Part shown: piece after piece, positions 1-64,000 of the stretch
Numbering within the stretch: position 1 is the first letter of the stretch
Layout: every line of letters starts with the position of its first letter
The notes under the pieces: model-generated
Database searches by the model: none
What the model was told of the DNA's origin: nothing
Seen by the model: only the letters and a program-made list of their open reading frames with translations
DNA from: Hydrotalea sp.
Lineage (GTDB): Bacteria > Bacteroidota > Bacteroidia > Chitinophagales > Chitinophagaceae
Reading direction: 5' to 3'
Length of the DNA stretch: 64,000 nt
NCBI GenBank assembly: GCA_027364735.1
Contig: DAHXOT010000044.1
Coordinates: 62,001 to 126,000, forward strand
Made by a program: the position numbers and the translations under genes

Positions 1-2
1 TG

Positions 3-596
3 TTAGAGTTAGACAATGGAAAACAAGATTTATTAAATCCACTTTCTATTCAGATTAATAGAAAAATGAAAAAAATAGATACCTCAAAATTTATTTTATG
101 CGATACCGGATTTCATAAATTAAGCAATTACACTGTTGTAGCAGATACTTCACATCCATTAACAAAAGTGTATATTAACTATGCATGGAAAGAAGATTTG
201 CTTTTAAAAATTATAGTTGCCAAAGATGCAGTTGCTGATTCTTTGGGTACCACATTAACCAAAGCTGATACACTTTTCTTCACTACCAAAAGAGAAAGCG
301 ATTATGGCAGTTTACGTTTTCGATTTTTAAATATTGATACGTTAAAAAATCAAGTATTGCAAATTATTAGTGATAATAAAATTGTTGATGCAATTAAGAT
401 TACACAAAAAGAATATTATAGAAAATTATACAAGCCCGGCGAATATGAATTAAAGCTTTTGTATGATAAAAATAAAAATGGAAAATGGGATACAGGCAAC
501 TTTAAACATAAATTACAACCGGAAATTGTAAAAGACTTAAACAAAAAAATTACTATTAAACAAGATTGGGATAATGAATTTGATGTAACACTTTAA
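3..596 (+). CDS. Ig-like (SbsA/Big_5-type) domain protein, C-terminal part
   Basis: The reading frame is open to the left edge, so the gene begins outside the window; the ATG at 66 is internal. About 197 residues are visible. The C-terminal stretch with YELKLLYDKNKNGKWDTGN, then QPEIV and a final DWDNEFDVTL, matches my memory of a Bacteroidota family of surface lipoproteins that start with an SbsA-type Ig-like domain and end in a calcium-loop-like DKNKNGKWD segment. Function is unknown; in the family it is taken to be a cell-surface or periplasmic structural protein. It is followed by the convergent comB-like gene after about 40 bp. The family call is moderate, because the diagnostic N-terminal domain is not in the window. 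Confidence 0.7.
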   Translation, partial: LELDNGKQDLLNPLSIQINRKMKKIDTSKFILCDTGFHKLSNYTVVADTSHPLTKVYINYAWKEDLLLKIIVAKDAVADSLGTTLTKADTLFFTTKRESDYGSLRFRFLNIDTLKNQVLQIISDNKIVDAIKITQKEYYRKLYKPGEYELKLLYDKNKNGKWDTGNFKHKLQPEIVKDLNKKITIKQDWDNEFDVTL

Positions 597-635
597 TTGC
601 CATCAGTTTTGCGATGCTACAGGTAGTAATATATT

Positions 636-1370
636 TTAAAAAACAGACTCGATGTAACCTTTTTCATAATTATATACAGGCAATACCGGTGCTATATTTT
701 CGGTAACACAATATTCTAAATCTTTTTCTAAACCATAAGAAGCTAAGCGATGCCAATGCGTAGTATTTTTTATGAAAGAAAGCATATCGTTTTTATGCAA
801 AGCATACATTTCTTCGGCCATTAAAGAAGCATCGCAATGAATGGTGAAATGGTTTTTAATAGTATGAATTACGGCACCCGCAAATAAGGTATCTTCTAAA
901 TTAAATCTATCCTTCCATGCAGAGCATCCTAAATAAACATCTTTATTTTGTTGTACCAGGTAATTACAAATATTATTTAAGTTAAGGAATGAGCCGATAA
1001 CAATTTCGGCTGCACCATTTTGCAATGCCATGTGTAATAATTTGGTGCCATTAGTTGTGGTTAATACCAGCGTTTTTCCTTCAATAAAAGATTTAGGATA
1101 TTCTGTGGGCGAATTACCATGCGATAACCCTTCTATTATTTTTCCATCTCTTTCTCCTGCTGTAATACTATTAGGAGTACTATTACCTATAGAAATACAT
1201 TTATCAACTGCTTCAACCGGAATTACTTTTATTGCTCCATTATACAAAGCAGTAGTAATGGTTGATGTAGCTCTAAAAACATCTATAATTACTACTATGC
1301 TATTGGTTAAATTATATAAATTTAAAAGCTTGGGAGATAATATGGTGTGTAAAAAAGGTTTATTAATCAT
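636..1370 (-). CDS. comB: 2-phosphosulfolactate phosphatase family (ComB-like)
   Basis: The 244-residue protein resembles ComB, a Mg-dependent hydrolase that converts 2-phosphosulfolactate to sulfolactate in coenzyme M synthesis. Visible family motifs are IDVFRATSTI (about residues 29-38), AGERDGKIIEG (71-81), GNSPTEY, and LTTTNGTK (103-110). The open frame extends 30 codons further upstream, but that part is hydrophobic and runs back towards the preceding gene; the ATG at 1370 starts a normal MINKPFLHT end, so I chose it. Many Bacteroidota carry this family without making coenzyme M, so the true substrate here is uncertain. It lies downstream of the RlpA-like gene on the same strand, with about 70 bp between them. 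Confidence 0.85.
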   Translation of the reverse strand: MINKPFLHTILSPKLLNLYNLTNSIVVIIDVFRATSTITTALYNGAIKVIPVEAVDKCISIGNSTPNSITAGERDGKIIEGLSHGNSPTEYPKSFIEGKTLVLTTTNGTKLLHMALQNGAAEIVIGSFLNLNNICNYLVQQNKDVYLGCSAWKDRFNLEDTLFAGAVIHTIKNHFTIHCDASLMAEEMYALHKNDMLSFIKNTTHWHRLASYGLEKDLEYCVTENIAPVLPVYNYEKGYIESVF

Positions 1371-1440
1371 TCGGCAAAAATAATGTAATGATTGAATGAG
1401 AAAACAGGAAAATGAATTGAATATATTGATTATAAAAAAT

Positions 1441-1824
1441 TTATTCTTTTCTATATTCAATTTTTACTTTGGCAATACCTGCATTTAACAGATCAATTTT
1501 TTGTGCAGCCGATTTACTTAAATCTATAATTCTTCCTTTTATAAATGGACCACGATCGTTTATTTTTACAATTACCGATTTATTATTCGATAAGTTGGTT
1601 ACTTTAACCAAAGTACCAAAAGCTATTTGTTTATGTGCAGCGGTTAATTTTTTTTGTTTAAATATTTCGCCATTAGAGGTTGGCTTACCATTAAATTTAT
1701 CGGAATAATAAGAAGCATATCCTACTTCGCTATAAAATTTTCCATTGCCGGGAATGGTTTTTCGGTTACAACCAATAATAATTATTGAAAAAAATAAAAT
1801 AATAAAGGGTATTTTTTTACGCAT
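1441..1824 (-). CDS. RlpA-like septal ring lipoprotein (double-psi beta-barrel)
   Basis: This is a 127-residue lipoprotein. It begins MRKKIPF, has a hydrophobic core and a lipobox ending IIGC (Cys about residue 19). The double-psi beta-barrel domain covers most of the remainder: GYASYYSDKFNGKPTSNGE, LTAAHK, FGTLVKVTN, VKINDRGPF and GRIIDLSKSAA. RlpA proteins bind or cleave denuded peptidoglycan in the periplasm. The SPOR domain found in long RlpA proteins is absent. The frame could begin at a TTG at 1848, but the ATG at 1824 gives a proper signal peptide. The gene follows the TonB receptor by 25 bp and may be co-transcribed with it. Confidence 0.88.
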   Translation of the reverse strand: MRKKIPFIILFFSIIIIGCNRKTIPGNGKFYSEVGYASYYSDKFNGKPTSNGEIFKQKKLTAAHKQIAFGTLVKVTNLSNNKSVIVKINDRGPFIKGRIIDLSKSAAQKIDLLNAGIAKVKIEYRKE

Positions 1825-1849
1825 AATCAACTCATTATTGCTTTTCAAT

Positions 1850-4009
1850 TTACAGTTTAATTTTAATACCCGAATTTATTGCTATGCCATCTATTGGCGT
1901 ATAAACATCTTTAAATTGAGGATTGGTTATTGTTCCCGTATATAGCTTATCCCATTTGGTTTGCCTTTGATCGGTGAGATTTTCTATGTTCAAAAATACA
2001 TTCATTCTTTTCCATATTTTCTCTACTAAAAATCCCAATACCGTATATTGCTTTCCTATACTAACATCATTTAATAATTGCTTACCGGTATAAAATCCTT
2101 CAAACCCTATTCTATAATTATTTTCTTTCTCATAAGTTACATCAAAATTTAATCTGCTTTTTGGAGATAAAGGTTGTGTAGTGCTAATTCCATTAAAATG
2201 CTGTTGCACATCGGCATAGGTATAGCCAATATAAAAATTAAGTTCATCAATGGCTATTCGAATATTCGATTCTGTACCTTTTGAATTAATAAAACCATTT
2301 GCTGTTATAAAGTTGTTGCCATTTAATATTAAGGGACTATTAATTTGCGTATAAAATAAAAGTTGATTAATGCTTATTACTACTTCATCCCAACTATGTT
2401 TATACGTAATATCGGCATTTAAACCATAACTCTGTTCGGCTTTTGTTGCAGCAATATTTATGGGCATAATATATTGATACCCTTTTTGCTCTGCATCATC
2501 ATTAAAAGGAGAAGGCATTTTATATCCTAAACCGCCACCAATACGGCTGGTAATATATTGACTAAGGTTAAGAAGAAAATTTAATCGGGGTAAAATAAAC
2601 ATACCCTTTAATTTATTATTGGAAGCCGGGTTATTTTTATCTATTCTTACACCCGATTCTACAGTAATCCATTTAAGTGGCTTATACGTATTTTGAATAA
2701 AGCCACCTATTGTTGTAAGTTGATAATGTAATGTAGAAGTATCTAATGGATTTAAATTATTCGTCCAAACATTCATTCCCATAATCCATTCTGATTTTTT
2801 ATTTCTATACGAATAATTCAATTCGCTAAACGATGAAATTTGTTGAGCATGAAAGCCGGTATTAGGTTGAGTTAGATTTCTATTAAAAAAACTAATTGCA
2901 TTTTTAAATTGTATTTTACTGTGTGCATTAAAATTATGCTCAACATTAAATTGAGAAGAAATTCTTTGTGAAATATTTTTTTCGAAATACTGATGAATGG
3001 AATCGGTATTGCCGGTTATCACCTGCATATCTCCGCCAAAACGATTTTCGATGCCAATATTCAGCCCAAAAAATCCTGAGGTAGTTGCATTTGGATAAAA
3101 AAATAATTTAGGGTTGATGGTTACTCTATTTATTTGTGGTATTGCGGTTAAACCAATATTAGCAGGATCGTAAGGAGCATTATAATTGTATGCAGTAAAT
3201 AATGTAATACCTAATTTTTTAAATTTTTCGGAGTAAAAACTACTGGCATCTATTCCTTTTGTGGTATTGCCATTTAGTAAAAACGATAATTCCTTTTTAG
3301 CTGTAGGTGTTTTACTTATTAGGTTTACCAAACCGGCAATTGCTCCTCCACCATATAAAGTAGAAGCCGATCCTTTAATAAATTCAACCTGTTTTAAATC
3401 GAGCGGAGGAATTTGAACAATACTTAAACTTCCACTAAACCCATCAAATAAAGGCATTCCATCTTTTAATAATTGAGTATATCTTCCATCAAGGCCTTGT
3501 ATTCTTAAATCAGTACTTCCACTAACTGCCGATATTTGTTGTGCGGTAATTCCGGTACTTTCGTTTAATAACATTCTAATATCACCTGGCTTCATAGAAG
3601 ATTTTTCATCAAGTTCTTCTTTCGTTATAGCTTCAATTCGTGTTGGAATTAATTCAATATTTTTATTACTTCTGGTGGAGTTAACTATAACTTCTTGCAG
3701 TGCAGCTGTATCTTTTTCTAATTCAACAAAAAAAGTATTGATACTATTTTTTAAGGGTAATAAGATTCTTATATTTTTTCTTAAATACCCTACATAACTA
3801 ACTCGTATATCTAATTTTCCGTTTGGTAAATGATGAAAACTAACCATGCCGGAAGTATCTGTAAGATAAAATAATTGCAATGCTTTTATTTCAACCGAAG
3901 CACTTGGTAATACTTTTCCGTTTTTATCACGAACAACTGTTGTAAATGTGTTTTGAGCTCTTACACAAGTTGGAATGAGAAATAAAAGTAGAATAATAAC
4001 TTTATTCAT
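1850..4009 (-). CDS. TonB-dependent outer-membrane receptor
   Basis: The 719-residue protein has a signal peptide (MNKVIILLLFLIPTCVRAQ), a carboxypeptidase-regulatory-like domain (about 20-105), a plug domain (about 110-230, including LRIQGLDGRYTQLLKDGMPL and STLYGGGAIAGLVNLISK) and a long 22-strand-type barrel ending in a hydrophobic IKL. Such receptors import siderophores, haem, cobalamin or oligosaccharides using TonB energy. No SusD partner lies beside it, so a SusC role is unlikely; the plug style and length resemble siderophore or haem receptors more. The substrate cannot be named from sequence. The next gene on the same strand is the RlpA-like lipoprotein. Confidence 0.92.
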   Translation of the reverse strand: MNKVIILLLFLIPTCVRAQNTFTTVVRDKNGKVLPSASVEIKALQLFYLTDTSGMVSFHHLPNGKLDIRVSYVGYLRKNIRILLPLKNSINTFFVELEKDTAALQEVIVNSTRSNKNIELIPTRIEAITKEELDEKSSMKPGDIRMLLNESTGITAQQISAVSGSTDLRIQGLDGRYTQLLKDGMPLFDGFSGSLSIVQIPPLDLKQVEFIKGSASTLYGGGAIAGLVNLISKTPTAKKELSFLLNGNTTKGIDASSFYSEKFKKLGITLFTAYNYNAPYDPANIGLTAIPQINRVTINPKLFFYPNATTSGFFGLNIGIENRFGGDMQVITGNTDSIHQYFEKNISQRISSQFNVEHNFNAHSKIQFKNAISFFNRNLTQPNTGFHAQQISSFSELNYSYRNKKSEWIMGMNVWTNNLNPLDTSTLHYQLTTIGGFIQNTYKPLKWITVESGVRIDKNNPASNNKLKGMFILPRLNFLLNLSQYITSRIGGGLGYKMPSPFNDDAEQKGYQYIMPINIAATKAEQSYGLNADITYKHSWDEVVISINQLLFYTQINSPLILNGNNFITANGFINSKGTESNIRIAIDELNFYIGYTYADVQQHFNGISTTQPLSPKSRLNFDVTYEKENNYRIGFEGFYTGKQLLNDVSIGKQYTVLGFLVEKIWKRMNVFLNIENLTDQRQTKWDKLYTGTITNPQFKDVYTPIDGIAINSGIKIKL

Positions 4010-4088
4010 TTTACATATAATAGGTTACACAGCAATTTTTCGGAAATGAAAAACTATGCAAATAATAACAATTATTGTATGACTACTT

Positions 4089-5174
4089 TTATGCGAAGGG
4101 AAATTTTACCACTTTGGCTTTTATTAAAGTATTTCTAATATCAATAAATATTTCGGTATCTAAAGCTGAGAAGTTGGTAGTTACATATCCTAAGCCAATA
4201 GCTTTTCCTAAAGAAGGAGCTTGAGTGCCGCTTGTAACTTTTCCAATAATATTACCCAATGCATCTTTTATTAAATAATCGTGGCGGGGTATGCCTCTAT
4301 CAATCATTTCAAAGCCAATTAATTTTCGTTTTATTCCTTCTGCTTTTACTTGTTCAATAATATGTTTAGCAGTAAAATTTTTATTAAATTTAGTTACCCA
4401 ACCTAATCCGGCTTCTAATGGGTTGGTAGTATCATCAATATCATTACCATATAAACAATAGCCCATTTCTAAACGTAAAGTATCTCTGGCACCTAATCCA
4501 ATTGGTTTTATACCTTGTGGAGTACCTACCTCAAAAATTGTATTCCAAATTTTATTGGCATTATCGTTAATATCTTCAAAATAAATTTCAACACCGCCGG
4601 CTCCTGTATATCCTGTTGCACTAATTAAAACATTTTCTACACCTGCAAAAGTACCTTTAGCAAAAGTGTAATATTTCATATTTAAAATGTCTATATCAGT
4701 TAATGGTTGTAAAATTTTGGTAGCATTTGGTCCTTGTACTGCTAATAAACAAGTTTTATCGCTAATGTTGTACATGGGTACTTGTTGCGTATTAAACGCC
4801 GAAATCCAATTCCAATCTTTTTCAATATTACTGGCATTTACTACTAACATGTATACATTATTTTCTTCAATGCAATACACTAATAAATCATCTATAATTC
4901 CTCCATCATTATTGGGCAGGCAACTATATTGAGCTTTTCCATTTGTAAGTTTGGATGCATCGTTACTGGTAACACGCTGAATTAAATCTAAAGCTTTATC
5001 GCCTTTTAAAATAAATTCGCCCATATGACTTACATCAAATACACCGGCATTATTTCTAACAGTAGCATGCTCGTCATTAATTCCCGAATAGCTTATGGGC
5101 ATATTATATCCTGCAAAAAGTGCCATTTTAGCTCCTAATGCAATATGTTTTTCGGTAAAAGCTGTATTTTTCAT
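4089..5174 (-). CDS. gcvT: Glycine cleavage system T protein (aminomethyltransferase)
   Basis: The 361-residue protein is a standard-length GcvT. It transfers the aminomethyl carbon from the H-protein lipoyl arm to tetrahydrofolate and releases ammonia. Visible motifs are [11 protein letters not shown] near the N-terminus, [19 protein letters not shown] (the folate-binding acidic residue lies here), ALLAVQGP-type [21 protein letters not shown], and [19 protein letters not shown]. The C-terminal barrel has [21 protein letters not shown]. The other glycine cleavage genes are not nearby. The upstream 240 bp to the divergent GNAT gene shows no glycine-riboswitch-like structure that I could support. 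Confidence 0.95.
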
Positions 5175-5415
5175 GGAAAGCTTATTATCGGTGTAAGTAA
5201 ATAAGCAACAAATGTAAGTGATTGATGTGATTTTTTAATAGAAACATGTTGTATATAAATAATACGATAGAGTATTATTTTTGTTGCCTCCATCAGTATG
5301 GTTACTTGCTAATTTAGCATTACTGCATTTTATAAAATTTATTTTTCTTAAAAAAATTATACCTAACTATTGCTTTATTTTAGGAACACTTATACCACAA
5401 CTGTATTTTTGAAGC

Positions 5416-6105
5416 ATGATTACATTATTAGATAATCCTGTATGGAGTGCTTTGTGCAGCAAACAAAATCAATGGAATGTTGGAACTGATGCAGTAAAAT
5501 ATTTTCCGGCAAATATGTCTCCTTTTATAGCAATAAACAATTGGCATAATGCAAATAATATCGAAGAATTATATACTACAATTTCTGAAAATAGAACATT
5601 TGCTTTACTCACAAATACTACTGTTAATTTACCACCTAACCTATTTCAAATTGTTTTTACTACACCGCTTTATCAAATGTATTGTAAGCAACTTTCTTTT
5701 TTAGATAGTTCTCCTGTTTCAATACAACAATTAACCAACGCTTCTATTTCGCAAATGCTTGCATTAACAGAACTAACAAAGCCCGGTCCTTTTTATGAAA
5801 AAACTATTGATTTTGGTAATTACATAGGTATTTTTAATGAAGATGAATTGATAGCTATGGCAGGTGAAAGATTACAATTACATGGCTATACTGAAGTAAG
5901 TGCTATTTGCACCAAACCCGGATATTTGGGAAAAGGATTTGCCTCTTATTTATTATTCGAATCGGCCAAAAGAATTATTAATGAAGGAAATATTCCATTT
6001 CTGCATGTAAAAACCGATAACACAAGAGCAATTGCCGTGTACCAAAAATTGGGTTTTGAAATTAGAACCGAAATGTTTTTTGCAATTTTTAAAAAAATTG
6101 AATAG
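5416..6105 (+). CDS. GNAT family N-acetyltransferase (FR47-like)
   Basis: The 229-residue protein has a divergent N-terminal half and a C-terminal GNAT fold. The acetyl-CoA-binding part reads AICTKPGYLGKGFASYLLFESAKRI, with the usual V-x-P-x-x-R/L-G-x-G pattern changed to TKPGYLGKGFAS, followed by FLHVKTDNTRAIAVYQKLGFEIR. This places it with FR47-like acetyltransferases. The substrate is unknown. It stands alone between divergent gcvT and a convergent aldo/keto reductase. Confidence 0.85.
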   Translation: MITLLDNPVWSALCSKQNQWNVGTDAVKYFPANMSPFIAINNWHNANNIEELYTTISENRTFALLTNTTVNLPPNLFQIVFTTPLYQMYCKQLSFLDSSPVSIQQLTNASISQMLALTELTKPGPFYEKTIDFGNYIGIFNEDELIAMAGERLQLHGYTEVSAICTKPGYLGKGFASYLLFESAKRIINEGNIPFLHVKTDNTRAIAVYQKLGFEIRTEMFFAIFKKIE

Positions 6106-7223
<1,118 letters not shown>

Positions 7224-7277
7224 TTATACAGTAGTTATTGGAATAAATAATGAAAAGCAAACAACAGTTTACGAAAA

Positions 7278-8180
7278 TCAAATATTCCTGAATTTTAACG
7301 GGCTAAGTTGCACATGCTTTTTAAAAAAATTATTGAAATGCGTTATCTCATTAAAACCTAATGCAAATGCAATTTCTGATACATTCCATTTGCTGTGTTT
7401 TAATAAAATTTTTGCTTCCTGTACAATGCGTTCGGCAATTATTTGTGTTGTTGTTTTTTCAGTAATTTCTTTTATAGCTCTGTTGAGATGATTAACATGC
7501 ACATTTAATTGTTGGGCAAATGCTGAAGCAGTTCTGATATGTATTTGTTGATGATTATCATCAATAGGAAATTGCCTTTCTACTAATTCTAAAAATAAAG
7601 TGGCAATTCTTTGCGATGCACCAATTGATTTTATGTCGCTGATATTAGAAGTGGGTTGCATTTTTATTGCAAAATGAATTAATTCTAAAACAAGCGTTCG
7701 CAGCACATCGTATTTATGAATATAATCGGAAGCAAGTTCGTCAAACATACGCTGAAATACCGGCGTTACTTTTTCGAGTTGCTCATCACTTAATTCAAAC
7801 ACACGGTTACCATCGGGTTGGTAAACAGAATATTGATTAAGATTTCCAAACTGATTAAAAAAATGCTGATCGAAAATACAAAATACGCCACCTGTAATTT
7901 TATCAAGATGCTCCCACTTGTAAGGAATATGCGGATTGGAAAAGGTTAATGCTTGTTTTTTTACTTCGTGTACTTTATCGGCAAAATATACTTTGCCACT
8001 TCCTAACGTAATTGTTATTTTATAAAAATCGCGACGGCTATAAGGAACCGGTTTTGCATTAATTCCAACATACGGATCTAACCTAAATACATTAAAATGC
8101 CCAATTTCATTCTTAAGATTATTCGGAATCCAATTAAATTTTCTTTTATAAAATTCTTCTATCGTTTCAACCTTATTCAT
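7278..8180 (-). CDS. AraC family transcriptional regulator
   Basis: The 300-residue protein has an N-terminal cupin-like sensor region (about 1-180) and a C-terminal AraC DNA-binding domain (about 200-300) with two helix-turn-helix units. The second carries the family signature around WNVSEIAFALGFNEITHFNNFFKKHVQLSPLKFR. It is immediately upstream of the aldo/keto reductase gene and on the same strand, so it probably controls that gene, itself, or both. The inducing ligand is unknown. Confidence 0.93.
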   Translation of the reverse strand: MNKVETIEEFYKRKFNWIPNNLKNEIGHFNVFRLDPYVGINAKPVPYSRRDFYKITITLGSGKVYFADKVHEVKKQALTFSNPHIPYKWEHLDKITGGVFCIFDQHFFNQFGNLNQYSVYQPDGNRVFELSDEQLEKVTPVFQRMFDELASDYIHKYDVLRTLVLELIHFAIKMQPTSNISDIKSIGASQRIATLFLELVERQFPIDDNHQQIHIRTASAFAQQLNVHVNHLNRAIKEITEKTTTQIIAERIVQEAKILLKHSKWNVSEIAFALGFNEITHFNNFFKKHVQLSPLKFRNI

Positions 8181-8232
8181 ATCGGAAATTTACAATTTTC
8201 AAACAGTAAAATGAAGAACTTTTTTTAATATC

Positions 8233-8994
8233 TTACTTACCACCCAATGAATAAACCAACCCAATATTCCAAATAAAATTTGGACTGTCGGCTATATTGG
8301 TTTTAATAACTTGATTTATGCGACAAGAAATAGAAAATGGAAAATTTTTCTTTATTAAGCTAAGTGTTGATGTAAAATAAAAACCATCAATACCATTTAA
8401 ATTCAAATAATAAAATTGTGGTGTAAAGTTGATACAATATTGGTTGGTAAGTTTAATATTAGAAAAGGTACTGTTGATTGTAAGAAAATGGGTGTTTTGT
8501 ATAGCATAACTATCTAACCCTTTAGAATACAAATAATATACTCCCACTCTTACATTTTTTGAAATAAAATAATTAGGAGAAAATTCACCAGCCAAATATC
8601 GTTGAGCTGTAATAGTTTCGGTTGAAATTCCGTTGGTAATAATAGGAACTGAACGAAAAGCAAGCCCATACTGTGTTCCTATATGTATCTTCAATTTTCC
8701 TTCTTTTTTTAATTTGTATCTCAACCAAAATAAGAAAATCCATGGCTTTCCTTCAAGGGAAAATCCTAATTCCGGATCAAAACTAAATCTGCCTTTTTCG
8801 GCCGACATATCAAAAATTGCAGCCGGCTTATTTAACGAAAAAGTAGGAATAATAGAAATGCCATTATTAGTAGCGGTAATTGCACCCGAAAAATTAGTTG
8901 TATTGGCTTTGCTATTTATTTCTTGCGAAAAAGAAAATATAGTTAACTGCAACAAAACTACCAATAACAATACTGTTTTAATACTATTTTTCAT
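8233..8994 (-). CDS. Predicted outer-membrane beta-barrel protein, function unknown
   Basis: The 253-residue protein has a signal peptide (MKNSIKTVLLLVVLLQLTIFSFSQ) and then alternating amphipathic strands of the kind found in small Bacteroidota barrels; the C-terminus ends WNIGLVYSLGGK. I do not recognise a specific family. It is 52 bp upstream of the AraC gene on the same strand but has its own short leader. No enzymatic motif is visible. Confidence 0.7.
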   Translation of the reverse strand: MKNSIKTVLLLVVLLQLTIFSFSQEINSKANTTNFSGAITATNNGISIIPTFSLNKPAAIFDMSAEKGRFSFDPELGFSLEGKPWIFLFWLRYKLKKEGKLKIHIGTQYGLAFRSVPIITNGISTETITAQRYLAGEFSPNYFISKNVRVGVYYLYSKGLDSYAIQNTHFLTINSTFSNIKLTNQYCINFTPQFYYLNLNGIDGFYFTSTLSLIKKNFPFSISCRINQVIKTNIADSPNFIWNIGLVYSLGGK

Positions 8995-9382
8995 TGGTTT
9001 ATTTGGTTATAATTTATGTTGCAAAGGAATCTTTTTTATTACACTAATTATAACAATTTTCAAAGCAATAATTATGTTTTTCAAATAATTCACTGCTTTG
9101 TAGAAAATAGTAATTCTAAAGCAAATTGCTTTGCAAATAAAGCTTTGAGGGTTAGCAGAGTTTATTGTGCATTAAGTTGAATGTACCTGCTAAAGTAATT
9201 GCCGAATGAACCGCGTTTTTGCTACTTGTGCGTTGCCAATTCAGTCTATTAAAAACTGAAACAGAAGTTGAATTAATCTATAATCCAATAATTTTAGCTA
9301 AAAAATACTAAATAAATTAGTGTTTGTAAGTAAATTTTTTTACCTTTAGGTTCTTATTAATTTTGAAATTAAATAAACAGCT
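8995..9382. other. 388-bp intergenic region between divergent genes, upstream of recA
   Basis: The region holds the promoters of the barrel gene (leftward) and recA (rightward). Close to recA a TTTG at 9323-9326 and TACCTTTA at 9341-9348 resemble the Bacteroidota -33 and -7 elements, but the spacing of 14 bp is shorter than the usual 19-21 bp. I see no convincing SOS-type palindrome, RNA gene or small ORF in the rest. Confidence 0.4.
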
Positions 9383-10396
9383 ATGAGTAATGCAGAAAAA
9401 TTAAAGGCCCTAAAGCTAACTATAGATAAGATTGACAAAGATTTTGGTAAAGGAAGCGTAATGATGATGAATGAAAAAGGCAATGCCGCAATGGAGGTTA
9501 TTTCTACCGGCTCTATTGGGTTAGACGTTGCTCTTGGCGTTGGCGGTATTCCTAAAGGAAGAATTATTGAAATTTATGGCCCAGAATCATCCGGAAAAAC
9601 TACCATTGCCACACATATTATAGCAGAGGCACAAAAAAAGGGTGGCATTTGTGCCATTATAGATGCAGAACATGCTTTTGACAGTGCCTATGCTCAAAAA
9701 TTAGGTGTTGATGTAGATAATTTATTAATATCACAACCAGACTATGGCGAGCAAGCTTTAGAAATTGCCGATAGATTAATTCTTTCCGGTGCATTAGATG
9801 TTGTAGTAATAGATTCTGTTGCTGCATTGGTGCCTAAAGGCGAATTGGAAGGCGAAATGGGCGATAGCAAAATGGGATTACAAGCCAGATTAATGAGCCA
9901 AGCCTTGCGTAAACTTACAGCAACCATTAGCAAAACCAATACAGTTTGTATTTTCATTAATCAGCTTAGAGAAAAAATTGGAGTAATGTTCGGCAATCCC
10001 GAAACAACCACCGGCGGTAATGCACTTAAATTTTATGCTTCTATTAGATTAGACATTAGAAGAATGGCACAAATTAAAGATGGAGACGAAGCAATAGGCA
10101 ATCGTGTAAAAGTAAAAGTGGTAAAAAATAAAGTAGCACCACCATTTCGGGCTGCAGAATTTGATATTATTTTTGGCGGAGGAATAAGCAAAGTTGGTGA
10201 AATTATTGATATGGGCGTTGAATTGAGTATTGTACAAAAAAGTGGCAGTTGGTTTAGTTATGATACCAATAAATTAGGGCAAGGAAGAGATGCGGTAAAA
10301 CAATTGTTACACGATAATCCTGAATTAGCACAAGAAATAGAAAATAAAATAAGAGCAAGTATAGCACAATCTGCTGCAGCGGCTGCCGAAGCATAA
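9383..10396 (+). CDS. recA: Recombinase RecA
   Basis: The 337-residue protein is RecA, the ATP-dependent strand-exchange protein that also triggers LexA self-cleavage. The Walker A motif GPESSGKT lies at about residues 66-73. Other visible landmarks are IDAEHAFD, the Walker B segment [10 protein letters not shown], the L2-loop region [30 protein letters not shown], and [14 protein letters not shown]. The C-terminus is alanine-rich and shorter than in E. coli. The gene is monocistronic and closed by a clear terminator. Confidence 0.98.
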
Positions 10397-10430
10397 TTTA
10401 TTTATAATAGATATACGGATTAGTAAGTAC

Positions 10431-10466
10431 AACCATCACTTCATAAACGGGTGATGGTTTTTTATT
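10431..10466 (+). terminator. Rho-independent terminator of recA
   Basis: A perfect 9-bp stem, AACCATCAC (10431-10439) pairing with GTGATGGTT (10451-10459), closes an 11-nt loop. It is followed directly by a T-rich run, 35 bp after the recA stop codon. Confidence 0.85.
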
Positions 10467-10920
10467 TAAGCAACTATTTACCTTACTTATTATTAAACTC
10501 AGATTAATGGTAACTATTTTAACCTTATTTGCTAATACATTGGAACAAACAAATATAAACTTAAATTATTTCAGTAACGATAAAGAAGAAAGAAGTAAGA
10601 AGTTTTAAAAAAAGGGATTAAAAGTATGGCTTTTCGTTAACGCACAATTTTTTTAAAGAAGCACAGCGTATCCCTATTTAAACAGTGGCGGTATTTGAAA
10701 ATATATTGTTCAACTAAAATTGCTGAATACGATTAAAAATAAATGACTGATTAACTTCCGCCAAGCCGACAATTGCTTATATGTTTTTGTTGCCTGCCGT
10801 AATTAAATTCTTTGTTTTGGTTAGTCAAAATATATCCTAAAACAATTCTTTCAATTTAAAACTACCCTTGACAAATATCCCGAAGCGATTAAATTGTATT
10901 ACAAAAAAGAAATAGTTATT
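10467..10920. other. 454-bp non-coding stretch between recA terminator and the defence island
   Basis: I see no supported gene. A short frame around 10829-10915 encodes a run containing LDKYPEAIKLYYKKE with no start and an early end; it could be a gene fragment. The base composition and scattered stops fit decayed DNA at the edge of an insertion. Confidence 0.4.
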
Positions 10921-11193
10921 TTATTGAGATTGATTGTGATTTAATAGAACCTCACTTGGAAGTGGTAAATTAAGGTCTTTTGCAATATTTGAAATTCCTC
11001 TTTTTATAATAGCAAATTCTGGAGTCATGTTACTTGTTGCAACTACGAGGTATTTGTCTTTGTCAATAAATTCTTTTGTCAATGAAATAATTTTATAATC
11101 AAGTGTCAACAAAATATTTCGTCCAATTATTTTATCATAGTAAAATTTAATTAAAATGTTTGCCTCCTTTTCAGTAAATACTTTTTCATTCAT
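10921..11193 (-). CDS. Small hypothetical protein (90 aa)
   Basis: The frame encodes a 90-residue soluble protein with no signal peptide and no motif I recognise. It begins MNEKVFTEKEANILIKFYY and ends PSEVLLNHNQSQ. Charged and hydrophobic residues are distributed as in a folded alpha/beta protein, which supports it being real. It lies isolated between recA and the C-protein gene, on the opposite strand from both, in non-coding surroundings. It may be cargo of the island. No function is assigned. Confidence 0.5.
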   Translation of the reverse strand: MNEKVFTEKEANILIKFYYDKIIGRNILLTLDYKIISLTKEFIDKDKYLVVATSNMTPEFAIIKRGISNIAKDLNLPLPSEVLLNHNQSQ

Positions 11194-11523
11194 ACAATGT
11201 ATTTAAAATATTAAAGAATAAAAACTAATGGCAGACAACTGCTTGATTACCGAATATCCCTTCCCTTTAAAATTCCATTAATCTTATGTTACATGCGACC
11301 TGCTGTTCATATAGAGCAATACCCATAATTTCAGAACGAATACGAAGGTAATTAAAAGCGATTTATATTCAATGCGATGTCGGTGCAAGTTTGCAGACAG
11401 CCGGTTCGTTGACAGTATTAACTTTTTGTGGGTGGGGGAAATTTTTAAATTCACTTTTTTTCTTAGGTAGAAGATTGCAAGCCCCTTTTATTTTCTGTAT
11501 TGATTTTTCTATCGCATTTTTAA
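11194..11523. other. Non-coding stretch upstream of the C-protein promoter
   Basis: About 330 bp without a supported gene. The - strand frame covering 11369-11656 overlaps the C-protein start and operators and looks like a shadow. The motif CAAGTTTGCAG at 11386 recurs once at 17433, at the other end of the island, which is suggestive but short. Confidence 0.35.
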
Positions 11524-11540
11524 TATTCCAAAACGGCATA
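11524..11540. promoter_or_regulatory. C-protein operator (C-box), promoter-distal copy
   Basis: The 17-bp sequence TATTCCAAAACGGCATA is an imperfect palindrome with half-sites TATTCC and GGCATA around AAAAC. It is the first of two copies in front of the C gene and lies about 38 bp before the likely transcription start. This position fits the activating site of C-protein systems. The same motif recurs at 11559 (inverted) and 14287. Confidence 0.75.
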
Positions 11541-11558
11541 GCCAAATAACCTCTGTAA

Positions 11559-11575
11559 TATTGCGTTTTGGAATA
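11559..11575. promoter_or_regulatory. C-protein operator (C-box), promoter-proximal copy
   Basis: The 17-bp sequence TATTGCGTTTTGGAATA is the same palindrome in inverse orientation (reverse complement TATTCC-AAAAC-GCAATA). Its centre is 35 bp from the first copy and it ends 8 bp before the C start codon at 11584. It overlaps a -7-like element TAATATTG (11556-11563), so binding here would block transcription. Confidence 0.75.
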
Positions 11576-11583
11576 CAAATTTA

Positions 11584-11820
11584 ATGGCGAAAACTTCATA
11601 CATACAAGATAGAAAATCACTTTGTGCTTTGCTTGCCCAAGCAAGAGAAGAAGCAAACCTCACTCAAAAACAAGTTGCTGATACTGGCGTTATCAGTCAA
11701 AGTGAAATTTCAAAAATTGAAAACGGTCAACGAAAAGTTGAGTATGTTGTTCTTTTAAAACTTGCCGAACTGTATGGTAAAAACATCAACTTTTTTATTC
11801 CAATGAAAAAAACAAAATGA
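11584..11820 (+). CDS. Restriction-modification controller (C) protein, XRE/HTH
   Basis: The 78-residue protein is one Cro/CI-type helix-turn-helix domain, the size of known R-M controller proteins. The recognition region reads LTQKQVADTGVISQSEISKIENGQR. C proteins bind paired operators to activate and then limit transcription of themselves and the restriction gene, which delays restriction until the host DNA is methylated. The gene sits 9 bp upstream of the restriction enzyme gene and has two palindromic operator copies in its promoter. This arrangement, with the motif also in front of the methyltransferase, supports the controller role. A plain XRE regulator or antitoxin is the alternative. 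Confidence 0.88.
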   Translation: MAKTSYIQDRKSLCALLAQAREEANLTQKQVADTGVISQSEISKIENGQRKVEYVVLLKLAELYGKNINFFIPMKKTK

Positions 11821-11829
11821 TGCTTTACT

Positions 11830-12528
11830 ATGGCTGGAACTAACACCGAAAAAATTATTACTGGACTCAAAGAAAAAATTCTTGAAGTAGTCAATCCAAA
11901 GTTAGCTGCTATTACAGAAGGAACAACTGATGTTGCGATTGCTTGGAAGAAAATGCAAGATGTCACTGCAACTGAAATACGAAAATTGTTAGCAAAGCAT
12001 TTAACTCAAACAGAAATTTCTTCTCCTACTGCCAAAAGCACTTACCCTGATATTAAGATTGTAAATTCAGAAGGTCAATTTGCAATCGATATAAAGGTGA
12101 ATGAAAATTCAAAAGATCCTTGGTTTGATATGGCTCGCCTTGATACAATGGTGACTGATAGAATTGAAAAGTATGTTGAAGAATGGGAATTCGTAATCAG
12201 ATTTGATAGTAGCAATGGAAAATTTCTCAAAGCATATTTCAATTTATTCAGAGAAGTTGTTGGAATAAGAACTGAATGTAATGGAATAAAATATAGACCT
12301 TATGACGGAAAAGTAAGACCTAAAACTTGGGCTGATTTTGACAACAACAAAGTTTATTGGGAGACAAAAGAAAAATTTCTTGAAGGAATTGAAAGGTCTC
12401 TGAAACATCGTTGGAAAGAAAATATCAAAGCACATTTGGTTCCGAAGTTGTCAGCAAAAGAAAGAGAAGAATTCAAAAAGTTGTTTGACGAAAACGGTGG
12501 TGAGGATTTAGCTTTGTTCGGAGAATAA
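11830..12528 (+). CDS. Type II restriction endonuclease, PD-(D/E)xK fold, EcoRV-like active site
   Basis: The 232-residue protein is of typical type II enzyme size. The catalytic motif is readable: STYPDIKIV with Pro73-Asp74, then FAIDIKV with Asp87-Ile88-Lys89. This PD...DIK pattern closely resembles EcoRV (YPDF...IAIDIK), including the Ile between Asp and Lys. Overall I could not match it to a named enzyme, so the recognition site is unknown. The helical C-terminus (EGIERSLKHRWKENIKAH) may contribute to dimerisation or DNA binding. It follows the C protein by 9 bp and its last 21 bases overlap tail-to-tail with the methyltransferase gene, which identifies it as the restriction partner. Confidence 0.85.
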   Translation: MAGTNTEKIITGLKEKILEVVNPKLAAITEGTTDVAIAWKKMQDVTATEIRKLLAKHLTQTEISSPTAKSTYPDIKIVNSEGQFAIDIKVNENSKDPWFDMARLDTMVTDRIEKYVEEWEFVIRFDSSNGKFLKAYFNLFREVVGIRTECNGIKYRPYDGKVRPKTWADFDNNKVYWETKEKFLEGIERSLKHRWKENIKAHLVPKLSAKEREEFKKLFDENGGEDLALFGE

Positions 12529-14253
12529 ATTATGCGCTTCAATTTTTCTTCTCGTTGCTCCTTGCAATTTATTAAAGTTTCCTTGATAGTGTTCAACTAA
12601 TCCAAAAGTATTTGGAGAAACTTCTTTCAATTCATCTAACGAAAATATTTTGCGATTGTCAAAGCAAAGTGTCATGTATTCTTTTTCAATTTGCTTTCGT
12701 GGAGTTCCGTTTATTTTTTTCTGTGCAATGGATTCTCTTTCGTAATAGAGTAAACCTGTCAAGTCGGTTTGAATATTTGCGAGATTCTTTTCTGCAATGT
12801 CAACATACCTTTTATCAAGTTCTGTGATGATGTAATTTCTATTCAAAAGTTTTGCTCCGATTGCTGTTGTGCCTGAACCTCCGAATGGGTCAAAGATTAA
12901 ATCACCTTCATCAGAAAATATTTTGATGATTCGTTCCATTAGTTTAGTTGGCAACTGACACGGATGTTGGTCTCTGTCTTTCTTGTGTTTTATTCTGTGA
13001 ACATCTCTCCAAACATCAGTAAGCAATTCTTTTTTGTCGTCACCTATTTTTTTTCTTTTTGTGATGCAAGAGTTCCGCAAACAATATTCTCTTGAAGTTA
13101 TTTCTCTAACTGTTTGCAGATTTACTTTTGCGTTGGCTCCTGGTTTACTGAAATAAAGAAGTGAATAATGTGCAGGGAGTAATTTTCCTGCTGGTGTTGA
13201 AAGAGCATCCCACACAATCCAATTTTGGAAAATCATTTTATCAGCCAAAAAATTGAAGTGGTAAACTGACCACTTAGGGATATTTAAAACGAATAATGCC
13301 CCGCCTGGTTTAAGGTTGTTATACATTCCTAAAAGCCACTCGTTGCACCAGTCAATATATTTTCGTTCTTCCAAATCATCTTGGTAAATGGAATAATTTT
13401 TTGCAAGGTTGTATGGTGGGTCTGCAAATGCAACATCAAAAACTCCGTGAGGATTTTTTTGATGCAACTGGTTTAAAAAGTCAATGCAACTTTGATGAAC
13501 AACTTTATTTTTCTCAACCGCAGTGGTTTTTCCATTGAGAGAAATTTTTTGTTCGCTTTCAGGAACTGAAATATTTGCTTTTACTTTTGTTTGGTTTACT
13601 TGCAAAACATTTTTTCCTTCTGAAAGCAAAGCCAAAATTCTTTCTGTCAATGCAACTGGAATGTTGTTCGCTTTCTTTATTGGAGTGTCATTGAAATTCC
13701 AAACATCTGACAATGCACTTCCCAAAGGATTTAACATGTGTTTTTTTCCTCCCCAATCTTTTGTCATGTTTCCACAAGCAATACAATCAGAATAAGGAAC
13801 TCTTACAAACTTTGTATTGATGTCAAAGGGTGTTGTGTTCTTTTTTGATTTTGATTTCAAATACATCAGCAAACCGATGTGAGCATTTGGCAATTCGTTT
13901 TTAATTTCTTCTGCTTTGAACTCACATGAAATCCAATACTTGAAAAGGTATGAATACTCGTCTTGCTTTTTGTCACTCAAATATTCTCCAAAGTAGGAGA
14001 GGTAGTTTGGTAAACCGTAAACGAAAATTAAACCTCCGTCTTTGAGTTGCAAACAACATTTGTCAATCAATAAAATTGTTTGCTGAATAAAATTATCTGC
14101 TTCTCTTATGATTGAATGTTTGCCGATTTGGTCTGCACCAAAATTTGTTTTTAAAATAACTGCATCAAACAAAGTATCAGATTTCAGGGTAGAAAGTTTC
14201 GTTTCCGAAACTTCTGTGAAGTTGGCTAACTGATGCAAAGGATTCTTTTTCAT
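12508..14253 (-). CDS. Type II DNA methyltransferase (beta-group, amino-MTase) with degenerate N-terminal MTase half
   Basis: The 581-residue protein methylates an exocyclic amino group (N6-adenine or N4-cytosine). In the C-terminal half the catalytic motif IV DPPY (278-281) precedes the AdoMet-binding motif I FDPFGGSGTT (454-463), the beta-group order. The N-terminal 220 residues repeat the same architecture in decayed form. FDAVILKTNFGAD (29-41) stands where FDVAFADPPYNLA (272-284) is. LKDGGLIFVYGLPNY parallels LKPGGALFVLNIPKW, and LSDVWNF parallels LTDVWRD. No motif I is present there. The gene is convergent with the restriction enzyme and has a C-box in front. It is last in a row with the GmrSD-like and second methyltransferase genes. 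A tail of about 80 residues follows the catalytic core. Confidence 0.92.
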   Translation of the reverse strand: MKKNPLHQLANFTEVSETKLSTLKSDTLFDAVILKTNFGADQIGKHSIIREADNFIQQTILLIDKCCLQLKDGGLIFVYGLPNYLSYFGEYLSDKKQDEYSYLFKYWISCEFKAEEIKNELPNAHIGLLMYLKSKSKKNTTPFDINTKFVRVPYSDCIACGNMTKDWGGKKHMLNPLGSALSDVWNFNDTPIKKANNIPVALTERILALLSEGKNVLQVNQTKVKANISVPESEQKISLNGKTTAVEKNKVVHQSCIDFLNQLHQKNPHGVFDVAFADPPYNLAKNYSIYQDDLEERKYIDWCNEWLLGMYNNLKPGGALFVLNIPKWSVYHFNFLADKMIFQNWIVWDALSTPAGKLLPAHYSLLYFSKPGANAKVNLQTVREITSREYCLRNSCITKRKKIGDDKKELLTDVWRDVHRIKHKKDRDQHPCQLPTKLMERIIKIFSDEGDLIFDPFGGSGTTAIGAKLLNRNYIITELDKRYVDIAEKNLANIQTDLTGLLYYERESIAQKKINGTPRKQIEKEYMTLCFDNRKIFSLDELKEVSPNTFGLVEHYQGNFNKLQGATRRKIEAHNLFSEQS

Positions 14254-14273
14254 TCTTCTTTTTGTTGTCGGTG

Positions 14274-14281
14274 CAAATATA
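14274..14281 (-). promoter_or_regulatory. -7 promoter element of the R-M methyltransferase gene
   Basis: On the - strand the sequence is TATATTTG, a perfect match to the Bacteroidota -7 consensus TAnnTTTG, 20 bp before the ATG at 14253. The C-box at 14287-14303 lies immediately upstream, between this element and where a -33 element should be. Confidence 0.55.
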
Positions 14282-14286
14282 ACAAA

Positions 14287-14303
14287 TATTCCAAAACGGA
14301 ATA
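14287..14303. promoter_or_regulatory. C-protein operator (C-box) of the methyltransferase promoter
   Basis: TATTCCAAAACGGAATA is the best-formed copy of the motif, with perfectly complementary half-sites TATTCC and GGAATA around AAAAC. It lies 33 bp before the methyltransferase start codon and just upstream of its -7 element. A single site in this position would let the C protein repress the methyltransferase gene, as described for the Esp1396I system. Confidence 0.75.
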
Positions 14304-14321
14304 GTAAAAATTTTTCAACAA

Positions 14322-16016
14322 TTATTTATTCAACTTGAGGTTCCAAGTTTTTACAGCAATATCAGCAAGGAACTCTTGCCTTTTAATAATATTTTCTAAA
14401 CTCCATTCAGAGTATTTTTCTGCTATGTCTTTCGTGATTTGTATATCGGATGTTTTATAAACTTCTACCTTTTTCTCAAAGGATTCACTTTTTAAATCGC
14501 TGTTTTTCTTTTTGGACATTACGGTAAGGTTGCCTAATCTGTTCTTGAACTCTTCAACTTCCTCATTAGAAAAATTTGTCCATTCTCCTTCTTTGGGTTT
14601 CTTTGGTAATATGTGTTCCAAGTCAACAATATTAGGGTCGCTATCAACAATGCACTCTGGTGTTGTTCCTCCTCCTCTATATTGACTTTCAATTGCTCGC
14701 AAATAATATCTGGCAAACTTTTCTTTTCCAACTGTAGCGGTTAATAATTTATCCTTAAATGTTTGGTCAGATGGAATATTTTTTAATGCAGACCTGAAAT
14801 CACTTGAGGTCGTTAATTCACTTTTAAAAACTCGTTTAGCCAATTCTGTATATTCATTTTCCAATGCTCCACCACCAAGAGAGCCAGTAATCAAATTTCT
14901 GACAACCCAAGTTACTATCAACTTTAATGATAACTCAACTTCTTTTTTATTTGTGAACCTTTTTAAAATTGACAATGCTAAAGGTCTGTAAGGTTCAATT
15001 TCTAAGTAGTTTAAAGTTTCAATATACTTTTTGCTATTCTCTGTATGTTCTGCCCAGTATTTGTCATTATGATTGAAGATTGCCAAATATAATTTCGTGT
15101 CGTCATTAAGTTCTTTGACAAAATCCCTTACATCAGTTGCGGATTTCTTTGCGTCACTTATTGCTTTGTAAAGCTCTTTATTCTTTTCTCTTGTAAGTCC
15201 ATATCTTGATGACCAAAAGTGTTTGATGTAAGTTAGAACATTTGCCTCTCCAAGTTCTTCTTCAATTTTTGCGGTCATTTCAATCCACATTACCTGAACC
15301 TCGTCCAAATAATCCGCTGCCCTACTGAATAAGTAATTCTTTAATAAATCTGTTTGAGCAAGTATTAACCCTCTGTCATTTAATGTTTCAAAGAGTGTAA
15401 ACGCATTTGATTCACTCGGAACTATTATTGAAACAACTTTAAGTTTATCGTGAATAAAATCTTTCCAGTTGTGAAGTTGTGCTTCAGATAGAGTTGAAAT
15501 AGCAGTAACTTTTTTCTTAGCGACTTCTTTCGCTTTAATAATTCTATGGTGAGATTCTTTAACGGCTGGCTCTTCACTCTTGTTGTCAATAATAAACTTC
15601 TGAAAAAAGGTTCTGTCTTGATTTCCAAGTTTAAGCTTTCCAACATTTTGTTCATTTCGTGTATCATAATTACTGATATAATCATTTTGAATTGAATTTG
15701 CCGACTGTTCTTTTGCTTTGCTTCTAAAATAATCTCTAACTGCTGATAGAAAAATAACTATAGTTGTGATTCTCTGTTGTCCGTCAACGATTTCCAATTC
15801 ATAAGTTCCTTCTTTTTTTGATAGGACAACAGTTCCCAAAAAATATTCGCTGTCATTGTTGTCAATCGCTTTAGATAAATCGGATAACAATGTTTCAACA
15901 TGTCGGTTGTCTTTATCAGTTTCCCATTTATATGACCTTTGATAGTTGGGAACGGTAAATTGATGTTCCTTTATCAATTTACCAATTCCATTTATCTCAA
16001 ATTTAATTTCACTCAT
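14322..16016 (-). CDS. DUF262 and DUF1524 protein, GmrSD-like nuclease
   Basis: The 564-residue protein has an N-terminal DUF262 (ParB-like NTPase fold) domain with PNYQRSYKW (23-31) and the signature VDGQQRITT (77-85). At the C-terminus is a DUF1524 His-Me/HNH nuclease motif, DLEHILPKK (His about 468), followed by RLGNLTVMSKKKNS. The two-domain order is that of GmrSD and related type IV restriction proteins (also BrxU, SspE), which degrade modified phage DNA with nucleotide-dependent activation. It sits between two DNA methyltransferase genes, 20 bp after the upstream one and 68 bp before the next, so the three are probably one operon. Its position suggests a role in the same defence system; which modification it senses is not known. 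Confidence 0.9.
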   Translation of the reverse strand: MSEIKFEINGIGKLIKEHQFTVPNYQRSYKWETDKDNRHVETLLSDLSKAIDNNDSEYFLGTVVLSKKEGTYELEIVDGQQRITTIVIFLSAVRDYFRSKAKEQSANSIQNDYISNYDTRNEQNVGKLKLGNQDRTFFQKFIIDNKSEEPAVKESHHRIIKAKEVAKKKVTAISTLSEAQLHNWKDFIHDKLKVVSIIVPSESNAFTLFETLNDRGLILAQTDLLKNYLFSRAADYLDEVQVMWIEMTAKIEEELGEANVLTYIKHFWSSRYGLTREKNKELYKAISDAKKSATDVRDFVKELNDDTKLYLAIFNHNDKYWAEHTENSKKYIETLNYLEIEPYRPLALSILKRFTNKKEVELSLKLIVTWVVRNLITGSLGGGALENEYTELAKRVFKSELTTSSDFRSALKNIPSDQTFKDKLLTATVGKEKFARYYLRAIESQYRGGGTTPECIVDSDPNIVDLEHILPKKPKEGEWTNFSNEEVEEFKNRLGNLTVMSKKKNSDLKSESFEKKVEVYKTSDIQITKDIAEKYSEWSLENIIKRQEFLADIAVKTWNLKLNK

Positions 16017-16036
16017 GTGGTTAATTTTTGATGTTG

Positions 16037-17278
16037 TTATTGCTTTTCAAAAAATAATATGTGTTCATCTTTCATTGTATTTCTCATTCCTTTGATTGGC
16101 TTGATAATCGTCTTCACCAATTTCAGTTTATACTTGCTGCCTGATTCAATGATTTTGTCTTCCAAGCGGATGCCTCCTGTTTGGTTAGTGTTTGAACCAA
16201 TTATCATCACGAAATATTTTCCTTTCTTCAAAACTCTGCTGACTTCTTTGCAGTAAGTTTCCATGTCTGCAAAATAATTTTTCAATTTCTCGTCTTTGCT
16301 TTTGCCTTTCAACCCTACCATTTTGTCTCGTAGAATTTTTGTATCAAAACCTAAATATTCCAATTGATCTTTATCGTTCTCTGCATAATCAATTGCAAAA
16401 GAATAAGGTGGCGAAGTGATTACACAATCAACAGAATTTTTTTTCAGTTCAATATCTAATGCTTCAGATTTTTTCAACACTTGAACAACGCCTAAAGTAT
16501 TCGGATTATAATTCGGGTTTGTAATGAGATTAAAAACCGTTTCCTTGTATCGCTTCAAAACTTTTGGAAAAAGTTGTTTGTGAGTTGACTTCTCAACTCG
16601 CTTTGCGTAACCCATTGCATCAAGGAATGCAAGTAATGATAACTGATATACTCTTAATTCTTCGATGCTGAACATTCTTTTCATCTGATAAATTATTCCT
16701 TTCGTGCTGAAAAATTCAAACAGTTCCGTTGGTTTTTCGGTGTGCTTCAACAAAATTTCTTTGTCAATTCGTAACGCTTCAAACTTTGTTGTTGTCATGA
16801 ATTGACAAAACGGACTTACATCAATCGCTAAAGAATTTATTCCCATTAGTGCCGCTTCAACATTCAATGTTCCGCTTCCACACATCGGGTCTAAAATAGT
16901 TTCACTCTTTTTGATTCCCAAAATATTTATCAATCCTTTGATAAGTTGAGGATGAAATTTTCCTCTGTATGGAAACAAACTGTGAGTAGCGTACCCAGTG
17001 GCAAACTGTCCGTTCTCAAAATAGTTTTGAGTTGCTGATGAACGGATGTCAACAAAGGCTTCGGGTTGTTCTGAATAAAGCAAGAAATGATTCGAAGGCT
17101 TACCCTCAAAAGATTTGAAGAATGCTGTGCGTTCTAAGAATTCGCTCTTGTCTATTATTTTTTTTTCAAGATATGCAAGTTCAAGTTCAAATAGTTCTGT
17201 TACAGATGGAAGCAACTCCTCCCCATTATTAAACAGAAGGCTTGTAATTGAATTGGATTTGTAAAATTTTCTTTTCAC
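16037..17278 (-). CDS. Site-specific DNA methyltransferase (N4-cytosine or N6-adenine)
   Basis: The 413-residue protein carries FPYRGKFHPQLI (102-113), AdoMet motif I LDPMCGSGTLNVEA (129-142), and catalytic motif IV ITSPPYSF (287-294). TSPPY is frequent in N4-cytosine enzymes, but N6-adenine is possible. The order motif I then IV differs from the other methyltransferase of the island, so they are unrelated by recent duplication. The start is GTG (17278); no in-frame ATG precedes the conserved part. It is the first gene of the - strand series leading to the GmrSD-like nuclease. Its target site is unknown, and it could serve the nuclease rather than the EcoRV-like enzyme. Confidence 0.88.
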   Translation of the reverse strand: MKRKFYKSNSITSLLFNNGEELLPSVTELFELELAYLEKKIIDKSEFLERTAFFKSFEGKPSNHFLLYSEQPEAFVDIRSSATQNYFENGQFATGYATHSLFPYRGKFHPQLIKGLINILGIKKSETILDPMCGSGTLNVEAALMGINSLAIDVSPFCQFMTTTKFEALRIDKEILLKHTEKPTELFEFFSTKGIIYQMKRMFSIEELRVYQLSLLAFLDAMGYAKRVEKSTHKQLFPKVLKRYKETVFNLITNPNYNPNTLGVVQVLKKSEALDIELKKNSVDCVITSPPYSFAIDYAENDKDQLEYLGFDTKILRDKMVGLKGKSKDEKLKNYFADMETYCKEVSRVLKKGKYFVMIIGSNTNQTGGIRLEDKIIESGSKYKLKLVKTIIKPIKGMRNTMKDEHILFFEKQ

Positions 17279-17629
17279 TGTTCCTTGTGAGAATTATTCA
17301 CTACAAAGTAAGTAAATACAATTGAAGATTTTGCTACGAAACCGAAAAGGCGTTGGAGAAAATACTCTTTCCTTTTTTAGCGTTGGCAAAAAAATCATAC
17401 CGAAACGTTAGCGTTCAAAACGATAAGATTCAAGTTTGCAGGGACTAATAGGGTTGCTGTAACAACAGAGAGCAGCAGCTAACATATTCCAAAAAGAAAT
17501 TTTAAAAAATCGTTACGCCCTTATCTCCAATAAAACAATAATATCTTCTAAAAAACGTTATAAATACTTATTACAGATATTCTTAGTTAGCTATTTCCGT
17601 TTATGAAAACACTTGGAAAAACATTAGTT
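17279..17629. other. 351-bp intergenic region at the right edge of the island
   Basis: Contains the promoters of the leftward methyltransferase and the rightward barrel gene. At 17485-17501 lies TATTCCAAAAAGAAATT, which matches the C-box in its left half and spacer only. No RNA gene or repeat is convincing. Confidence 0.35.
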
Positions 17630-18493
17630 ATGAAATTAAAATTTAAATCTACCACTATATTTTTTACTATTCTCTTTTCAGTATTACATACAGCATTGTA
17701 TGCCAGTTTCCCTATTGGCAAAGGCAGGTGGCTATTATCACCTATGTATAGTTACTATGGCGCAAACAGCTATTGGGATAAATTAAAAGTACTTACTCCC
17801 TACGAAAACGGAAATGGAAAATTTACATCGAATTACTTTGGCGTATATGGCGGATTTGGCGTAGATAAAAATGTAGATTTTATTTTCAACGTTCCATTTG
17901 TAATTCAAACCTATCAAAATGCAACAACCTTAGTTCAAAATGCAAGTATGGGCGATGCAAGTTTGGGTTTTAGCTATTTTTTTAATAACGATAATCCTTA
18001 TAAACATACTTCGCTTAGCGGCTCTTTACTTATTCCTTTATATCAAAACAGTGTAATTAATAACTTACCTGCCAATGTAACCATGCCGTACGTAGGATTT
18101 CAAACTGTTGGGGCTGAAGTTAAATTAGGTTTTTCGGGAACCAATATAAAAACGCTAAAAAATACTTATTACGATGTTGAAGGTGGTATAAGACAATATT
18201 TTAGTGCCAGTGGTCCTACACAAGCTTTTTTTAATGCAACATTCGGTGTACCCCTAGATAATTATTGGAATTTAAAAGCAACACTTAATGGTGTAAATTC
18301 TAATGGAACAACTGGTGCTATTACAAATGTTTATGGATTGAATAGAGATTTTAGCTATTTGCGATTTACATTTGCTGCAGGTTATAAAATATCAAAACAA
18401 ACTTCACTATGGGCAAATGTATTTACAGATATTAGTGGCAGAAATATTGGTGCAGGCCATGGTTTTTCGCTTTTTGCTGTAATTAAATTTTAA
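17630..18493 (+). CDS. Predicted outer-membrane beta-barrel protein (porin/transporter-like)
   Basis: About 287 residues from the ATG at 17630, which gives a compact signal peptide (MKLKFKSTTIFFTILFS...ALYA); an upstream ATG at 17603 would add nine residues to the n-region. The mature protein consists of alternating strands such as GKWLLSPMYSYYG-type GRWLLSPMYSYYG, FTSNYFGVYGGFGV and FTFAAGYKIS, and ends in FSLFAVIKF with a C-terminal Phe. It resembles the phenol-degradation MetA/transporter-like barrels of Bacteroidota. The transported substrate is unknown. It stands alone, 91 bp before mgsA. Confidence 0.7.
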   Translation: MKLKFKSTTIFFTILFSVLHTALYASFPIGKGRWLLSPMYSYYGANSYWDKLKVLTPYENGNGKFTSNYFGVYGGFGVDKNVDFIFNVPFVIQTYQNATTLVQNASMGDASLGFSYFFNNDNPYKHTSLSGSLLIPLYQNSVINNLPANVTMPYVGFQTVGAEVKLGFSGTNIKTLKNTYYDVEGGIRQYFSASGPTQAFFNATFGVPLDNYWNLKATLNGVNSNGTTGAITNVYGLNRDFSYLRFTFAAGYKISKQTSLWANVFTDISGRNIGAGHGFSLFAVIKF

Positions 18494-18584
18494 TCGTCCT
18501 TCTATTTTTAGTTTTTCTATTCTCATTAGTTATAGTTAGTTTCACCCTTACTAATATGTAATACTAATAAACGCCACTACTACC

Positions 18585-19040
18585 ATGAATTATACAAAAA
18601 AAATATTGGGTAAACGCAAACGTATAGCTTTAGTAGCCCATGATCATAAAAAACATGATTTAATGGATTGGGCCAATTTTAATAAAGAAAGTTTAGCCAA
18701 ACATGAGCTATTTGCTACCGGAACTACCGGAAAATTATTAGAAGATGCATTAGATAGACCCGTAAAGAAATTGCTCAGCGGTCCTTTAGGCGGAGATCAG
18801 CAAATAGGCAGTATGATTGCAACAGGAGAAATTGACATAATGATTTTCTTTTGGGATCCTATGGAAGCTCAGCCGCACGATAGTGATGTAAAAGCGTTAC
18901 TAAGAGTATGCGTAGCTTGGAATATTCCAATGGCTTGCGACAGATCTACTGCTGATTTTTTAATGACCTCTCCTTTTATGAACGAAGAATATACTGCCAA
19001 TATTCCCAACTATAACCATTACTTATCTAGAAAAATTTAA
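18585..19040 (+). CDS. mgsA: Methylglyoxal synthase
   Basis: The 151-residue enzyme converts dihydroxyacetone phosphate to methylglyoxal and phosphate, a bypass that relieves phosphosugar stress. Key segments are VAHDHKKHDLM (His and Asp), FATGTTGKLLED (phosphate binding), GPLGGDQQIG with the catalytic Asp, and FFWDPMEAQPHDSDVKALLR. The length is the family norm. The GNAT gene starts 3 bp downstream and is probably co-transcribed. Confidence 0.96.
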   Translation: MNYTKKILGKRKRIALVAHDHKKHDLMDWANFNKESLAKHELFATGTTGKLLEDALDRPVKKLLSGPLGGDQQIGSMIATGEIDIMIFFWDPMEAQPHDSDVKALLRVCVAWNIPMACDRSTADFLMTSPFMNEEYTANIPNYNHYLSRKI

Positions 19041-19043
19041 TAG

Positions 19044-19544
19044 ATGCCTATTATTTTAAGGCCATTTGCTATTACCGATGTTGCAGCCTTAGCAGCAATT
19101 GCCAATAATAAACATGTATCTGATAATTTAAGAAATTCTTTTCCGCATCCATATACTATTTCAGATGCAAAACAATGGATACAATTACAATCTAAAATAA
19201 AACCGGCTCAAAATTTTGCAATCACTTATAATGGCTTATTAGCCGGCACAATTGGCTGTACTTTAAAGGAAGATATACATAAAAAAAATATTGAATTAGG
19301 TTATTTTGTAGGAGAAATTTTTTGGAATAAAGGTATTGCATCAAAAGCCGTATCGCTAATGGTTGCTTACATTGAACAAAATTTTCAAGCAAATCGAATA
19401 TATGCAGAGGTATTTGAAAATAATATCGCCAGCATGAAAGTACTTCAAAAAAATAATTTCTTTTTAGAAGCTATTCATCATAACTCGTTATTTAAACACA
19501 ATCAATATTTCGATGCGTATATTTGGGTAAAACCTTTATCATAG
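19044..19544 (+). CDS. GNAT family N-acetyltransferase (RimJ/RimL-like)
   Basis: The 166-residue protein starts with LRPFAITDVAALAAIANN and contains ELGYFVGEIFWNKGIASKAV, the acetyl-CoA-binding segment, then IYAEVFENNIASMKVLQKNNF, as in RimJ/RimL-type acetyltransferases. Its substrate may be a protein N-terminus or a small molecule. It begins 3 bp after mgsA, so the two are likely translated from the same message. Confidence 0.9.
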   Translation: MPIILRPFAITDVAALAAIANNKHVSDNLRNSFPHPYTISDAKQWIQLQSKIKPAQNFAITYNGLLAGTIGCTLKEDIHKKNIELGYFVGEIFWNKGIASKAVSLMVAYIEQNFQANRIYAEVFENNIASMKVLQKNNFFLEAIHHNSLFKHNQYFDAYIWVKPLS

Positions 19545-19635
19545 TTTTTCTATCAATTACATAATTGGTAATTAAAACTCCACTCATTTCGTTAAATTGC
19601 TTCCTTGCCACTTATCAATAACTAAAAAATAAGGA

Positions 19636-21861
19636 ATGAAAAAAATTACATGCATCAGTGTTCTTACACTTATCATTTCGCACAATACAATGTTTGCACA
19701 ACAGCAACTTTCCGGATTTACCGAAAAAAATGCAGCACAACAAATTCAAACAGAACAACAATTTGATTCGTATTTAAATGCCGATGAAATAGGTACAACA
19801 ATTAAAGAATTATCTGCCAAACCTCACCATCTTGGCTCTCCGGGAAGTAAAGAAGTAGCCGAAAAAATTGCAGCAAAATATAAAAGTTGGGGATGGGATG
19901 CAAAAATTGAAACCTATCAGGTTTTATTTCCTACACCCAAAACCAGACTATTGGAAATGATTGCACCATCAACTTATAAAGCCTTATTAAAAGAACCTGC
20001 ACTAAAAGAAGATGAAACATCGGGACAAGCAGATCAATTACCTACCTATAATTGCTGGAGTGCCGATGGCGATGTAACCGGAGCATTGGTTTTTGTTAAT
20101 TATGGAGTACCTGCCGATTACGAAACATTAGCCAAATATGGAATAGACGTAAAAGGAAAAATTGTGATAGCCAAATATGGAAAAAGCTGGCGAGGCATTA
20201 AACCAAAAGTAGCGTATGAGCATGGTGCTATTGGTTGCATTATTTATAGCGATCCGAAAGATGATGGTTATTACGAAGGCGATGTATATCCTACAGGTGC
20301 GTATAAAAACGAATATGGTGTACAACGCGGTAGCGTAATGGATATGGTTATTTACCCCGGCGATCCGTTAACTCCGGGAATTGGTGCTACAGAAAATGCC
20401 AAAAGACTTGATAGATCTGAAGCTACAACCATATTAAAAATTCCGGTTTTACCAATTAGTTATCACGATGCAAAACCTTTATTAGAATCGTTAGATGGCC
20501 CGGTTGTACCTGAAGCATGGCGTGGAGCTTTACCTTTTACTTACCACATAGGAGCCGGTAAAACAAAAGTGCATTTACAATTAGATTTTGATTGGAAAAT
20601 TCGCCCTGCCTACGATGTAATTGCAAGTATTAAAGGTGCACAATATCCCGATGAATGGGTAATACGTGGCAACCATCACGATGCGTGGGTAAATGGTGCC
20701 AACGATCCTATTAGTGGCCAAGCTGCACTTTTACAAGAAGCAAAAGCCATTGGCGAATTAGTTAAGAAAGGTTGGAAACCTAAAAGAACTTTAGTGTATT
20801 GTGCATGGGATGGCGAAGAGCCCGGATTAATAGGCTCTACAGAATGGGCAGAAGATCATGCAGCCGAACTACAAAAAAAAGCGGTAGCATATATTAACAG
20901 CGATGGAAATGGTCGCGGCTTTTTAGATGCAGAAGGCTCACATGCTTTAGAAAATTTATTGTTAGAAGTGAGCACTACCATTACCGACCCACAAACCGGC
21001 GTAAGTATATACGACCGAGCTAAAGCAAGATCAATTATTAATGCCAAAACAATTACTGCAAAAAAAGAGCTTATCAATAATAAAACATTTAAGTTAGGTG
21101 CCATGGGATCGGGTTCCGACTATTCTACATTTATTCAACACTTAGGAATACCCTCGCTAAGTATTGGCTTTGATGGAGAAAATTATGGTGGCGAATATCA
21201 TTCAATTTATGATAGCTATAATGATTACAGCCGATTTAAAGATCCTGGCTTTAAATATGGTGTTGCACTGGCTAAAACTGCAGGCCATACTGCTTTACGG
21301 TTGGCCGAAGCCGATATACTCCCCTTTGATTTTAGAAGTTTATATAAAACCATTAATGATTATGCTACCGAATTAATTACTTTAACCGATAAAATGCGCG
21401 ATAATACAAGCACAGAAAATGAAATTATTAAAACAAATCAGTATCAATTAGCTAACGACCCTACTCAAAAATTGCAAACTCCGCAAACAAAAGAAGAAGT
21501 GCCTTATTTAGATTTTTCACCTTTAAAAAATGCATTGGCATCTTTAAATAAAAGTAGCAATTTATTATTTGAAGTATGGCAGAAAGCCATTACTGCAAAT
21601 ACCGACCATGAAAACCTAAATAAAGCAATATGCCAAGCAGAACAACAACTATTAGATGAAAATGGATTACCGCGTAGACCTTGGTTTAAACACACCATTT
21701 ATGCACCGGGTTTTTATACAGGATATGGTGTAAAAACAATGCCGGGTGCAAGAGAAGCTATTGAAGAACGTAACTGGAAAGAAGCACAACAGCAAATAAA
21801 AGTAGAAGCAGATGCTATACAACGTTTAAGCAACTATTTAAATAATATTGCCACAAAATAA
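19636..21861 (+). CDS. Secreted M28 peptidase, glutamate carboxypeptidase II / transferrin-receptor-like
   Basis: The 741-residue protein has a signal peptide (MKKITCISVLTLIISHNTMFAQ), a PA domain inserted in the peptidase (about 120-290), an M28 zinc peptidase core, and a C-terminal transferrin-receptor-like dimerisation domain (about 600-735). All five zinc ligands can be read: His in GNHHDAW, Asp in GANDPISG, Glu pair in WDGEEPGL, Asp in NSDGNG and His in YHSIYDSY. Family members cut C-terminal acidic or neutral residues from peptides. It is probably periplasmic or at the surface and used in peptide scavenging. It is followed by a bidirectional terminator. Confidence 0.92.
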   Translation: MKKITCISVLTLIISHNTMFAQQQLSGFTEKNAAQQIQTEQQFDSYLNADEIGTTIKELSAKPHHLGSPGSKEVAEKIAAKYKSWGWDAKIETYQVLFPTPKTRLLEMIAPSTYKALLKEPALKEDETSGQADQLPTYNCWSADGDVTGALVFVNYGVPADYETLAKYGIDVKGKIVIAKYGKSWRGIKPKVAYEHGAIGCIIYSDPKDDGYYEGDVYPTGAYKNEYGVQRGSVMDMVIYPGDPLTPGIGATENAKRLDRSEATTILKIPVLPISYHDAKPLLESLDGPVVPEAWRGALPFTYHIGAGKTKVHLQLDFDWKIRPAYDVIASIKGAQYPDEWVIRGNHHDAWVNGANDPISGQAALLQEAKAIGELVKKGWKPKRTLVYCAWDGEEPGLIGSTEWAEDHAAELQKKAVAYINSDGNGRGFLDAEGSHALENLLLEVSTTITDPQTGVSIYDRAKARSIINAKTITAKKELINNKTFKLGAMGSGSDYSTFIQHLGIPSLSIGFDGENYGGEYHSIYDSYNDYSRFKDPGFKYGVALAKTAGHTALRLAEADILPFDFRSLYKTINDYATELITLTDKMRDNTSTENEIIKTNQYQLANDPTQKLQTPQTKEEVPYLDFSPLKNALASLNKSSNLLFEVWQKAITANTDHENLNKAICQAEQQLLDENGLPRRPWFKHTIYAPGFYTGYGVKTMPGAREAIEERNWKEAQQQIKVEADAIQRLSNYLNNIATK

Positions 21862-21877
21862 TAAATAAAATAAGTTA

Positions 21878-21924
21878 AATAAGCATTGGACAGTATTGTT
21901 TTTATCGCTTGTTCAATGCTTATT
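21878..21924. terminator. Bidirectional terminator between the convergent M28 peptidase and mscS genes
   Basis: An 11-bp perfect stem, AATAAGCATTG (21878-21888) with CAATGCTTATT (21914-21924), is extended inward by three further pairs including one G-T. A/T-rich flanks on both sides allow use by both converging transcripts. Confidence 0.7.
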
Positions 21925-21951
21925 ACTTTATTAATATTTTAGATTAATCAT

Positions 21952-23064
21952 TTATACTTTATCGTTACGAGTTATTAATACATCCACCGATTGAGATTGT
22001 GCGGCTAATTGCACTTTATTTTTTTCCAATAACTGAATTAAAGCAATATTAATTTCTTCTTTTAAAGAATTAAATTCTTCAATAGGCTGTGGCATTGTAA
22101 CAAAATATTCAACTGAAAAAATGTGTGCATTTTTACCAATATCTGAAAGAAATACATAGCTTACTTCAACGGCTTTTTTGTTATTTAATACATCTTTTAT
22201 CTGCTGAGAAATATCTATTAATTGTTGAGATGTTGCCAATAAATTAATCTCTAATTTCAGTTCTACACGCCTTTGTGTTCTTACCGAAATATTGTCAATT
22301 ATAGTATCAACCATTTGCTTATTAGGCACAGTAATATAGGTTTTTTGTTCGGTGCGTATACGCGTGCTTCGTAATCCAATTTTCTCAATAACACCTGTAA
22401 AGTTTTGAACTTTTACCAAATCTCCAATAATAAAAGGCTTATCAAAAAAAATAATGAATGATGCAATTAAATTTTCTAAACTTTCTCGCATAGCCAATGC
22501 CACTGCGGCACCTACAATGCCTAATCCGGTTAAGAGCGAAGAAATATCTTTATCAAATCCAAACTTAATAACCAATAATATTCCAATAATTACTAGTATA
22601 ACTTTAATAAAATCGCTAAAAAAAATAATTAACTGATTATCGGTTTTATTTTCTTCAATACTGGCTTTTTCTTCCAAAATTTGTTGTACAAATTTTAGGA
22701 TACGCATGCAAAGTTGAATAAACACCGAAACAATAATACCAACAGCTATAATATTAATTATGTATTCTGTTGAAATATGATGACGATAAAAACTAATTTT
22801 AAAAGCATTGGGAAAATATAATCCATCAAATGCTGTATACGCAATAAAAACTATAAGAAATTTTTCTATTGGCTTAATTACTAAACTTAAAAAAGCTTGC
22901 CTTTTTGGCGATTGACGCTGATGAGTAATAATACCCAATAATTTACTTGCTAAAAATTTTGATAGTAATCGCTTAACCAGTAAAATAAAAACAATAACTC
23001 CTATAACATACAAATAAGCTTCAACAGTATTATCTAAAAATTTATAGTGTAATATATTTTTCAT
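21952..23064 (-). CDS. Small-conductance mechanosensitive channel family (MscS)
   Basis: The 370-residue membrane protein has four to five transmembrane segments in the first 185 residues. The conserved pore and beta-domain signature follows: GLGIVGAAVALAMRESLENL, then FIIFFDKPFIIGDLV, IEKIGLRSTRIRT and ITVPNKQMVDTIIDN. These channels release solutes upon hypo-osmotic shock. The gene lies 3 bp after lpxH on the same strand and is the last of an apparent operon with lpxH and the gamma-glutamylcyclotransferase-like gene. Confidence 0.93.
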   Translation of the reverse strand: MKNILHYKFLDNTVEAYLYVIGVIVFILLVKRLLSKFLASKLLGIITHQRQSPKRQAFLSLVIKPIEKFLIVFIAYTAFDGLYFPNAFKISFYRHHISTEYIINIIAVGIIVSVFIQLCMRILKFVQQILEEKASIEENKTDNQLIIFFSDFIKVILVIIGILLVIKFGFDKDISSLLTGLGIVGAAVALAMRESLENLIASFIIFFDKPFIIGDLVKVQNFTGVIEKIGLRSTRIRTEQKTYITVPNKQMVDTIIDNISVRTQRRVELKLEINLLATSQQLIDISQQIKDVLNNKKAVEVSYVFLSDIGKNAHIFSVEYFVTMPQPIEEFNSLKEEINIALIQLLEKNKVQLAAQSQSVDVLITRNDKV

Positions 23065-23067
23065 TAT

Positions 23068-23826
23068 TTATTCAAGCCATTTTTTTAAAGTTACATCAGT
23101 ACCATCGAACTCAGCATAAGTAAAATTTCTAATCCAATCGCCCAAATTTATATATCGGCTATTGTTATTTAAAGTAAAATCAATAGGATAATGTCTATGA
23201 CCAAATATAAAATAGTTATAAAAATCTGTTTGCAAAATTGATTTACTGTAAATAATTAACCATTCATTATCCTCGCCCAAAAAGTGTTCATCACTTGTTC
23301 CTGTTTTTTCTCTACTTTTTTTACTAAAATAGTTGGCCAATCCTATACCCCATGAAGGATGAATTTGCCCAAAAGCCCATTGACATATAGGATTGCGAAA
23401 TATTTTTTTAATAAATTTATAGCCATGATCTCCCGGACCTAAACCATCACCATGGCCAATTAAAAATTTTTTATTGTTATATACAAAAGTTGCAGGCTGG
23501 AAATAAACCGAAATATTTAATTCCTTCTGAAAATAGTCTCGCATCCACATATCATGATTTCCTACAAAAGAGTGAATAGGAATGCCCGCATCTGATAATT
23601 CGGCTAATTTTCCTAATAATCGAACATACCCTTTTGGAACTACTTTTTTGTACTCATACCAGAAATCAAAAATATCACCGAGTATAAAAATTTCATGGGC
23701 ATCATGTTTAATAGTTTCTAAAAACCGAACTATTTTTTTTTCTCGAATTAAACTAGATTTTTCATCGGGGGCACCTAAATGAAAGTCGGATAGAAAATAT
23801 ATTTTTTTTTGAGCATTCAATTCCAT
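23068..23826 (-). CDS. lpxH: UDP-2,3-diacylglucosamine diphosphatase
   Basis: The 252-residue calcineurin-like phosphoesterase hydrolyses UDP-2,3-diacylglucosamine to lipid X in lipid A synthesis. The metal-binding motifs are all present: SDFHLG, LGDIFDFW, VGNHDMW, IGHGDG and FGHRH. The size and the DFW/HGDG features match true LpxH rather than the longer paralogue at 61024. It is flanked by 2-3 bp gaps on both sides, so it is within an operon. Confidence 0.92.
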   Translation of the reverse strand: MELNAQKKIYFLSDFHLGAPDEKSSLIREKKIVRFLETIKHDAHEIFILGDIFDFWYEYKKVVPKGYVRLLGKLAELSDAGIPIHSFVGNHDMWMRDYFQKELNISVYFQPATFVYNNKKFLIGHGDGLGPGDHGYKFIKKIFRNPICQWAFGQIHPSWGIGLANYFSKKSREKTGTSDEHFLGEDNEWLIIYSKSILQTDFYNYFIFGHRHYPIDFTLNNNSRYINLGDWIRNFTYAEFDGTDVTLKKWLE

Positions 23827-23828
23827 GC

Positions 23829-24254
23829 TTATTTGGTTTTTCCTTGTAAGTATTGTAAAATATCGCCACTTTCAATTAAAGGTTTATTTTCTATAGAACG
23901 ATTATACCAATAAACCCATGCCGGTATAATTTCATTTTCAACAAACACATTAGCAATACTTCTTTTGTACAAAGCAGTTTGACCTTCTTCTACATTCAAT
24001 CCTTCATAATCATCTAATTGTTCTATTGCCCAATTAAATTCATCTTCATTTTTAATTTTATATAACTCACCTATAATAAAATACTCGAGATGTGTAGGTA
24101 TAGCTGCCGGATAATTACCCAAATCGTATAACATACCTTTTACTTTTGCATTAGCAATAAAAGTAAAATAGCGGCTTATATATTGATAGGCTTCACTTTG
24201 AAAGCCACTTCGTAACGAGCCATAAACAAATAAATAAAAATATTCTTCAATCAT
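23829..24254 (-). CDS. Gamma-glutamylcyclotransferase-like (AIG2/GGCT fold) protein
   Basis: The 141-residue protein has the GGCT signature LFVYGSLRSGF near the N-terminus, KVKGMLYDLGNYPAAI, and the acidic catalytic region AIEQLDDYEGLN. The family forms 5-oxoproline from gamma-glutamyl amines. The exact substrate is unclear. It starts an operon with lpxH and mscS, 2 bp before lpxH. Confidence 0.88.
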   Translation of the reverse strand: MIEEYFYLFVYGSLRSGFQSEAYQYISRYFTFIANAKVKGMLYDLGNYPAAIPTHLEYFIIGELYKIKNEDEFNWAIEQLDDYEGLNVEEGQTALYKRSIANVFVENEIIPAWVYWYNRSIENKPLIESGDILQYLQGKTK

Positions 24255-24338
24255 TGTTTAAAGTTAAGCAATCAGTTGAATAGAATGAATAATCAGTTTT
24301 GCAATAAGCATCATCATAGCAGCAAAACCATGTACTAC

Positions 24339-24968
24339 TTATGTTTTATCAATTATAAAACAAAAAACTTCTTTAGGTCCATGAACCCCAACAACTAAAG
24401 TTTTTTCAATATCAGCAGTTCTACTAGGACCTGTGGCTAAGGTAATTAATGAAGGAATTTGTTCTTGGTATTTATCTTTAAGTACATTCAAAGCATCTTT
24501 TACATCGTACACTAATTGGTGAGTATATGCAATACAAATATGAACGGGTGCATACACACTTGCAGTTCGCCCATTAGGCAAAAAACTACTTAACACAATA
24601 CTACCGGTTCGGGCAATTAATGTTTCGCAAGAGGTAATAGATACATCGCAATTATTTAAATTGGTTGATTGAGTAGGAATGTCAGGTAGTAGTTTTTTAA
24701 TTTCCTCTTCACTACAAAAAATGTTATTCCATTTCCGAGTTGTAATTAAGGTAGTTAATTGCTCAACTAACTCATTTTCGGTGGTACAAAAAGAAAATCT
24801 TCCTTGAAGTTTAGAAAAATTTTCGGCAAATTCTATTTCTAACAATTGGTTAGATGCAACAAAAATATTATCGCTTCCTTCGCTTTGTGGGAATGGAACA
24901 GGCACTGGTTGCGCCAGTGCCTGCCGAATTTTTTTTAAAATATTTTCTTTTGAAGATGAAAGAGCCAT
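24339..24968 (-). CDS. LutC/YkgG-family LUD-domain protein
   Basis: The 209-residue protein has a C-terminal LUD domain with CETLIARTGSIVLSS, HICIAYTHQLVYDVKDAL, and TLATGPSRTADIEKTLVVGVHGP. LutC is part of the LutABC L-lactate oxidation complex, but stand-alone members downstream of ftsH are common in Bacteroidota and their role there is unclear. It follows ftsH by 47 bp on the same strand. LutA and LutB partners are not seen in the window. Confidence 0.88.
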   Translation of the reverse strand: MALSSSKENILKKIRQALAQPVPVPFPQSEGSDNIFVASNQLLEIEFAENFSKLQGRFSFCTTENELVEQLTTLITTRKWNNIFCSEEEIKKLLPDIPTQSTNLNNCDVSITSCETLIARTGSIVLSSFLPNGRTASVYAPVHICIAYTHQLVYDVKDALNVLKDKYQEQIPSLITLATGPSRTADIEKTLVVGVHGPKEVFCFIIDKT

Positions 24969-25015
24969 TGTGTAAAATATTAATACAACATGGTTTGTAT
25001 TTTAAGAAAATAAAA

Positions 25016-27046
25016 TTAGCTTTCTATTTCCGAATCGGATGTTGCTGTATGAGCATTATGTACCGGTTCTGCTTCTAATAATCTTTTTTCTTCAAACGGT
25101 CTTTTGCCTATCAATTCTTCAACATCGCTTTGATGCAATACTTCTTTATCTAATAAAGCTTTTGCCAATTTTTCTACATCTGCTTTTTTCTCGGTTAATA
25201 ATTGAATGGTACGTTTATATGCTTCATCAATTAGCTTTCTTACCTCTTCGTCAATTATTTTTCCTGTTTCTTCGCTAAAAGGTTTGGTAAAAGTATTTTC
25301 CTGAGTTGGATCGTAGAAGCTTACATTTCCTATTTTATCATTCATACCATACACAGTAACCATGCTGTATGCAATACGGGTAATTTGTTGCAAATCGTTC
25401 GATGCTCCGGTAGAAATTTTACCAAAGAATATTTCTTCACTGGCTCTTCCGCCTAAAGTCATACAAATTTGATCCATCAACTGTTCTATATTGTAGAGGT
25501 ATTGCTCTTTAGGTGTATATTGGGCATAACCCAATGCGGCAGTGCCTCTTGGCACAATGGTTACTTTAAGTAAAGGATACGCATGCTCTAAAAACCAACC
25601 GCAAATAGCATGGCCAGCTTCGTGATAGGCAATAATTTCTTTTTCGTAAGGAGCAATAATTTTATTTTTCTTTTCTAATCCACCAATTATTCTATCAATT
25701 GCATCCTGAAAATCGCTCATATCAACGGCGGGTTTATCTTTTCGTGCAGCAATTAATGCTGCTTCATTACAAACATTAGCAATATCGGCACCTGCAAAAC
25801 CCGGAGTTTGTTCGGCCAATTTATGAACATCTAAAGTTTCAGAAACTTTTATTGGCATAAGATGCACTTTAAAAATGGCTTCTCGCCCTTTAACATCGGG
25901 TTTATCAATAGTAATTTGTCTATCGAAACGACCCGGGCGTAATAAAGCACTATCTAACACATCGGGGCGATTGGTAGCGGCTAAAATTATAATACCCGTA
26001 TCGCCACCAAAACCATCCATTTCAACCAATAATTGATTCAATGTATTTTCTCTTTCATCATTACTCATAATGGCATTTCGGCCACGGGCACGACCAATTG
26101 CATCTATTTCATCAATAAAAATAATGCATGGAGCTTTTTCTCTGGCTTGTTTAAATAAATCTCTTACTCTACTTGCACCTACGCCTACAAACATTTCTAC
26201 AAAATCGCTACCACTTAAACTAAAGAAAGGCACTTGAGCTTCGCCGGCCATTGCTTTGGCTAATAATGTTTTACCGGTGCCTGGAGGGCCAACTAATAAA
26301 GCCCCTTTAGGAATTTTACCGCCAAGTGAAGTATATTTTTTAGGATTTTTTAAAAAATCTACAATTTCCATTACTTCAACTTTAGCTTCATCTAATCCTG
26401 CTACATCGGTAAATGTGATGTTTACTTTGGTACCGCCTTTATCGAATAGTTGGGCTTTAGATTTGCCAATGCTAAAAATACCTCCTGGTCCACCACCACT
26501 TGCACCGCCACCCATTTTACGCATCATTAATACCCATAAACCAATTACTACTACCATTGAAATTACAGTGTTGGCAATTGGCCCCCAATATTCGGGCTCT
26601 GTATTAGTAATAATTTCGGGTTGTGAAATATTAGGATGACTTGTAAAGAAATCTTTTAAATCGTCTCTAAAAGCTTTCCAATCTGTTACTTTAAATTGAA
26701 ATAATGGAACACCTTTTACTTTAGCAGGATCTAATTTTATCTTTAATTTTTTTTCGTAATAAGGTTTTGAAATACTATCGGACTTAATGTAAATGCGAAC
26801 AATATTTTTATTATCAACTTGATCTATTCTTTCTACATCGCCCTGAGCTAACATGTTATTAAATACTTCTTGTTGAGAAATAACAGAAGATTCGGGACTG
26901 AATTTATAAAAAGTTGATGCTATTAATATTGCAAAAATGATTAAGTATATCCAATAGACATTAAACTTAGGACCTTTACGTAAAGGCTTTTCGTCGTTAC
27001 CTTTATCTCCAAAAGGAAACTTAGGATTTTTATCGTTTTGTGCCAT
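25016..27046 (-). CDS. ftsH: ATP-dependent zinc metalloprotease FtsH
   Basis: The 676-residue inner-membrane protease removes misfolded and regulatory membrane proteins. Two transmembrane segments (about 30-49 and 157-175) bracket a periplasmic domain. The AAA+ module has Walker A GPPGTGKT (253-260), Walker [12 protein letters not shown] (about 308-318) and the second region of homology ending RPGRFDRQI. The zinc motif HEAGH lies at about 475-479. A glycine-rich [11 protein letters not shown] linker joins the second membrane segment and the ATPase. It is 53 bp after rsfS and followed by the LutC-like gene. Confidence 0.97.
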
Positions 27047-27099
27047 AAATCTGAGACTTCAAATTAATATTGTTAATATAAAAAAATTGATTTGTACTA

Positions 27100-27501
27100 T
27101 TACAAATTATGTTCTGATAGTATTGCATCGCTCCACATTTCTTCTAATTTATAAAACTTTCTGGCATCGGGTTGCATTACGTGTATTACTATATTTATAT
27201 AATCAATCAATACCCAATGTGATTGTTGCTTCCCTTCATGTCTATATGGTTTTTCGTTACAATGCAAAAATATTTGCTCCTCTATAAAATCACTGATAGC
27301 CCTTACTTGGGTATTGCTACTTGCCTCACAAATGATAAAGAAGTCTGCTACAGCTTCCGGAATTTTTCGTAAATCTAAACTTACTATCTCCTCAGCTTTT
27401 TTATCTTGAATTGCTTTAATAACGGTTTTAAAAAACTTTGAATTACGAGTTAGCTTACTGCTGCTTTTAGTGCTACTATGTATACTTGTAAGAGTTGCCA
27501 A
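27100..27501 (-). CDS. rsfS: Ribosome silencing factor RsfS
   Basis: The 133-residue protein is of the RsfS/Iojap/DUF143 family, which binds ribosomal protein uL14 and prevents subunit joining during slow growth. Visible conserved parts are IQDKKAEEIVSLDLRKI, ADFFIICEASSNTQVRAISDFIEEQI, HWVLIDYINIVIHVM and FYKLEEMWSDA. It is the first gene of the rsfS-ftsH-lutC-like operon and divergent from birA. Confidence 0.95.
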   Translation of the reverse strand: MATLTSIHSSTKSSSKLTRNSKFFKTVIKAIQDKKAEEIVSLDLRKIPEAVADFFIICEASSNTQVRAISDFIEEQIFLHCNEKPYRHEGKQQSHWVLIDYINIVIHVMQPDARKFYKLEEMWSDAILSEHNL

Positions 27502-27627
27502 TAATGCGTATTATTTTTTGTTATTTAATTAATTTACATCCGCAGAGGCCGTTGAGTATTAGTTTAATTTTAGTATTTGTTGCAAATAATCAGCGGTAAA
27601 CGGATAATTTCGTTCAAAAGTAACAAT

Positions 27628-28437
27628 TCTTTGTCATCCATATCATACATATCTCACATAGGAGAACCATTTATTGAACTAGAATCGGTAGATAGTACCA
27701 ATAATTATGCCTTTGACATGATTCAGGCAAAATTGGCTGCACACGGTATGGTTTGTTTTGCTCACCACCAAACAAAAGGAAAAGGACAAAGAGGAAAGAT
27801 TTGGGCTACAGAACCCAATAGTAATATTACCCTTTCTGTTATTTTAAATACCTCGTTTTTGCAATTACATCAACAGTTTTACTTTAATGCAGCTATGGCA
27901 TTGGCTGTATTAGATTTTTTTAAAAATTATGCCGGAGATGCTACCTCTATTAAGTGGCCTAATGATATTTATTGGAATGACAGGAAGGCAGGTGGAATTT
28001 TAATTGAGACAAAAGTGGGTTACCACACTCAGGCAGAAACTAAAAATATATCTACAACTAACAAGTCTTTAGCTGTTTGGAACTGGGCTATTGTAGGTAT
28101 TGGTATTAATATTAATCAAACCCAATTTAATGCAGCCGTTAAAAATGCGGTTTCTCTAAAACAAATTACCGGAAAAGAGTTTAACGTAATTTCACTTGCC
28201 AAAGAATTATGTACTTATATTGAAAAAAGATTTGAACAAGTACAGAAAGAAAATTTTACTCAACTATTAGAAAGCTACAATAAGCATTTATTTAAACGAA
28301 ATGAAGAAGTTAAGTTGAAGAAAAAAAATATGGCATTTACCTGCAGCATTAAAGGCGTAAATGAAAGAGGAGAATTATTGGTTGATGGATATGCACAAGA
28401 TAGCTTTTTGTGGGGAGAAGTGGAATGGCAGTTATAA
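27628..28437 (+). CDS. birA: Biotin--[acetyl-CoA-carboxylase] ligase (BirA without HTH)
   Basis: The enzyme attaches biotin to the carboxyl-carrier protein of biotin-dependent carboxylases. Motifs are [10 protein letters not shown], the biotinyl-AMP loop [25 protein letters not shown] and VGIGININ. There is no N-terminal repressor domain. No ATG lies upstream of the conserved region; the frame offers TTG at 27577 and at 27628. The latter leaves about 16 residues before SVDSTNNYA, as in relatives, so I chose it (269 residues). The first six bases of the convergent pterin dehydratase gene's end overlap this gene's stop. Confidence 0.9.
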
Positions 28438-28662
28438 AAGCCCATCTATTTTTTTTGCCAAATCATAATCTTTTTGTGTTACAATATTTCCCGCACTATG
28501 TGTACTCAGCCATATTTCTACCCGATTGTACAAATTAGTCCATAACGGATGATGATCCATTTTTTCGGCTTCTATGGCTACACGCGTCATAAATGCAAAA
28601 GCTTCGGAAAAATTTTTGAATTGAAATTTTTTATAGAGTGCGTTATTTTCTTCTTTCCACAT
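28432..28662 (-). CDS. 4a-hydroxytetrahydrobiopterin dehydratase (pterin-4a-carbinolamine dehydratase)
   Basis: The 76-residue protein has the family core [27 protein letters not shown] with the catalytic His pair, and [21 protein letters not shown]. It regenerates pterin cofactor after aromatic amino acid hydroxylation. It is at the short end of the family (usual 90-110), missing only the variable N-terminal extension. It is the third gene of a - strand series with the M28 peptidase and the IPExxxVDY protein. Confidence 0.92.
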
Positions 28663-28695
28663 TGAAATTGTTTTTAGTAGTTTGTTTTCTATTTT

Positions 28696-29133
28696 TTAAA
28701 AAACCATGTTGCCTTTGTTTTTAATTTTTTCGTTCGTTAATTCGGCAACCAATTGAACACCCGGAATAGTTTTAACCGATTGCTTAATCCAATTACATTT
28801 CTCATCATCAACCCAATCTCCTTTCATTAGCCATAAAAAATCCATGTGTTTAAATTCGGGCAACAAGTATTCACCATCGAATTGATTGTGGTATAAATAA
28901 TGAATTAAACAGGTATTTTCTTCTTTAGATTGATAAATATTAAAATAATATTTTCTATTTTTTCTTAACAATTGAAGTTCAAAATCGGCATTTAACCTAA
29001 AATCAAATCCCAACAAATTATTCAAATGCCAACAAAATTGATAATTTTTTACCGATGCAGTAATGCCTAACAATCGCGTATTTTCAAAAAAATCGTTGTT
29101 TAATTCTTCAATATCTAAAAGCAATTTAACCAT
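28696..29133 (-). CDS. IPExxxVDY family protein
   Basis: The 145-residue protein matches a small Bacteroidota-specific family named after an IPExxxVDY motif; here the corresponding stretch reads LLPEFKHMDFLWLMKG. It starts MVKLLLDIEELNNDFF and has the family's conserved NYQFCWHLNNLLGFDFRLN. The function is unknown; it appears soluble. It lies 16 bp after the M28 peptidase gene. Confidence 0.8.
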   Translation of the reverse strand: MVKLLLDIEELNNDFFENTRLLGITASVKNYQFCWHLNNLLGFDFRLNADFELQLLRKNRKYYFNIYQSKEENTCLIHYLYHNQFDGEYLLPEFKHMDFLWLMKGDWVDDEKCNWIKQSVKTIPGVQLVAELTNEKIKNKGNMVF

Positions 29134-29149
29134 GTACTAATGCTATTTT

Positions 29150-30799
29150 TTATTGAAATTCAATATCAAAAATTATTTCTTTTGTTGCTCGTTTAATTAG
29201 CAATTGTGTTTTATCGCCTTTTTTAAATTTGCTTAAAGTTTGCATGTAACTCATTAAATCAACAAACTTATAATTACCCAATTGCAACAAAATATCGCCC
29301 GATTGTAATCCTATTTTTTGAGCTAATTTCCCTTCCGCTACACCATCAATTCTCACCCCGGTTCCAGAGAAAGCATAATCGGGAATAACGCCCAAGCTAA
29401 CCGAAAATGTAACCCCACGGCCCATTGCAGATTCCGAAGTTTTGGTAAACATTAATTTCCCTTTTGTATCGGCAGCCGTAATTAATTGATAAATAAATTG
29501 AATAATTTCTCTTTCGCCATTGTAGTTTATTTTATCCCAATCATCAGTTGCTTTATGGTAATCGGGATGTGTTCCGGTAAAGAAAAATAAAACAGGAATA
29601 TCTTTTCGATAAAATGCTTCATGATCGCTTGGTCCGCTTCCTGTACTATCGAATTTTAATAAAAGATTTGAATGAATAGTTGTTACTATTTCGCTCCAAG
29701 TGGCAGATGTGCCGTAACCGCCAATAATTAATTTTCTGGCAGAATCATATCGGCCAACCATATCCATATTAACCATATAATTGGGGTTAATAGTAATTGT
29801 AGGATGATTGAGCCAATATTTACTTCCCAACAATCCTAACTCTTCTGCAGAAAAGTTAATGATGAGATAATTATTATTTTTTGGAGATGATTGTTTTAAT
29901 AACCTCGCTAATTCAATTAAAGCTGCAGTACCACTGGCATTATCATCGGCTCCATTGTGTACAGCATGCACGGTATCTAATGCATTTTTATCCTCGCCAT
30001 ACCCTAAATGATCGTAATGAGCACCAAGAATTACGGTATTAGGTGCATGGTTATTAATAAATCCAATTATATTTCTGGCTTTACGCGTTTGAGAGTGGAT
30101 TGAAACATTTAACTCAATACTGTTAGTTGCCGATGGATCGGTAAAATATTTTTTAAACCCATGCTGGGTAATATATACAACAGGAATAGGAGCTACCGCC
30201 GATTGATCGTTTTTATTAAACAAAACATTATCGGTTATGTTAGAGCTATTATACAATAGTAAAGCCTTTGCATGCTTTTCGGCAATTTTTACAGCCATTT
30301 TTTTAATATAGGTTTCTATATCAAAATGCGGATTATTGACATTATCTTCTACAACATTGGCCAAATCTATACACCATGGTTGATCTTTTTCATTAATATC
30401 AACCGAAACTAATGCTTTAACAGAATCGGTTGCACTATATGCCAAAGGAAAAAAATCTGTATGCAGGGATAGAGAGTTGTTATTTACTTTCAGAAAACTT
30501 CCTTCCACATTTTTTCCCTCATCAATATCAAATTCTTGTAAAAAGCCATTATTACCTTTCGGTTCAATACCAATTTCTCGATACTGATTTTCTATATATT
30601 GCATAGCAAATAATTCTCCATTAGTTCCCGTTCTCCTTCCCTCTAATTTATCGGAAGCCAAATATTGTTCATGTGCCATTAAATGATTAACAATAGCCAT
30701 ATTGGCCTGCAATTGCATTTTAATTTTTTTTCTTTTGCTTTGAGAAAAAATTAAACCGGGAAAAAATAATATGCTAAAAAATAAAATTCGTTTCATCAA
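29150..30799 (-). CDS. Secreted M28 aminopeptidase with C-terminal PDZ domain
   Basis: The 549-residue protein has a signal peptide (MMKRILFFSILFFPGLIFS), a PA-like insert, an M28 zinc core and a PDZ domain (about 455-545, with GVRIDGVAEGKLAQKIGLQSGDILLQLG). Zinc ligands are visible in GAHYDHLGYG, ADDNASGTAAL, SAEELGLLGS, NMDMVGR and SDHEAFYRKDIP. It is predicted to be a periplasmic or surface aminopeptidase. It leads an operon with the IPExxxVDY and pterin dehydratase genes and is divergent from feoB. Confidence 0.92.
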   Translation of the reverse strand: MMKRILFFSILFFPGLIFSQSKRKKIKMQLQANMAIVNHLMAHEQYLASDKLEGRRTGTNGELFAMQYIENQYREIGIEPKGNNGFLQEFDIDEGKNVEGSFLKVNNNSLSLHTDFFPLAYSATDSVKALVSVDINEKDQPWCIDLANVVEDNVNNPHFDIETYIKKMAVKIAEKHAKALLLYNSSNITDNVLFNKNDQSAVAPIPVVYITQHGFKKYFTDPSATNSIELNVSIHSQTRKARNIIGFINNHAPNTVILGAHYDHLGYGEDKNALDTVHAVHNGADDNASGTAALIELARLLKQSSPKNNNYLIINFSAEELGLLGSKYWLNHPTITINPNYMVNMDMVGRYDSARKLIIGGYGTSATWSEIVTTIHSNLLLKFDSTGSGPSDHEAFYRKDIPVLFFFTGTHPDYHKATDDWDKINYNGEREIIQFIYQLITAADTKGKLMFTKTSESAMGRGVTFSVSLGVIPDYAFSGTGVRIDGVAEGKLAQKIGLQSGDILLQLGNYKFVDLMSYMQTLSKFKKGDKTQLLIKRATKEIIFDIEFQ

Positions 30800-30931
30800 A
30801 ATAATATTATAGATATTTAACGCGAAATTTTAACGCATAAGCACAAATGTAAACGTAGATATTAGCATGTTTGTTATGGTTAGGCAAATATTCTTTTCCT
30901 TACCTCGAAACCCCATACTAATTAAGGCATT

Positions 30932-30939
30932 TACTTTTG
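30932..30939 (+). promoter_or_regulatory. -7 promoter element of feoB
   Basis: TACTTTTG is a perfect TAnnTTTG element 15 bp before the GTG at 30955. Its location covers the TTG at 30937 that would otherwise be a possible start codon and so helps to decide the start. No clear -33 TTTG is present. Confidence 0.5.
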
Positions 30940-30954
30940 CCGTTCATTTTAACT

Positions 30955-33069
30955 GTGGTAAAAAGAAAAATACATATTGCATTAGTTGGGAATCCGAATA
31001 GCGGCAAAACTTCTTTATTTAATTCATTAACAGGATTGAATCAAAAAGTAGGCAATTTTCCGGGGGTTACTGTTGATAAAAAAACAGGAACCATTCATTT
31101 AACCGAATCTTTGCAAGCTGAATTGATTGATTTACCCGGCACTTACTCTTTATACCCTCGCCGTGCAGATGAATGGGTGGCATATAAAGTTTTAATGCAT
31201 GCCGATAAAGATATTAAGCCCGATGTTATTTTATTGGTGGCTGATGCCAGTAACTTAAAAAGAAATTTGCTCTTTTGTAGTCAAATTATCGATTTAAAAG
31301 TTCCGGTAATTGTGGCATTAAGCATGAACGACATTGCATTAAAAAAGGGAATTAAAATTGATATTGAGGGTTTAAAAAAAGATCTAAAAGTTCCGGTAAT
31401 TGCTGTTAATCCAAGAAAGGAAAAAGGATTTACTGAACTAAAAAAAGCTTTAGCCGAAATTGCCGATAATACCAATACTACAACCGAAGATAATTTTATT
31501 GATGTGAAAGGCTTAGCAGCTTTACCCATTAAACAACTGCAACATATTTTACCGCAATTAAGCGATTATGCATCTATTCACTATCTCATTAATCACGAAA
31601 ATTTTCCTTTAGATAATGCATTGCAAGAAAAGATTGAACAAATAGAAATCAATAATCAATTCAATCCTATAAAAACACAGGCTTCCGAAATATTGCAACG
31701 CTATCAGCATATTAAAGAAATTATTCAAAAAAATGTAACTGAACCCAACCCACTTCAAAAAAAATTATTTACCGATAAGATTGATAATTTTCTTTTACAC
31801 AAAACATGGGGCTATGTAATTTTATTTTTTGTTTTATTTCTATTATTTCAAAGCATTTTTTGGTTAGCCCGTTTTCCGATGGATGGAATTGAATGGGGAT
31901 TTCAACAAATTTCAACATGGTTAAATCAATCATTACCCGAAGCTTGGTGGAGCGATTTAATTATTAATGGATTGGTAGCCGGTTTAAGTGGTATTATGGT
32001 TTTTATTCCACAGATTATGATTTTATTTGGATTGATTACCATTTTAGAAGATAGCGGCTATATGGCAAGAATTAGTTTTTTAAGCGATAAACTAATGCGA
32101 AAAGTGGGACTAAATGGCAAAAGTGTAATGCCCATGATTAGCGGATTTGCCTGTGCAGTACCAGCTATAATGAGTACCAGAAATATTGAAAATAAAAAAG
32201 AAAGATTACTTACTATTTTAGTTACTCCATTAATGAGTTGCAGTGCCCGCCTACCTGTATATACCATTTTAATTTCATTAGTAATTGATAACAAGTATTA
32301 TTTTGGATTTTTAAGTCTTCAAGGATTGGTAATGATGGGCTTATATTTATTAGGATTAATAATGGCACTAATTGTAAGCTACGTACTTAAAAGTTTTATT
32401 AATTTAAAAGAAAAAAGCTTTTTCATATTAGAGCTGCCCATTTATCGGCCTCCTCGTTGGAAAAATGTTGGTATTACTATGCTTGAAAAAGCAAAATTAT
32501 TTATTACAGATGCCGGACGAATTATAATGATTATAAGTTTATTACTTTGGTTTTTAAGCTCGTTCGGGCCAAATAATAAAACCCAACAAATTGAAAAAAA
32601 ATATGCCACACTTACACAACAATATCCACAACAAAAAGCTGTTTTAGAAAAACAATTCTTATCAGAAAAACTACAAAATTCTTATGCAGGCATTTTGGGT
32701 AAAACAATAGAACCTATTATTAAACCTTTGGGATTTGATTGGAAAATAGGTATTGCCCTTATTACCTCTTTTGCTGCAAGAGAAGTATTTGTTGGCACAA
32801 TGGCTACTTTATATAGTGTAGAAGAAAATGACAATGCAACACTTAGAGAAAAAATGCAAGCTGCTAAAAAAGAAGATGGTACTAAAGTGTATACTTTGGC
32901 ATCGGCTTTATCTTTATTAGTATTTTATGTTTTAGCCATGCAATGTATGAGTACATTGGCTGTAGTAAAAAGAGAAACTAAAAGTTGGAAATGGCCTGTA
33001 ATTCAATTTATTTATATGACAGGTTTGGCTTATAGCATGAGTTTAATTGTATACTTTCTTTTTAAATAA
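30955..33069 (+). CDS. feoB: Ferrous iron transporter FeoB
   Basis: The protein imports Fe(II) across the inner membrane. The N-terminal G domain has G1 GNPNSGKTSLFNSLTG, the switch region FPGVTVDKKTG, and G3 DLPGTYSL. A helical spacer follows, then a membrane domain with about ten segments and two Gate regions (GLSGIMVFIPQIMILFG; the CSARLPVYTILI and FAAREVFVGTMATLYS motifs). The start is GTG at 30955 (704 residues), because the upstream TTG at 30937 lies within the -7 element. FeoA is not adjacent, and FeoC is absent. The stop is 1 bp from the end of the convergent barrel gene. Confidence 0.95.
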   Translation: MVKRKIHIALVGNPNSGKTSLFNSLTGLNQKVGNFPGVTVDKKTGTIHLTESLQAELIDLPGTYSLYPRRADEWVAYKVLMHADKDIKPDVILLVADASNLKRNLLFCSQIIDLKVPVIVALSMNDIALKKGIKIDIEGLKKDLKVPVIAVNPRKEKGFTELKKALAEIADNTNTTTEDNFIDVKGLAALPIKQLQHILPQLSDYASIHYLINHENFPLDNALQEKIEQIEINNQFNPIKTQASEILQRYQHIKEIIQKNVTEPNPLQKKLFTDKIDNFLLHKTWGYVILFFVLFLLFQSIFWLARFPMDGIEWGFQQISTWLNQSLPEAWWSDLIINGLVAGLSGIMVFIPQIMILFGLITILEDSGYMARISFLSDKLMRKVGLNGKSVMPMISGFACAVPAIMSTRNIENKKERLLTILVTPLMSCSARLPVYTILISLVIDNKYYFGFLSLQGLVMMGLYLLGLIMALIVSYVLKSFINLKEKSFFILELPIYRPPRWKNVGITMLEKAKLFITDAGRIIMIISLLLWFLSSFGPNNKTQQIEKKYATLTQQYPQQKAVLEKQFLSEKLQNSYAGILGKTIEPIIKPLGFDWKIGIALITSFAAREVFVGTMATLYSVEENDNATLREKMQAAKKEDGTKVYTLASALSLLVFYVLAMQCMSTLAVVKRETKSWKWPVIQFIYMTGLAYSMSLIVYFLFK

Positions 33070-33070
33070 T

Positions 33071-33826
33071 TTAGTTTTTAACTCTTGGACATTTTAGCAC
33101 ACTTTTTTCAAAAGTATATATCAATCCAATACTATATCCATAATAATAATCATTATGAGTTGGATCGGCCGATTTACTGAAACCATCTAAATAATCGGTA
33201 AAAGTTATTCTATAAGTTAGTTCGGCTGCAATGGAAAGTTGATTATTTAAAGCATATCGTATACCAACACCAACCGGAATAACCGGAATTACAGCAGGCA
33301 ATCTATGCAGGGTATCTTTGGCTAAGCCTGCCAATACCACAGTTTTAGAATTAAATACTGTAGTATCAATTCCACTCCAATTTCTTTTAATATTTAAAAA
33401 ACTAATGCCGGCACCACCAAAAATATAAGTAGATAATTTTCTTTTTGTTCCATCGGGAGTATAAGTATAAAAATTCCAAACCAACGAACCCGACAACTCG
33501 GTAATAGAAGTATTGAATGAAAAATTTCTCTGCCTTCGCCAATTGGGTGTTGCATAACGCGAATCATCGCCATTAATATCACCTCTGTTAAAGTTGGCTC
33601 TAATGGCAAAATTTTCATCTAATAACTTGGCTATACTAATTTGAAAAGAAGGTGTTATAAACCGATACGAACCAATTGGAGAAGGTGTTAAATCGCCCTG
33701 ATAAATAAACGCACCTCCATAAATACCCAATTCGTATTTGGGAAATATGCTTTGGGACATAACAGTACGTGAAAAAATTACACAACAAACCAACATGACT
33801 GTTTTCACAAAAGAACCTGAATTCAT
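33071..33826 (-). CDS. DUF6089-type outer-membrane beta-barrel protein
   Basis: The 251-residue protein has a signal peptide (MNSGSFVKTVMLVCCVIFSRTVMSQ) and the start of the mature protein KYELGIYGGAFIYQGDLTPS, typical of the DUF6089 family of Bacteroidota barrels. Aromatic strand ends (ISFLNIKRNWSG, YYYGYSIGLIYTFEK) fit an eight- to ten-strand barrel. The function is unknown. It is separated from the upstream histidine kinase genes by a terminator. Confidence 0.75.
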   Translation of the reverse strand: MNSGSFVKTVMLVCCVIFSRTVMSQSIFPKYELGIYGGAFIYQGDLTPSPIGSYRFITPSFQISIAKLLDENFAIRANFNRGDINGDDSRYATPNWRRQRNFSFNTSITELSGSLVWNFYTYTPDGTKRKLSTYIFGGAGISFLNIKRNWSGIDTTVFNSKTVVLAGLAKDTLHRLPAVIPVIPVGVGIRYALNNQLSIAAELTYRITFTDYLDGFSKSADPTHNDYYYGYSIGLIYTFEKSVLKCPRVKN

Positions 33827-33965
33827 ACTTATTGTTTAAGATGGATAACAAGTAGAATTTTTTGTATAACGTAATTTTTAGTGAAGAAATATTTTGTATT
33901 AGAGTACAATTTATACGCCAATGCTTCTTGTAAGTTGTGAAAGAAAACATAAACTCTATTAAAAT

Positions 33966-34004
33966 AAAAGAACAGCCTGGCAAAGAATTACCTGCTGTTC
34001 TTTT
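33966..34004. terminator. Terminator of the histidine kinase pair
   Basis: An 11-bp perfect stem, AAAAGAACAGC (33966-33976) with GCTGTTCTTTT (33994-34004), closes a 17-nt loop. T-runs occur on both strands, so it can act in both directions; it lies 27 bp after the stop of the kinase at 34031. Confidence 0.8.
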
Positions 34005-34030
34005 TGTTAAATGCAACCCAAGCCCGAAAA

Positions 34031-35236
34031 TTATTTAGGAAAATAGAGTAAAATAGATGTTCCTTTTCCTAATTCGCTTTGTATAGTTAAACTTCCATTA
34101 ATGCCTTCCATAAAATCTTTAATTAAGGTAATACCTAAACCACTTCCTTTTTCATTATTGGTTCCATTAGTAGAAACAATTATGTTTTTACTAAGCAATT
34201 TGGTTAGGTTTTCTTGAGTCATTCCTATGCCCGTATCGCTAACAAATACAATATCATTATTTTCATCGGCATCGGAATAAACGGTTATTTTACCATTTTG
34301 TGTAAATTTATTTGCATTGTTTATTAAATTTCTAAGTACAAATTTTACCATGTTATAATCGGCGTTTAATACAACAGATTCATCAACCAAATTAACCAAT
34401 GTATTATTTTTAAGTTCGGCCGATAACCTAAATGTTTCAAACTCTTCATCCAGTAATTGCTTTAACTGTTTATTGCCTTGATTAATATTGCTGCCTTGAA
34501 TTTGAATATTACCCCAATCAACCAAATTATTTAACAGATTTAATACTGTTGCAATTTGTTTTGAGAACATGCCATATAATTTGGTTTTAGCTTCTTCTGA
34601 AATTAAGTGGGCATCACTCATATCTACTGCTGTTTTAATAGAACCAATTGGACCTCTAACATCGTGAGTAATAATAGATACCATTTTGGTTAAAAGATTG
34701 TTTTGCATTTGAATTTTGGCAGTTTTTTCTTCCGAGTGTTTACGCGTAATTCTTAAGTCTAATAGCTTTGCCACATGATTGCCAAGTACTTTTAATGCAA
34801 AAATTTGTTCGCCCGATAATTTGCCCGGCTTATTATCATTTACACATAACATACCTATTTTAAATCCCTTTCGGCTTATTAATTGTACGCCGGCATAAAA
34901 TCGAATTTCGGGATCTGAAATAACTAAAGGATTATCGAAAAATCTTTCATCTTTAATAGCATCAATTACTTCAAAAAAATTATTCTCGGCAGCAATTGCA
35001 TGGCCGCAAAATGAAATATCTCTTGAGGTTTCGGAAGCTGATACTCCTTTCTTAGCTTTAAACCACTGCCGGTTTTCATCAACTAAGGATATTAAAGAAA
35101 TAGGCATATTGCAAATATGCGATGCCAATTCTACGATATCGGTAAATTCATCTTCTTCGGGCGTATCTAAAATAGCCAATTCATGAAGATTTTGAACTCG
35201 CATGAAATCGTTTTCGGGGATAGGGGCTTTTATCAT
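34031..35236 (-). CDS. GAF-domain sensor histidine kinase (copy 1)
   Basis: The 401-residue soluble kinase has a GAF domain (about 28-165, with SFCGHAI at 75-81), a dimerisation helix with the phosphoacceptor His191 in ITHDVRGPIGS, and a HATPase domain (N box about NLINNANKF, G1 DTGIGM, G2 GSGLGI). There is no transmembrane segment, so it senses a cytoplasmic signal. It is 71 bp downstream of a close paralogue on the same strand. No response regulator lies next to it. Confidence 0.93.
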   Translation of the reverse strand: MIKAPIPENDFMRVQNLHELAILDTPEEDEFTDIVELASHICNMPISLISLVDENRQWFKAKKGVSASETSRDISFCGHAIAAENNFFEVIDAIKDERFFDNPLVISDPEIRFYAGVQLISRKGFKIGMLCVNDNKPGKLSGEQIFALKVLGNHVAKLLDLRITRKHSEEKTAKIQMQNNLLTKMVSIITHDVRGPIGSIKTAVDMSDAHLISEEAKTKLYGMFSKQIATVLNLLNNLVDWGNIQIQGSNINQGNKQLKQLLDEEFETFRLSAELKNNTLVNLVDESVVLNADYNMVKFVLRNLINNANKFTQNGKITVYSDADENNDIVFVSDTGIGMTQENLTKLLSKNIIVSTNGTNNEKGSGLGITLIKDFMEGINGSLTIQSELGKGTSILLYFPK

Positions 35237-35307
35237 GGTATGTGTTTTAGGGTATTATTTAATAAGCTATTGCATTATTCATATTCAATAGCTCAATTAT
35301 TTTTTGC

Positions 35308-36510
35308 TTATTTTAAAAAGCTTAAATAAATGGTTGTTCCTTTTCCTATTTCACTAACTGCTTCAATTTCGCCATCAACAGAATCAATAAAATCTTTGGT
35401 TAACATTAAACCTAAACCGCTTCCTTTTTCTTTATTAGTACCGGGTGTACTTTCAATTGTAGATGTATGGAAAAGTTTCTTAAGTGTTTCAGCATTCATA
35501 CCAATACCTGTATCACTTACAGAAATAATTACTTTATTATTTTCTTGATGTGCATATAAAGTTATTGTGCCGTTTTCTGTAAATTTATTAGCATTGGCAA
35601 TTAAATTTCGTAATACAAACCGTATAATATTGATATCAATTTTTAATACTACATCGGCATCTACCAAATTAATGATTGTATTATTTTTAAGCAGTAGCGA
35701 TAGTTTAAAATGTTGTATTAAACCATCCGCCACTTCTTTTAGCCAAACATTTTCTTTTGCTGTATTTTTTTTATACATGGTTGACTTGCTCCAATCAACC
35801 AAATTATCTAATAAGTCTAATGTAATATTTAACTGATCTCCAAACATTTGAGTTAGCCTTACTCTATCCTCTTCTGCAACATCATTGGTATTTATAAAAT
35901 CCATTACACCTTTTACTGCACCCAATGGATTTCTTACATCATGTGCAATAATAGAAAGCATTAACTTATGCATTTTTACATCTTGCTTTAATGCAATATT
36001 TTCTTGTTTTAAACGCTCATTACCGGAATTTAATTCAATAATAGAAATAACCTGATTGCTTAATACTTTTAATGCAAACAATTGTTCTTCTGTTAAATGG
36101 TTGGGTTTATAATCGGCCACACATAAGGTACCTAATTTTTGGCCATTCATAGCAACTAAAGCACTGCCGGCACAAAATCGAATATGAGGTTGTTGTTTAA
36201 ATAAGGCGGTTTGCTTAAACCGATGATCTTTAGAAGTATCTTTAATTTCAAACAACTCACAATCTTCTTCTACAAGATTAACAAAGGAAGAAATGTTTTG
36301 AGCAGTTTCGAAAATATTTAATCCTGCTTTCGATTTAAACCATTGTTTATTTATTTCTAATAAAGAAAGTAAAGAAATAGGCATATTACAAATACGAGAT
36401 GCCAATTGCACTACACTATCAAACTTTTTATCAAAACCAACTTCGTTGGAAATATCATTAAGTAACCCCAAAGAGTTACTGTAATTTGTTGAATAAAGAG
36501 GGTTTTTCAT
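35308..36510 (-). CDS. GAF-domain sensor histidine kinase (copy 2, diverged GAF)
   Basis: The 400-residue protein is a tandem paralogue of the kinase at 34031, colinear over its full length. The phosphoacceptor His190 lies in IIAHDVRNPLGAVK, and the HATPase boxes (NLIANANKF, DTGIGM, GSGLGL) are intact. In the GAF domain the CGHAI stretch of copy 1 is replaced by SSFVNLV, so the ligand or signal probably differs. It is expected to phosphorylate an unlinked receiver. It precedes copy 1 with a 71-bp gap. Confidence 0.92.
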   Translation of the reverse strand: MKNPLYSTNYSNSLGLLNDISNEVGFDKKFDSVVQLASRICNMPISLLSLLEINKQWFKSKAGLNIFETAQNISSFVNLVEEDCELFEIKDTSKDHRFKQTALFKQQPHIRFCAGSALVAMNGQKLGTLCVADYKPNHLTEEQLFALKVLSNQVISIIELNSGNERLKQENIALKQDVKMHKLMLSIIAHDVRNPLGAVKGVMDFINTNDVAEEDRVRLTQMFGDQLNITLDLLDNLVDWSKSTMYKKNTAKENVWLKEVADGLIQHFKLSLLLKNNTIINLVDADVVLKIDINIIRFVLRNLIANANKFTENGTITLYAHQENNKVIISVSDTGIGMNAETLKKLFHTSTIESTPGTNKEKGSGLGLMLTKDFIDSVDGEIEAVSEIGKGTTIYLSFLK

Positions 36511-36628
36511 AGCTTGGGATTTTTAGGGTATTAGCAATTCAACGATGTAAAACTACTGCTATACCTTAGCTATGAATATAGTTAGAGAAACAAATAAATT
36601 GTAGTAAAATCACCACAGATTATAGTTA

Positions 36629-37102
36629 TTAAACCACCTTATTTTTCCATAATTGTAATACTTCTTCTGTATGATTTTTAGTGTTGGGTTTTGTAATAAT
36701 GAATCTTATTTTGCCACTTTCATCAATTAAAAATGTAGTTCTATGCATGCCAATAAATTCTCGGCCCATAAACTTTTTTAATTTCCAAACACCATATTTT
36801 TCTGCTATATAATGATCTTCATCGGCAATTAATGGAAATGGTAAACTAAATTTTGTTTCAAATTTTTTGTGGCTTTTTATTGTATCACCACTTACACCAA
36901 TAACAGCAAAACCTTCACGCAATAAGGTACTATAATTATCTCTTAAATTACAAGCTTGCACTGCACAAGTTGGAGTATTATCTTTAGGATAGAAGTATAA
37001 AACAACTTTTTTCCCTTTAAAATTTTGTAACGAAATATTATTTCCGTTCTGATCTTTTCCTGAAAATTCGGGTGCTTTTTTCCCTACAACTATATCACTC
37101 AT
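36629..37102 (-). CDS. bcp: Thioredoxin-dependent thiol peroxidase (Bcp/PrxQ)
   Basis: The peroxiredoxin (157 residues from ATG 37102) reduces hydroperoxides. The active site reads YFYPKDNTPTCAVQACNLRD, with peroxidatic Cys in TPTC and the resolving Cys five residues later, as in atypical two-Cys PrxQ enzymes. GVSGD, LIADED and MHRTTFLID follow. The frame is open 12 codons upstream to 37138, but the MSDIVVGKKAPEF start is the normal one. It is divergent from carB. Confidence 0.93.
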   Translation of the reverse strand: MSDIVVGKKAPEFSGKDQNGNNISLQNFKGKKVVLYFYPKDNTPTCAVQACNLRDNYSTLLREGFAVIGVSGDTIKSHKKFETKFSLPFPLIADEDHYIAEKYGVWKLKKFMGREFIGMHRTTFLIDESGKIRFIITKPNTKNHTEEVLQLWKNKVV

Positions 37103-37205
37103 AACAATCAATTTAATAATGAATACGGTACAATTCAAATAATATTCTTACACAATTATTGCAAAATTCAATTAAAAAATAACTCCATCTTTCGGCAGCT
37201 AACAT

Positions 37206-37213
37206 TACATTTG
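37206..37213 (+). promoter_or_regulatory. -7 promoter element of carB
   Basis: TACATTTG matches TAnnTTTG exactly, 16 bp upstream of the ATG at 37230. It implies a short leader of about ten bases and no room for an attenuator. A -33 element is not obvious. Confidence 0.5.
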
Positions 37214-37229
37214 CACAATTTGTAAAATC

Positions 37230-38876
37230 ATGCCCAAAGATAATTCTATTCAATCTGTTCTCATTATTGGCTCCGGACCAATTATTATTGGCCAAGCTTG
37301 CGAATTCGATTATTCCGGTTCTCAAGCCGCAAGAAGCTTACGCGAAGAAGGTATTGAAGTAATTCTTATTAATAGTAATCCGGCTACCATTATGACCGAC
37401 CCCATGATGGCAGATAAAGTATACCTACTTCCCTTAACTGTTGAAAGTATAGAACAAATATTGGACGAAAATACAATTGATGCAGTTTTACCTACTATGG
37501 GCGGACAAACCGCATTAAACCTTTGTAAAGAAGCCGATGAATTGGGTGTTTGGAAAAAATACAATGTTCGCTTAATAGGGGTAGATGTTGCAGCCATTGA
37601 TACCGCAGAGGATAGAGATAAATTTAGGCAATTGATGGCTAAAATTGGTGTAAAAGTGGCACCAAGCCATGTTGCAAATAGTTTTTTAGAAGGAAAAGAA
37701 TTTGCACAACAAATAGGATTTCCATTAGTTATTCGCCCATCATTTACATTAGGTGGTACCGGTGGAAGCTTTGTACATAATAAAGAAGAATTAGATAGTG
37801 CGTTAGAAAGAGGTTTAAAAGCTTCTCCTATTCATGAAGTATTGGTAGAAAAAGCCGTATTGGGCTGGAAAGAATATGAATTAGAATTATTACGAGATCA
37901 AAACGATAATGTTGTAATTATTTGTACCGTAGAAAATGTAGATCCTATGGGCGTTCATACCGGAGATTCTATTACCGTTGCTCCGGCTATGACTTTAAGT
38001 GATACAGCATTTCAAAACATGCGTAATCAGGCAATTTTAATGATGCGCAGTTTGGGCAATTTTGCCGGTGGCTGTAATGTACAGTTTGCCCTAAATCCCG
38101 AAAATGAAGATATTATTTCTGTAGAAATTAATCCTCGTGTTAGCCGCTCATCTGCATTAGCATCAAAAGCTACCGGATATCCTATTGCCAAAGTAGCCGC
38201 TAAATTAGCCATAGGCTATGCATTAGATGAATTAAAAAATCAAATTACACAAACAACATCTGCTTATTTTGAACCTGCATTAGATTATGTAATTGTAAAA
38301 ATGCCTCGTTGGAATTTCGATAAATTTAAAGGTGCCAATGATACATTGGGTTTACAAATGAAAAGTGTGGGAGAAGTAATGGCTATAGGAAGAAGCTTTA
38401 CAGAAGCTATTCAAAAAGCTTGTCAAAGCTTAGAAAACGAAGCAGTTGGTCTTGGTTATTATGGCAAAAGTTTAATGAAAAGCGATGAAATAGTTGAATA
38501 CATTAAAATACCAAAGTGGGATAGGATTTTTAGAATTAAAGATGCTTTAATGCAAGGTGTTACCGTTAAAACTATTGCCCAAGCAACAGGAATTGACAGG
38601 TGGTTTTTATACCAAATACAAATTATTTGTACCATAGAAAAACATTTGGCCGAATATACTTTAGCTAATTTACCAATTGACTTATTGAAAGAAGCCAAAA
38701 AACATGGTTTTAGCGATGAACAAATTGCCAGAATTACTCATGGAAATTATACCGAAGATGACGTGTATGAAAAAAGAAAAGCCTTAGGAATTACTCGTGT
38801 ATATAAAATGGTAGATACTTGCAGCGCCGAGTTTGAAGCTAAAACACCTTATTTTTATAGCACTTTCGAGAATTAA
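37230..38876 (+). CDS. carB: Carbamoyl-phosphate synthase large subunit, N-terminal half only
   Basis: The 548-residue protein equals the first half of CarB: the carboxyphosphate ATP-grasp domain (about 1-400; [57 protein letters not shown]) and the allosteric oligomerisation helix domain (about 400-548; [21 protein letters not shown]). A usual CarB continues for another 400-530 residues with the carbamate-phosphorylating domain. Here a TAA follows FEN at the exact domain boundary, and no homologous frame follows, since the next gene is convergent and overlaps the stop by 4 bp. It is therefore a split enzyme whose C-terminal half must lie elsewhere, or an independent half. carA is not in the window. 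Confidence 0.92.
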
Positions 38877-41302
38877 TTATTTTTTACTCCGTAAACTTTT
38901 ACCTGTAAATTTTTCAATTGAAAATTAATTGGATACTTATCCGTCCATACACCTACATCAAATGCAAGGTTTTTATATTTTTTAAATTCTTTTAAAGTAA
39001 ACATATCGTTTGTAGAAATTTTATTCCACTGTTTATGCATAAAATTTTTAGTTGAAATAGCAGCTATATCACGCATACTCCAATACACATAATTTTTATT
39101 GTTTTTATCCGTATCAACTAATGCCAGTCGTAATGAAAGATGCTTTTCGGCATTACGTTGCTGTGAATTGATACTGCCCAATACTTCCACATATAAATAA
39201 TCATATCCTGCAGGAATTTTAAAACTATTTATTAATGCTATATCCGTTTTCTTCGAATACACATTTCTTTGCAGCGTATCATTCAATACAAATAATAATT
39301 CTTTTTTACCCGGCAGAAAATCTTGTTGGGCAGGAAATAACTTATTGTTATCACAAACATATTGATTGATAATTTTAAAGTTATTCCGCAACCTAATCAT
39401 TAACTGTTTTATAGAATCATTGTTACAGTCTTCCTCTAACAAATCGGGGGTAAGTTTAAACAATTGGTTACCCGATAAATAATAGTCCTTGTATATATAA
39501 TCGGTAATTTCTCTACTCCATTCCATAAATGGCATAGAATGAATATTTCGAAACGAGGAACAAGTATCCATTACATCGCAAAGCCAATGCACTTCTTTTG
39601 GTTGATAAGGCAATGAATAATTATGAAGTATGAAGGAAGCGATAGTTGGCGTAAGATTATTGTGTGTATTTACAGAAAGAAATTTTTTGGGCGATTTTAG
39701 CATGGAAGAATATATAATTAACGGAACATGATAATCATCAATACCGCAAGTTGATGGAAAAGAGCCAATATGATGATCGCCGGTAATAAAGAAAATGGTG
39801 TTGTTAAAATCTTCTCTTTTTTCATAACTCGAAAAAAAGTTTCTAATACAATCGTCCGAAAACATATAGGTTACCAAAACATCTTTAGTTTGTTGTAAAG
39901 TGCGTTTAATATTTTTGGGAAGATGAATGGCTGCTATTTTTTTATCGAATAATTTATCGTACACCGGTTTTTGAGCAAATAAATAAGGCATGTGTGTAGT
40001 AGCCGTATGATAAATATTTAAGTAAGGATATTTTTTTATAGAATCCATTACTTCAAAACTTCTGTTAAACAATGCATCATCGGGGTAGCCCATACTCCAG
40101 CCTTCTTCACCTATCCCCATTTGCTTATATTTTGAAGGATAATTAGAAAGAACAAAATCGGTTCCTTGCATCCGAATATATCCACCCATATTATCAAAAT
40201 CCGGATTAAAGCCAATCATAAAGTTGGTCCAATACCCATTATTTTTAAGCAATTTTATTAACGATAAATGATTAGGCATTTCATTCATTAACGAAAACCC
40301 CCTTGCTGCATAAGGTACCGAAGCTGTAATAGCAGGTTGTGCAGCAAATGTACCCGGAGCAGTACTAAGAAAATTGTTCCAAACCAAACTATGTGCCGAT
40401 AAAGAATCTAAAAAAGGAGTGAAGCTACTTGCATACGCATTATCGCCACTAAAATCTCTCGACAAACCTTCTACCACTAGAATTACAATATTAGGTGGTG
40501 TTTTATGTAAATTAAAAAAGCTTCCTAAAACATCGTTTCCGGTATTTTCGTGCATTAACGGATATTCTTTACTACTAAATTGAAATGGCTGGTGTGCCTG
40601 ATAAAAATCTATTTCTTTTGCTAATTCAGCAGGTAAAAGATTTTTATTGTAATTATCGGTTTCTGTAAAATAGTTATACGTATCATGTAACCAAAAGCTA
40701 AACTTATTGCAGGCTAAATAATAAGCTGCGGGTTGCTTAAAATAATTTTTCGGTGGATTACTATTTTTAATAAATAGTACAGATACTATTGCCAATACAC
40801 CCCATACAAAAACACCTTTTTTACTAATTTCTATAGCCCTAAACCAAATAAAATATAATAGAAAATACAAGAAAATAGAGATAATAAAAGGAAGATACAG
40901 TGTAAAGCCACTTGCCATCATTTGTTTAGTAGTAAGCCACGAATCATGAAAACTACGTTTAAAAAATTCATGATCAAAAGGAGTATTTCGTTCCGAAAAA
41001 ACAATAATTAAAGCCAAATACATACTAAGTAACACCACATTAATTATATGCAGTAACACTTTGGCTAAACTTTTGCTGATACTATAAAAAAGTAAAAATG
41101 GAGCAAAAAATAGTACACAATAAATTAGCCATGCCCATATATCATATAATAATCCACCCAACTCAAATTGATACGATTTTTGTACAAAAAATTTAGCTGC
41201 AATTATATAATATTCAAATACCCTTATTAAACAAAAGGCAATTAAAAATGAAATGGTTATACTATAATATTGTTTTAAAAAAAGATTAACCCGGGTTTTC
41301 AT
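38873..41302 (-). CDS. LtaS-like sulfatase / phosphoglycerol transferase, membrane-bound
   Basis: The 809-residue protein has five transmembrane segments in the first 200 residues and a large extracytoplasmic alkaline-phosphatase-superfamily domain. Metal and nucleophile motifs are visible: [28 protein letters not shown] (candidate nucleophile Thr) and [11 protein letters not shown]. The family includes lipoteichoic acid synthase and the MdoB/OpgB phosphoglycerol transferases. In a Gram-negative the latter-like activity, decorating a periplasmic or surface glycan with phosphoglycerol or phosphoethanolamine, is more likely. It is divergent by 103 bp from a glycan synthesis/modification fusion gene, which strengthens the idea of an envelope glycan. 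The C-terminal 150 residues form an extra beta-rich domain. Confidence 0.85.
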
Positions 41303-41405
41303 TGTAAGCAGTTACTGGGCAAATGTAGTTTTTATACATTTTTAAATTTACATTTTATCAAAGCATAGTTTACTTTGCAAAATAATACGCTTAAAAAAAT
41401 CTTGA

Positions 41406-44400
41406 ATGAATAATAAATCAGCTCAAATATTTCAAACAGATAATCGTAACCGATGGCAAAAAGTTAAATGGGTAAGTAGAATATCACTGTTTGTTATATC
41501 CTTAGCTGTAGTAGTAGTTAGTATTACTTTGTATAAAGAAAGTAAGGAAAACGTAAATATTCCCTTAGAAACCAGAGCTATTAAAAAAGTTTTAAAAGGA
41601 GATATTCCATCCTACCGCCAAAGTAAATTGGGCAGGCAATATAGGGGAATGAGAATGTTTATTAAATCGCAATGGGCAAAAGGAAAGGGCTGCGGACAAA
41701 AAGATACAATTTTAGATCTATCTAAATCTCCTTTATTCAGTGATAGTGTAGGTATAAGAGCCGCATTTTATGTGTCGTGGGATGCACAATCATTTTTCTC
41801 ACTTCGCCGAAATATCAATAAAATTAATTTGGTATTACCCGAATGGTTTTTTATCGATCCAAATGCCGATACGCTAATTACCAAAATTGATAAAAGAGCA
41901 TTCGATTATATAAAAAAATCGGGAGTAAAAGTTATGCCAATGCTCTCAAATGCCAATCCCTTTGAAAATGGAAAATTTAATGGCCAAGCTTTACACCGAA
42001 TTTTAAATAATAAAAAGAAAAAAGAAAAATTAATTAACGATGTAATTACGCAACTTACGCTCTATAACCTTAATGGAATTAATGTTGATTTTGAAGAATT
42101 AAAAGAAGCCAACAATGAAATATTAAGCCGTTTTCAAAAAGAACTTTATACCAACTTGCATGCTAAAAATTTGTATGTAACACAAAACGTTTCTCCCTTT
42201 AATGAAGATTATAATTATGAAGAACTTGGAAAATATAACGATTATATTTTTTTAATGGCTTACGACGAGAACTCCGATGCTACCAAACCAGGCCCCATTT
42301 GCAGCGAACGCTGGGTTGAAGCAGCCGTAGATAAACTTGCACAACAAGTGCCCCCTTCTAAAATTATTTTAAATATTGCCGGCTTTGGCTACGATTGGAG
42401 TAAAAAAGGTAAAACCGAACCAATTACTTATCAAGAAGCTTTAACCACCGCCAAACAAAGTGAGGGTATAATAGATTTTGATAACGATACTTATAACTTA
42501 CATTATCAATATTACGATGGTAAAGATATTTTACATGAAGTACATTTTACCGATGCTGCTACCAACTTTAACTCTTTACGCTTTGCTACCGAATATGGAT
42601 TGGCCGGAACAGCACTTTGGCGATTAGGAAGTGAAGATATGCGTTTATGGAGTTTTTATAATTTACAAATTAATAAAAAGGCACTAAAAAAATTCGATTT
42701 CGATGCATTCAACGAAGTTTTAGGAAATGAAGACATAGACTATATTGGCGAAGGAGAAATTTTAGATATCATTTCTTCTCCTTCCGATGGAAAAATTGTT
42801 CCCGAAATTGATACTGCCAGCATGCTTATCAGCGAAGAAAATTATGTAAAACTTCCATCAACTTATGTAGTTAAAAAATGGGGTAAAACCTCCGAAAAAA
42901 AATTGGTACTTACTTACGATGATGGCCCCGACCCTACTTATACCAAACAAATTTTAGATACACTGGCCTATTACCACGTTCCTGCCGCATTTTTTATTGT
43001 AGGTATTCAGGCCGAAAATAATATTTCGTTAGTTAAAAGAGAATTTCGTGAAGGGCACGAAATAGGAAATCATACTTTTACGCATCCCAATATTGTTGAA
43101 GTAAATAAAAAAAGAGCATTAATTGAATTAGATGCTACCCGTTTATTAATTGAATGCATTACCGGCCATAGTACCATTTTATTTAGAGCCCCATTTAATG
43201 CCGATAGTGACCCCGAAGCACAAGAAGAAATTGTACCAATTGAATTAAGCAGAACCAGAAATTATTTAACCGTAGGTGAAAGTATAGATCCAAATGATTG
43301 GGAAAAAGCCGATAACCCATCATTAAATGGCGATAGTGTTTTTAACCGAGTAGTTCGATATTACAACAACCATTTAAAAGAAGGAGATAGCTCAAATATT
43401 ATTTTATTACATGATGCCGGTGGAGATAGAACTGCTACCGTTGCTGCCACAGGAAAAATAATTAGATACTTTTTAAATAAAGGTTACAAGTTTACTACCG
43501 TAGCAGATTTACTACATAAAAAACCAAACGATGTAATGCCCGAAGTACCAAAAGGAAATGGTTATTTTTTATTACAATTCAATTATTTTTTAGCAGAATC
43601 GGGCAATATAAGCGGTTATCTTTTAAATTCTTTATTCATTGTATTTCTTTTCCTAAGTACTATTCGGTTATTAATACTGGGTATTTTTGCCTTTCTACAA
43701 AAAAGAAAAGAAAAATTAATTTCTTCTTCCCCGCTCTCAACTACAACAAACATGGTTTCTATTATTGTACCTGCCTATAATGAGGAAGTTAATGCAGTAA
43801 GCTCTTTAGAAAATTTATTACAATGCGATTATCCGAATTTTGAAATCATTTTTGTAAACGATGGCAGTACAGATAATACCTATCAAAAAGTAAAAAATGC
43901 CTTCCCTAATCATCCAAAACTTAAGCTACTTAATAAACCAAATGGAGGTAAAGCTTCGGCTTTAAATTTTGGAATAGAAAATACCACTTCAAAATATGTT
44001 ATTTGTGTTGATGCCGATACCAAACTTTTACCCAATGCTGTAACGCAACTTATGCAACACTTTAATAACGAACATGTAGGTGCTGTTGCAGGTATTGTAA
44101 AAGTGGGCAACGAAAATAATTTACTAACAAAATGGCAGAGTATAGAATATATTTCAAGTCAAAATTTTGATAGAAAAGGGTTTGCCTATATTAATGCAAT
44201 AACCGTAGTACCCGGTGCAATAGGTGCATTTAGTAAAAAAGCTTTAAAAGATGCCGGCGGATTTACTACAGATACATTGGCTGAAGATTGCGATTTAACT
44301 ATCAGAATTTTACGTGCCGGCTATATTGTAGCTAACGAACCCAAAGCCATTTCTTATACCGAAGCACCCGAATCGCTAAAGCAGTTTTCGAAGCAAAGGT

Positions 44401-44828
44401 TTAGATGGAGTTTTGGTGTATTACAAACCTTTTGGAAACATAAAGATGCCTTATTTAATAAAAAATATAAAGCATTGGCTTGGGTAGCCTTACCCGATAT
44501 TTTGTTATTTAAATATATTGTTCCTTTTTTTACCCCAATTGCCGATTTCATCATGCTAATAGGTTTATTAACCGATAACAGGGAAAAAATTGGAGGATAC
44601 TACTTAATATTTTTATTAGTAGATGCTTTAATTGCAGGTTTAGCTTTTGCCTTTGACAAAGAAAAACCTTATAAACTAATATGGCTTATTCCACAACGAT
44701 TAATTTATCGCTGGTTAATGCTAATTGTTTTATTCCGCAGTTTCAAAAGAGCTATCAAAGGAGAGTTGCAAAATTGGGGTGTTTTAAAACGTACAGGAAA
44801 GATGAAAAATATTACCGTTTCTCAATAA
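41406..44828 (+). CDS. Trifunctional fusion: GH18-like domain, NodB polysaccharide deacetylase, GT2 glycosyltransferase
   Basis: The 1140-residue protein begins with a membrane anchor (24-42). A GH18-like barrel follows (about 115-420), with NGINVDFEEL at 223-232 retaining the Asp and Glu of the DxxDxDxE motif and FLMAYDENSD. Next is a NodB deacetylase (about 497-690; TYDDGPDP 503-510, HTFTHPN 556-562 with the metal His pair, FRAPFN). A membrane segment lies at about 739-765. The processive GT2 domain (about 783-1010) has NDGST, VDADT 868-872, AEDCD 959-963 and QRFRW 997-1001, followed by further membrane helices. The set resembles poly-N-acetylglucosamine or chitooligosaccharide synthesis (PgaC/NodC) joined with export-side deacetylation and trimming. 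Such fusions occur in Bacteroidota and some other bacteria. The product glycan is unknown. Confidence 0.92.
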   Translation: MNNKSAQIFQTDNRNRWQKVKWVSRISLFVISLAVVVVSITLYKESKENVNIPLETRAIKKVLKGDIPSYRQSKLGRQYRGMRMFIKSQWAKGKGCGQKDTILDLSKSPLFSDSVGIRAAFYVSWDAQSFFSLRRNINKINLVLPEWFFIDPNADTLITKIDKRAFDYIKKSGVKVMPMLSNANPFENGKFNGQALHRILNNKKKKEKLINDVITQLTLYNLNGINVDFEELKEANNEILSRFQKELYTNLHAKNLYVTQNVSPFNEDYNYEELGKYNDYIFLMAYDENSDATKPGPICSERWVEAAVDKLAQQVPPSKIILNIAGFGYDWSKKGKTEPITYQEALTTAKQSEGIIDFDNDTYNLHYQYYDGKDILHEVHFTDAATNFNSLRFATEYGLAGTALWRLGSEDMRLWSFYNLQINKKALKKFDFDAFNEVLGNEDIDYIGEGEILDIISSPSDGKIVPEIDTASMLISEENYVKLPSTYVVKKWGKTSEKKLVLTYDDGPDPTYTKQILDTLAYYHVPAAFFIVGIQAENNISLVKREFREGHEIGNHTFTHPNIVEVNKKRALIELDATRLLIECITGHSTILFRAPFNADSDPEAQEEIVPIELSRTRNYLTVGESIDPNDWEKADNPSLNGDSVFNRVVRYYNNHLKEGDSSNIILLHDAGGDRTATVAATGKIIRYFLNKGYKFTTVADLLHKKPNDVMPEVPKGNGYFLLQFNYFLAESGNISGYLLNSLFIVFLFLSTIRLLILGIFAFLQKRKEKLISSSPLSTTTNMVSIIVPAYNEEVNAVSSLENLLQCDYPNFEIIFVNDGSTDNTYQKVKNAFPNHPKLKLLNKPNGGKASALNFGIENTTSKYVICVDADTKLLPNAVTQLMQHFNNEHVGAVAGIVKVGNENNLLTKWQSIEYISSQNFDRKGFAYINAITVVPGAIGAFSKKALKDAGGFTTDTLAEDCDLTIRILRAGYIVANEPKAISYTEAPESLKQFSKQRFRWSFGVLQTFWKHKDALFNKKYKALAWVALPDILLFKYIVPFFTPIADFIMLIGLLTDNREKIGGYYLIFLLVDALIAGLAFAFDKEKPYKLIWLIPQRLIYRWLMLIVLFRSFKRAIKGELQNWGVLKRTGKMKNITVSQ

Positions 44829-44891
44829 CAAAAAAATGAAATTACACTCACCGTTTTTTCATTACTTTGCTTCTTATTCGAAAAAAAATAT

Positions 44892-45854
44892 ATGAACCTA
44901 AAAGATATTCAGGTACTTAACGAAAAAGAAACCCGTGCAGGTTTTGGTGAAGGTGCCTACGAAATTGGAAAAGAAAATAAAGATGTAGTTATTCTTACCG
45001 CAGATCTTGCCGGCTCTATGAAAATTGCTCCTTTTATTAAAGAATTTCCAGAACGTTTTGTGCAATGCGGAATTGCAGAAGCTAATATGATTGGTATTGC
45101 AGCTGGTTTAACCGTTGGCGGAAAAATTCCCTACACTACCACTTTTGCTAATTTTAGTACCGGAAGGGTTTATGATCAGATACGACAAAGCGTTGCCTAC
45201 AGTAATAAAAATGTAAAAATTTGTGCATCGCATGCCGGATTAACTTTAGGAGAAGATGGTGCTACACATCAAATTTTAGAAGATATAGGTTTAATGAAAA
45301 TGTTGCCCGGAATGACGGTAATTGTTCCTTGCGATTTTAATCAAACTAAAGCTGCTACAAAAGCGATTGCCTCTTTTAATGGACCGGTATATTTGCGATT
45401 TGGCCGCCCCAAATGGCCAAACTTTACAAAAGAAGATGGCAGCGATTTTACAATTGGAAAAGCCCAACAATTAAGTGAAGGAACCGATGTATCTATTTTC
45501 GCTTGTGGCCACATGGTTTGGAAAGCCATAGAAGCAGGAAAAATTTTAGAAGAGAAAGGTATTAGCGTTGAATTAATAAATATCCATACTATTAAACCTT
45601 TAGATGTTGATGCAGTGATACAATCTATTAGTAAAACCAAATGTGCTGTTACTGTTGAAGAACATAATATAATTGGTGGTTTGGGCGATAGTATTGCACA
45701 AGTTGCTGCTAAACATTTTCCCATACCTATTGAGTATATTGGCACTCTCGATACTTTTGGTGAAAGTGGTAAACCTAATGAACTTTTAACCAAATATGGG
45801 TTAGATACACCCAATATTATTACTGCTGTTGAAAAAGTAATTTCCAGAAAATAA
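44892..45854 (+). CDS. Transketolase C-terminal subunit
   Basis: The 320-residue protein comprises the pyrimidine-binding and C-terminal domains of transketolase. Motifs are RAGFGEGAYEIGKENKD, LTADLAGSMK, FVQCGIAEANMIGIAAGL (with the conserved thiamine-activating Glu), THQILEDIGLMKMLPGM and the C-terminal VTVEEHNIIGGLGDS. The N-terminal, diphosphate-binding subunit that normally precedes it in split transketolases is absent; the upstream neighbour is the trifunctional glycan gene 63 bp away. It must pair with a subunit encoded elsewhere. A -7-like TTACTTTG lies at 44862-44869. Confidence 0.92.
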   Translation: MNLKDIQVLNEKETRAGFGEGAYEIGKENKDVVILTADLAGSMKIAPFIKEFPERFVQCGIAEANMIGIAAGLTVGGKIPYTTTFANFSTGRVYDQIRQSVAYSNKNVKICASHAGLTLGEDGATHQILEDIGLMKMLPGMTVIVPCDFNQTKAATKAIASFNGPVYLRFGRPKWPNFTKEDGSDFTIGKAQQLSEGTDVSIFACGHMVWKAIEAGKILEEKGISVELINIHTIKPLDVDAVIQSISKTKCAVTVEEHNIIGGLGDSIAQVAAKHFPIPIEYIGTLDTFGESGKPNELLTKYGLDTPNIITAVEKVISRK

Positions 45855-45868
45855 ATTCTACTAATTAG

Positions 45869-45904
45869 AAGAAAGGCTTGAAATATTTTAAGTCTTTCTT
45901 TTTT
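45869..45904. terminator. Terminator between the convergent transketolase and GH97 genes
   Basis: An 11-bp stem with one G-T pair, AAGAAAGGCTT (45869-45879) with AAGTCTTTCTT (45890-45900), is followed by a T-run. It lies 14 bp after the transketolase stop. Confidence 0.7.
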
Positions 45905-45908
45905 ATCT

Positions 45909-47987
45909 CTATTTCAACATTTTTATACTTATGGCATAACCGCCACCCGGTGCTTCTTGTAGTGTTAAAATAGTTGTACTATCTATTATTTTCTTTTCTA
46001 TTTTATATGCCTCAGGATTGGTATCATAGTGGGCATTTGCATCGTCTCTATAAATAGTTGCTTCATATTTTTTATTATCATCTAAAAAGCTACAATTAAC
46101 AGTAGATAGTCTGCTATTTTCATCTGTAATACCTCCAACAAACCAATTATTTGTATTTTTTGCCTTGCGTGCAATAGTTACATAATCACCAGGTTCGGCT
46201 TCTAAAATTTTTGTATCATCCCAATTAACAGCAACATCTTCAATAAATTTAAATGCATCTAAATGTGCTTCATAATTTTGGGGCATATCGGCAGCCATTT
46301 GTATAGGACTAAAAATAACCACATACAAAGCCAATTGCTTGGCTAATGTGGTATGCACCATTTCTTGTTTATTAGGATTAAACTGTGTAAGCTTCATGTG
46401 AAAAATTCCTGGTGTATAATCCATTGGTCCGCCCATCCATCTTGTAAATGGCATGATGGTTTCATGCTCGGGTAAATTACCGCGACTAAATCCGTTGAAC
46501 TCCGTACCGCGACCAGCTTCGCAAGCCATCCAGTTTGGATATGTTCTGTACAAACCTGTTGGACGAACTGGTTCATGAGCATCTAACATAATTTTATAAG
46601 AAGCTGTTTTTTCTGCAACGTGGATATAATGATTCACCATCCATTGCCCATCGTGATGTTCGCCACGTGGAATAATTTTTCCTACATACCCTGTTTTTAC
46701 TGTGTTTTGATGATGATTAATCATAAACCGATAAGCAGTATCCATTTGGCGTTCATAATTGGTAACAGATCCAGATGTTTCGTGATGCGCAATAATGCGA
46801 ACATTTTTTGCTTTTGCATAAGCAGTTAATTCATTAATATCATAATCGCCATAAGGCGTAATAAAATCAAAAACATTTTCCTTCCAATTGCCAAACCAAT
46901 CTTCCCAACCTCTATTCCAACCTTCTACCAAAACACCGTTAAAATGATGCTTGGCTGCAAAATCTATATATTTTTTTACATTAGCGGTGGTGGCACCATG
47001 CTTTCCCGATACACTATCCCACGCAGATTTTCCGTTAAACATTTCCCACCAAACACCTATAAATTTTTGAGGAGTAACAAATGAAGTATTTTTAATTTTT
47101 GATGGCTCATTTAAATTCAAAATTATTTTCGAGGCTAATATATCTGTTGCTTTGTCGCTAACAATAATTGTACGCCAAGGTGTTACTGCCGGTGCATGTA
47201 AGTATGCTTTATTGCCAACTGCATCGGGAACCAATTGAGAGGTTAATGTTAAGTTTTTTTTATCGATCAATAATTGCATTGCCGAATAATTTACCAATGC
47301 TGCTTCATGAATATTAATATATAAACCACTTGCAGTTTTCATCATTAATGGAGTTTGAACGCCATTGGCACTAAACGGACTTGTAACTCCAATAGCTGTT
47401 TCGTCGTTTTCGGCTTTCAATGCATCTACTTCAGATAACTTAGTTGTATTGTAGCGAAATTCGTTGCTATCAAAATCGCCGGGAATCCAAAAAGTTGTAT
47501 GATCTCCGGTTAGTTTAAACTGAGTTAATTCATCACCAACAATAAAATAATTCAGATTTTTTTGCTGAGGAAATTCATAACGAAAGGCTACTCCATCATC
47601 AAATACTCTAAAGACTAATTTAATAGTGATACCCGAATTGTTTTTATCAATTAATGTAAAAGCCAGTTGTTTATAATTGTTTTTAATGGTTTTTACTTCT
47701 CCCCATACCGGCTGCCAGCTTTCATTTACAACAGATGAATCAATTTTAATAATATTGAATTGATTTAATAAAACATCGGGCTTATTTAATTTAAAACTAA
47801 AGCCTGAGGGTAAAATTACCGGCTTATCTTTTCTATCAATTACATATACAATTGCACCATCATTTTCTTGCGAAACGGTTAATTGTATTATTTGATGAGG
47901 AGAGAATAGTGTATAATTTGAAGCCGCATTAGCATTAACCATTATGGTTGTAAAAAGTACTGCTACAGTAATTTGTAAGAGTTTCAT
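45909..47987 (-). CDS. GH97 glycoside hydrolase (SusB-like alpha-glucosidase)
   Basis: The 692-residue secreted enzyme (signal peptide MKLLQITVAVLFTTIMVNANAA) has the GH97 N-terminal beta-sandwich, a catalytic barrel and a C-terminal sandwich. The active-site segments match SusB: VRIIAHHETSGSV, GYVGKIIPRGEHHDGQW, ILDAHEP-like MLDAHEPVRPTG and MACEAGRGTEF. The Glu in HHETSG is the base of the inverting alpha-glucosidase branch, whereas retaining alpha-galactosidases have a different nucleophile there. It most likely releases glucose from alpha-glucans in the periplasm. No SusC/SusD genes are near. Confidence 0.93.
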   Translation of the reverse strand: MKLLQITVAVLFTTIMVNANAASNYTLFSPHQIIQLTVSQENDGAIVYVIDRKDKPVILPSGFSFKLNKPDVLLNQFNIIKIDSSVVNESWQPVWGEVKTIKNNYKQLAFTLIDKNNSGITIKLVFRVFDDGVAFRYEFPQQKNLNYFIVGDELTQFKLTGDHTTFWIPGDFDSNEFRYNTTKLSEVDALKAENDETAIGVTSPFSANGVQTPLMMKTASGLYINIHEAALVNYSAMQLLIDKKNLTLTSQLVPDAVGNKAYLHAPAVTPWRTIIVSDKATDILASKIILNLNEPSKIKNTSFVTPQKFIGVWWEMFNGKSAWDSVSGKHGATTANVKKYIDFAAKHHFNGVLVEGWNRGWEDWFGNWKENVFDFITPYGDYDINELTAYAKAKNVRIIAHHETSGSVTNYERQMDTAYRFMINHHQNTVKTGYVGKIIPRGEHHDGQWMVNHYIHVAEKTASYKIMLDAHEPVRPTGLYRTYPNWMACEAGRGTEFNGFSRGNLPEHETIMPFTRWMGGPMDYTPGIFHMKLTQFNPNKQEMVHTTLAKQLALYVVIFSPIQMAADMPQNYEAHLDAFKFIEDVAVNWDDTKILEAEPGDYVTIARKAKNTNNWFVGGITDENSRLSTVNCSFLDDNKKYEATIYRDDANAHYDTNPEAYKIEKKIIDSTTILTLQEAPGGGYAISIKMLK

Positions 47988-48074
47988 AAAACAAGTTTAA
48001 AGCTTGAAGGTATTAATAGTAATTAACTATACAATGTTAGAAATCCTTTGCAGTTAATAAGTTTATTCATAAAA

Positions 48075-48096
48075 AAACCATCGGTAAAGATGGTTT
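48075..48096 (-). terminator. Terminator of the M28 peptidase at 48103
   Basis: The stem AAACCATC (48075-48082) with GATGGTTT (48089-48096) and a 6-nt loop is followed on the - strand by a run of seven T, 7 bp after the peptidase stop codon. Confidence 0.75.
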
Positions 48097-48102
48097 CAAA
48101 TA

Positions 48103-49653
48103 TTATCTCGATGCAGGCATATTTAGTGGCAAATCTCGTTTTAATAATTCATCTTTATTGGCAATTTCCCAAGCAGTTAAAAAAATAAGTTGTGTTCTTT
48201 TTGCCATTAAATTAAAATTAATTTTATCAACTGTATCTGTTGGCTGATGATAATCTGCTTTCAGCATTCCATCATAAAAAAATAAAATTGGTACTCCTTT
48301 GCGAGCAAAATTAAAATGATCGCTGCGATAATATATTTTATTTACATCAGACGGATTATCGAACCTATAATCTAAAGTAAGATGTGTGAATTTATTATTT
48401 ACTTCTTCATTAATTTTTACCAAATCGGTACTTAATTTATCATGCCCAATTACATAAACATAATTTAAAGTATCGGCTAATTTACGTTCTGTATCAATTC
48501 TTCCAATCATATCAGTATTTAAATCGGCACTGGTTTTATCTAAAGAAAAAATAGGATGCTCGGAATAAAAACGGGAACCCCATAATCCTTTTTCTTCACC
48601 ACTTACCGTCATAAAAACAATATTCCGTTTAGGCTTATATCCTTTTTTAGCAGCAGTAGCAAAAGTTTCGGCCATTTGCAAAACAGCAGTGGTACCTGAA
48701 CCATCATCATCTGCACCATAATATATAACATCACCATGCTTTCCAAGATGATCGTAATGAGCTGTTAAAAAAACATACTCATCTTTTTTTTCCGTTCCGG
48801 GTAAAATTGCCAATACGTTACTGCTTTGTAATTCTGTTGTAGTTTTATTAATAATAATTTTAAGTTCGGCATGATATATTTTCTTAGGAAATTCTTGCAA
48901 TGATGAAAATTTATCAATTGCTGTTAACCCTAATAATTGCGAAGCCACTTCTTCCGATATTATTGCTGCAAAAAATGAAGTATTAGTAGAATTAGTAGGC
49001 TGTAAAGACATGGTTTTTTCGGGGAATGGAATATGTGTTGTTAAAAAATTATGCATAACAACTACTATTCCGGCAGCACCTTTGTTTTGAGCGTTACTTA
49101 TTTTAGTAAAAATGGAGCCAGGACCTCTAAACCGATTAGTACCTTGTGAGCTGGCAGTTTCATTAGCAGTTCCGTCTAATACAACTACTATTTTTCCTTT
49201 TACATCAAGGTTATCATAATCGTTTATTGTAGAGGTAGCGTCAACTATTCCAAATCCTGCAAATACAGTATTCTCAAAAGTAGCATTGATATTACTACTA
49301 CTGTTTAGCAAAAAATTAAAATCTTTATTCCATTCAAAATTTTTCCCGTTAACCGATAATTTTTTATCGGTAAGCTCTGATTGATATACCGGAAATTGCA
49401 TTTGATAACTATCGGCATTTCCCGATTTTAATCCATACTTTTTAAATTGGTTTTCAATATACATTGCTGCCCTTTTTTGAGCAGGCGTTGCTGTTTCTCT
49501 TCCTTCCATTTCTGCAGAAGCAATTACAGTTAATTTTTCTTGTAATTTTTGAGGTGTAATTGATGCAGCAAATTTTTCCGAAATAGTATTAGTGTTCTGA
49601 GCAACACTTACTAAAGCTGCAAAAAAGAAGGGAAAGAATAAACATTTTTTCAT
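48103..49653 (-). CDS. Secreted M28 peptidase
   Basis: The protein (516 residues from ATG 49653) has a signal peptide (MKKCLFFPFFFAALVSVAQ), a PA domain (about 150-270) and an M28 zinc core. Ligands are visible in LTAHYDHLGKHG, ADDDGSGTTAVL, SGEEKGLWGS, NTDMIGR and RSDHFNFARKG. It lacks the PDZ domain of the paralogue at 29150 and the dimerisation domain of the one at 19636. An upstream start at 49701 would overlap the rpiB gene and place 16 extra residues before the signal peptide, so I rejected it. Confidence 0.92.
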   Translation of the reverse strand: MKKCLFFPFFFAALVSVAQNTNTISEKFAASITPQKLQEKLTVIASAEMEGRETATPAQKRAAMYIENQFKKYGLKSGNADSYQMQFPVYQSELTDKKLSVNGKNFEWNKDFNFLLNSSSNINATFENTVFAGFGIVDATSTINDYDNLDVKGKIVVVLDGTANETASSQGTNRFRGPGSIFTKISNAQNKGAAGIVVVMHNFLTTHIPFPEKTMSLQPTNSTNTSFFAAIISEEVASQLLGLTAIDKFSSLQEFPKKIYHAELKIIINKTTTELQSSNVLAILPGTEKKDEYVFLTAHYDHLGKHGDVIYYGADDDGSGTTAVLQMAETFATAAKKGYKPKRNIVFMTVSGEEKGLWGSRFYSEHPIFSLDKTSADLNTDMIGRIDTERKLADTLNYVYVIGHDKLSTDLVKINEEVNNKFTHLTLDYRFDNPSDVNKIYYRSDHFNFARKGVPILFFYDGMLKADYHQPTDTVDKINFNLMAKRTQLIFLTAWEIANKDELLKRDLPLNMPASR

Positions 49654-49687
49654 GAATTGATAATTAGAGAATGAAAATAAGGCCAAA

Positions 49688-50143
49688 TTATGAACAAGCA
49701 ATTTTGTTTACACGATTGGTATGCCGGCCAGCTTCGAATGCAGTTTGCATAAAATTTTGAATCATTTCTACAGCCAACGATACTGCAACAAATCTTGCAG
49801 GAATACATATAATATTGGCATCGTTATGCATACGAACCAATTTAGCAACATCATTGTCCCAACACAAACCAGCACGCACTTGCTGATGTTTATTGGCTGT
49901 AATTGCAACGCCATTGGCACTGCCGCAAAATAAAATACCAAAAGCTGTTTCTTGAGCTTCTACACTTGCTGCAACGGGATGAGCAAAATCGGGATAATCT
50001 ACCGAGGAAGTATCTTTTGTTCCAAAATCTTTGATAGTAAATCCGTTTTCGGTTAACCATTTTATAGCGGCCTCTTTGTAATAAAATCCTGCATGATCAC
50101 TACCAATAGCAATAGGTTTGTTTGCATTAAAAACTGTTGTCAT
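49688..50143 (-). CDS. rpiB: Ribose-5-phosphate isomerase B
   Basis: The 151-residue enzyme interconverts ribose 5-phosphate and ribulose 5-phosphate in the pentose phosphate pathway. Key parts are SDHAGFYYKEAA, DFGTKDTSSVDYPDFA, and the catalytic Cys segment FGILFCGSANGVAITANKH. The length is normal. It lies 34 bp upstream of the M28 peptidase gene and is probably co-transcribed. Confidence 0.95.
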   Translation of the reverse strand: MTTVFNANKPIAIGSDHAGFYYKEAAIKWLTENGFTIKDFGTKDTSSVDYPDFAHPVAASVEAQETAFGILFCGSANGVAITANKHQQVRAGLCWDNDVAKLVRMHNDANIICIPARFVAVSLAVEMIQNFMQTAFEAGRHTNRVNKIACS

Positions 50144-50238
50144 TATATTTTTTTTTGAAATTTTTTTTCAATTATCATTTTATAACTTTCCGAGTACAAA
50201 GTTTTACTGATTAAAGAAACAGACTAAATTAATGATAG

Positions 50239-51357
50239 TTACAAGGTTTCTAAAAGTGGTATTTTAATAGTTACAGTGGTACCTTTTTCTTCGGCCGTTT
50301 GAATTTGTAACTGGCAATGATTAAATGCAGCCAATTGTTTAGTTAAATAAAGACCAATACCTAAACCTTGTTGCTCAAATCGCTTTCTATTAAACTGCTT
50401 AAACGCATTTATTTCTTCTACATTATTAAGTGCAAAACCCACTCCTTCATCGGCAATGGTAAATACATATACATCATTCACTTTTTTACCGGTTACAATT
50501 ACTTTTAATCCTGCTTTAGAAAACTTTAATGCATTATCGGTTAATTCAATTAAAATTCTAAGTAAATATTCAAAACTAATAGCCAATTCTTGTGGTGCAG
50601 TAAATTCTATTTCCAAATCAAGTGGTCTATTGTATATTTCTTTACTAATAGTAACAAGTTCATCTTTAATTTTTTGATGCCAGAAAGATCCGGATTGCCC
50701 ATTGGTAAACATGCTTTCTAATTCGGGATGAATTTCGGCTCTCTTAATTTCTTCATACAACATTAAATTAGAGAGCGAATGATTTAAACGAATGGAAGAT
50801 TTTAGAATAGATACCAACAAATCGTGTACTTGTTTTTCGCTGAAAGATTTTCCGGCAGATATTAATAAATTCAATCCTCCAACTATACCGTGCAAAGGAG
50901 TATTAAACTCATGATAATAAGTTGAAAAAACAGTAGTATCTAATTCGTGTTTTACTTTATTATATTGTATGCCTAACTTTTCTTGGCGTTTTAATCTTGC
51001 TTCAATTGAATTTACCAATTCCTTTGCCGTAAAGGGTTTGGTAATATAATCATCGGCACCCATTTCCATACCATGCCGCACATCGTTTTTATCAATTTTA
51101 GCTGTTAAAAAAATAAATGGAGTACTTTGAATGGTTGAAGTTTGACGAACCTGTTCTAAAACCTTAAAGCCATCCATTTTAGGCATCATAATATCGCATA
51201 AAATAAGGTTGGGCCTAAAATCAATTGCTTCTAATACACCTTGCTTTCCATTTATGGCCGATCGTACACTATATCCTTTTGCCTCTAAGAGTTCTTGCAT
51301 GTTTTCTCGAATGTACTGCTCATCTTCAATTACTAAAATTTTGGTCTTATTTGCCAT
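50239..51357 (-). CDS. Receiver-first hybrid histidine kinase
   Basis: The 372-residue soluble protein has an N-terminal receiver domain (1-125; acidic pocket EDE, phosphoacceptor Asp55 in LCDIMMPKMDG, Lys107 in TKPF). A short helix leads to a histidine kinase part with a likely phosphoacceptor His149 in YYHEFNTPLHGIVGG and a HATPase (NALKFSKAGL, DEGVGFALN, GLGIGLYL). There is no DNA-binding domain. It is 3 bp downstream of a PAS kinase, so the likely flow is from that kinase to this receiver, which then modulates its own kinase activity. Confidence 0.92.
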   Translation of the reverse strand: MANKTKILVIEDEQYIRENMQELLEAKGYSVRSAINGKQGVLEAIDFRPNLILCDIMMPKMDGFKVLEQVRQTSTIQSTPFIFLTAKIDKNDVRHGMEMGADDYITKPFTAKELVNSIEARLKRQEKLGIQYNKVKHELDTTVFSTYYHEFNTPLHGIVGGLNLLISAGKSFSEKQVHDLLVSILKSSIRLNHSLSNLMLYEEIKRAEIHPELESMFTNGQSGSFWHQKIKDELVTISKEIYNRPLDLEIEFTAPQELAISFEYLLRILIELTDNALKFSKAGLKVIVTGKKVNDVYVFTIADEGVGFALNNVEEINAFKQFNRKRFEQQGLGIGLYLTKQLAAFNHCQLQIQTAEEKGTTVTIKIPLLETL

Positions 51358-51360
51358 CTG

Positions 51361-52515
51361 TTACAAGTTGTTTATTAAAGGTAAAGAAATTGTAACTGTA
51401 GTTCCTTTATTCACTTCACTTACCACAAAAATTTGTCCTTTATGCTCGTCAATAAAATCTTTTACTATTGATAATCCTAATCCTGTTCCTTCAATTTCAT
51501 AGGTATTTGCTGCTCGAAAAAAAGGTTGAAAAAGATTGGGCAAATCTGATTCGGGAATTCCAATTCCATAATCGGTTATAGCAATAGTTACCGATTCGTA
51601 TTCGAATTGAATTTGCATTTCTACATTTCCTTTATTTGAATATTTATAGGCGTTGTTAAGTATATTTTCGATACAATGCCCTATTAACTTTGGATCGAAA
51701 GAAAGTAATTGTTTTTTACCAATAACAGTTAGGCTTATTTTTCGGCTTTCGGGAAAACGAGTATTGAATTTATTGTTAATTATTTCTTCGCAAAAACTAA
51801 CAAGGTCTAAAATTTCCGGATTAAAGGGAGTTCTTTTTGCACCTGCTCTACCCAATAATAAAATATCATTCATTAAATCTTGCAAACGCTGTACCTCACC
51901 TTCAATTCGCTGAAATTGTTTATAAAATGGAGTTCTTTTTTCTTCCGGCAAACCATCTAAATACATCTCCATTATTTCTACACCACTTTGAATAATGGTA
52001 AGTGGTGTTCTGAATTGATGAGATGCTGTAGAAATAAAACCTGCCCTCAATTCATTCAGTTGTCTTTCTCTTTGAAGTGATTTTTCTAGTTCGTATAATA
52101 GTTTTTCTCGTTCTGAAATATCTCTTAAAACACAGAGTAAATAATTTTTTTCTTTATAGGTATACAGTACTGTAGAGAATTCGAATGGCAAAGAATTTTC
52201 ATCGCCTTTAGTAGGAAAAAAAATTTGTTTATTACTCGTTTGAACCGAGCTACGACTGGCATGTTTTATTAATTCAAAATATCTTTTACGCTTCGATAAA
52301 GGCCATGTTTTAAAATTTTGGCCTTCCCAATCTTTTCTGCTGTAGCCCAATATTTCAATAGAGTTGCTAACGTTTTCAATAATGCCTTTATCAATATCAA
52401 TGGTAAAAATAATTTCGCGTAAGTTTCTGAAAATGGTAACTAATTTTTCAAAGTTCTCCCTTAAGGCATCTACCTGTAATTGAGAATCATCGATATTTGA
52501 AAAATCGGAAAACAT
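51361..52515 (-). CDS. PAS-domain sensor histidine kinase
   Basis: The 384-residue soluble kinase has a PAS domain (about 30-135, with LGYSRKDWEG), a coiled linker, a dimerisation helix with His166 in STASHQFRTPLTIIQ, and a HATPase (NAYKYSNKG, DYGIGIPES, GTGLGLSIV). The signal is cytoplasmic and unknown. It forms a unit with the receiver-first kinase 3 bp downstream and lies 19 bp after the CNNM/CorC gene on the same strand. Confidence 0.93.
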   Translation of the reverse strand: MFSDFSNIDDSQLQVDALRENFEKLVTIFRNLREIIFTIDIDKGIIENVSNSIEILGYSRKDWEGQNFKTWPLSKRKRYFELIKHASRSSVQTSNKQIFFPTKGDENSLPFEFSTVLYTYKEKNYLLCVLRDISEREKLLYELEKSLQRERQLNELRAGFISTASHQFRTPLTIIQSGVEIMEMYLDGLPEEKRTPFYKQFQRIEGEVQRLQDLMNDILLLGRAGAKRTPFNPEILDLVSFCEEIINNKFNTRFPESRKISLTVIGKKQLLSFDPKLIGHCIENILNNAYKYSNKGNVEMQIQFEYESVTIAITDYGIGIPESDLPNLFQPFFRAANTYEIEGTGLGLSIVKDFIDEHKGQIFVVSEVNKGTTVTISLPLINNL

Positions 52516-52534
52516 TGATGTATGAGTGATTACA

Positions 52535-53806
52535 CTATTTTAGTTTTTTAAGTTTTACCATTTCAATTCTGGTATCGCTTACGTTTAAAATATCGAATTG
52601 ATAATGATCGATAATTATTTTTTCTTTAGGTTTTGGAATTGTTTCGTGGCTGTTAATAATATATCCGCTTAATGTTTCTGATTCAGATTGTGGAAAATCG
52701 AAATCGTATTTTTCTCTTAAATAATCTAACTCTAATCTTCCGCTTAAAATAAATTCATCTTCCGAAAGTTGTTTTTCAACAAATTCTTCTACATCATATT
52801 CATCTTTTATTTCGCCAAAAATTTCTTCTAATACATCTTCCATTGTTACAATGCCGGCTGTGCCACCAAACTCATCTACCACCCATGCAATACTTTTTCT
52901 TTCTTTGGTAAATTTATTCATTAAATCGGTTGCACTCATACTTTCCGGAACTACCGATATGGGCAATAAAATATCTTTAATGGATGTTGGTTTTTTAAAC
53001 ATATCTAACTGATGTATATAGCCCAGTACATCATCAATATTGTCCTTATATACAATTAACTTACTTAGTTTAGTATTAATAAAATGTTGGGTAACTTCTT
53101 CAATACCGGTTTCTATATCTATAGCTTCTATTTCTGTTCTTGGAACTAAACATTGCCTTATTTTAACCAGTGGAAGACTTAAAGCATTTTCGAAAAGTTC
53201 TGTATTTAATTCTGGATTATCTTCATCCTGATCTTTATTTTGCTGAAAGAAATGTTCTAAATCTACCTTACTAAAAACTTCATTTTTATCTTTAATATGC
53301 ACGTTAAATAAATACTTCAAAATCCATTGAGCAATACCTACAAAAAAGTTAGCCAATGGCTGAAATAAATTGTGAAAAAATTTGGCTATTGGGGCAAAGG
53401 TGGTTAATAAGCTATCGTTTCTTGCTCTAAATATTGCCTTTGGAATAAACTCACCGAAAATTAAGACAACTAAAGTAGAAAAAAGTGTATCGAAAATAAG
53501 GTTCAAGTATTTGTTATTGATATGAAAATATTTTCCTACCGGATCCCATAAAGTTTGATTCAATAGTTCATCAAATAACAATCCATATATTACTAAAAAA
53601 ATATTGATACCAATTAAGCAAGTACCTATAAATTTGGCTTGCTCTTCTAAAAATCCGGCTAAAATAATTCCACCTTTTTTGCCTTGCTTTTTCTTTAATT
53701 CAATACTTAATCTGTTGGCTCCTATAAATGCAATTTCGTAACCGGCAAAAAAGCCAATAAATATCAAGCTAACGATGATAAGAATAACCGTTGTTATTTC
53801 GCTCAT
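52535..53806 (-). CDS. CNNM/CorC-type hemolysin family transporter (DUF21-CBS-CorC)
   Basis: The 423-residue membrane protein has a DUF21 domain with about four transmembrane segments (1-190), two CBS domains (about 210-340; IDIETGIEEV, WVVDEFGGTAGIVTMEDVLEEIFGEI) and a C-terminal CorC_HlyC domain. The family is linked to magnesium or cobalt efflux; GldE of gliding motility in Bacteroidota is also of this type, but the context here gives no gliding genes. It is first in a row with the two kinases. Confidence 0.9.
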   Translation of the reverse strand: MSEITTVILIIVSLIFIGFFAGYEIAFIGANRLSIELKKKQGKKGGIILAGFLEEQAKFIGTCLIGINIFLVIYGLLFDELLNQTLWDPVGKYFHINNKYLNLIFDTLFSTLVVLIFGEFIPKAIFRARNDSLLTTFAPIAKFFHNLFQPLANFFVGIAQWILKYLFNVHIKDKNEVFSKVDLEHFFQQNKDQDEDNPELNTELFENALSLPLVKIRQCLVPRTEIEAIDIETGIEEVTQHFINTKLSKLIVYKDNIDDVLGYIHQLDMFKKPTSIKDILLPISVVPESMSATDLMNKFTKERKSIAWVVDEFGGTAGIVTMEDVLEEIFGEIKDEYDVEEFVEKQLSEDEFILSGRLELDYLREKYDFDFPQSESETLSGYIINSHETIPKPKEKIIIDHYQFDILNVSDTRIEMVKLKKLK

Positions 53807-53910
53807 GCCACGAAAATAAAATAACTAATGCATACTACAAAAGAAGCTGTAGTGTAATAACAGCTATAAACAAAGGGTTTAGATTAGTTTTTAACCAACT
53901 TGTGAGTAAG

Positions 53911-54984
53911 TTATTTAAAGTCGATGGTACAGTTGGCACATTTTATTTGAACTTTTGTTCCGTTTCCTTTTCCATTTTTTATGTTTACTAAGTTGCCTGT
54001 ATCATTGGCGTTATTATTCACAAGATCGGCTGTTGCATCATCGGGGTAAACGGTATTATACATGCCGGTTACACTTATTGCATAATCCTTTAAATTTTTT
54101 ATGGGCAATCGTAAATTAGCATATTTGTTATCGAACTTAATTGCATTAACGGTTGATGTAATATTTTTTACTTTAACGTCCGCATTAGTACCTGTAATAT
54201 CAATCAATGTATTTAATTTAGAAATGCGGAGGTTGCCGTAATTTTTTCTTCCTACAATTTTATCTACTGCATCTATTTCATATTCATCATTAGTACTTAT
54301 AAAATTTAAATTTTTTGCAGTTCCTATTTCAACATTCGAATATTTGGTATCTAAATCTGTTTCATTTATTGAATTAATTGTAAGGTTACCGTTTGAAAAA
54401 TCAATATCGCCAGTTACAATATCTCCAATGGTTGAATTGCCATATTTAGAAATTAGTCTTAGCTCTTTTGCAGCTTCCAAGTCAAGATTAGCATTGGTAA
54501 TATCAATATCTACATTATTAAAATTATTTTTACAAAACAAATTAGCATATTTAACATCAACAGAAATTTTTGCCGATTGAGGTAAATAAATAATAATATT
54601 TTTCTTTGAATTTAATGGCACAACACTTCCCAACGCACTACTAACTGAATTTGATTGTTCACTTAAATTATAGCTTGATCCGTAGGAACTTTCTTTAATA
54701 TTAATATTAAAACTTGAGCTCATTTCGTGTACTGTAATGCCCATTTTTTCAAGTAACACCTCATTCTCATTATCATCTTTTAATGCAGTTGTTACAATTT
54801 TTATTTTATCTTCTTTCCAAGCTTCAAGAGTAATGTTTCTATTGGTTGAAGAAATTCGGATATTTTTTCCGCTGAATTTATATTCGGCAATTGCCCTATC
54901 GTTTGGGCCTTGCTTTTGTGCAAACGAATTAGTATTTATTATTGCTACTATCATTGCAACGAAAAGTAAAATAGACTTTTTCAT
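53911..54984 (-). CDS. Secreted DUF4097-like beta-repeat protein
   Basis: The 357-residue protein has a signal peptide (MKKSILLFVAMIVAIINTNSFAQ) and repeated short beta strands (ISVDVKYANLFCKNN, VDIDITNANLDLE, LRISKLNTLIDI), as in DUF4097 or head-GIN adhesin-like proteins. A CANCT stretch near the C-terminus has two cysteines. The gene is 9 bp after an anti-sigma-like gene, which is in turn overlapped with an ECF sigma gene, so it belongs to that operon. It may be the envelope sensor or output of that system. Function unknown. Confidence 0.75.
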   Translation of the reverse strand: MKKSILLFVAMIVAIINTNSFAQKQGPNDRAIAEYKFSGKNIRISSTNRNITLEAWKEDKIKIVTTALKDDNENEVLLEKMGITVHEMSSSFNINIKESSYGSSYNLSEQSNSVSSALGSVVPLNSKKNIIIYLPQSAKISVDVKYANLFCKNNFNNVDIDITNANLDLEAAKELRLISKYGNSTIGDIVTGDIDFSNGNLTINSINETDLDTKYSNVEIGTAKNLNFISTNDEYEIDAVDKIVGRKNYGNLRISKLNTLIDITGTNADVKVKNITSTVNAIKFDNKYANLRLPIKNLKDYAISVTGMYNTVYPDDATADLVNNNANDTGNLVNIKNGKGNGTKVQIKCANCTIDFK

Positions 54985-54993
54985 GTTTTATTT

Positions 54994-55737
54994 TTAAAGA
55001 TGTAAGAAATAGTTTTTTTGAATAGCTGTTGTTTTCCTTTGCTGTTTAAATCGTGTATTAGTTTTATTAATTTCTTTTTGCAAGCTTTGTAATACTAATA
55101 ATTTTTGTTTATACATATTTATTATTTGCAAAAGCATTTCATTAGATAATCCATTTGCTATTATATCTTTTTTTATGCTTTTTTCATCTTCATCTAATTG
55201 ATGTATTTGCAAATAAAAATTATTAAAGTAAGCCGGACTTTCGGCAAAAATGGGTGTTTTACTTACTTTATCTGTTTGCAAAGCAATTAATGTAGCAAAG
55301 CTTTTATCAACAGATTGAATTAAAGTATTTTCAGTATTGCTACTATCTTTTACTTTCATTTTTTCAGTTTCAAATTGTATTGCAGAAGTTTCTGTTTTTT
55401 GTAAATTAGTGTTACGCACAGCATGCTTTATTGTTGTAGCAATAACTATTTTTTTGTTATTAGTAGCTGCTATTAAATTGGTATCCGTCTTTTTTTGTAC
55501 AACTGCTATATTATTTTTTATTGTAGGTTTTTCATTTACAAAATACTTCGTTACAATTACAATAAGCCCAATCAAACAAGCAGCAATAACATACCGAAAT
55601 ATGCTGTAAAAAACTGTAGGCTTACGTTCATCATCTACACTTAATTGTGTATTAATTGCTTTCCATACTTCTTTTGATGGAATATCAGTATCCAACTCAT
55701 TAGTATGCTCCTGTATATATTGTTTAAATTTGTCCAT
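54994..55737 (-). CDS. Putative anti-sigma factor, single-pass membrane protein
   Basis: The 247-residue protein has a cytoplasmic N-terminus with IPSKEVWKAINTQL, one membrane segment (about 46-67, YVIAACLIGLIVIV) and a periplasmic, lysine- and threonine-rich C-terminal part. The arrangement fits a membrane anti-sigma factor. It overlaps the sigma gene by 14 bp, indicating translational coupling. No zinc anti-sigma HxxxCxxC motif is visible, so the sigma-binding mode would be of another type. Confidence 0.75.
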   Translation of the reverse strand: MDKFKQYIQEHTNELDTDIPSKEVWKAINTQLSVDDERKPTVFYSIFRYVIAACLIGLIVIVTKYFVNEKPTIKNNIAVVQKKTDTNLIAATNNKKIVIATTIKHAVRNTNLQKTETSAIQFETEKMKVKDSSNTENTLIQSVDKSFATLIALQTDKVSKTPIFAESPAYFNNFYLQIHQLDEDEKSIKKDIIANGLSNEMLLQIINMYKQKLLVLQSLQKEINKTNTRFKQQRKTTAIQKNYFLHL

Positions 55738-56284
55738 TTAACTGTAATTCTGCTGTAATTTTCTCTTTTAATAATTTTTTTGCTCTATTATATTGACTTT
55801 TACTAGTGCCTTCGCTAATGTTTAGTTGCTGTGCAATTTCAGTATGAGTAAAATTTTCAATTACAAATAAGTTAAATACCTGTTTGCAGCCATTTGGCAA
55901 ATTCTTTATTGCCTTATCAATCACTTCTATATTCACTTCCTTCCACCATTCAAATTCATCTTTCGCATCAGCAATATCATAATACATATCTTTCCACTCA
56001 TTCCACTGAATTTGTTTTTTACAAAATCGAATACATTCATTTACCACAATGGTTTTTAACCAACCTGCAAATCTTTTTTCATCTTTTATTTGATGCAAGT
56101 TTTTAAATGCAATTACAAAACTTTCTTGCAAAACATCTTCAGCATCTGCAATACTATTGGTCATTCGCACACAAATGTTAAACATGGCTTTACTAAATTG
56201 TTCATACAATTGCGACATTGCATGAGTATCGCCATTTTGTGCTTTTTGCACCCATAATTCGTTTATTACTATTGCCTGTTTCAA
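55724..56284 (-). CDS. RNA polymerase ECF sigma factor
   Basis: The 186-residue protein has sigma region 2 (MSQLYEQFSKAMFNICVRMT, then DAEDVLQESFVIAFKNL) and region 4 (LPNGCKQVFNLFVIENFTHTEIAQQLNISEGTSKSQ). It directs RNA polymerase to an envelope-related regulon. The anti-sigma-like gene overlaps its end, followed by the DUF4097-like protein. The start (ATG 56284) is preceded by a terminator-like hairpin. Confidence 0.95.
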   Translation of the reverse strand: MKQAIVINELWVQKAQNGDTHAMSQLYEQFSKAMFNICVRMTNSIADAEDVLQESFVIAFKNLHQIKDEKRFAGWLKTIVVNECIRFCKKQIQWNEWKDMYYDIADAKDEFEWWKEVNIEVIDKAIKNLPNGCKQVFNLFVIENFTHTEIAQQLNISEGTSKSQYNRAKKLLKEKITAELQLNGQI

Positions 56285-56420
56285 AAGCCTTGTGCAATTA
56301 AGAGTACAAGTTGATAAAAAGGTTGGAAATTATTGTAGATTTTTTTTTACCCAAGCTTCCGCATTTCATGGCATCGCCTGTTGTGTCACTCACTTCGGCA
56401 ATATATCGTTGCCTAACAGC

Positions 56421-56451
56421 AAAATGCCACATCATAAAAATGTGGCATTTT
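56421..56451 (-). terminator. Terminator of bglX, upstream of the sigma operon
   Basis: An 11-bp perfect stem, AAAATGCCACA (56421-56431) with TGTGGCATTTT (56441-56451), closes a 9-nt loop and ends in T on both strands. It lies 35 bp after the GH3 stop codon. Confidence 0.8.
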
Positions 56452-56485
56452 GCAATACTATATATAAAACTTATTTCAATAATTG

Positions 56486-58741
56486 TTATTGTACACTAAA
56501 ATCTTTTTCTAATACATCTTTCGAATTTCCTCCTACAAATATTTTAAAATTTCCTGCTTCTAATTTACTGTTTCCATCAGCATCGTAAAAAGATAAATCT
56601 TTCGCGGTTAAAATAAAACTTAGTTCTTTACTTTCTCCGGCTTTCAGAGCAATTTTTTTAAATGCCTTTAATTCCTTAACCGGACGAATAATAGAAGCTG
56701 CAATATCTCTAATGTATAGTTGTACAACTTCTTCTCCATCTACTTTGCCGGTATTAGCTACAGTTATATTTACTTGCAGTTTGTCTGTTTTTTTAATACT
56801 ACTGCTACTCAATGTTAAATTGCTATATTGATAAGTAGTATAACTTAATCCAAAACCAAAAGGATATAATGGATCATTGGGAATATCGCGATAACGAGAG
56901 AACCAATTTCCTGCATCATCGGTAGCGGTAGGTCTGCCTGTATTAAAATGATTATAATACACAGGAATTTGCCCCACAGCATACGGAAAACTTACCACTG
57001 TTTTACCCGAAGGATTATACAAGCCTGTAACTACATCGGCAACAGCATTACCTGTTTCAGTTCCTAAAATCCAGCAATAAACAATAGAAGAAACCAAATT
57101 ATTTATTTGAGTAAGCACTAATGGTCTACCTGCTGTAACCAATGCCACAATAGGTTTTCCTGTTTTTTGTAAAGCTTTTAATAACTGTACTTCTCCATCG
57201 GCAATTACCGGATTAGCAACAGATCTGTCTTCGCCTGCCAACTTACCGGTTAACCCTACATTTACAAAAACAACATCGGCATTGGCTGTAGCATTAACTG
57301 CTTCATGTATTAAATTATCATTGGTTGAGCCATCAGCTTCATACCCTTTGGCATAAGCAGTTAAAGAGTTGCCAAACTTATTTTTAAATCCATCGTATAT
57401 AGTTACTGCATCATTAGAGGTTCCTTTTCCAACCCAAAAATCAAATAAATCTTCAGGACTATTAGCATAATAACCCACTAATGCAATTTTGGTATTTTTA
57501 TAAACAGGTAAAGTATTGTTGGCATTTTTTAATAACACAATTGATGAATGTGCAGCTTTTAAAGCTTCTTCTCTATTGGCTTTTGTAAAAGTTACATTAG
57601 CTTCTCTTTCTTCATTGCAAAATTTATACGGATCGTCAAATAATCCTAATTTAAACTTATAATATAAAATTTTTCCAACCGCATCATCCACAGTTTGCAT
57701 ACTTACTTTTCCTTCTTTCACCAATTCCGGTATATATTTTACCATTGCTTCGGTTTGCATATCCATCATACTTCCGGCATTAATAGCTTTCATGGCTACA
57801 TCTTTTTTATCGGTAGCATAACCATGTGCAATCATTTCTCCAAAAGAGTTCCAATCGCTTACTAAAAATCCTTTAAATCCCCATTTCTTTTTTAAAATAT
57901 CGGTTACCAAATATTTATTAGCACTTGTAGGTACTCCTTCAAACACATTAAAAGAGTTCATTACAGTGGCGGCACCTGCTTCAACAGCAGCTTTATAAGT
58001 TGGCAAATATTTGTTCCATAACATTACTCGAGAAACATCTACCTCATTATATTCTCTTCCTGCTTCAACGGCACCATACACTGCATAGTGTTTAACACAA
58101 GCCAAAATATGTTCGGCATCATTTAAATTACCTTGAAATCCTTTTACACGAGCTGCAGATAATAAACCGCCATAGTAAGGATCTTCTCCTACACCTTCCA
58201 TAATTCTTCCCCAACGAGGATCGTTAGTTATATCGCACATAGGAGCGAATGTCCAATGAATACCTGCTGCCGCTGCTTCTTTTGCAGCAATAGATGCATT
58301 GATTTCGGCTTGATGCAAATCCCAACTACATGCTTCGGCAAGAGGAATGGGAAATATGGTTTTAAATCCATGTATTACATCAAACCCAAATAAAACAGGA
58401 ATGCCTAATCGGCTTTCTTCTACAGCTATTTTTTGAACTGCTTTTGTTTCTTTAGCACCAATAACATTTAAAAAAGAACCTACTTTTCCTTCTCGCAATT
58501 CATTCATTTTTGCTTTTTCGCCAGGATCATTGGCTGCTGGACCAGTAGCAATTAATCCTGCTAATTGATTTAATTGACCTGCTTTTTCTTGAATCGTCAT
58601 TCGGCCTAATAAATCTTTTACCCGATTTTCAATACTTGCTTTTGCATTTTTATAAACCGGTATTTGAGATTGCTTATTTTGTGCCGAAGAGAAACTGTGA
58701 TACACATTTAAGGCTACAAAAAATAATAATAGTTTTTTCAT
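56486..58741 (-). CDS. bglX: GH3 beta-glucosidase (BglX-like)
   Basis: The 751-residue secreted enzyme (signal peptide MKKLLLFFVALNVYHSFSSA) has the GH3 barrel, an alpha/beta sandwich and a C-terminal fibronectin-III-like domain. The nucleophile Asp lies in GFLVSDWNSFGEM; other landmarks are GWTFAPM-like HWTFAPMCDI, PRWGRIMEGVGEDPYY and KHYAVYGAVEAGREY. AGEDRS is the candidate acid/base region. It cleaves beta-glucosides or related oligosaccharides in the periplasm. It is a single gene between terminators. Confidence 0.93.
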   Translation of the reverse strand: MKKLLLFFVALNVYHSFSSAQNKQSQIPVYKNAKASIENRVKDLLGRMTIQEKAGQLNQLAGLIATGPAANDPGEKAKMNELREGKVGSFLNVIGAKETKAVQKIAVEESRLGIPVLFGFDVIHGFKTIFPIPLAEACSWDLHQAEINASIAAKEAAAAGIHWTFAPMCDITNDPRWGRIMEGVGEDPYYGGLLSAARVKGFQGNLNDAEHILACVKHYAVYGAVEAGREYNEVDVSRVMLWNKYLPTYKAAVEAGAATVMNSFNVFEGVPTSANKYLVTDILKKKWGFKGFLVSDWNSFGEMIAHGYATDKKDVAMKAINAGSMMDMQTEAMVKYIPELVKEGKVSMQTVDDAVGKILYYKFKLGLFDDPYKFCNEEREANVTFTKANREEALKAAHSSIVLLKNANNTLPVYKNTKIALVGYYANSPEDLFDFWVGKGTSNDAVTIYDGFKNKFGNSLTAYAKGYEADGSTNDNLIHEAVNATANADVVFVNVGLTGKLAGEDRSVANPVIADGEVQLLKALQKTGKPIVALVTAGRPLVLTQINNLVSSIVYCWILGTETGNAVADVVTGLYNPSGKTVVSFPYAVGQIPVYYNHFNTGRPTATDDAGNWFSRYRDIPNDPLYPFGFGLSYTTYQYSNLTLSSSSIKKTDKLQVNITVANTGKVDGEEVVQLYIRDIAASIIRPVKELKAFKKIALKAGESKELSFILTAKDLSFYDADGNSKLEAGNFKIFVGGNSKDVLEKDFSVQ

Positions 58742-58836
58742 ATAATATCAATATGGTGAAAAATAGAGGTTAAAGTTATTTCAAGTTTTATTACTAACCT
58801 TTTCTTTTATCATTTTTGCAATTAGAATATAACTGA

Positions 58837-59595
58837 ATGACAAAAGAATATCATAATTTAAAAAAATTTTTAGACCAAAAGGTGGCAGTTTATAACCAAA
58901 GTACATTTATAAAAACCGATCCTATCTCCATTCCACATTTATTTTCTCAAAAACAAGATATTGAAATAGCAGCATTTTTTGCAGCCATTTTTGCATGGGG
59001 TAATAGAATAACTATTATTAATAAAGCGAAAGAATTAATGAATAGAATGGATTTTGCTCCTTACCATTTTTGCTTAAACCCTAATTATAAAAAACTGCTT
59101 GGCTTTAAACACAGAACATTTAACGATACCGATATTTTATATTTTGTTGAATTTTTGCATCATCATTATACAAACAATTCTTCTTTAGAAACAGCTTTTT
59201 CAAAACATGGCAATACAATAGAAGAAATGCTTAATGGGTTTTATAATTGCTTTTTTTCTTTGGAAGATGCACCTTTAAGAACACGAAAACACATTGCATC
59301 GCCCATAAAAAAATCGAATTGCAAAAGGCTAAATATGTTTTTACGATGGATGGTACGAACAGATAATAATTGTGTTGATTTTGGGCTATGGAAAGAAATA
59401 AAACCATCGCAATTAATTTGCCCAATTGACGTGCATGTGGCCAGAGTTGCTAAACGTTTTAACTTATTAACACGACAACAAATAGATTGGCAAGCTGCAT
59501 TGGAATTAACCGAATACTTACGAACTTTAGATGCCGATGATCCAATAAAATATGACTTTGCTTTATTTGGTTTAGGCGTAATGGAAAAATATTAA
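58837..59595 (+). CDS. TIGR02757/DUF2400 family protein
   Basis: The 252-residue protein belongs to a widespread family with an HhH-like helical fold. Visible conserved parts are FFAAIFAWGNRITIINKAKELM, RWMVRTDNNCVDFGLWKEI, LICPIDVHVARVAKRFNLL and PIKYDFALFGLGV. The PIDVHVARVA segment resembles that of DNA glycosylase-like helical domains, but function is not known. A small gene follows after 15 bp. Confidence 0.88.
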   Translation: MTKEYHNLKKFLDQKVAVYNQSTFIKTDPISIPHLFSQKQDIEIAAFFAAIFAWGNRITIINKAKELMNRMDFAPYHFCLNPNYKKLLGFKHRTFNDTDILYFVEFLHHHYTNNSSLETAFSKHGNTIEEMLNGFYNCFFSLEDAPLRTRKHIASPIKKSNCKRLNMFLRWMVRTDNNCVDFGLWKEIKPSQLICPIDVHVARVAKRFNLLTRQQIDWQAALELTEYLRTLDADDPIKYDFALFGLGVMEKY

Positions 59596-59610
59596 TTGCA
59601 ATAAAATTAA

Positions 59611-59883
59611 ATGTTAACCCTAGAAAATATAGAAAAATTATCGAAAGCCGATTTATCAAAAGCCATCAACTATCTAATTGAAACAGATTTTTATGCACTT
59701 ATTCAATTATTATATAGAATTGATATTAATGAAAATAAACTTAAAGAAACTTTACGAAATAATACAGATAAAAATGCCGGTGATATTATTGCTGATATGA
59801 TTATAGAAAGGCAACAACAAAAGCAAGTATTGCGTAACATGTTTAAGCAACAAAATAAGCCTTCGGATGAGGATGCATGGTAA
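59611..59883 (+). CDS. Small conserved hypothetical protein (90 aa)
   Basis: The 90-residue protein is helical and charged, beginning MLTLENIEKLSKADLSKAINYLIETDFY and ending QQNKPSDEDAW. No signal peptide or known domain is visible. It follows the TIGR02757 gene by 15 bp on the same strand, so the two are likely co-transcribed. Gene neighbours support its reality; function is unknown. Confidence 0.65.
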   Translation: MLTLENIEKLSKADLSKAINYLIETDFYALIQLLYRIDINENKLKETLRNNTDKNAGDIIADMIIERQQQKQVLRNMFKQQNKPSDEDAW

Positions 59884-59977
59884 TTAAACTACGAAGTATA
59901 AAATTTAATTTTCATTCAGTATATCGAAATATAATTATGAAAATTACCACTAACTTGATGATTAGAAATTACCCTAT

Positions 59978-61024
59978 TTATCCCATCACCAAAAAATCTT
60001 CTTCATTTAATAAATTGCTAAACATATTTTCTTTTAGGCTTCTTGCTTTCTCCATTACCAATTGAACAATATTGTATGTAGAATGCGATAATTGTAAAGG
60101 CTGAGGATTGATTGAAGTTAACCAATGCTCAACAACAGCAGCAAAATTTTGATCAATACTTTGCACTACGGGTACATTAAAATTTTTTAATGCTTCTGCA
60201 TTACATAATTGCTCGTACTGACCTTTAATTGGCAAACACATTAATTTTTTACCCAAGTATAATGCTTCTGCGGGCGTTTCGAAACCGGCTCCGGTAATTA
60301 TCCCATTTGAAGTAATCATACTTTGGTTAAATGTTTTTCCATCTACCGGAATAAAAGTAATATTAGATTGAGTAATTTTTTGCTTTACTTTTTTGCTAAA
60401 CACTTCAAATTGTATATCGGTAATATTCTTCAAACTGTTAAATACAACTTCATCGCTATAATGCGATAAATACACTGTAATATGACCTTTATTATTTACT
60501 TCGGCTTTTAAAATTTCATCTTTAATAATAGGAGAATAAATAAAATCATCGTATTGCTCAAAATGCAGTCCCACATGAGTTGTAGCAGTTGCGTAATTTT
60601 TCAACACCAACTCTCCGGCAAAATCTTTCTTTGCAGGTCGTGGAGTTTTATTGCTCACAAAACTTGCCTGATGCCCAAAATTGATAGAAGGAATTTTTTT
60701 TAATTTACAAGCCAATGAAGTGATACTTTCAAAATCATTAATTATTACGTCATATTTTTCAACAGGTAAATCTTTGGCTTCTTTCCATATTCTCGATAAA
60801 GAAAAATCTTTTATCATCTTCCAATAATCTAATCCGCCTTTATTTCCATAAAATAAACTAACTCCTTTACTTCTATATTTAATAGGAAGTTGTGCATTTA
60901 AATTAGAATTACTTCCACTTAAAAAAATATCTACTTCACCATATTGCTGAATGTAGGGTAATAGTTCCATGGCACGACTAATATGTCCATTACCTGTTGC
61001 TTGTATAGCATAAAATATTTTCAT
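59978..61024 (-). CDS. Glycosyltransferase, MurG/GT28-like
   Basis: The 348-residue protein begins MKIFYAIQATGNGHISRAMELL, a glycine/histidine loop as in GT-B enzymes of the MurG/diacylglycerol glycosyltransferase type. GAGFETPAEALYLGKKLMCLP resembles the nucleotide-sugar-binding C-terminal domain. It is soluble or peripheral. Its start overlaps by one base (TAATG) the stop of the LpxH-like phosphatase gene, so translation is coupled and the two proteins likely act in the same lipid or glycolipid pathway. Confidence 0.85.
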   Translation of the reverse strand: MKIFYAIQATGNGHISRAMELLPYIQQYGEVDIFLSGSNSNLNAQLPIKYRSKGVSLFYGNKGGLDYWKMIKDFSLSRIWKEAKDLPVEKYDVIINDFESITSLACKLKKIPSINFGHQASFVSNKTPRPAKKDFAGELVLKNYATATTHVGLHFEQYDDFIYSPIIKDEILKAEVNNKGHITVYLSHYSDEVVFNSLKNITDIQFEVFSKKVKQKITQSNITFIPVDGKTFNQSMITSNGIITGAGFETPAEALYLGKKLMCLPIKGQYEQLCNAEALKNFNVPVVQSIDQNFAAVVEHWLTSINPQPLQLSHSTYNIVQLVMEKARSLKENMFSNLLNEEDFLVMG

Positions 61025-61938
61025 TAGCTTGGAGATGTAAATGCGAAATTGTTTTTAATAATTTGTGCGGGTGTTACAAACGAACTAAATAATAAAGCCA
61101 CATCATCGGTAACTACATTTAATTGTGGCATTTTCTTTTCCATTTTAACAATGGTAGCAGCATATTTTGTGGCATCATATTCGTACATGTGCCAATCGTT
61201 ATTATAAAATTCCAATGCCGTTAAATGCTCTACCCAATCTCCGCTATTTAGGTAAGTAACAGTTCCTTTATCGTTAATAACGCAACGCATTTGTGGTTCG
61301 TGAATATGGCCACAAATAACATAATCGTATTTTTTTTCAATGGCAATCTCGGCAGCAGTTTGTTCAAAATTATTGATTCGGATAACAGCTTTATTTACCC
61401 TATCCATTACCTTCTTTGATAAACTCATTTTCTCTTTCCCCATTAATTGTAGTATCCAATTAATAGAACGATTAAATCGAATTAATAAATCGTATCCGCG
61501 GCTACCTAATTTAGCCAACATTTTTGCACTACCTTTTGTGGTTGTATCAAATACATCTCCATGAAATATCCAACACATTTTACCATTAATTTCCATTACC
61601 ACTTTATCTACTAATTGAAAATTGCCAAAATCTATATCGGTATATCTTCTCATCGCTTCATCATGGTTTCCGGTAACATAAATAACACGAGTTCCCTTGG
61701 CAGCAAGGTTCATGATTTCTTTTATTACCTGAATATGTTCTATGGGAAAATATCTTTTTCTAAATTGCCACACATCAATAATATCGCCATTTAAGATGAG
61801 AATTTTAGGTGCAATACTTTTAAGATAATTTACTAATTCTTTTGCATGGCAACCATAGGTGCCCAAATGCAAATCGCTAATTATTACAACATCTACAGAA
61901 CGCTTTTCCATGAATGGATTAAGTTTTCCAAAATTCAT
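61024..61938 (-). CDS. LpxH-like calcineurin phosphoesterase (UDP-2,3-diacylglucosamine diphosphatase family)
   Basis: The 304-residue metallophosphoesterase has IISDLHLGTYG, LNGDIIDVWQF, VTGNHDEAMR, IFHGDVFD and ICGHIHEPQMR. It resembles the LpxH superfamily but is longer than the lpxH at 23068 and has the HGDVFD and helical insert of a paralogous group. It is probably a lipid or nucleotide-sugar pyrophosphatase; the true lipid A role belongs more likely to the other copy. The gene is coupled by a one-base overlap with the glycosyltransferase downstream. Confidence 0.88.
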   Translation of the reverse strand: MNFGKLNPFMEKRSVDVVIISDLHLGTYGCHAKELVNYLKSIAPKILILNGDIIDVWQFRKRYFPIEHIQVIKEIMNLAAKGTRVIYVTGNHDEAMRRYTDIDFGNFQLVDKVVMEINGKMCWIFHGDVFDTTTKGSAKMLAKLGSRGYDLLIRFNRSINWILQLMGKEKMSLSKKVMDRVNKAVIRINNFEQTAAEIAIEKKYDYVICGHIHEPQMRCVINDKGTVTYLNSGDWVEHLTALEFYNNDWHMYEYDATKYAATIVKMEKKMPQLNVVTDDVALLFSSFVTPAQIIKNNFAFTSPS

Positions 61939-62001
61939 TACTTAGTATTATGCCAATATTAATTGTATGTAAATAAATTGTTACTATGCTTATTTAAGAG
62001 C

Positions 62002-62103
62002 ATGATTAAAGTCAGGTTTTTACATAACTAAAATCACATATTCATCTAATATAAATCATCTATTACTCTAATATAAATCATGCATTCTTGTAACATAAAT
62101 CAC
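62002..62103. repeat. Five-unit tandem array with 22-bp period upstream of fadL
   Basis: Units start at 62002, 62024, 62046, 62068 and 62090. Units 3 and 4 share CTAATATAAATCAT exactly; unit 5 is GTAACATAAATCAC, unit 2 ATAACTAAAATCAC and unit 1 ATGATTAAAGTCAG. The conserved core is T-A-A followed by AAATCA, and the linkers differ. The strict 22-bp spacing, about two helical turns, suggests sites for a protein bound on one face of the DNA. The array ends about 112 bp before the fadL start codon. Confidence 0.7.
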
Positions 62104-62215
62104 AGAAGCGGCATAGGTGTGTAGGAACTTTGTGTAATAAAAGTTACTTGGCCTTTACAAACAATACAATGTTCTTTCAATAGAGAGTTTATTACAAATC
62201 GTAAAACTATTAAAA

Positions 62216-63730
62216 ATGAAGTACAAATTATTATCTCGGCTTTTATTAATAGGCCTTCTTTTAGTTGAAAGTAAAGCATTTTCTCAAAACGGAACACAGC
62301 TCATTGGATATGATGCTGTAACAAGTGGACGTGCAGGAACTTCTGTAGGATATTTCGATAACACATCATTAATTATGAATAATCCGGCAGGAATATCTTT
62401 CTTATCATCATCTCAATTAGATGTAAGCACTTCGTTTATGGCTCCTACTGTATATTTTAAAAATACTATTAACGATTCGAAAGGGAAGAACAATATTTTT
62501 CCATTAGGATGCATTAGTTATGTTCATCAAAAAGCAAAAAAAATTACTTATGGTATTGGCATTTTTACACAAGGAGGTATGGGTGCAGATTTTACATTAA
62601 ACCAATCGTTATATAAAGATCCTTCCGGAAATTATGTACCACAATCTTATCATTCAAAATTTGCTGTTATGCATGGTGCGGGCACAATTTCGTATAAAAT
62701 TAATTCTGCCCTATCAATAGGCGTTACTGCTTCTTTAGTATATAGCCAAATAGAGTTTGCTATGCCAATGAGTATGCCGCCTGCAATGCTTAGAGGAGTT
62801 ATTAATCCTACTACCGGATTTACTTTTGGTAACCTATTTTCTGCACCCACTTCTTCAGGAGGTTTAGGTTATAATGAATTGGTTGCATCGGCAAATATGA
62901 ATGGATTAAATAGTTGGGAATTTAATGGAAGAATTGGTATTGCTTATAAACCCTCTGATAAATTTTCGCTTGGTTTAATGTATAGTTTGCCCATTAACCT
63001 CGAGTATAATAATGGATCGGCACAAATGGATATGACAGCACAAATGAATGATGCATTTGGAAAAGTGGTTAGTGGTATTTTACAACAATATCCTTCACTT
63101 ACTCCTGCACAAGCTCAATCTGCTGCAATGAATCAGTTTGCAACACTGGGAATAGATTTAACAAAAGGAGTTGCGGATAAATATGCCACTAACGTTAAGT
63201 TGGCTTTACCACAATCAATAGTTGCAGGTGCATCGTTTGCTGCAAGTAATAAAGTAAGACTATTAATGGATGTTCAATGGCTTAATTGGTCAACCAGTTT
63301 TAATACTATGAATATTAATTTATCTGGTGGAACCAACCCTAATATTAATAAAATGTTGGGTACGAATGGTACAATACAAATACCATTTCCATTGAATTGG
63401 GAAAATTCGGTTGTTGTAAAACTTGGTGCTGAGTTGAAAGCTTCTGAAAAATTAGACTTGCGATGCGGCTATGCTTATGGCAATAATCCTATACCGGAAT
63501 CCACCGTGTTTGCATTGTTTCCGGCAGTGGTACAACATCATGTTTCTGTAGGTGCTACATATAAAGTATCTCATGCAATTGCAATAAATGTAGCATACGA
63601 ACATGCTTTTAAAAATACCGAAACAGCTTCTGCCAATAGTTATATCGGTTCTCAATTTAATAATAGCCAATCTGCTTTGTTAAATAATATTTATCATTTA
63701 TCTCTTTCGTGGTATATACCTAAAAAATAA
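62216..63730 (+). CDS. OMPP1/FadL/TodX family outer-membrane transporter
   Basis: The 504-residue barrel has a signal peptide (MKYKLLSRLLLIGLLLVESKAFS) and the FadL N-terminal motif around GYDAVTSGRAGTSVGYFDNTSLIMNNPAGI, with the NPAG signature. Aromatic strands continue to the C-terminal YHLSLSWYIPKK. FadL proteins take hydrophobic compounds across the outer membrane. It is followed after 30 bp by a sulfide:quinone-reductase-like gene, so in this context it may belong to a sulfur-related cluster; the substrate is uncertain. Confidence 0.9.
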   Translation: MKYKLLSRLLLIGLLLVESKAFSQNGTQLIGYDAVTSGRAGTSVGYFDNTSLIMNNPAGISFLSSSQLDVSTSFMAPTVYFKNTINDSKGKNNIFPLGCISYVHQKAKKITYGIGIFTQGGMGADFTLNQSLYKDPSGNYVPQSYHSKFAVMHGAGTISYKINSALSIGVTASLVYSQIEFAMPMSMPPAMLRGVINPTTGFTFGNLFSAPTSSGGLGYNELVASANMNGLNSWEFNGRIGIAYKPSDKFSLGLMYSLPINLEYNNGSAQMDMTAQMNDAFGKVVSGILQQYPSLTPAQAQSAAMNQFATLGIDLTKGVADKYATNVKLALPQSIVAGASFAASNKVRLLMDVQWLNWSTSFNTMNINLSGGTNPNINKMLGTNGTIQIPFPLNWENSVVVKLGAELKASEKLDLRCGYAYGNNPIPESTVFALFPAVVQHHVSVGATYKVSHAIAINVAYEHAFKNTETASANSYIGSQFNNSQSALLNNIYHLSLSWYIPKK

Positions 63731-63760
63731 AACCTATTGAATAACTTAAATATTAACCAC

Positions 63761-64000
63761 ATGAAAAAGGTTGTAATACTTGGAGCAGGAACAGCAGGAA
63801 CAATGATGGCCAACCACCTTGCTCATAAATTAGATAAAGAAATATGGAGTATTTATATCATTGACGAACGAAAAGAACATCATTATCAGCCAGGTTATCT
63901 TTTTTTGCCCTTCGATATGTACGAACCATCCGATATTGTAAAACCAATAAAAGATTTCATTCCAAAATCGGCTCATTTCATTAATAAATCAATAGATAAA
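63761..64000 (+). CDS. NAD(P)/FAD-dependent oxidoreductase, sulfide:quinone reductase-like (5' part)
   Basis: Eighty codons are visible before the window ends. The protein begins MKKVVILGAGTAGTMMANHL, a Rossmann FAD-binding loop, and continues IIDERKEHHYQPGYLFLPF, which resembles type III sulfide:quinone oxidoreductases. These oxidise sulfide at the membrane and pass electrons to quinone. The redox Cys residues lie beyond the edge, so the subgroup cannot be verified. It is 30 bp downstream of fadL and likely co-transcribed. Confidence 0.8.
   Translation, partial: MKKVVILGAGTAGTMMANHLAHKLDKEIWSIYIIDERKEHHYQPGYLFLPFDMYEPSDIVKPIKDFIPKSAHFINKSIDK

What the first reader, a model, noticed from the sequence alone, without database searches (positions are those of the whole stretch)
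12508..17278. GmrSD-like nuclease embedded between two DNA methyltransferases
Seen: genes for a TSPPY methyltransferase, a DUF262/DUF1524 protein and a DPPY methyltransferase follow on one strand with 20- and 68-bp gaps, convergent to C and R. Known: DUF262/DUF1524 proteins (GmrSD, BrxU, SspE) restrict modified DNA or sense self-modification. Inferred: the 16037-17278 methyltransferase plus the nuclease could be a two-gene modification-dependent system merged with a type II R-M system, or the methyl mark could regulate the nuclease as phosphorothioate does SspE. This is the best candidate for an undescribed defence arrangement in the window.
Basis: partly seen in the sequence, partly recalled or inferred. 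Interest (0 to 1): 0.8.

Follow-up and report, generated by a model that had tools for sequence, protein, structure and literature searches.

The report
GmrSD-like nuclease nested in type-II restriction locus
A bacterium carries a second, different DNA-cutting defence gene tucked between the two DNA-marking genes of an ordinary restriction-modification system, and a viral DNA fragment shows that the same unusual neighbourhood is not a one-off.

Summary
In detail: M2 (TSPPY, 16037-17278), a DUF262/DUF1524 nuclease (14322-16016) and M1 (DPPY, 12508-14253) lie on the minus strand with 20- and 68-bp gaps, convergent to C and R. All lie in a 7.06-kb island (10476-17531) missing from a sister genome. 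C, R and M1 look like a C-regulated type II system: C-box-like palindromes precede C and M1, and an R homologue abuts an M1-type gene elsewhere. M2 goes with M1-type methyltransferases: orthologues (57-61%) sit in M2-X-M1' operons (X, a DpnII/BanI-like nuclease) without DUF262 in 7 of 7 intact cellular loci. The nuclease is HEC-06-like GmrSD; in 90 of 103 relatives' loci no R-M gene of my panel lay within two genes. So M2+nuclease as a two-gene system is not supported. A random insertion is also unlikely: the nearest relative (47%) lies, split in two, on a viral contig with M2, X and M1'. Best reading: an R-M-embedded type IV-like nuclease, known for type I and Hma loci, here in a type II locus. 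Gating by M1/M2 methylation, as phosphorothioate gates SspE/DndI (its nearest solved folds), is untested but not excluded.

The parts
10476..17531 (.). island holding all five genes, absent from a same-genus genome (ends as aligned by blastn, within a few bases)
   Evidence: window against G001 contig C2, flanks 95-96% identical, 12 bp in place of 7,056 bp
11524..11540 (.). C-box-like operator 1 (TATTCC-N5-GGAATA, 1 mismatch)
11559..11575 (.). C-box-like operator 2, just before the C start (1 mismatch)
11584..11820 (+). C: HTH_3 controller-type regulator, 78 aa
   Evidence: PF01381, E 1.3e-14; place and operators
11830..12528 (+). R: putative PD-(D/E)XK type II endonuclease, 232 aa
   Evidence: no family hit; homologue directly before an M1-type methyltransferase in viral contigs L308-L310
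12508..14253 (-). M1: DPPY methyltransferase, 581 aa, two MTase-like domains
13603..14199 (-). M1 N-terminal degenerate MTase-like domain (residues 19-217, no DPPY motif)
14287..14303 (.). C-box-like operator 3, exact palindrome, in the gap before M1
   Evidence: only exact copy in the genome as held
14322..16016 (-). HEC-06-like GmrSD nuclease (DUF262 + DUF1524), 564 aa
   Evidence: (PDLC04157 E 4.9e-186)
16037..17278 (-). M2: TSPPY methyltransferase, 413 aa
17485..17501 (.). weak C-box-like site about 210 bp before M2 (3 of 17 differ from the exact copy); not above genome background

Best explanation
This is a mobile type II restriction-modification cassette (C, R, M1, with M2 as a second methyltransferase) that carries an embedded GmrSD/HEC-06-type nuclease between its two methyltransferase genes. 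C-R-M1 cuts unmodified invading DNA at its site (inferred); C binds palindromes before C and before M1 and times R and M1 expression (operators seen, binding inferred). The DUF262/DUF1524 protein is a second layer: its N-terminal NTPase/sensor domain detects non-host DNA, most likely DNA with phage base modifications that block R, and licenses the C-terminal His-Me nuclease to nick or cut it (inferred from the family). It does not depend on M2 or M1 to work (inferred). Sharing the cassette gives the host cover against both unmodified and modified phages.
For: Family: PADLOC HEC-06 E 4.9e-186 over residues 1-559; GmrSD domains; model pLDDT 88 with DndI, SspE and BrxU chains as the only PDB matches at E 0.001 or better. 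R-M unit: the sites before C and M1 are the only ones with 0-1 mismatch to the exact copy in the 2.77 Mb held; an R homologue directly precedes an M1-type gene. M2 goes with M1-type genes. Independence: 90 of 103 distinct relatives have no panel R-M gene within two ORFs, and the 13 that do sit in different kinds of locus. HEC-06 is said to function independently and to be antiviral (PMC11411939 and PMC12988326, passages). Further nesting in type II loci: D12-DpnII-DUF262-N6N4 methyltransferase in L173 and D12-DpnII-DUF262 in a Rhizobium plasmid.
Against: No activity is shown for any gene. The recurring M2-(X)-DUF262-M1 neighbourhood and the nearest folds (DndI and SspE, both of which read a host mark) would also fit a nuclease tied to the host's own methylation. 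Several relatives counted as solitary lie near contig ends, the gene panel was small (no m5C methyltransferase) and partly drawn from six of the very loci it then scored. The nucleotide-level reach of the operators is sequence only.
Confidence: 0.6

Rival explanations
1. Methyl-gated nuclease: M1 and/or M2 marks on host DNA are sensed by the DUF262 domain and switch the nuclease, as phosphorothioate does with DndI and SspE. The M2-nuclease-M1 gene order would then be a functional unit.
For: M2-(X)-DUF262-M1 neighbourhood in two unrelated records; the two DUF262 are each other's best match among the 103 compared (48.6% and 49.0% for the two viral parts). Best PDB matches are DndI (Z 27.1, 522 aligned, rmsd 6.4) and SspE (Z 23.8, 543 aligned, rmsd 18.4), ahead of BrxU (Z 13.0, 417 aligned, rmsd 16.8). 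X and the DUF262 N-part share one reading frame on the viral contig.
Against: M2-X-M1' occurs without DUF262 in 7 of 7 intact cellular loci; 90 of 103 relatives of the nuclease have no panel R-M gene near. The M2 tree does not join the window with the viral M2. For phosphorothioate itself: no DndC in the host genome, and Tyr at the DndI Y25 position is in 48 of 103 relatives, so it tells nothing.
Confidence: 0.2
2. Replacement: the GmrSD-type nuclease took the place of X, the endonuclease that follows M2 in its orthologues, and cuts DNA that lacks the M2/M1 marks (an R-M system with a GmrSD-type nuclease); C-R is a later addition.
For: X directly follows M2 in 8 of 8 intact orthologues (7 cellular, 1 on the viral contig); in the window the nuclease holds that slot.
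Against: On the viral contig X and the DUF262 N-part are both present in one frame, and in L173 and L197 a DpnII gene stands beside DUF262, so the nuclease adds to an R rather than replacing it. I recall no GmrSD-family enzyme of this kind that is blocked by base methylation.
Confidence: 0.1
3. Defence-island chance: two unrelated defence modules lie side by side with no functional link, and the viral contig is an assembly artefact.
For: GmrSD neighbourhoods are generally rich in R-M genes (PMC4619093, passages, type I above all). The viral copy is split and carries HEAT repeats at both breaks.
Against: Two records hold the closest DUF262 pair together with M2 and M1-type genes; 20-bp gap to M2; the set lies in one island.
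Confidence: 0.1

Closest known systems
HEC-06 (Hma-embedded candidate, PADLOC PDLC04157; Payne et al. 2024, known here only through citing papers)
   Same: Full-length profile match E 4.9e-186, single GmrSD-like protein, embedded in another defence locus (PMC11411939 and PMC12988326, passages).
   Different: Host locus is a C-controlled type II R-M cassette, not an Hma cluster.
TgvAB of Vibrio cholerae VPI-2 and RloF of Campylobacter (GmrSD-like genes inside type I R-M loci)
   Same: GmrSD-like gene inside an R-M locus (PMC11411939 and PMC4619093, passages).
   Different: Type I locus; TgvAB needs two proteins; here one protein in a type II locus.
DndI (9JFL) and SspE
   Same: Closest solved folds over the whole chain; DUF262 plus DUF1524.
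   Different: Those belong to phosphorothioate systems (PMC11662687, passages); the host genome has no DndC match.
BrxU
   Same: GmrSD family, beside a modification-based system.
   Different: Lower fold match (Z 13.0, 417 aligned); BREX neighbour.
M2-X-M1' type II loci (found here: two methyltransferases and a DpnII/BanI-like nuclease)
   Same: M2 57-61% identical, M1-type methyltransferase downstream.
   Different: No DUF262, single-domain M1', and no match to the window's C or R in the stretches read.

Membership tests
GmrSD / HEC-06 type IV restriction | DUF262 N-domain with DGQQR and FxxxN | tested here: met
   D78-R82, F209, N213 identical in 20 of 20 aligned
GmrSD / HEC-06 type IV restriction | DUF1524 His-Me nuclease with EHxxP and two Asn | tested here: met
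   E467-H468 and N496 in 20 of 20, N505 in 18 of 20 (2 gaps)
GmrSD / HEC-06 type IV restriction | full-length match to HEC-06 profile | tested here: met
   residues 1-559 on 1-556 of 558
GmrSD / HEC-06 type IV restriction | restricts DNA with modified bases | not testable with these tools
   needs a phage assay
C-controlled type II R-M | small HTH C gene before R | tested here: met
C-controlled type II R-M | C-box palindromes before C and a cognate methyltransferase gene | tested here: met
   (sequence only; binding untested)
C-controlled type II R-M | R is a nuclease that pairs with the methyltransferase type | tested here: inconclusive
   26% identical homologue directly before M1' in three viral contigs that carry the same R; motif PD..DxK read by eye; fold model poor
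Type IIS-like system with two methyltransferases | two methyltransferases, one per strand, with one R | tested here: inconclusive
   M2-X-M1' operons fit, but of the 8 M1-type loci that lack M2, five have X-M1' (in L085 M1' looks broken), two a BanI-like R with a two-domain M1, and L078 no R seen
SspE/DndI phosphorothioate sensing | DndC gene in the host genome | tested here: not met
   no TIGR03183 match at E 1e-5 (in 14 control genomes it rang in 4, none over the cut-off); SspD was not searched for
SspE/DndI phosphorothioate sensing | Tyr at DndI Y25 position | tested here: inconclusive
   present, but in 48 of 103 relatives too
M2 + DUF262 two-gene system | pair occurs without other R-M genes | tested here: not met
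   no such pair among the loci examined

The most novel reading that the evidence does not exclude
M2-DUF262-M1 is a methylation-gated analogue of SspBCD-SspE and DndBCDE-DndI: base methylation by M1/M2, not phosphorothioate, is read by the DUF262 domain and keeps the nuclease off self DNA, in some mobile elements with the type II nuclease X linked to it in one frame.
Probability: 0.15. Interest if true: 0.85.

Novelty: new variant of a known kind. Interest (0 to 1): 0.5.

Why it matters
It extends the nesting of GmrSD-like nucleases from type I R-M, BREX and Hma loci to type II R-M cassettes, with further cases beside DpnII. It offers a small, movable five-gene set in which to test whether a GmrSD-family nuclease reads phage modifications only, or also the host's own methyl marks. 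It also adds M1-type methyltransferases that pair with several kinds of nuclease, and a candidate C-box.

Tried and rejected
Two-gene M2+DUF262 system: rejected because M2 orthologues pair with X and M1' and no other such pair was found. DUF262 as a random insert: thought unlikely after the viral contig. M2 tree to test co-descent with DUF262: window M2 unplaced, viral M2 sister of L089 (98/99), which lacks DUF262, so shared descent of the pair is not shown. Fold of R from one sequence: pLDDT 44, not used. R in plasmids, phages, viral contigs by its own patterns, and 59 and 395 genomes: no match other than itself; found only through the M1' scan. Genome-collection scan with the nuclease alone: nothing. 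The nuclease at E 1e-60 in 395 phylum genomes: only the own one. Gapped operator pattern over the genome: unusable. Foldseek rows after rank 11 have E above 0.2 and were disregarded. The site before M2 (17485) is not above background (52 matches with up to 3 mismatches genome-wide, 37 for the reversed pattern). Bacteroidota-type promoter motif: one TAnnTTTG before M1, none in the other three upstream stretches, no full match; not used.

Of the 33 places I read the flanks of 15, of 758 plasmid records those of 12, and of 8 genomes those of the 7 that are not the own one. One search skipped 9 viral duplicates, leaving 103; L264 among its 13 is a weak hit (E 9e-5), and two near-gene flags (L271 motif only, L272 m5C motif) are not in the 13. 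L088 is the contig of L072 and is counted once; L098 (broken) is left out of the 7. More distant M2 relatives (about 31-40%: L076, L077, L090-L097) have other neighbours and are not counted as orthologues. The lineage named by PADLOC as Orf5 also matches the nuclease; I did not find out what that name stands for.
Full report
What is there. The minus strand carries M2 (16037-17278), a 564-aa DUF262/DUF1524 protein (14322-16016) and M1 (12508-14253), with gaps of 20 and 68 bp; C (11584-11820) and R (11830-12528) run towards them, and R and M1 overlap by 21 bp. Pfam gives GmrSD_N and GmrSD_C for the middle gene and N6_N4_Mtase for both methyltransferases; R has no family.

A movable set. In a genome of the same genus (G001, 86% complete), the end of recA and the stretch that begins at window 17532 are joined by 12 bp, with 95-96% identical flanks; window 10476-17531 is missing. 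All five genes thus sit in one island of about 7,056 bp. No integrase was recognised there, but besides the five genes only the 90-aa ORF 10921-11193 was searched for families.

C, R and M1 seem to belong together. A palindrome TATTCC-N5-GGAATA lies twice before C (11524-11540, 11559-11575, one mismatch each) and exactly in the gap before M1 (14287-14303) (six matches with up to 3 mismatches in the window, 0.71 expected, none of 100 shuffles reaching six). In the 2.77 Mb held these three are the only sites with 0-1 mismatch to the exact copy. A fourth, weak site 210 bp before M2 is at background level. R has no relative but itself in plasmids, phages, or 59 and 395 genomes, but a scan of viral contigs with M1-type proteins found a 233-aa protein 26% identical over residues 40-194 (E about 1e-6 by tblastn against 25 loci; best of 30 shuffled controls 0.077) that directly precedes an M1-type gene in three contigs carrying the same R. 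By eye both have a PD...DxK pattern.

M1 and M2. M1 has a catalytic domain (about 249-491) and an N-terminal part (19-217) that resembles an MTase domain but lacks DPPY. M2 has five orthologues at 57-61% identity among 395 genomes of the phylum (11 of 395 genomes match at E 1e-12, own included). In all five, M2 is followed by X (325-340 aa; Pfam DpnII just over its cut-off, BanI below it) and a single-domain M1'. So 7 of 7 intact cellular loci are M2-X-M1' without DUF262. Of the 8 M1-type loci without M2, five have X-M1' (one with a broken-looking M1'), two a BanI-like R with a two-domain M1, and one, at a contig end, no R seen; X-M1' without M2 is also on several viral contigs. So the need for M2 is not clear; a type IIS-like, two-strand role is likely but not shown.

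The nuclease. It matches PADLOC HEC-06 at E 4.9e-186. Papers read in passages say that HEC-06 was found embedded in Hma clusters, acts independently and is antiviral (PMC11411939, PMC12988326); the original preprint is not held and was not seen. GmrSD-like genes inside type I loci are in print as TgvAB and RloF (PMC11411939, PMC4619093, passages). The best plasmid hit is 37% identical. I looked at the neighbours of 103 distinct relatives (22 genome, 12 plasmid, 69 viral, after 9 duplicates were skipped): 13 have a gene of my R-M panel within two ORFs, 90 do not. The panel was small, without m5C methyltransferases, and partly drawn from six of those loci. The 13 include type I loci, type IIG-like genes, the viral M1' case and two DpnII cases: L173 with D12-DpnII-DUF262-N6N4 methyltransferase and a Rhizobium plasmid with D12-DpnII-DUF262. 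Nesting in type II loci thus recurs with different methyltransferases, which speaks against a need for one mark.

The viral contig. The closest relative found (47% over 149-562) lies on IMG/VR contig 3300003892_000002, 3 bp before an M1' gene. About 6.5 kb away the same contig holds an M2 orthologue (59%) overlapping an ORF in which X (72%) runs in frame into the DUF262 N-part (47% over 1-167), then HEAT repeats. Both parts have the window's protein as best match among 103 compared (48.6% and 49.0%; next best by score 38.4% and 37.5%). It still shows M2, X, DUF262 and M1' together in a second record. The M2 tree does not group the window with this contig, so common descent of the order is possible but not shown.

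Structure. A model from 20 sequences (pLDDT 88, pTM 0.72) matches DndI best (Z 27.1, 522 aligned, rmsd 6.4), then SspE (C-part Z 25.2, 342 aligned, rmsd 3.4; whole Z 23.8, 543 aligned, rmsd 18.4) and BrxU (Z 13.0, 417 aligned, rmsd 16.8). DndI and SspE read the host's phosphorothioate (PMC11662687, passages). The host has no DndC match (SspD not searched), and Tyr at the DndI Y25 position is in 48 of 103 relatives, so nothing here points to phosphorothioate. It keeps open a sensor of host methyl marks.

Verdict. An R-M cassette with an embedded GmrSD-type nuclease: a new variant of a known kind (type II host locus), with a modest, untested chance of a methyl-gated function. My searches for such a type II case in print were (listings) with passages of PMC12707154 and PMC12839542; I saw none described, but most subscription papers and preprints are not held.

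Noticed in passing
12508-14253: M1 joins a degenerate MTase-like domain without DPPY to an active one (27.6% identical over 156 aa, E 1e-7); BanI-like loci L079 and L080 have M1 relatives of similar length (587 and 598 aa). It suggests a built-in pseudo-dimer.
   Followed up: partly
L071-L075, L079, L080, L308-L310, L035, L037: M1-type methyltransferases pair with several kinds of nuclease: X (DpnII/BanI-like), BanI-like (distantly related to X), the window's R type and, more distantly (33-37%), BamHI-like ones.
   Followed up: partly
L173:4432-8749 and L197:3743-7614: DUF262 genes directly after DpnII genes in a genome of the window's order and in a Rhizobium plasmid: further type II nesting.
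   Followed up: partly
L098:9001-12837: M2 and M1' remnants flank a CfrBI-like R-M cassette, as if one system had replaced another.
   Followed up: partly
L201 and L291 (IMG/VR 3300003892_000002): Viral contig with M2, X in frame with the DUF262 N-part, DUF262 C-part and M1', HEAT repeats at the breaks, and two further methyltransferases with a 453-aa protein between.
   Followed up: partly
10476-17531: The site next to recA is empty in a same-genus genome; 12 bp there stand in place of the island.
   Followed up: yes
L091-L093: M2-like methyltransferases (33-36%) followed at 0-2 bp by 222-233 aa proteins with a PD..ExK-like pattern and no Pfam family: likely simple type II pairs.
   Followed up: no
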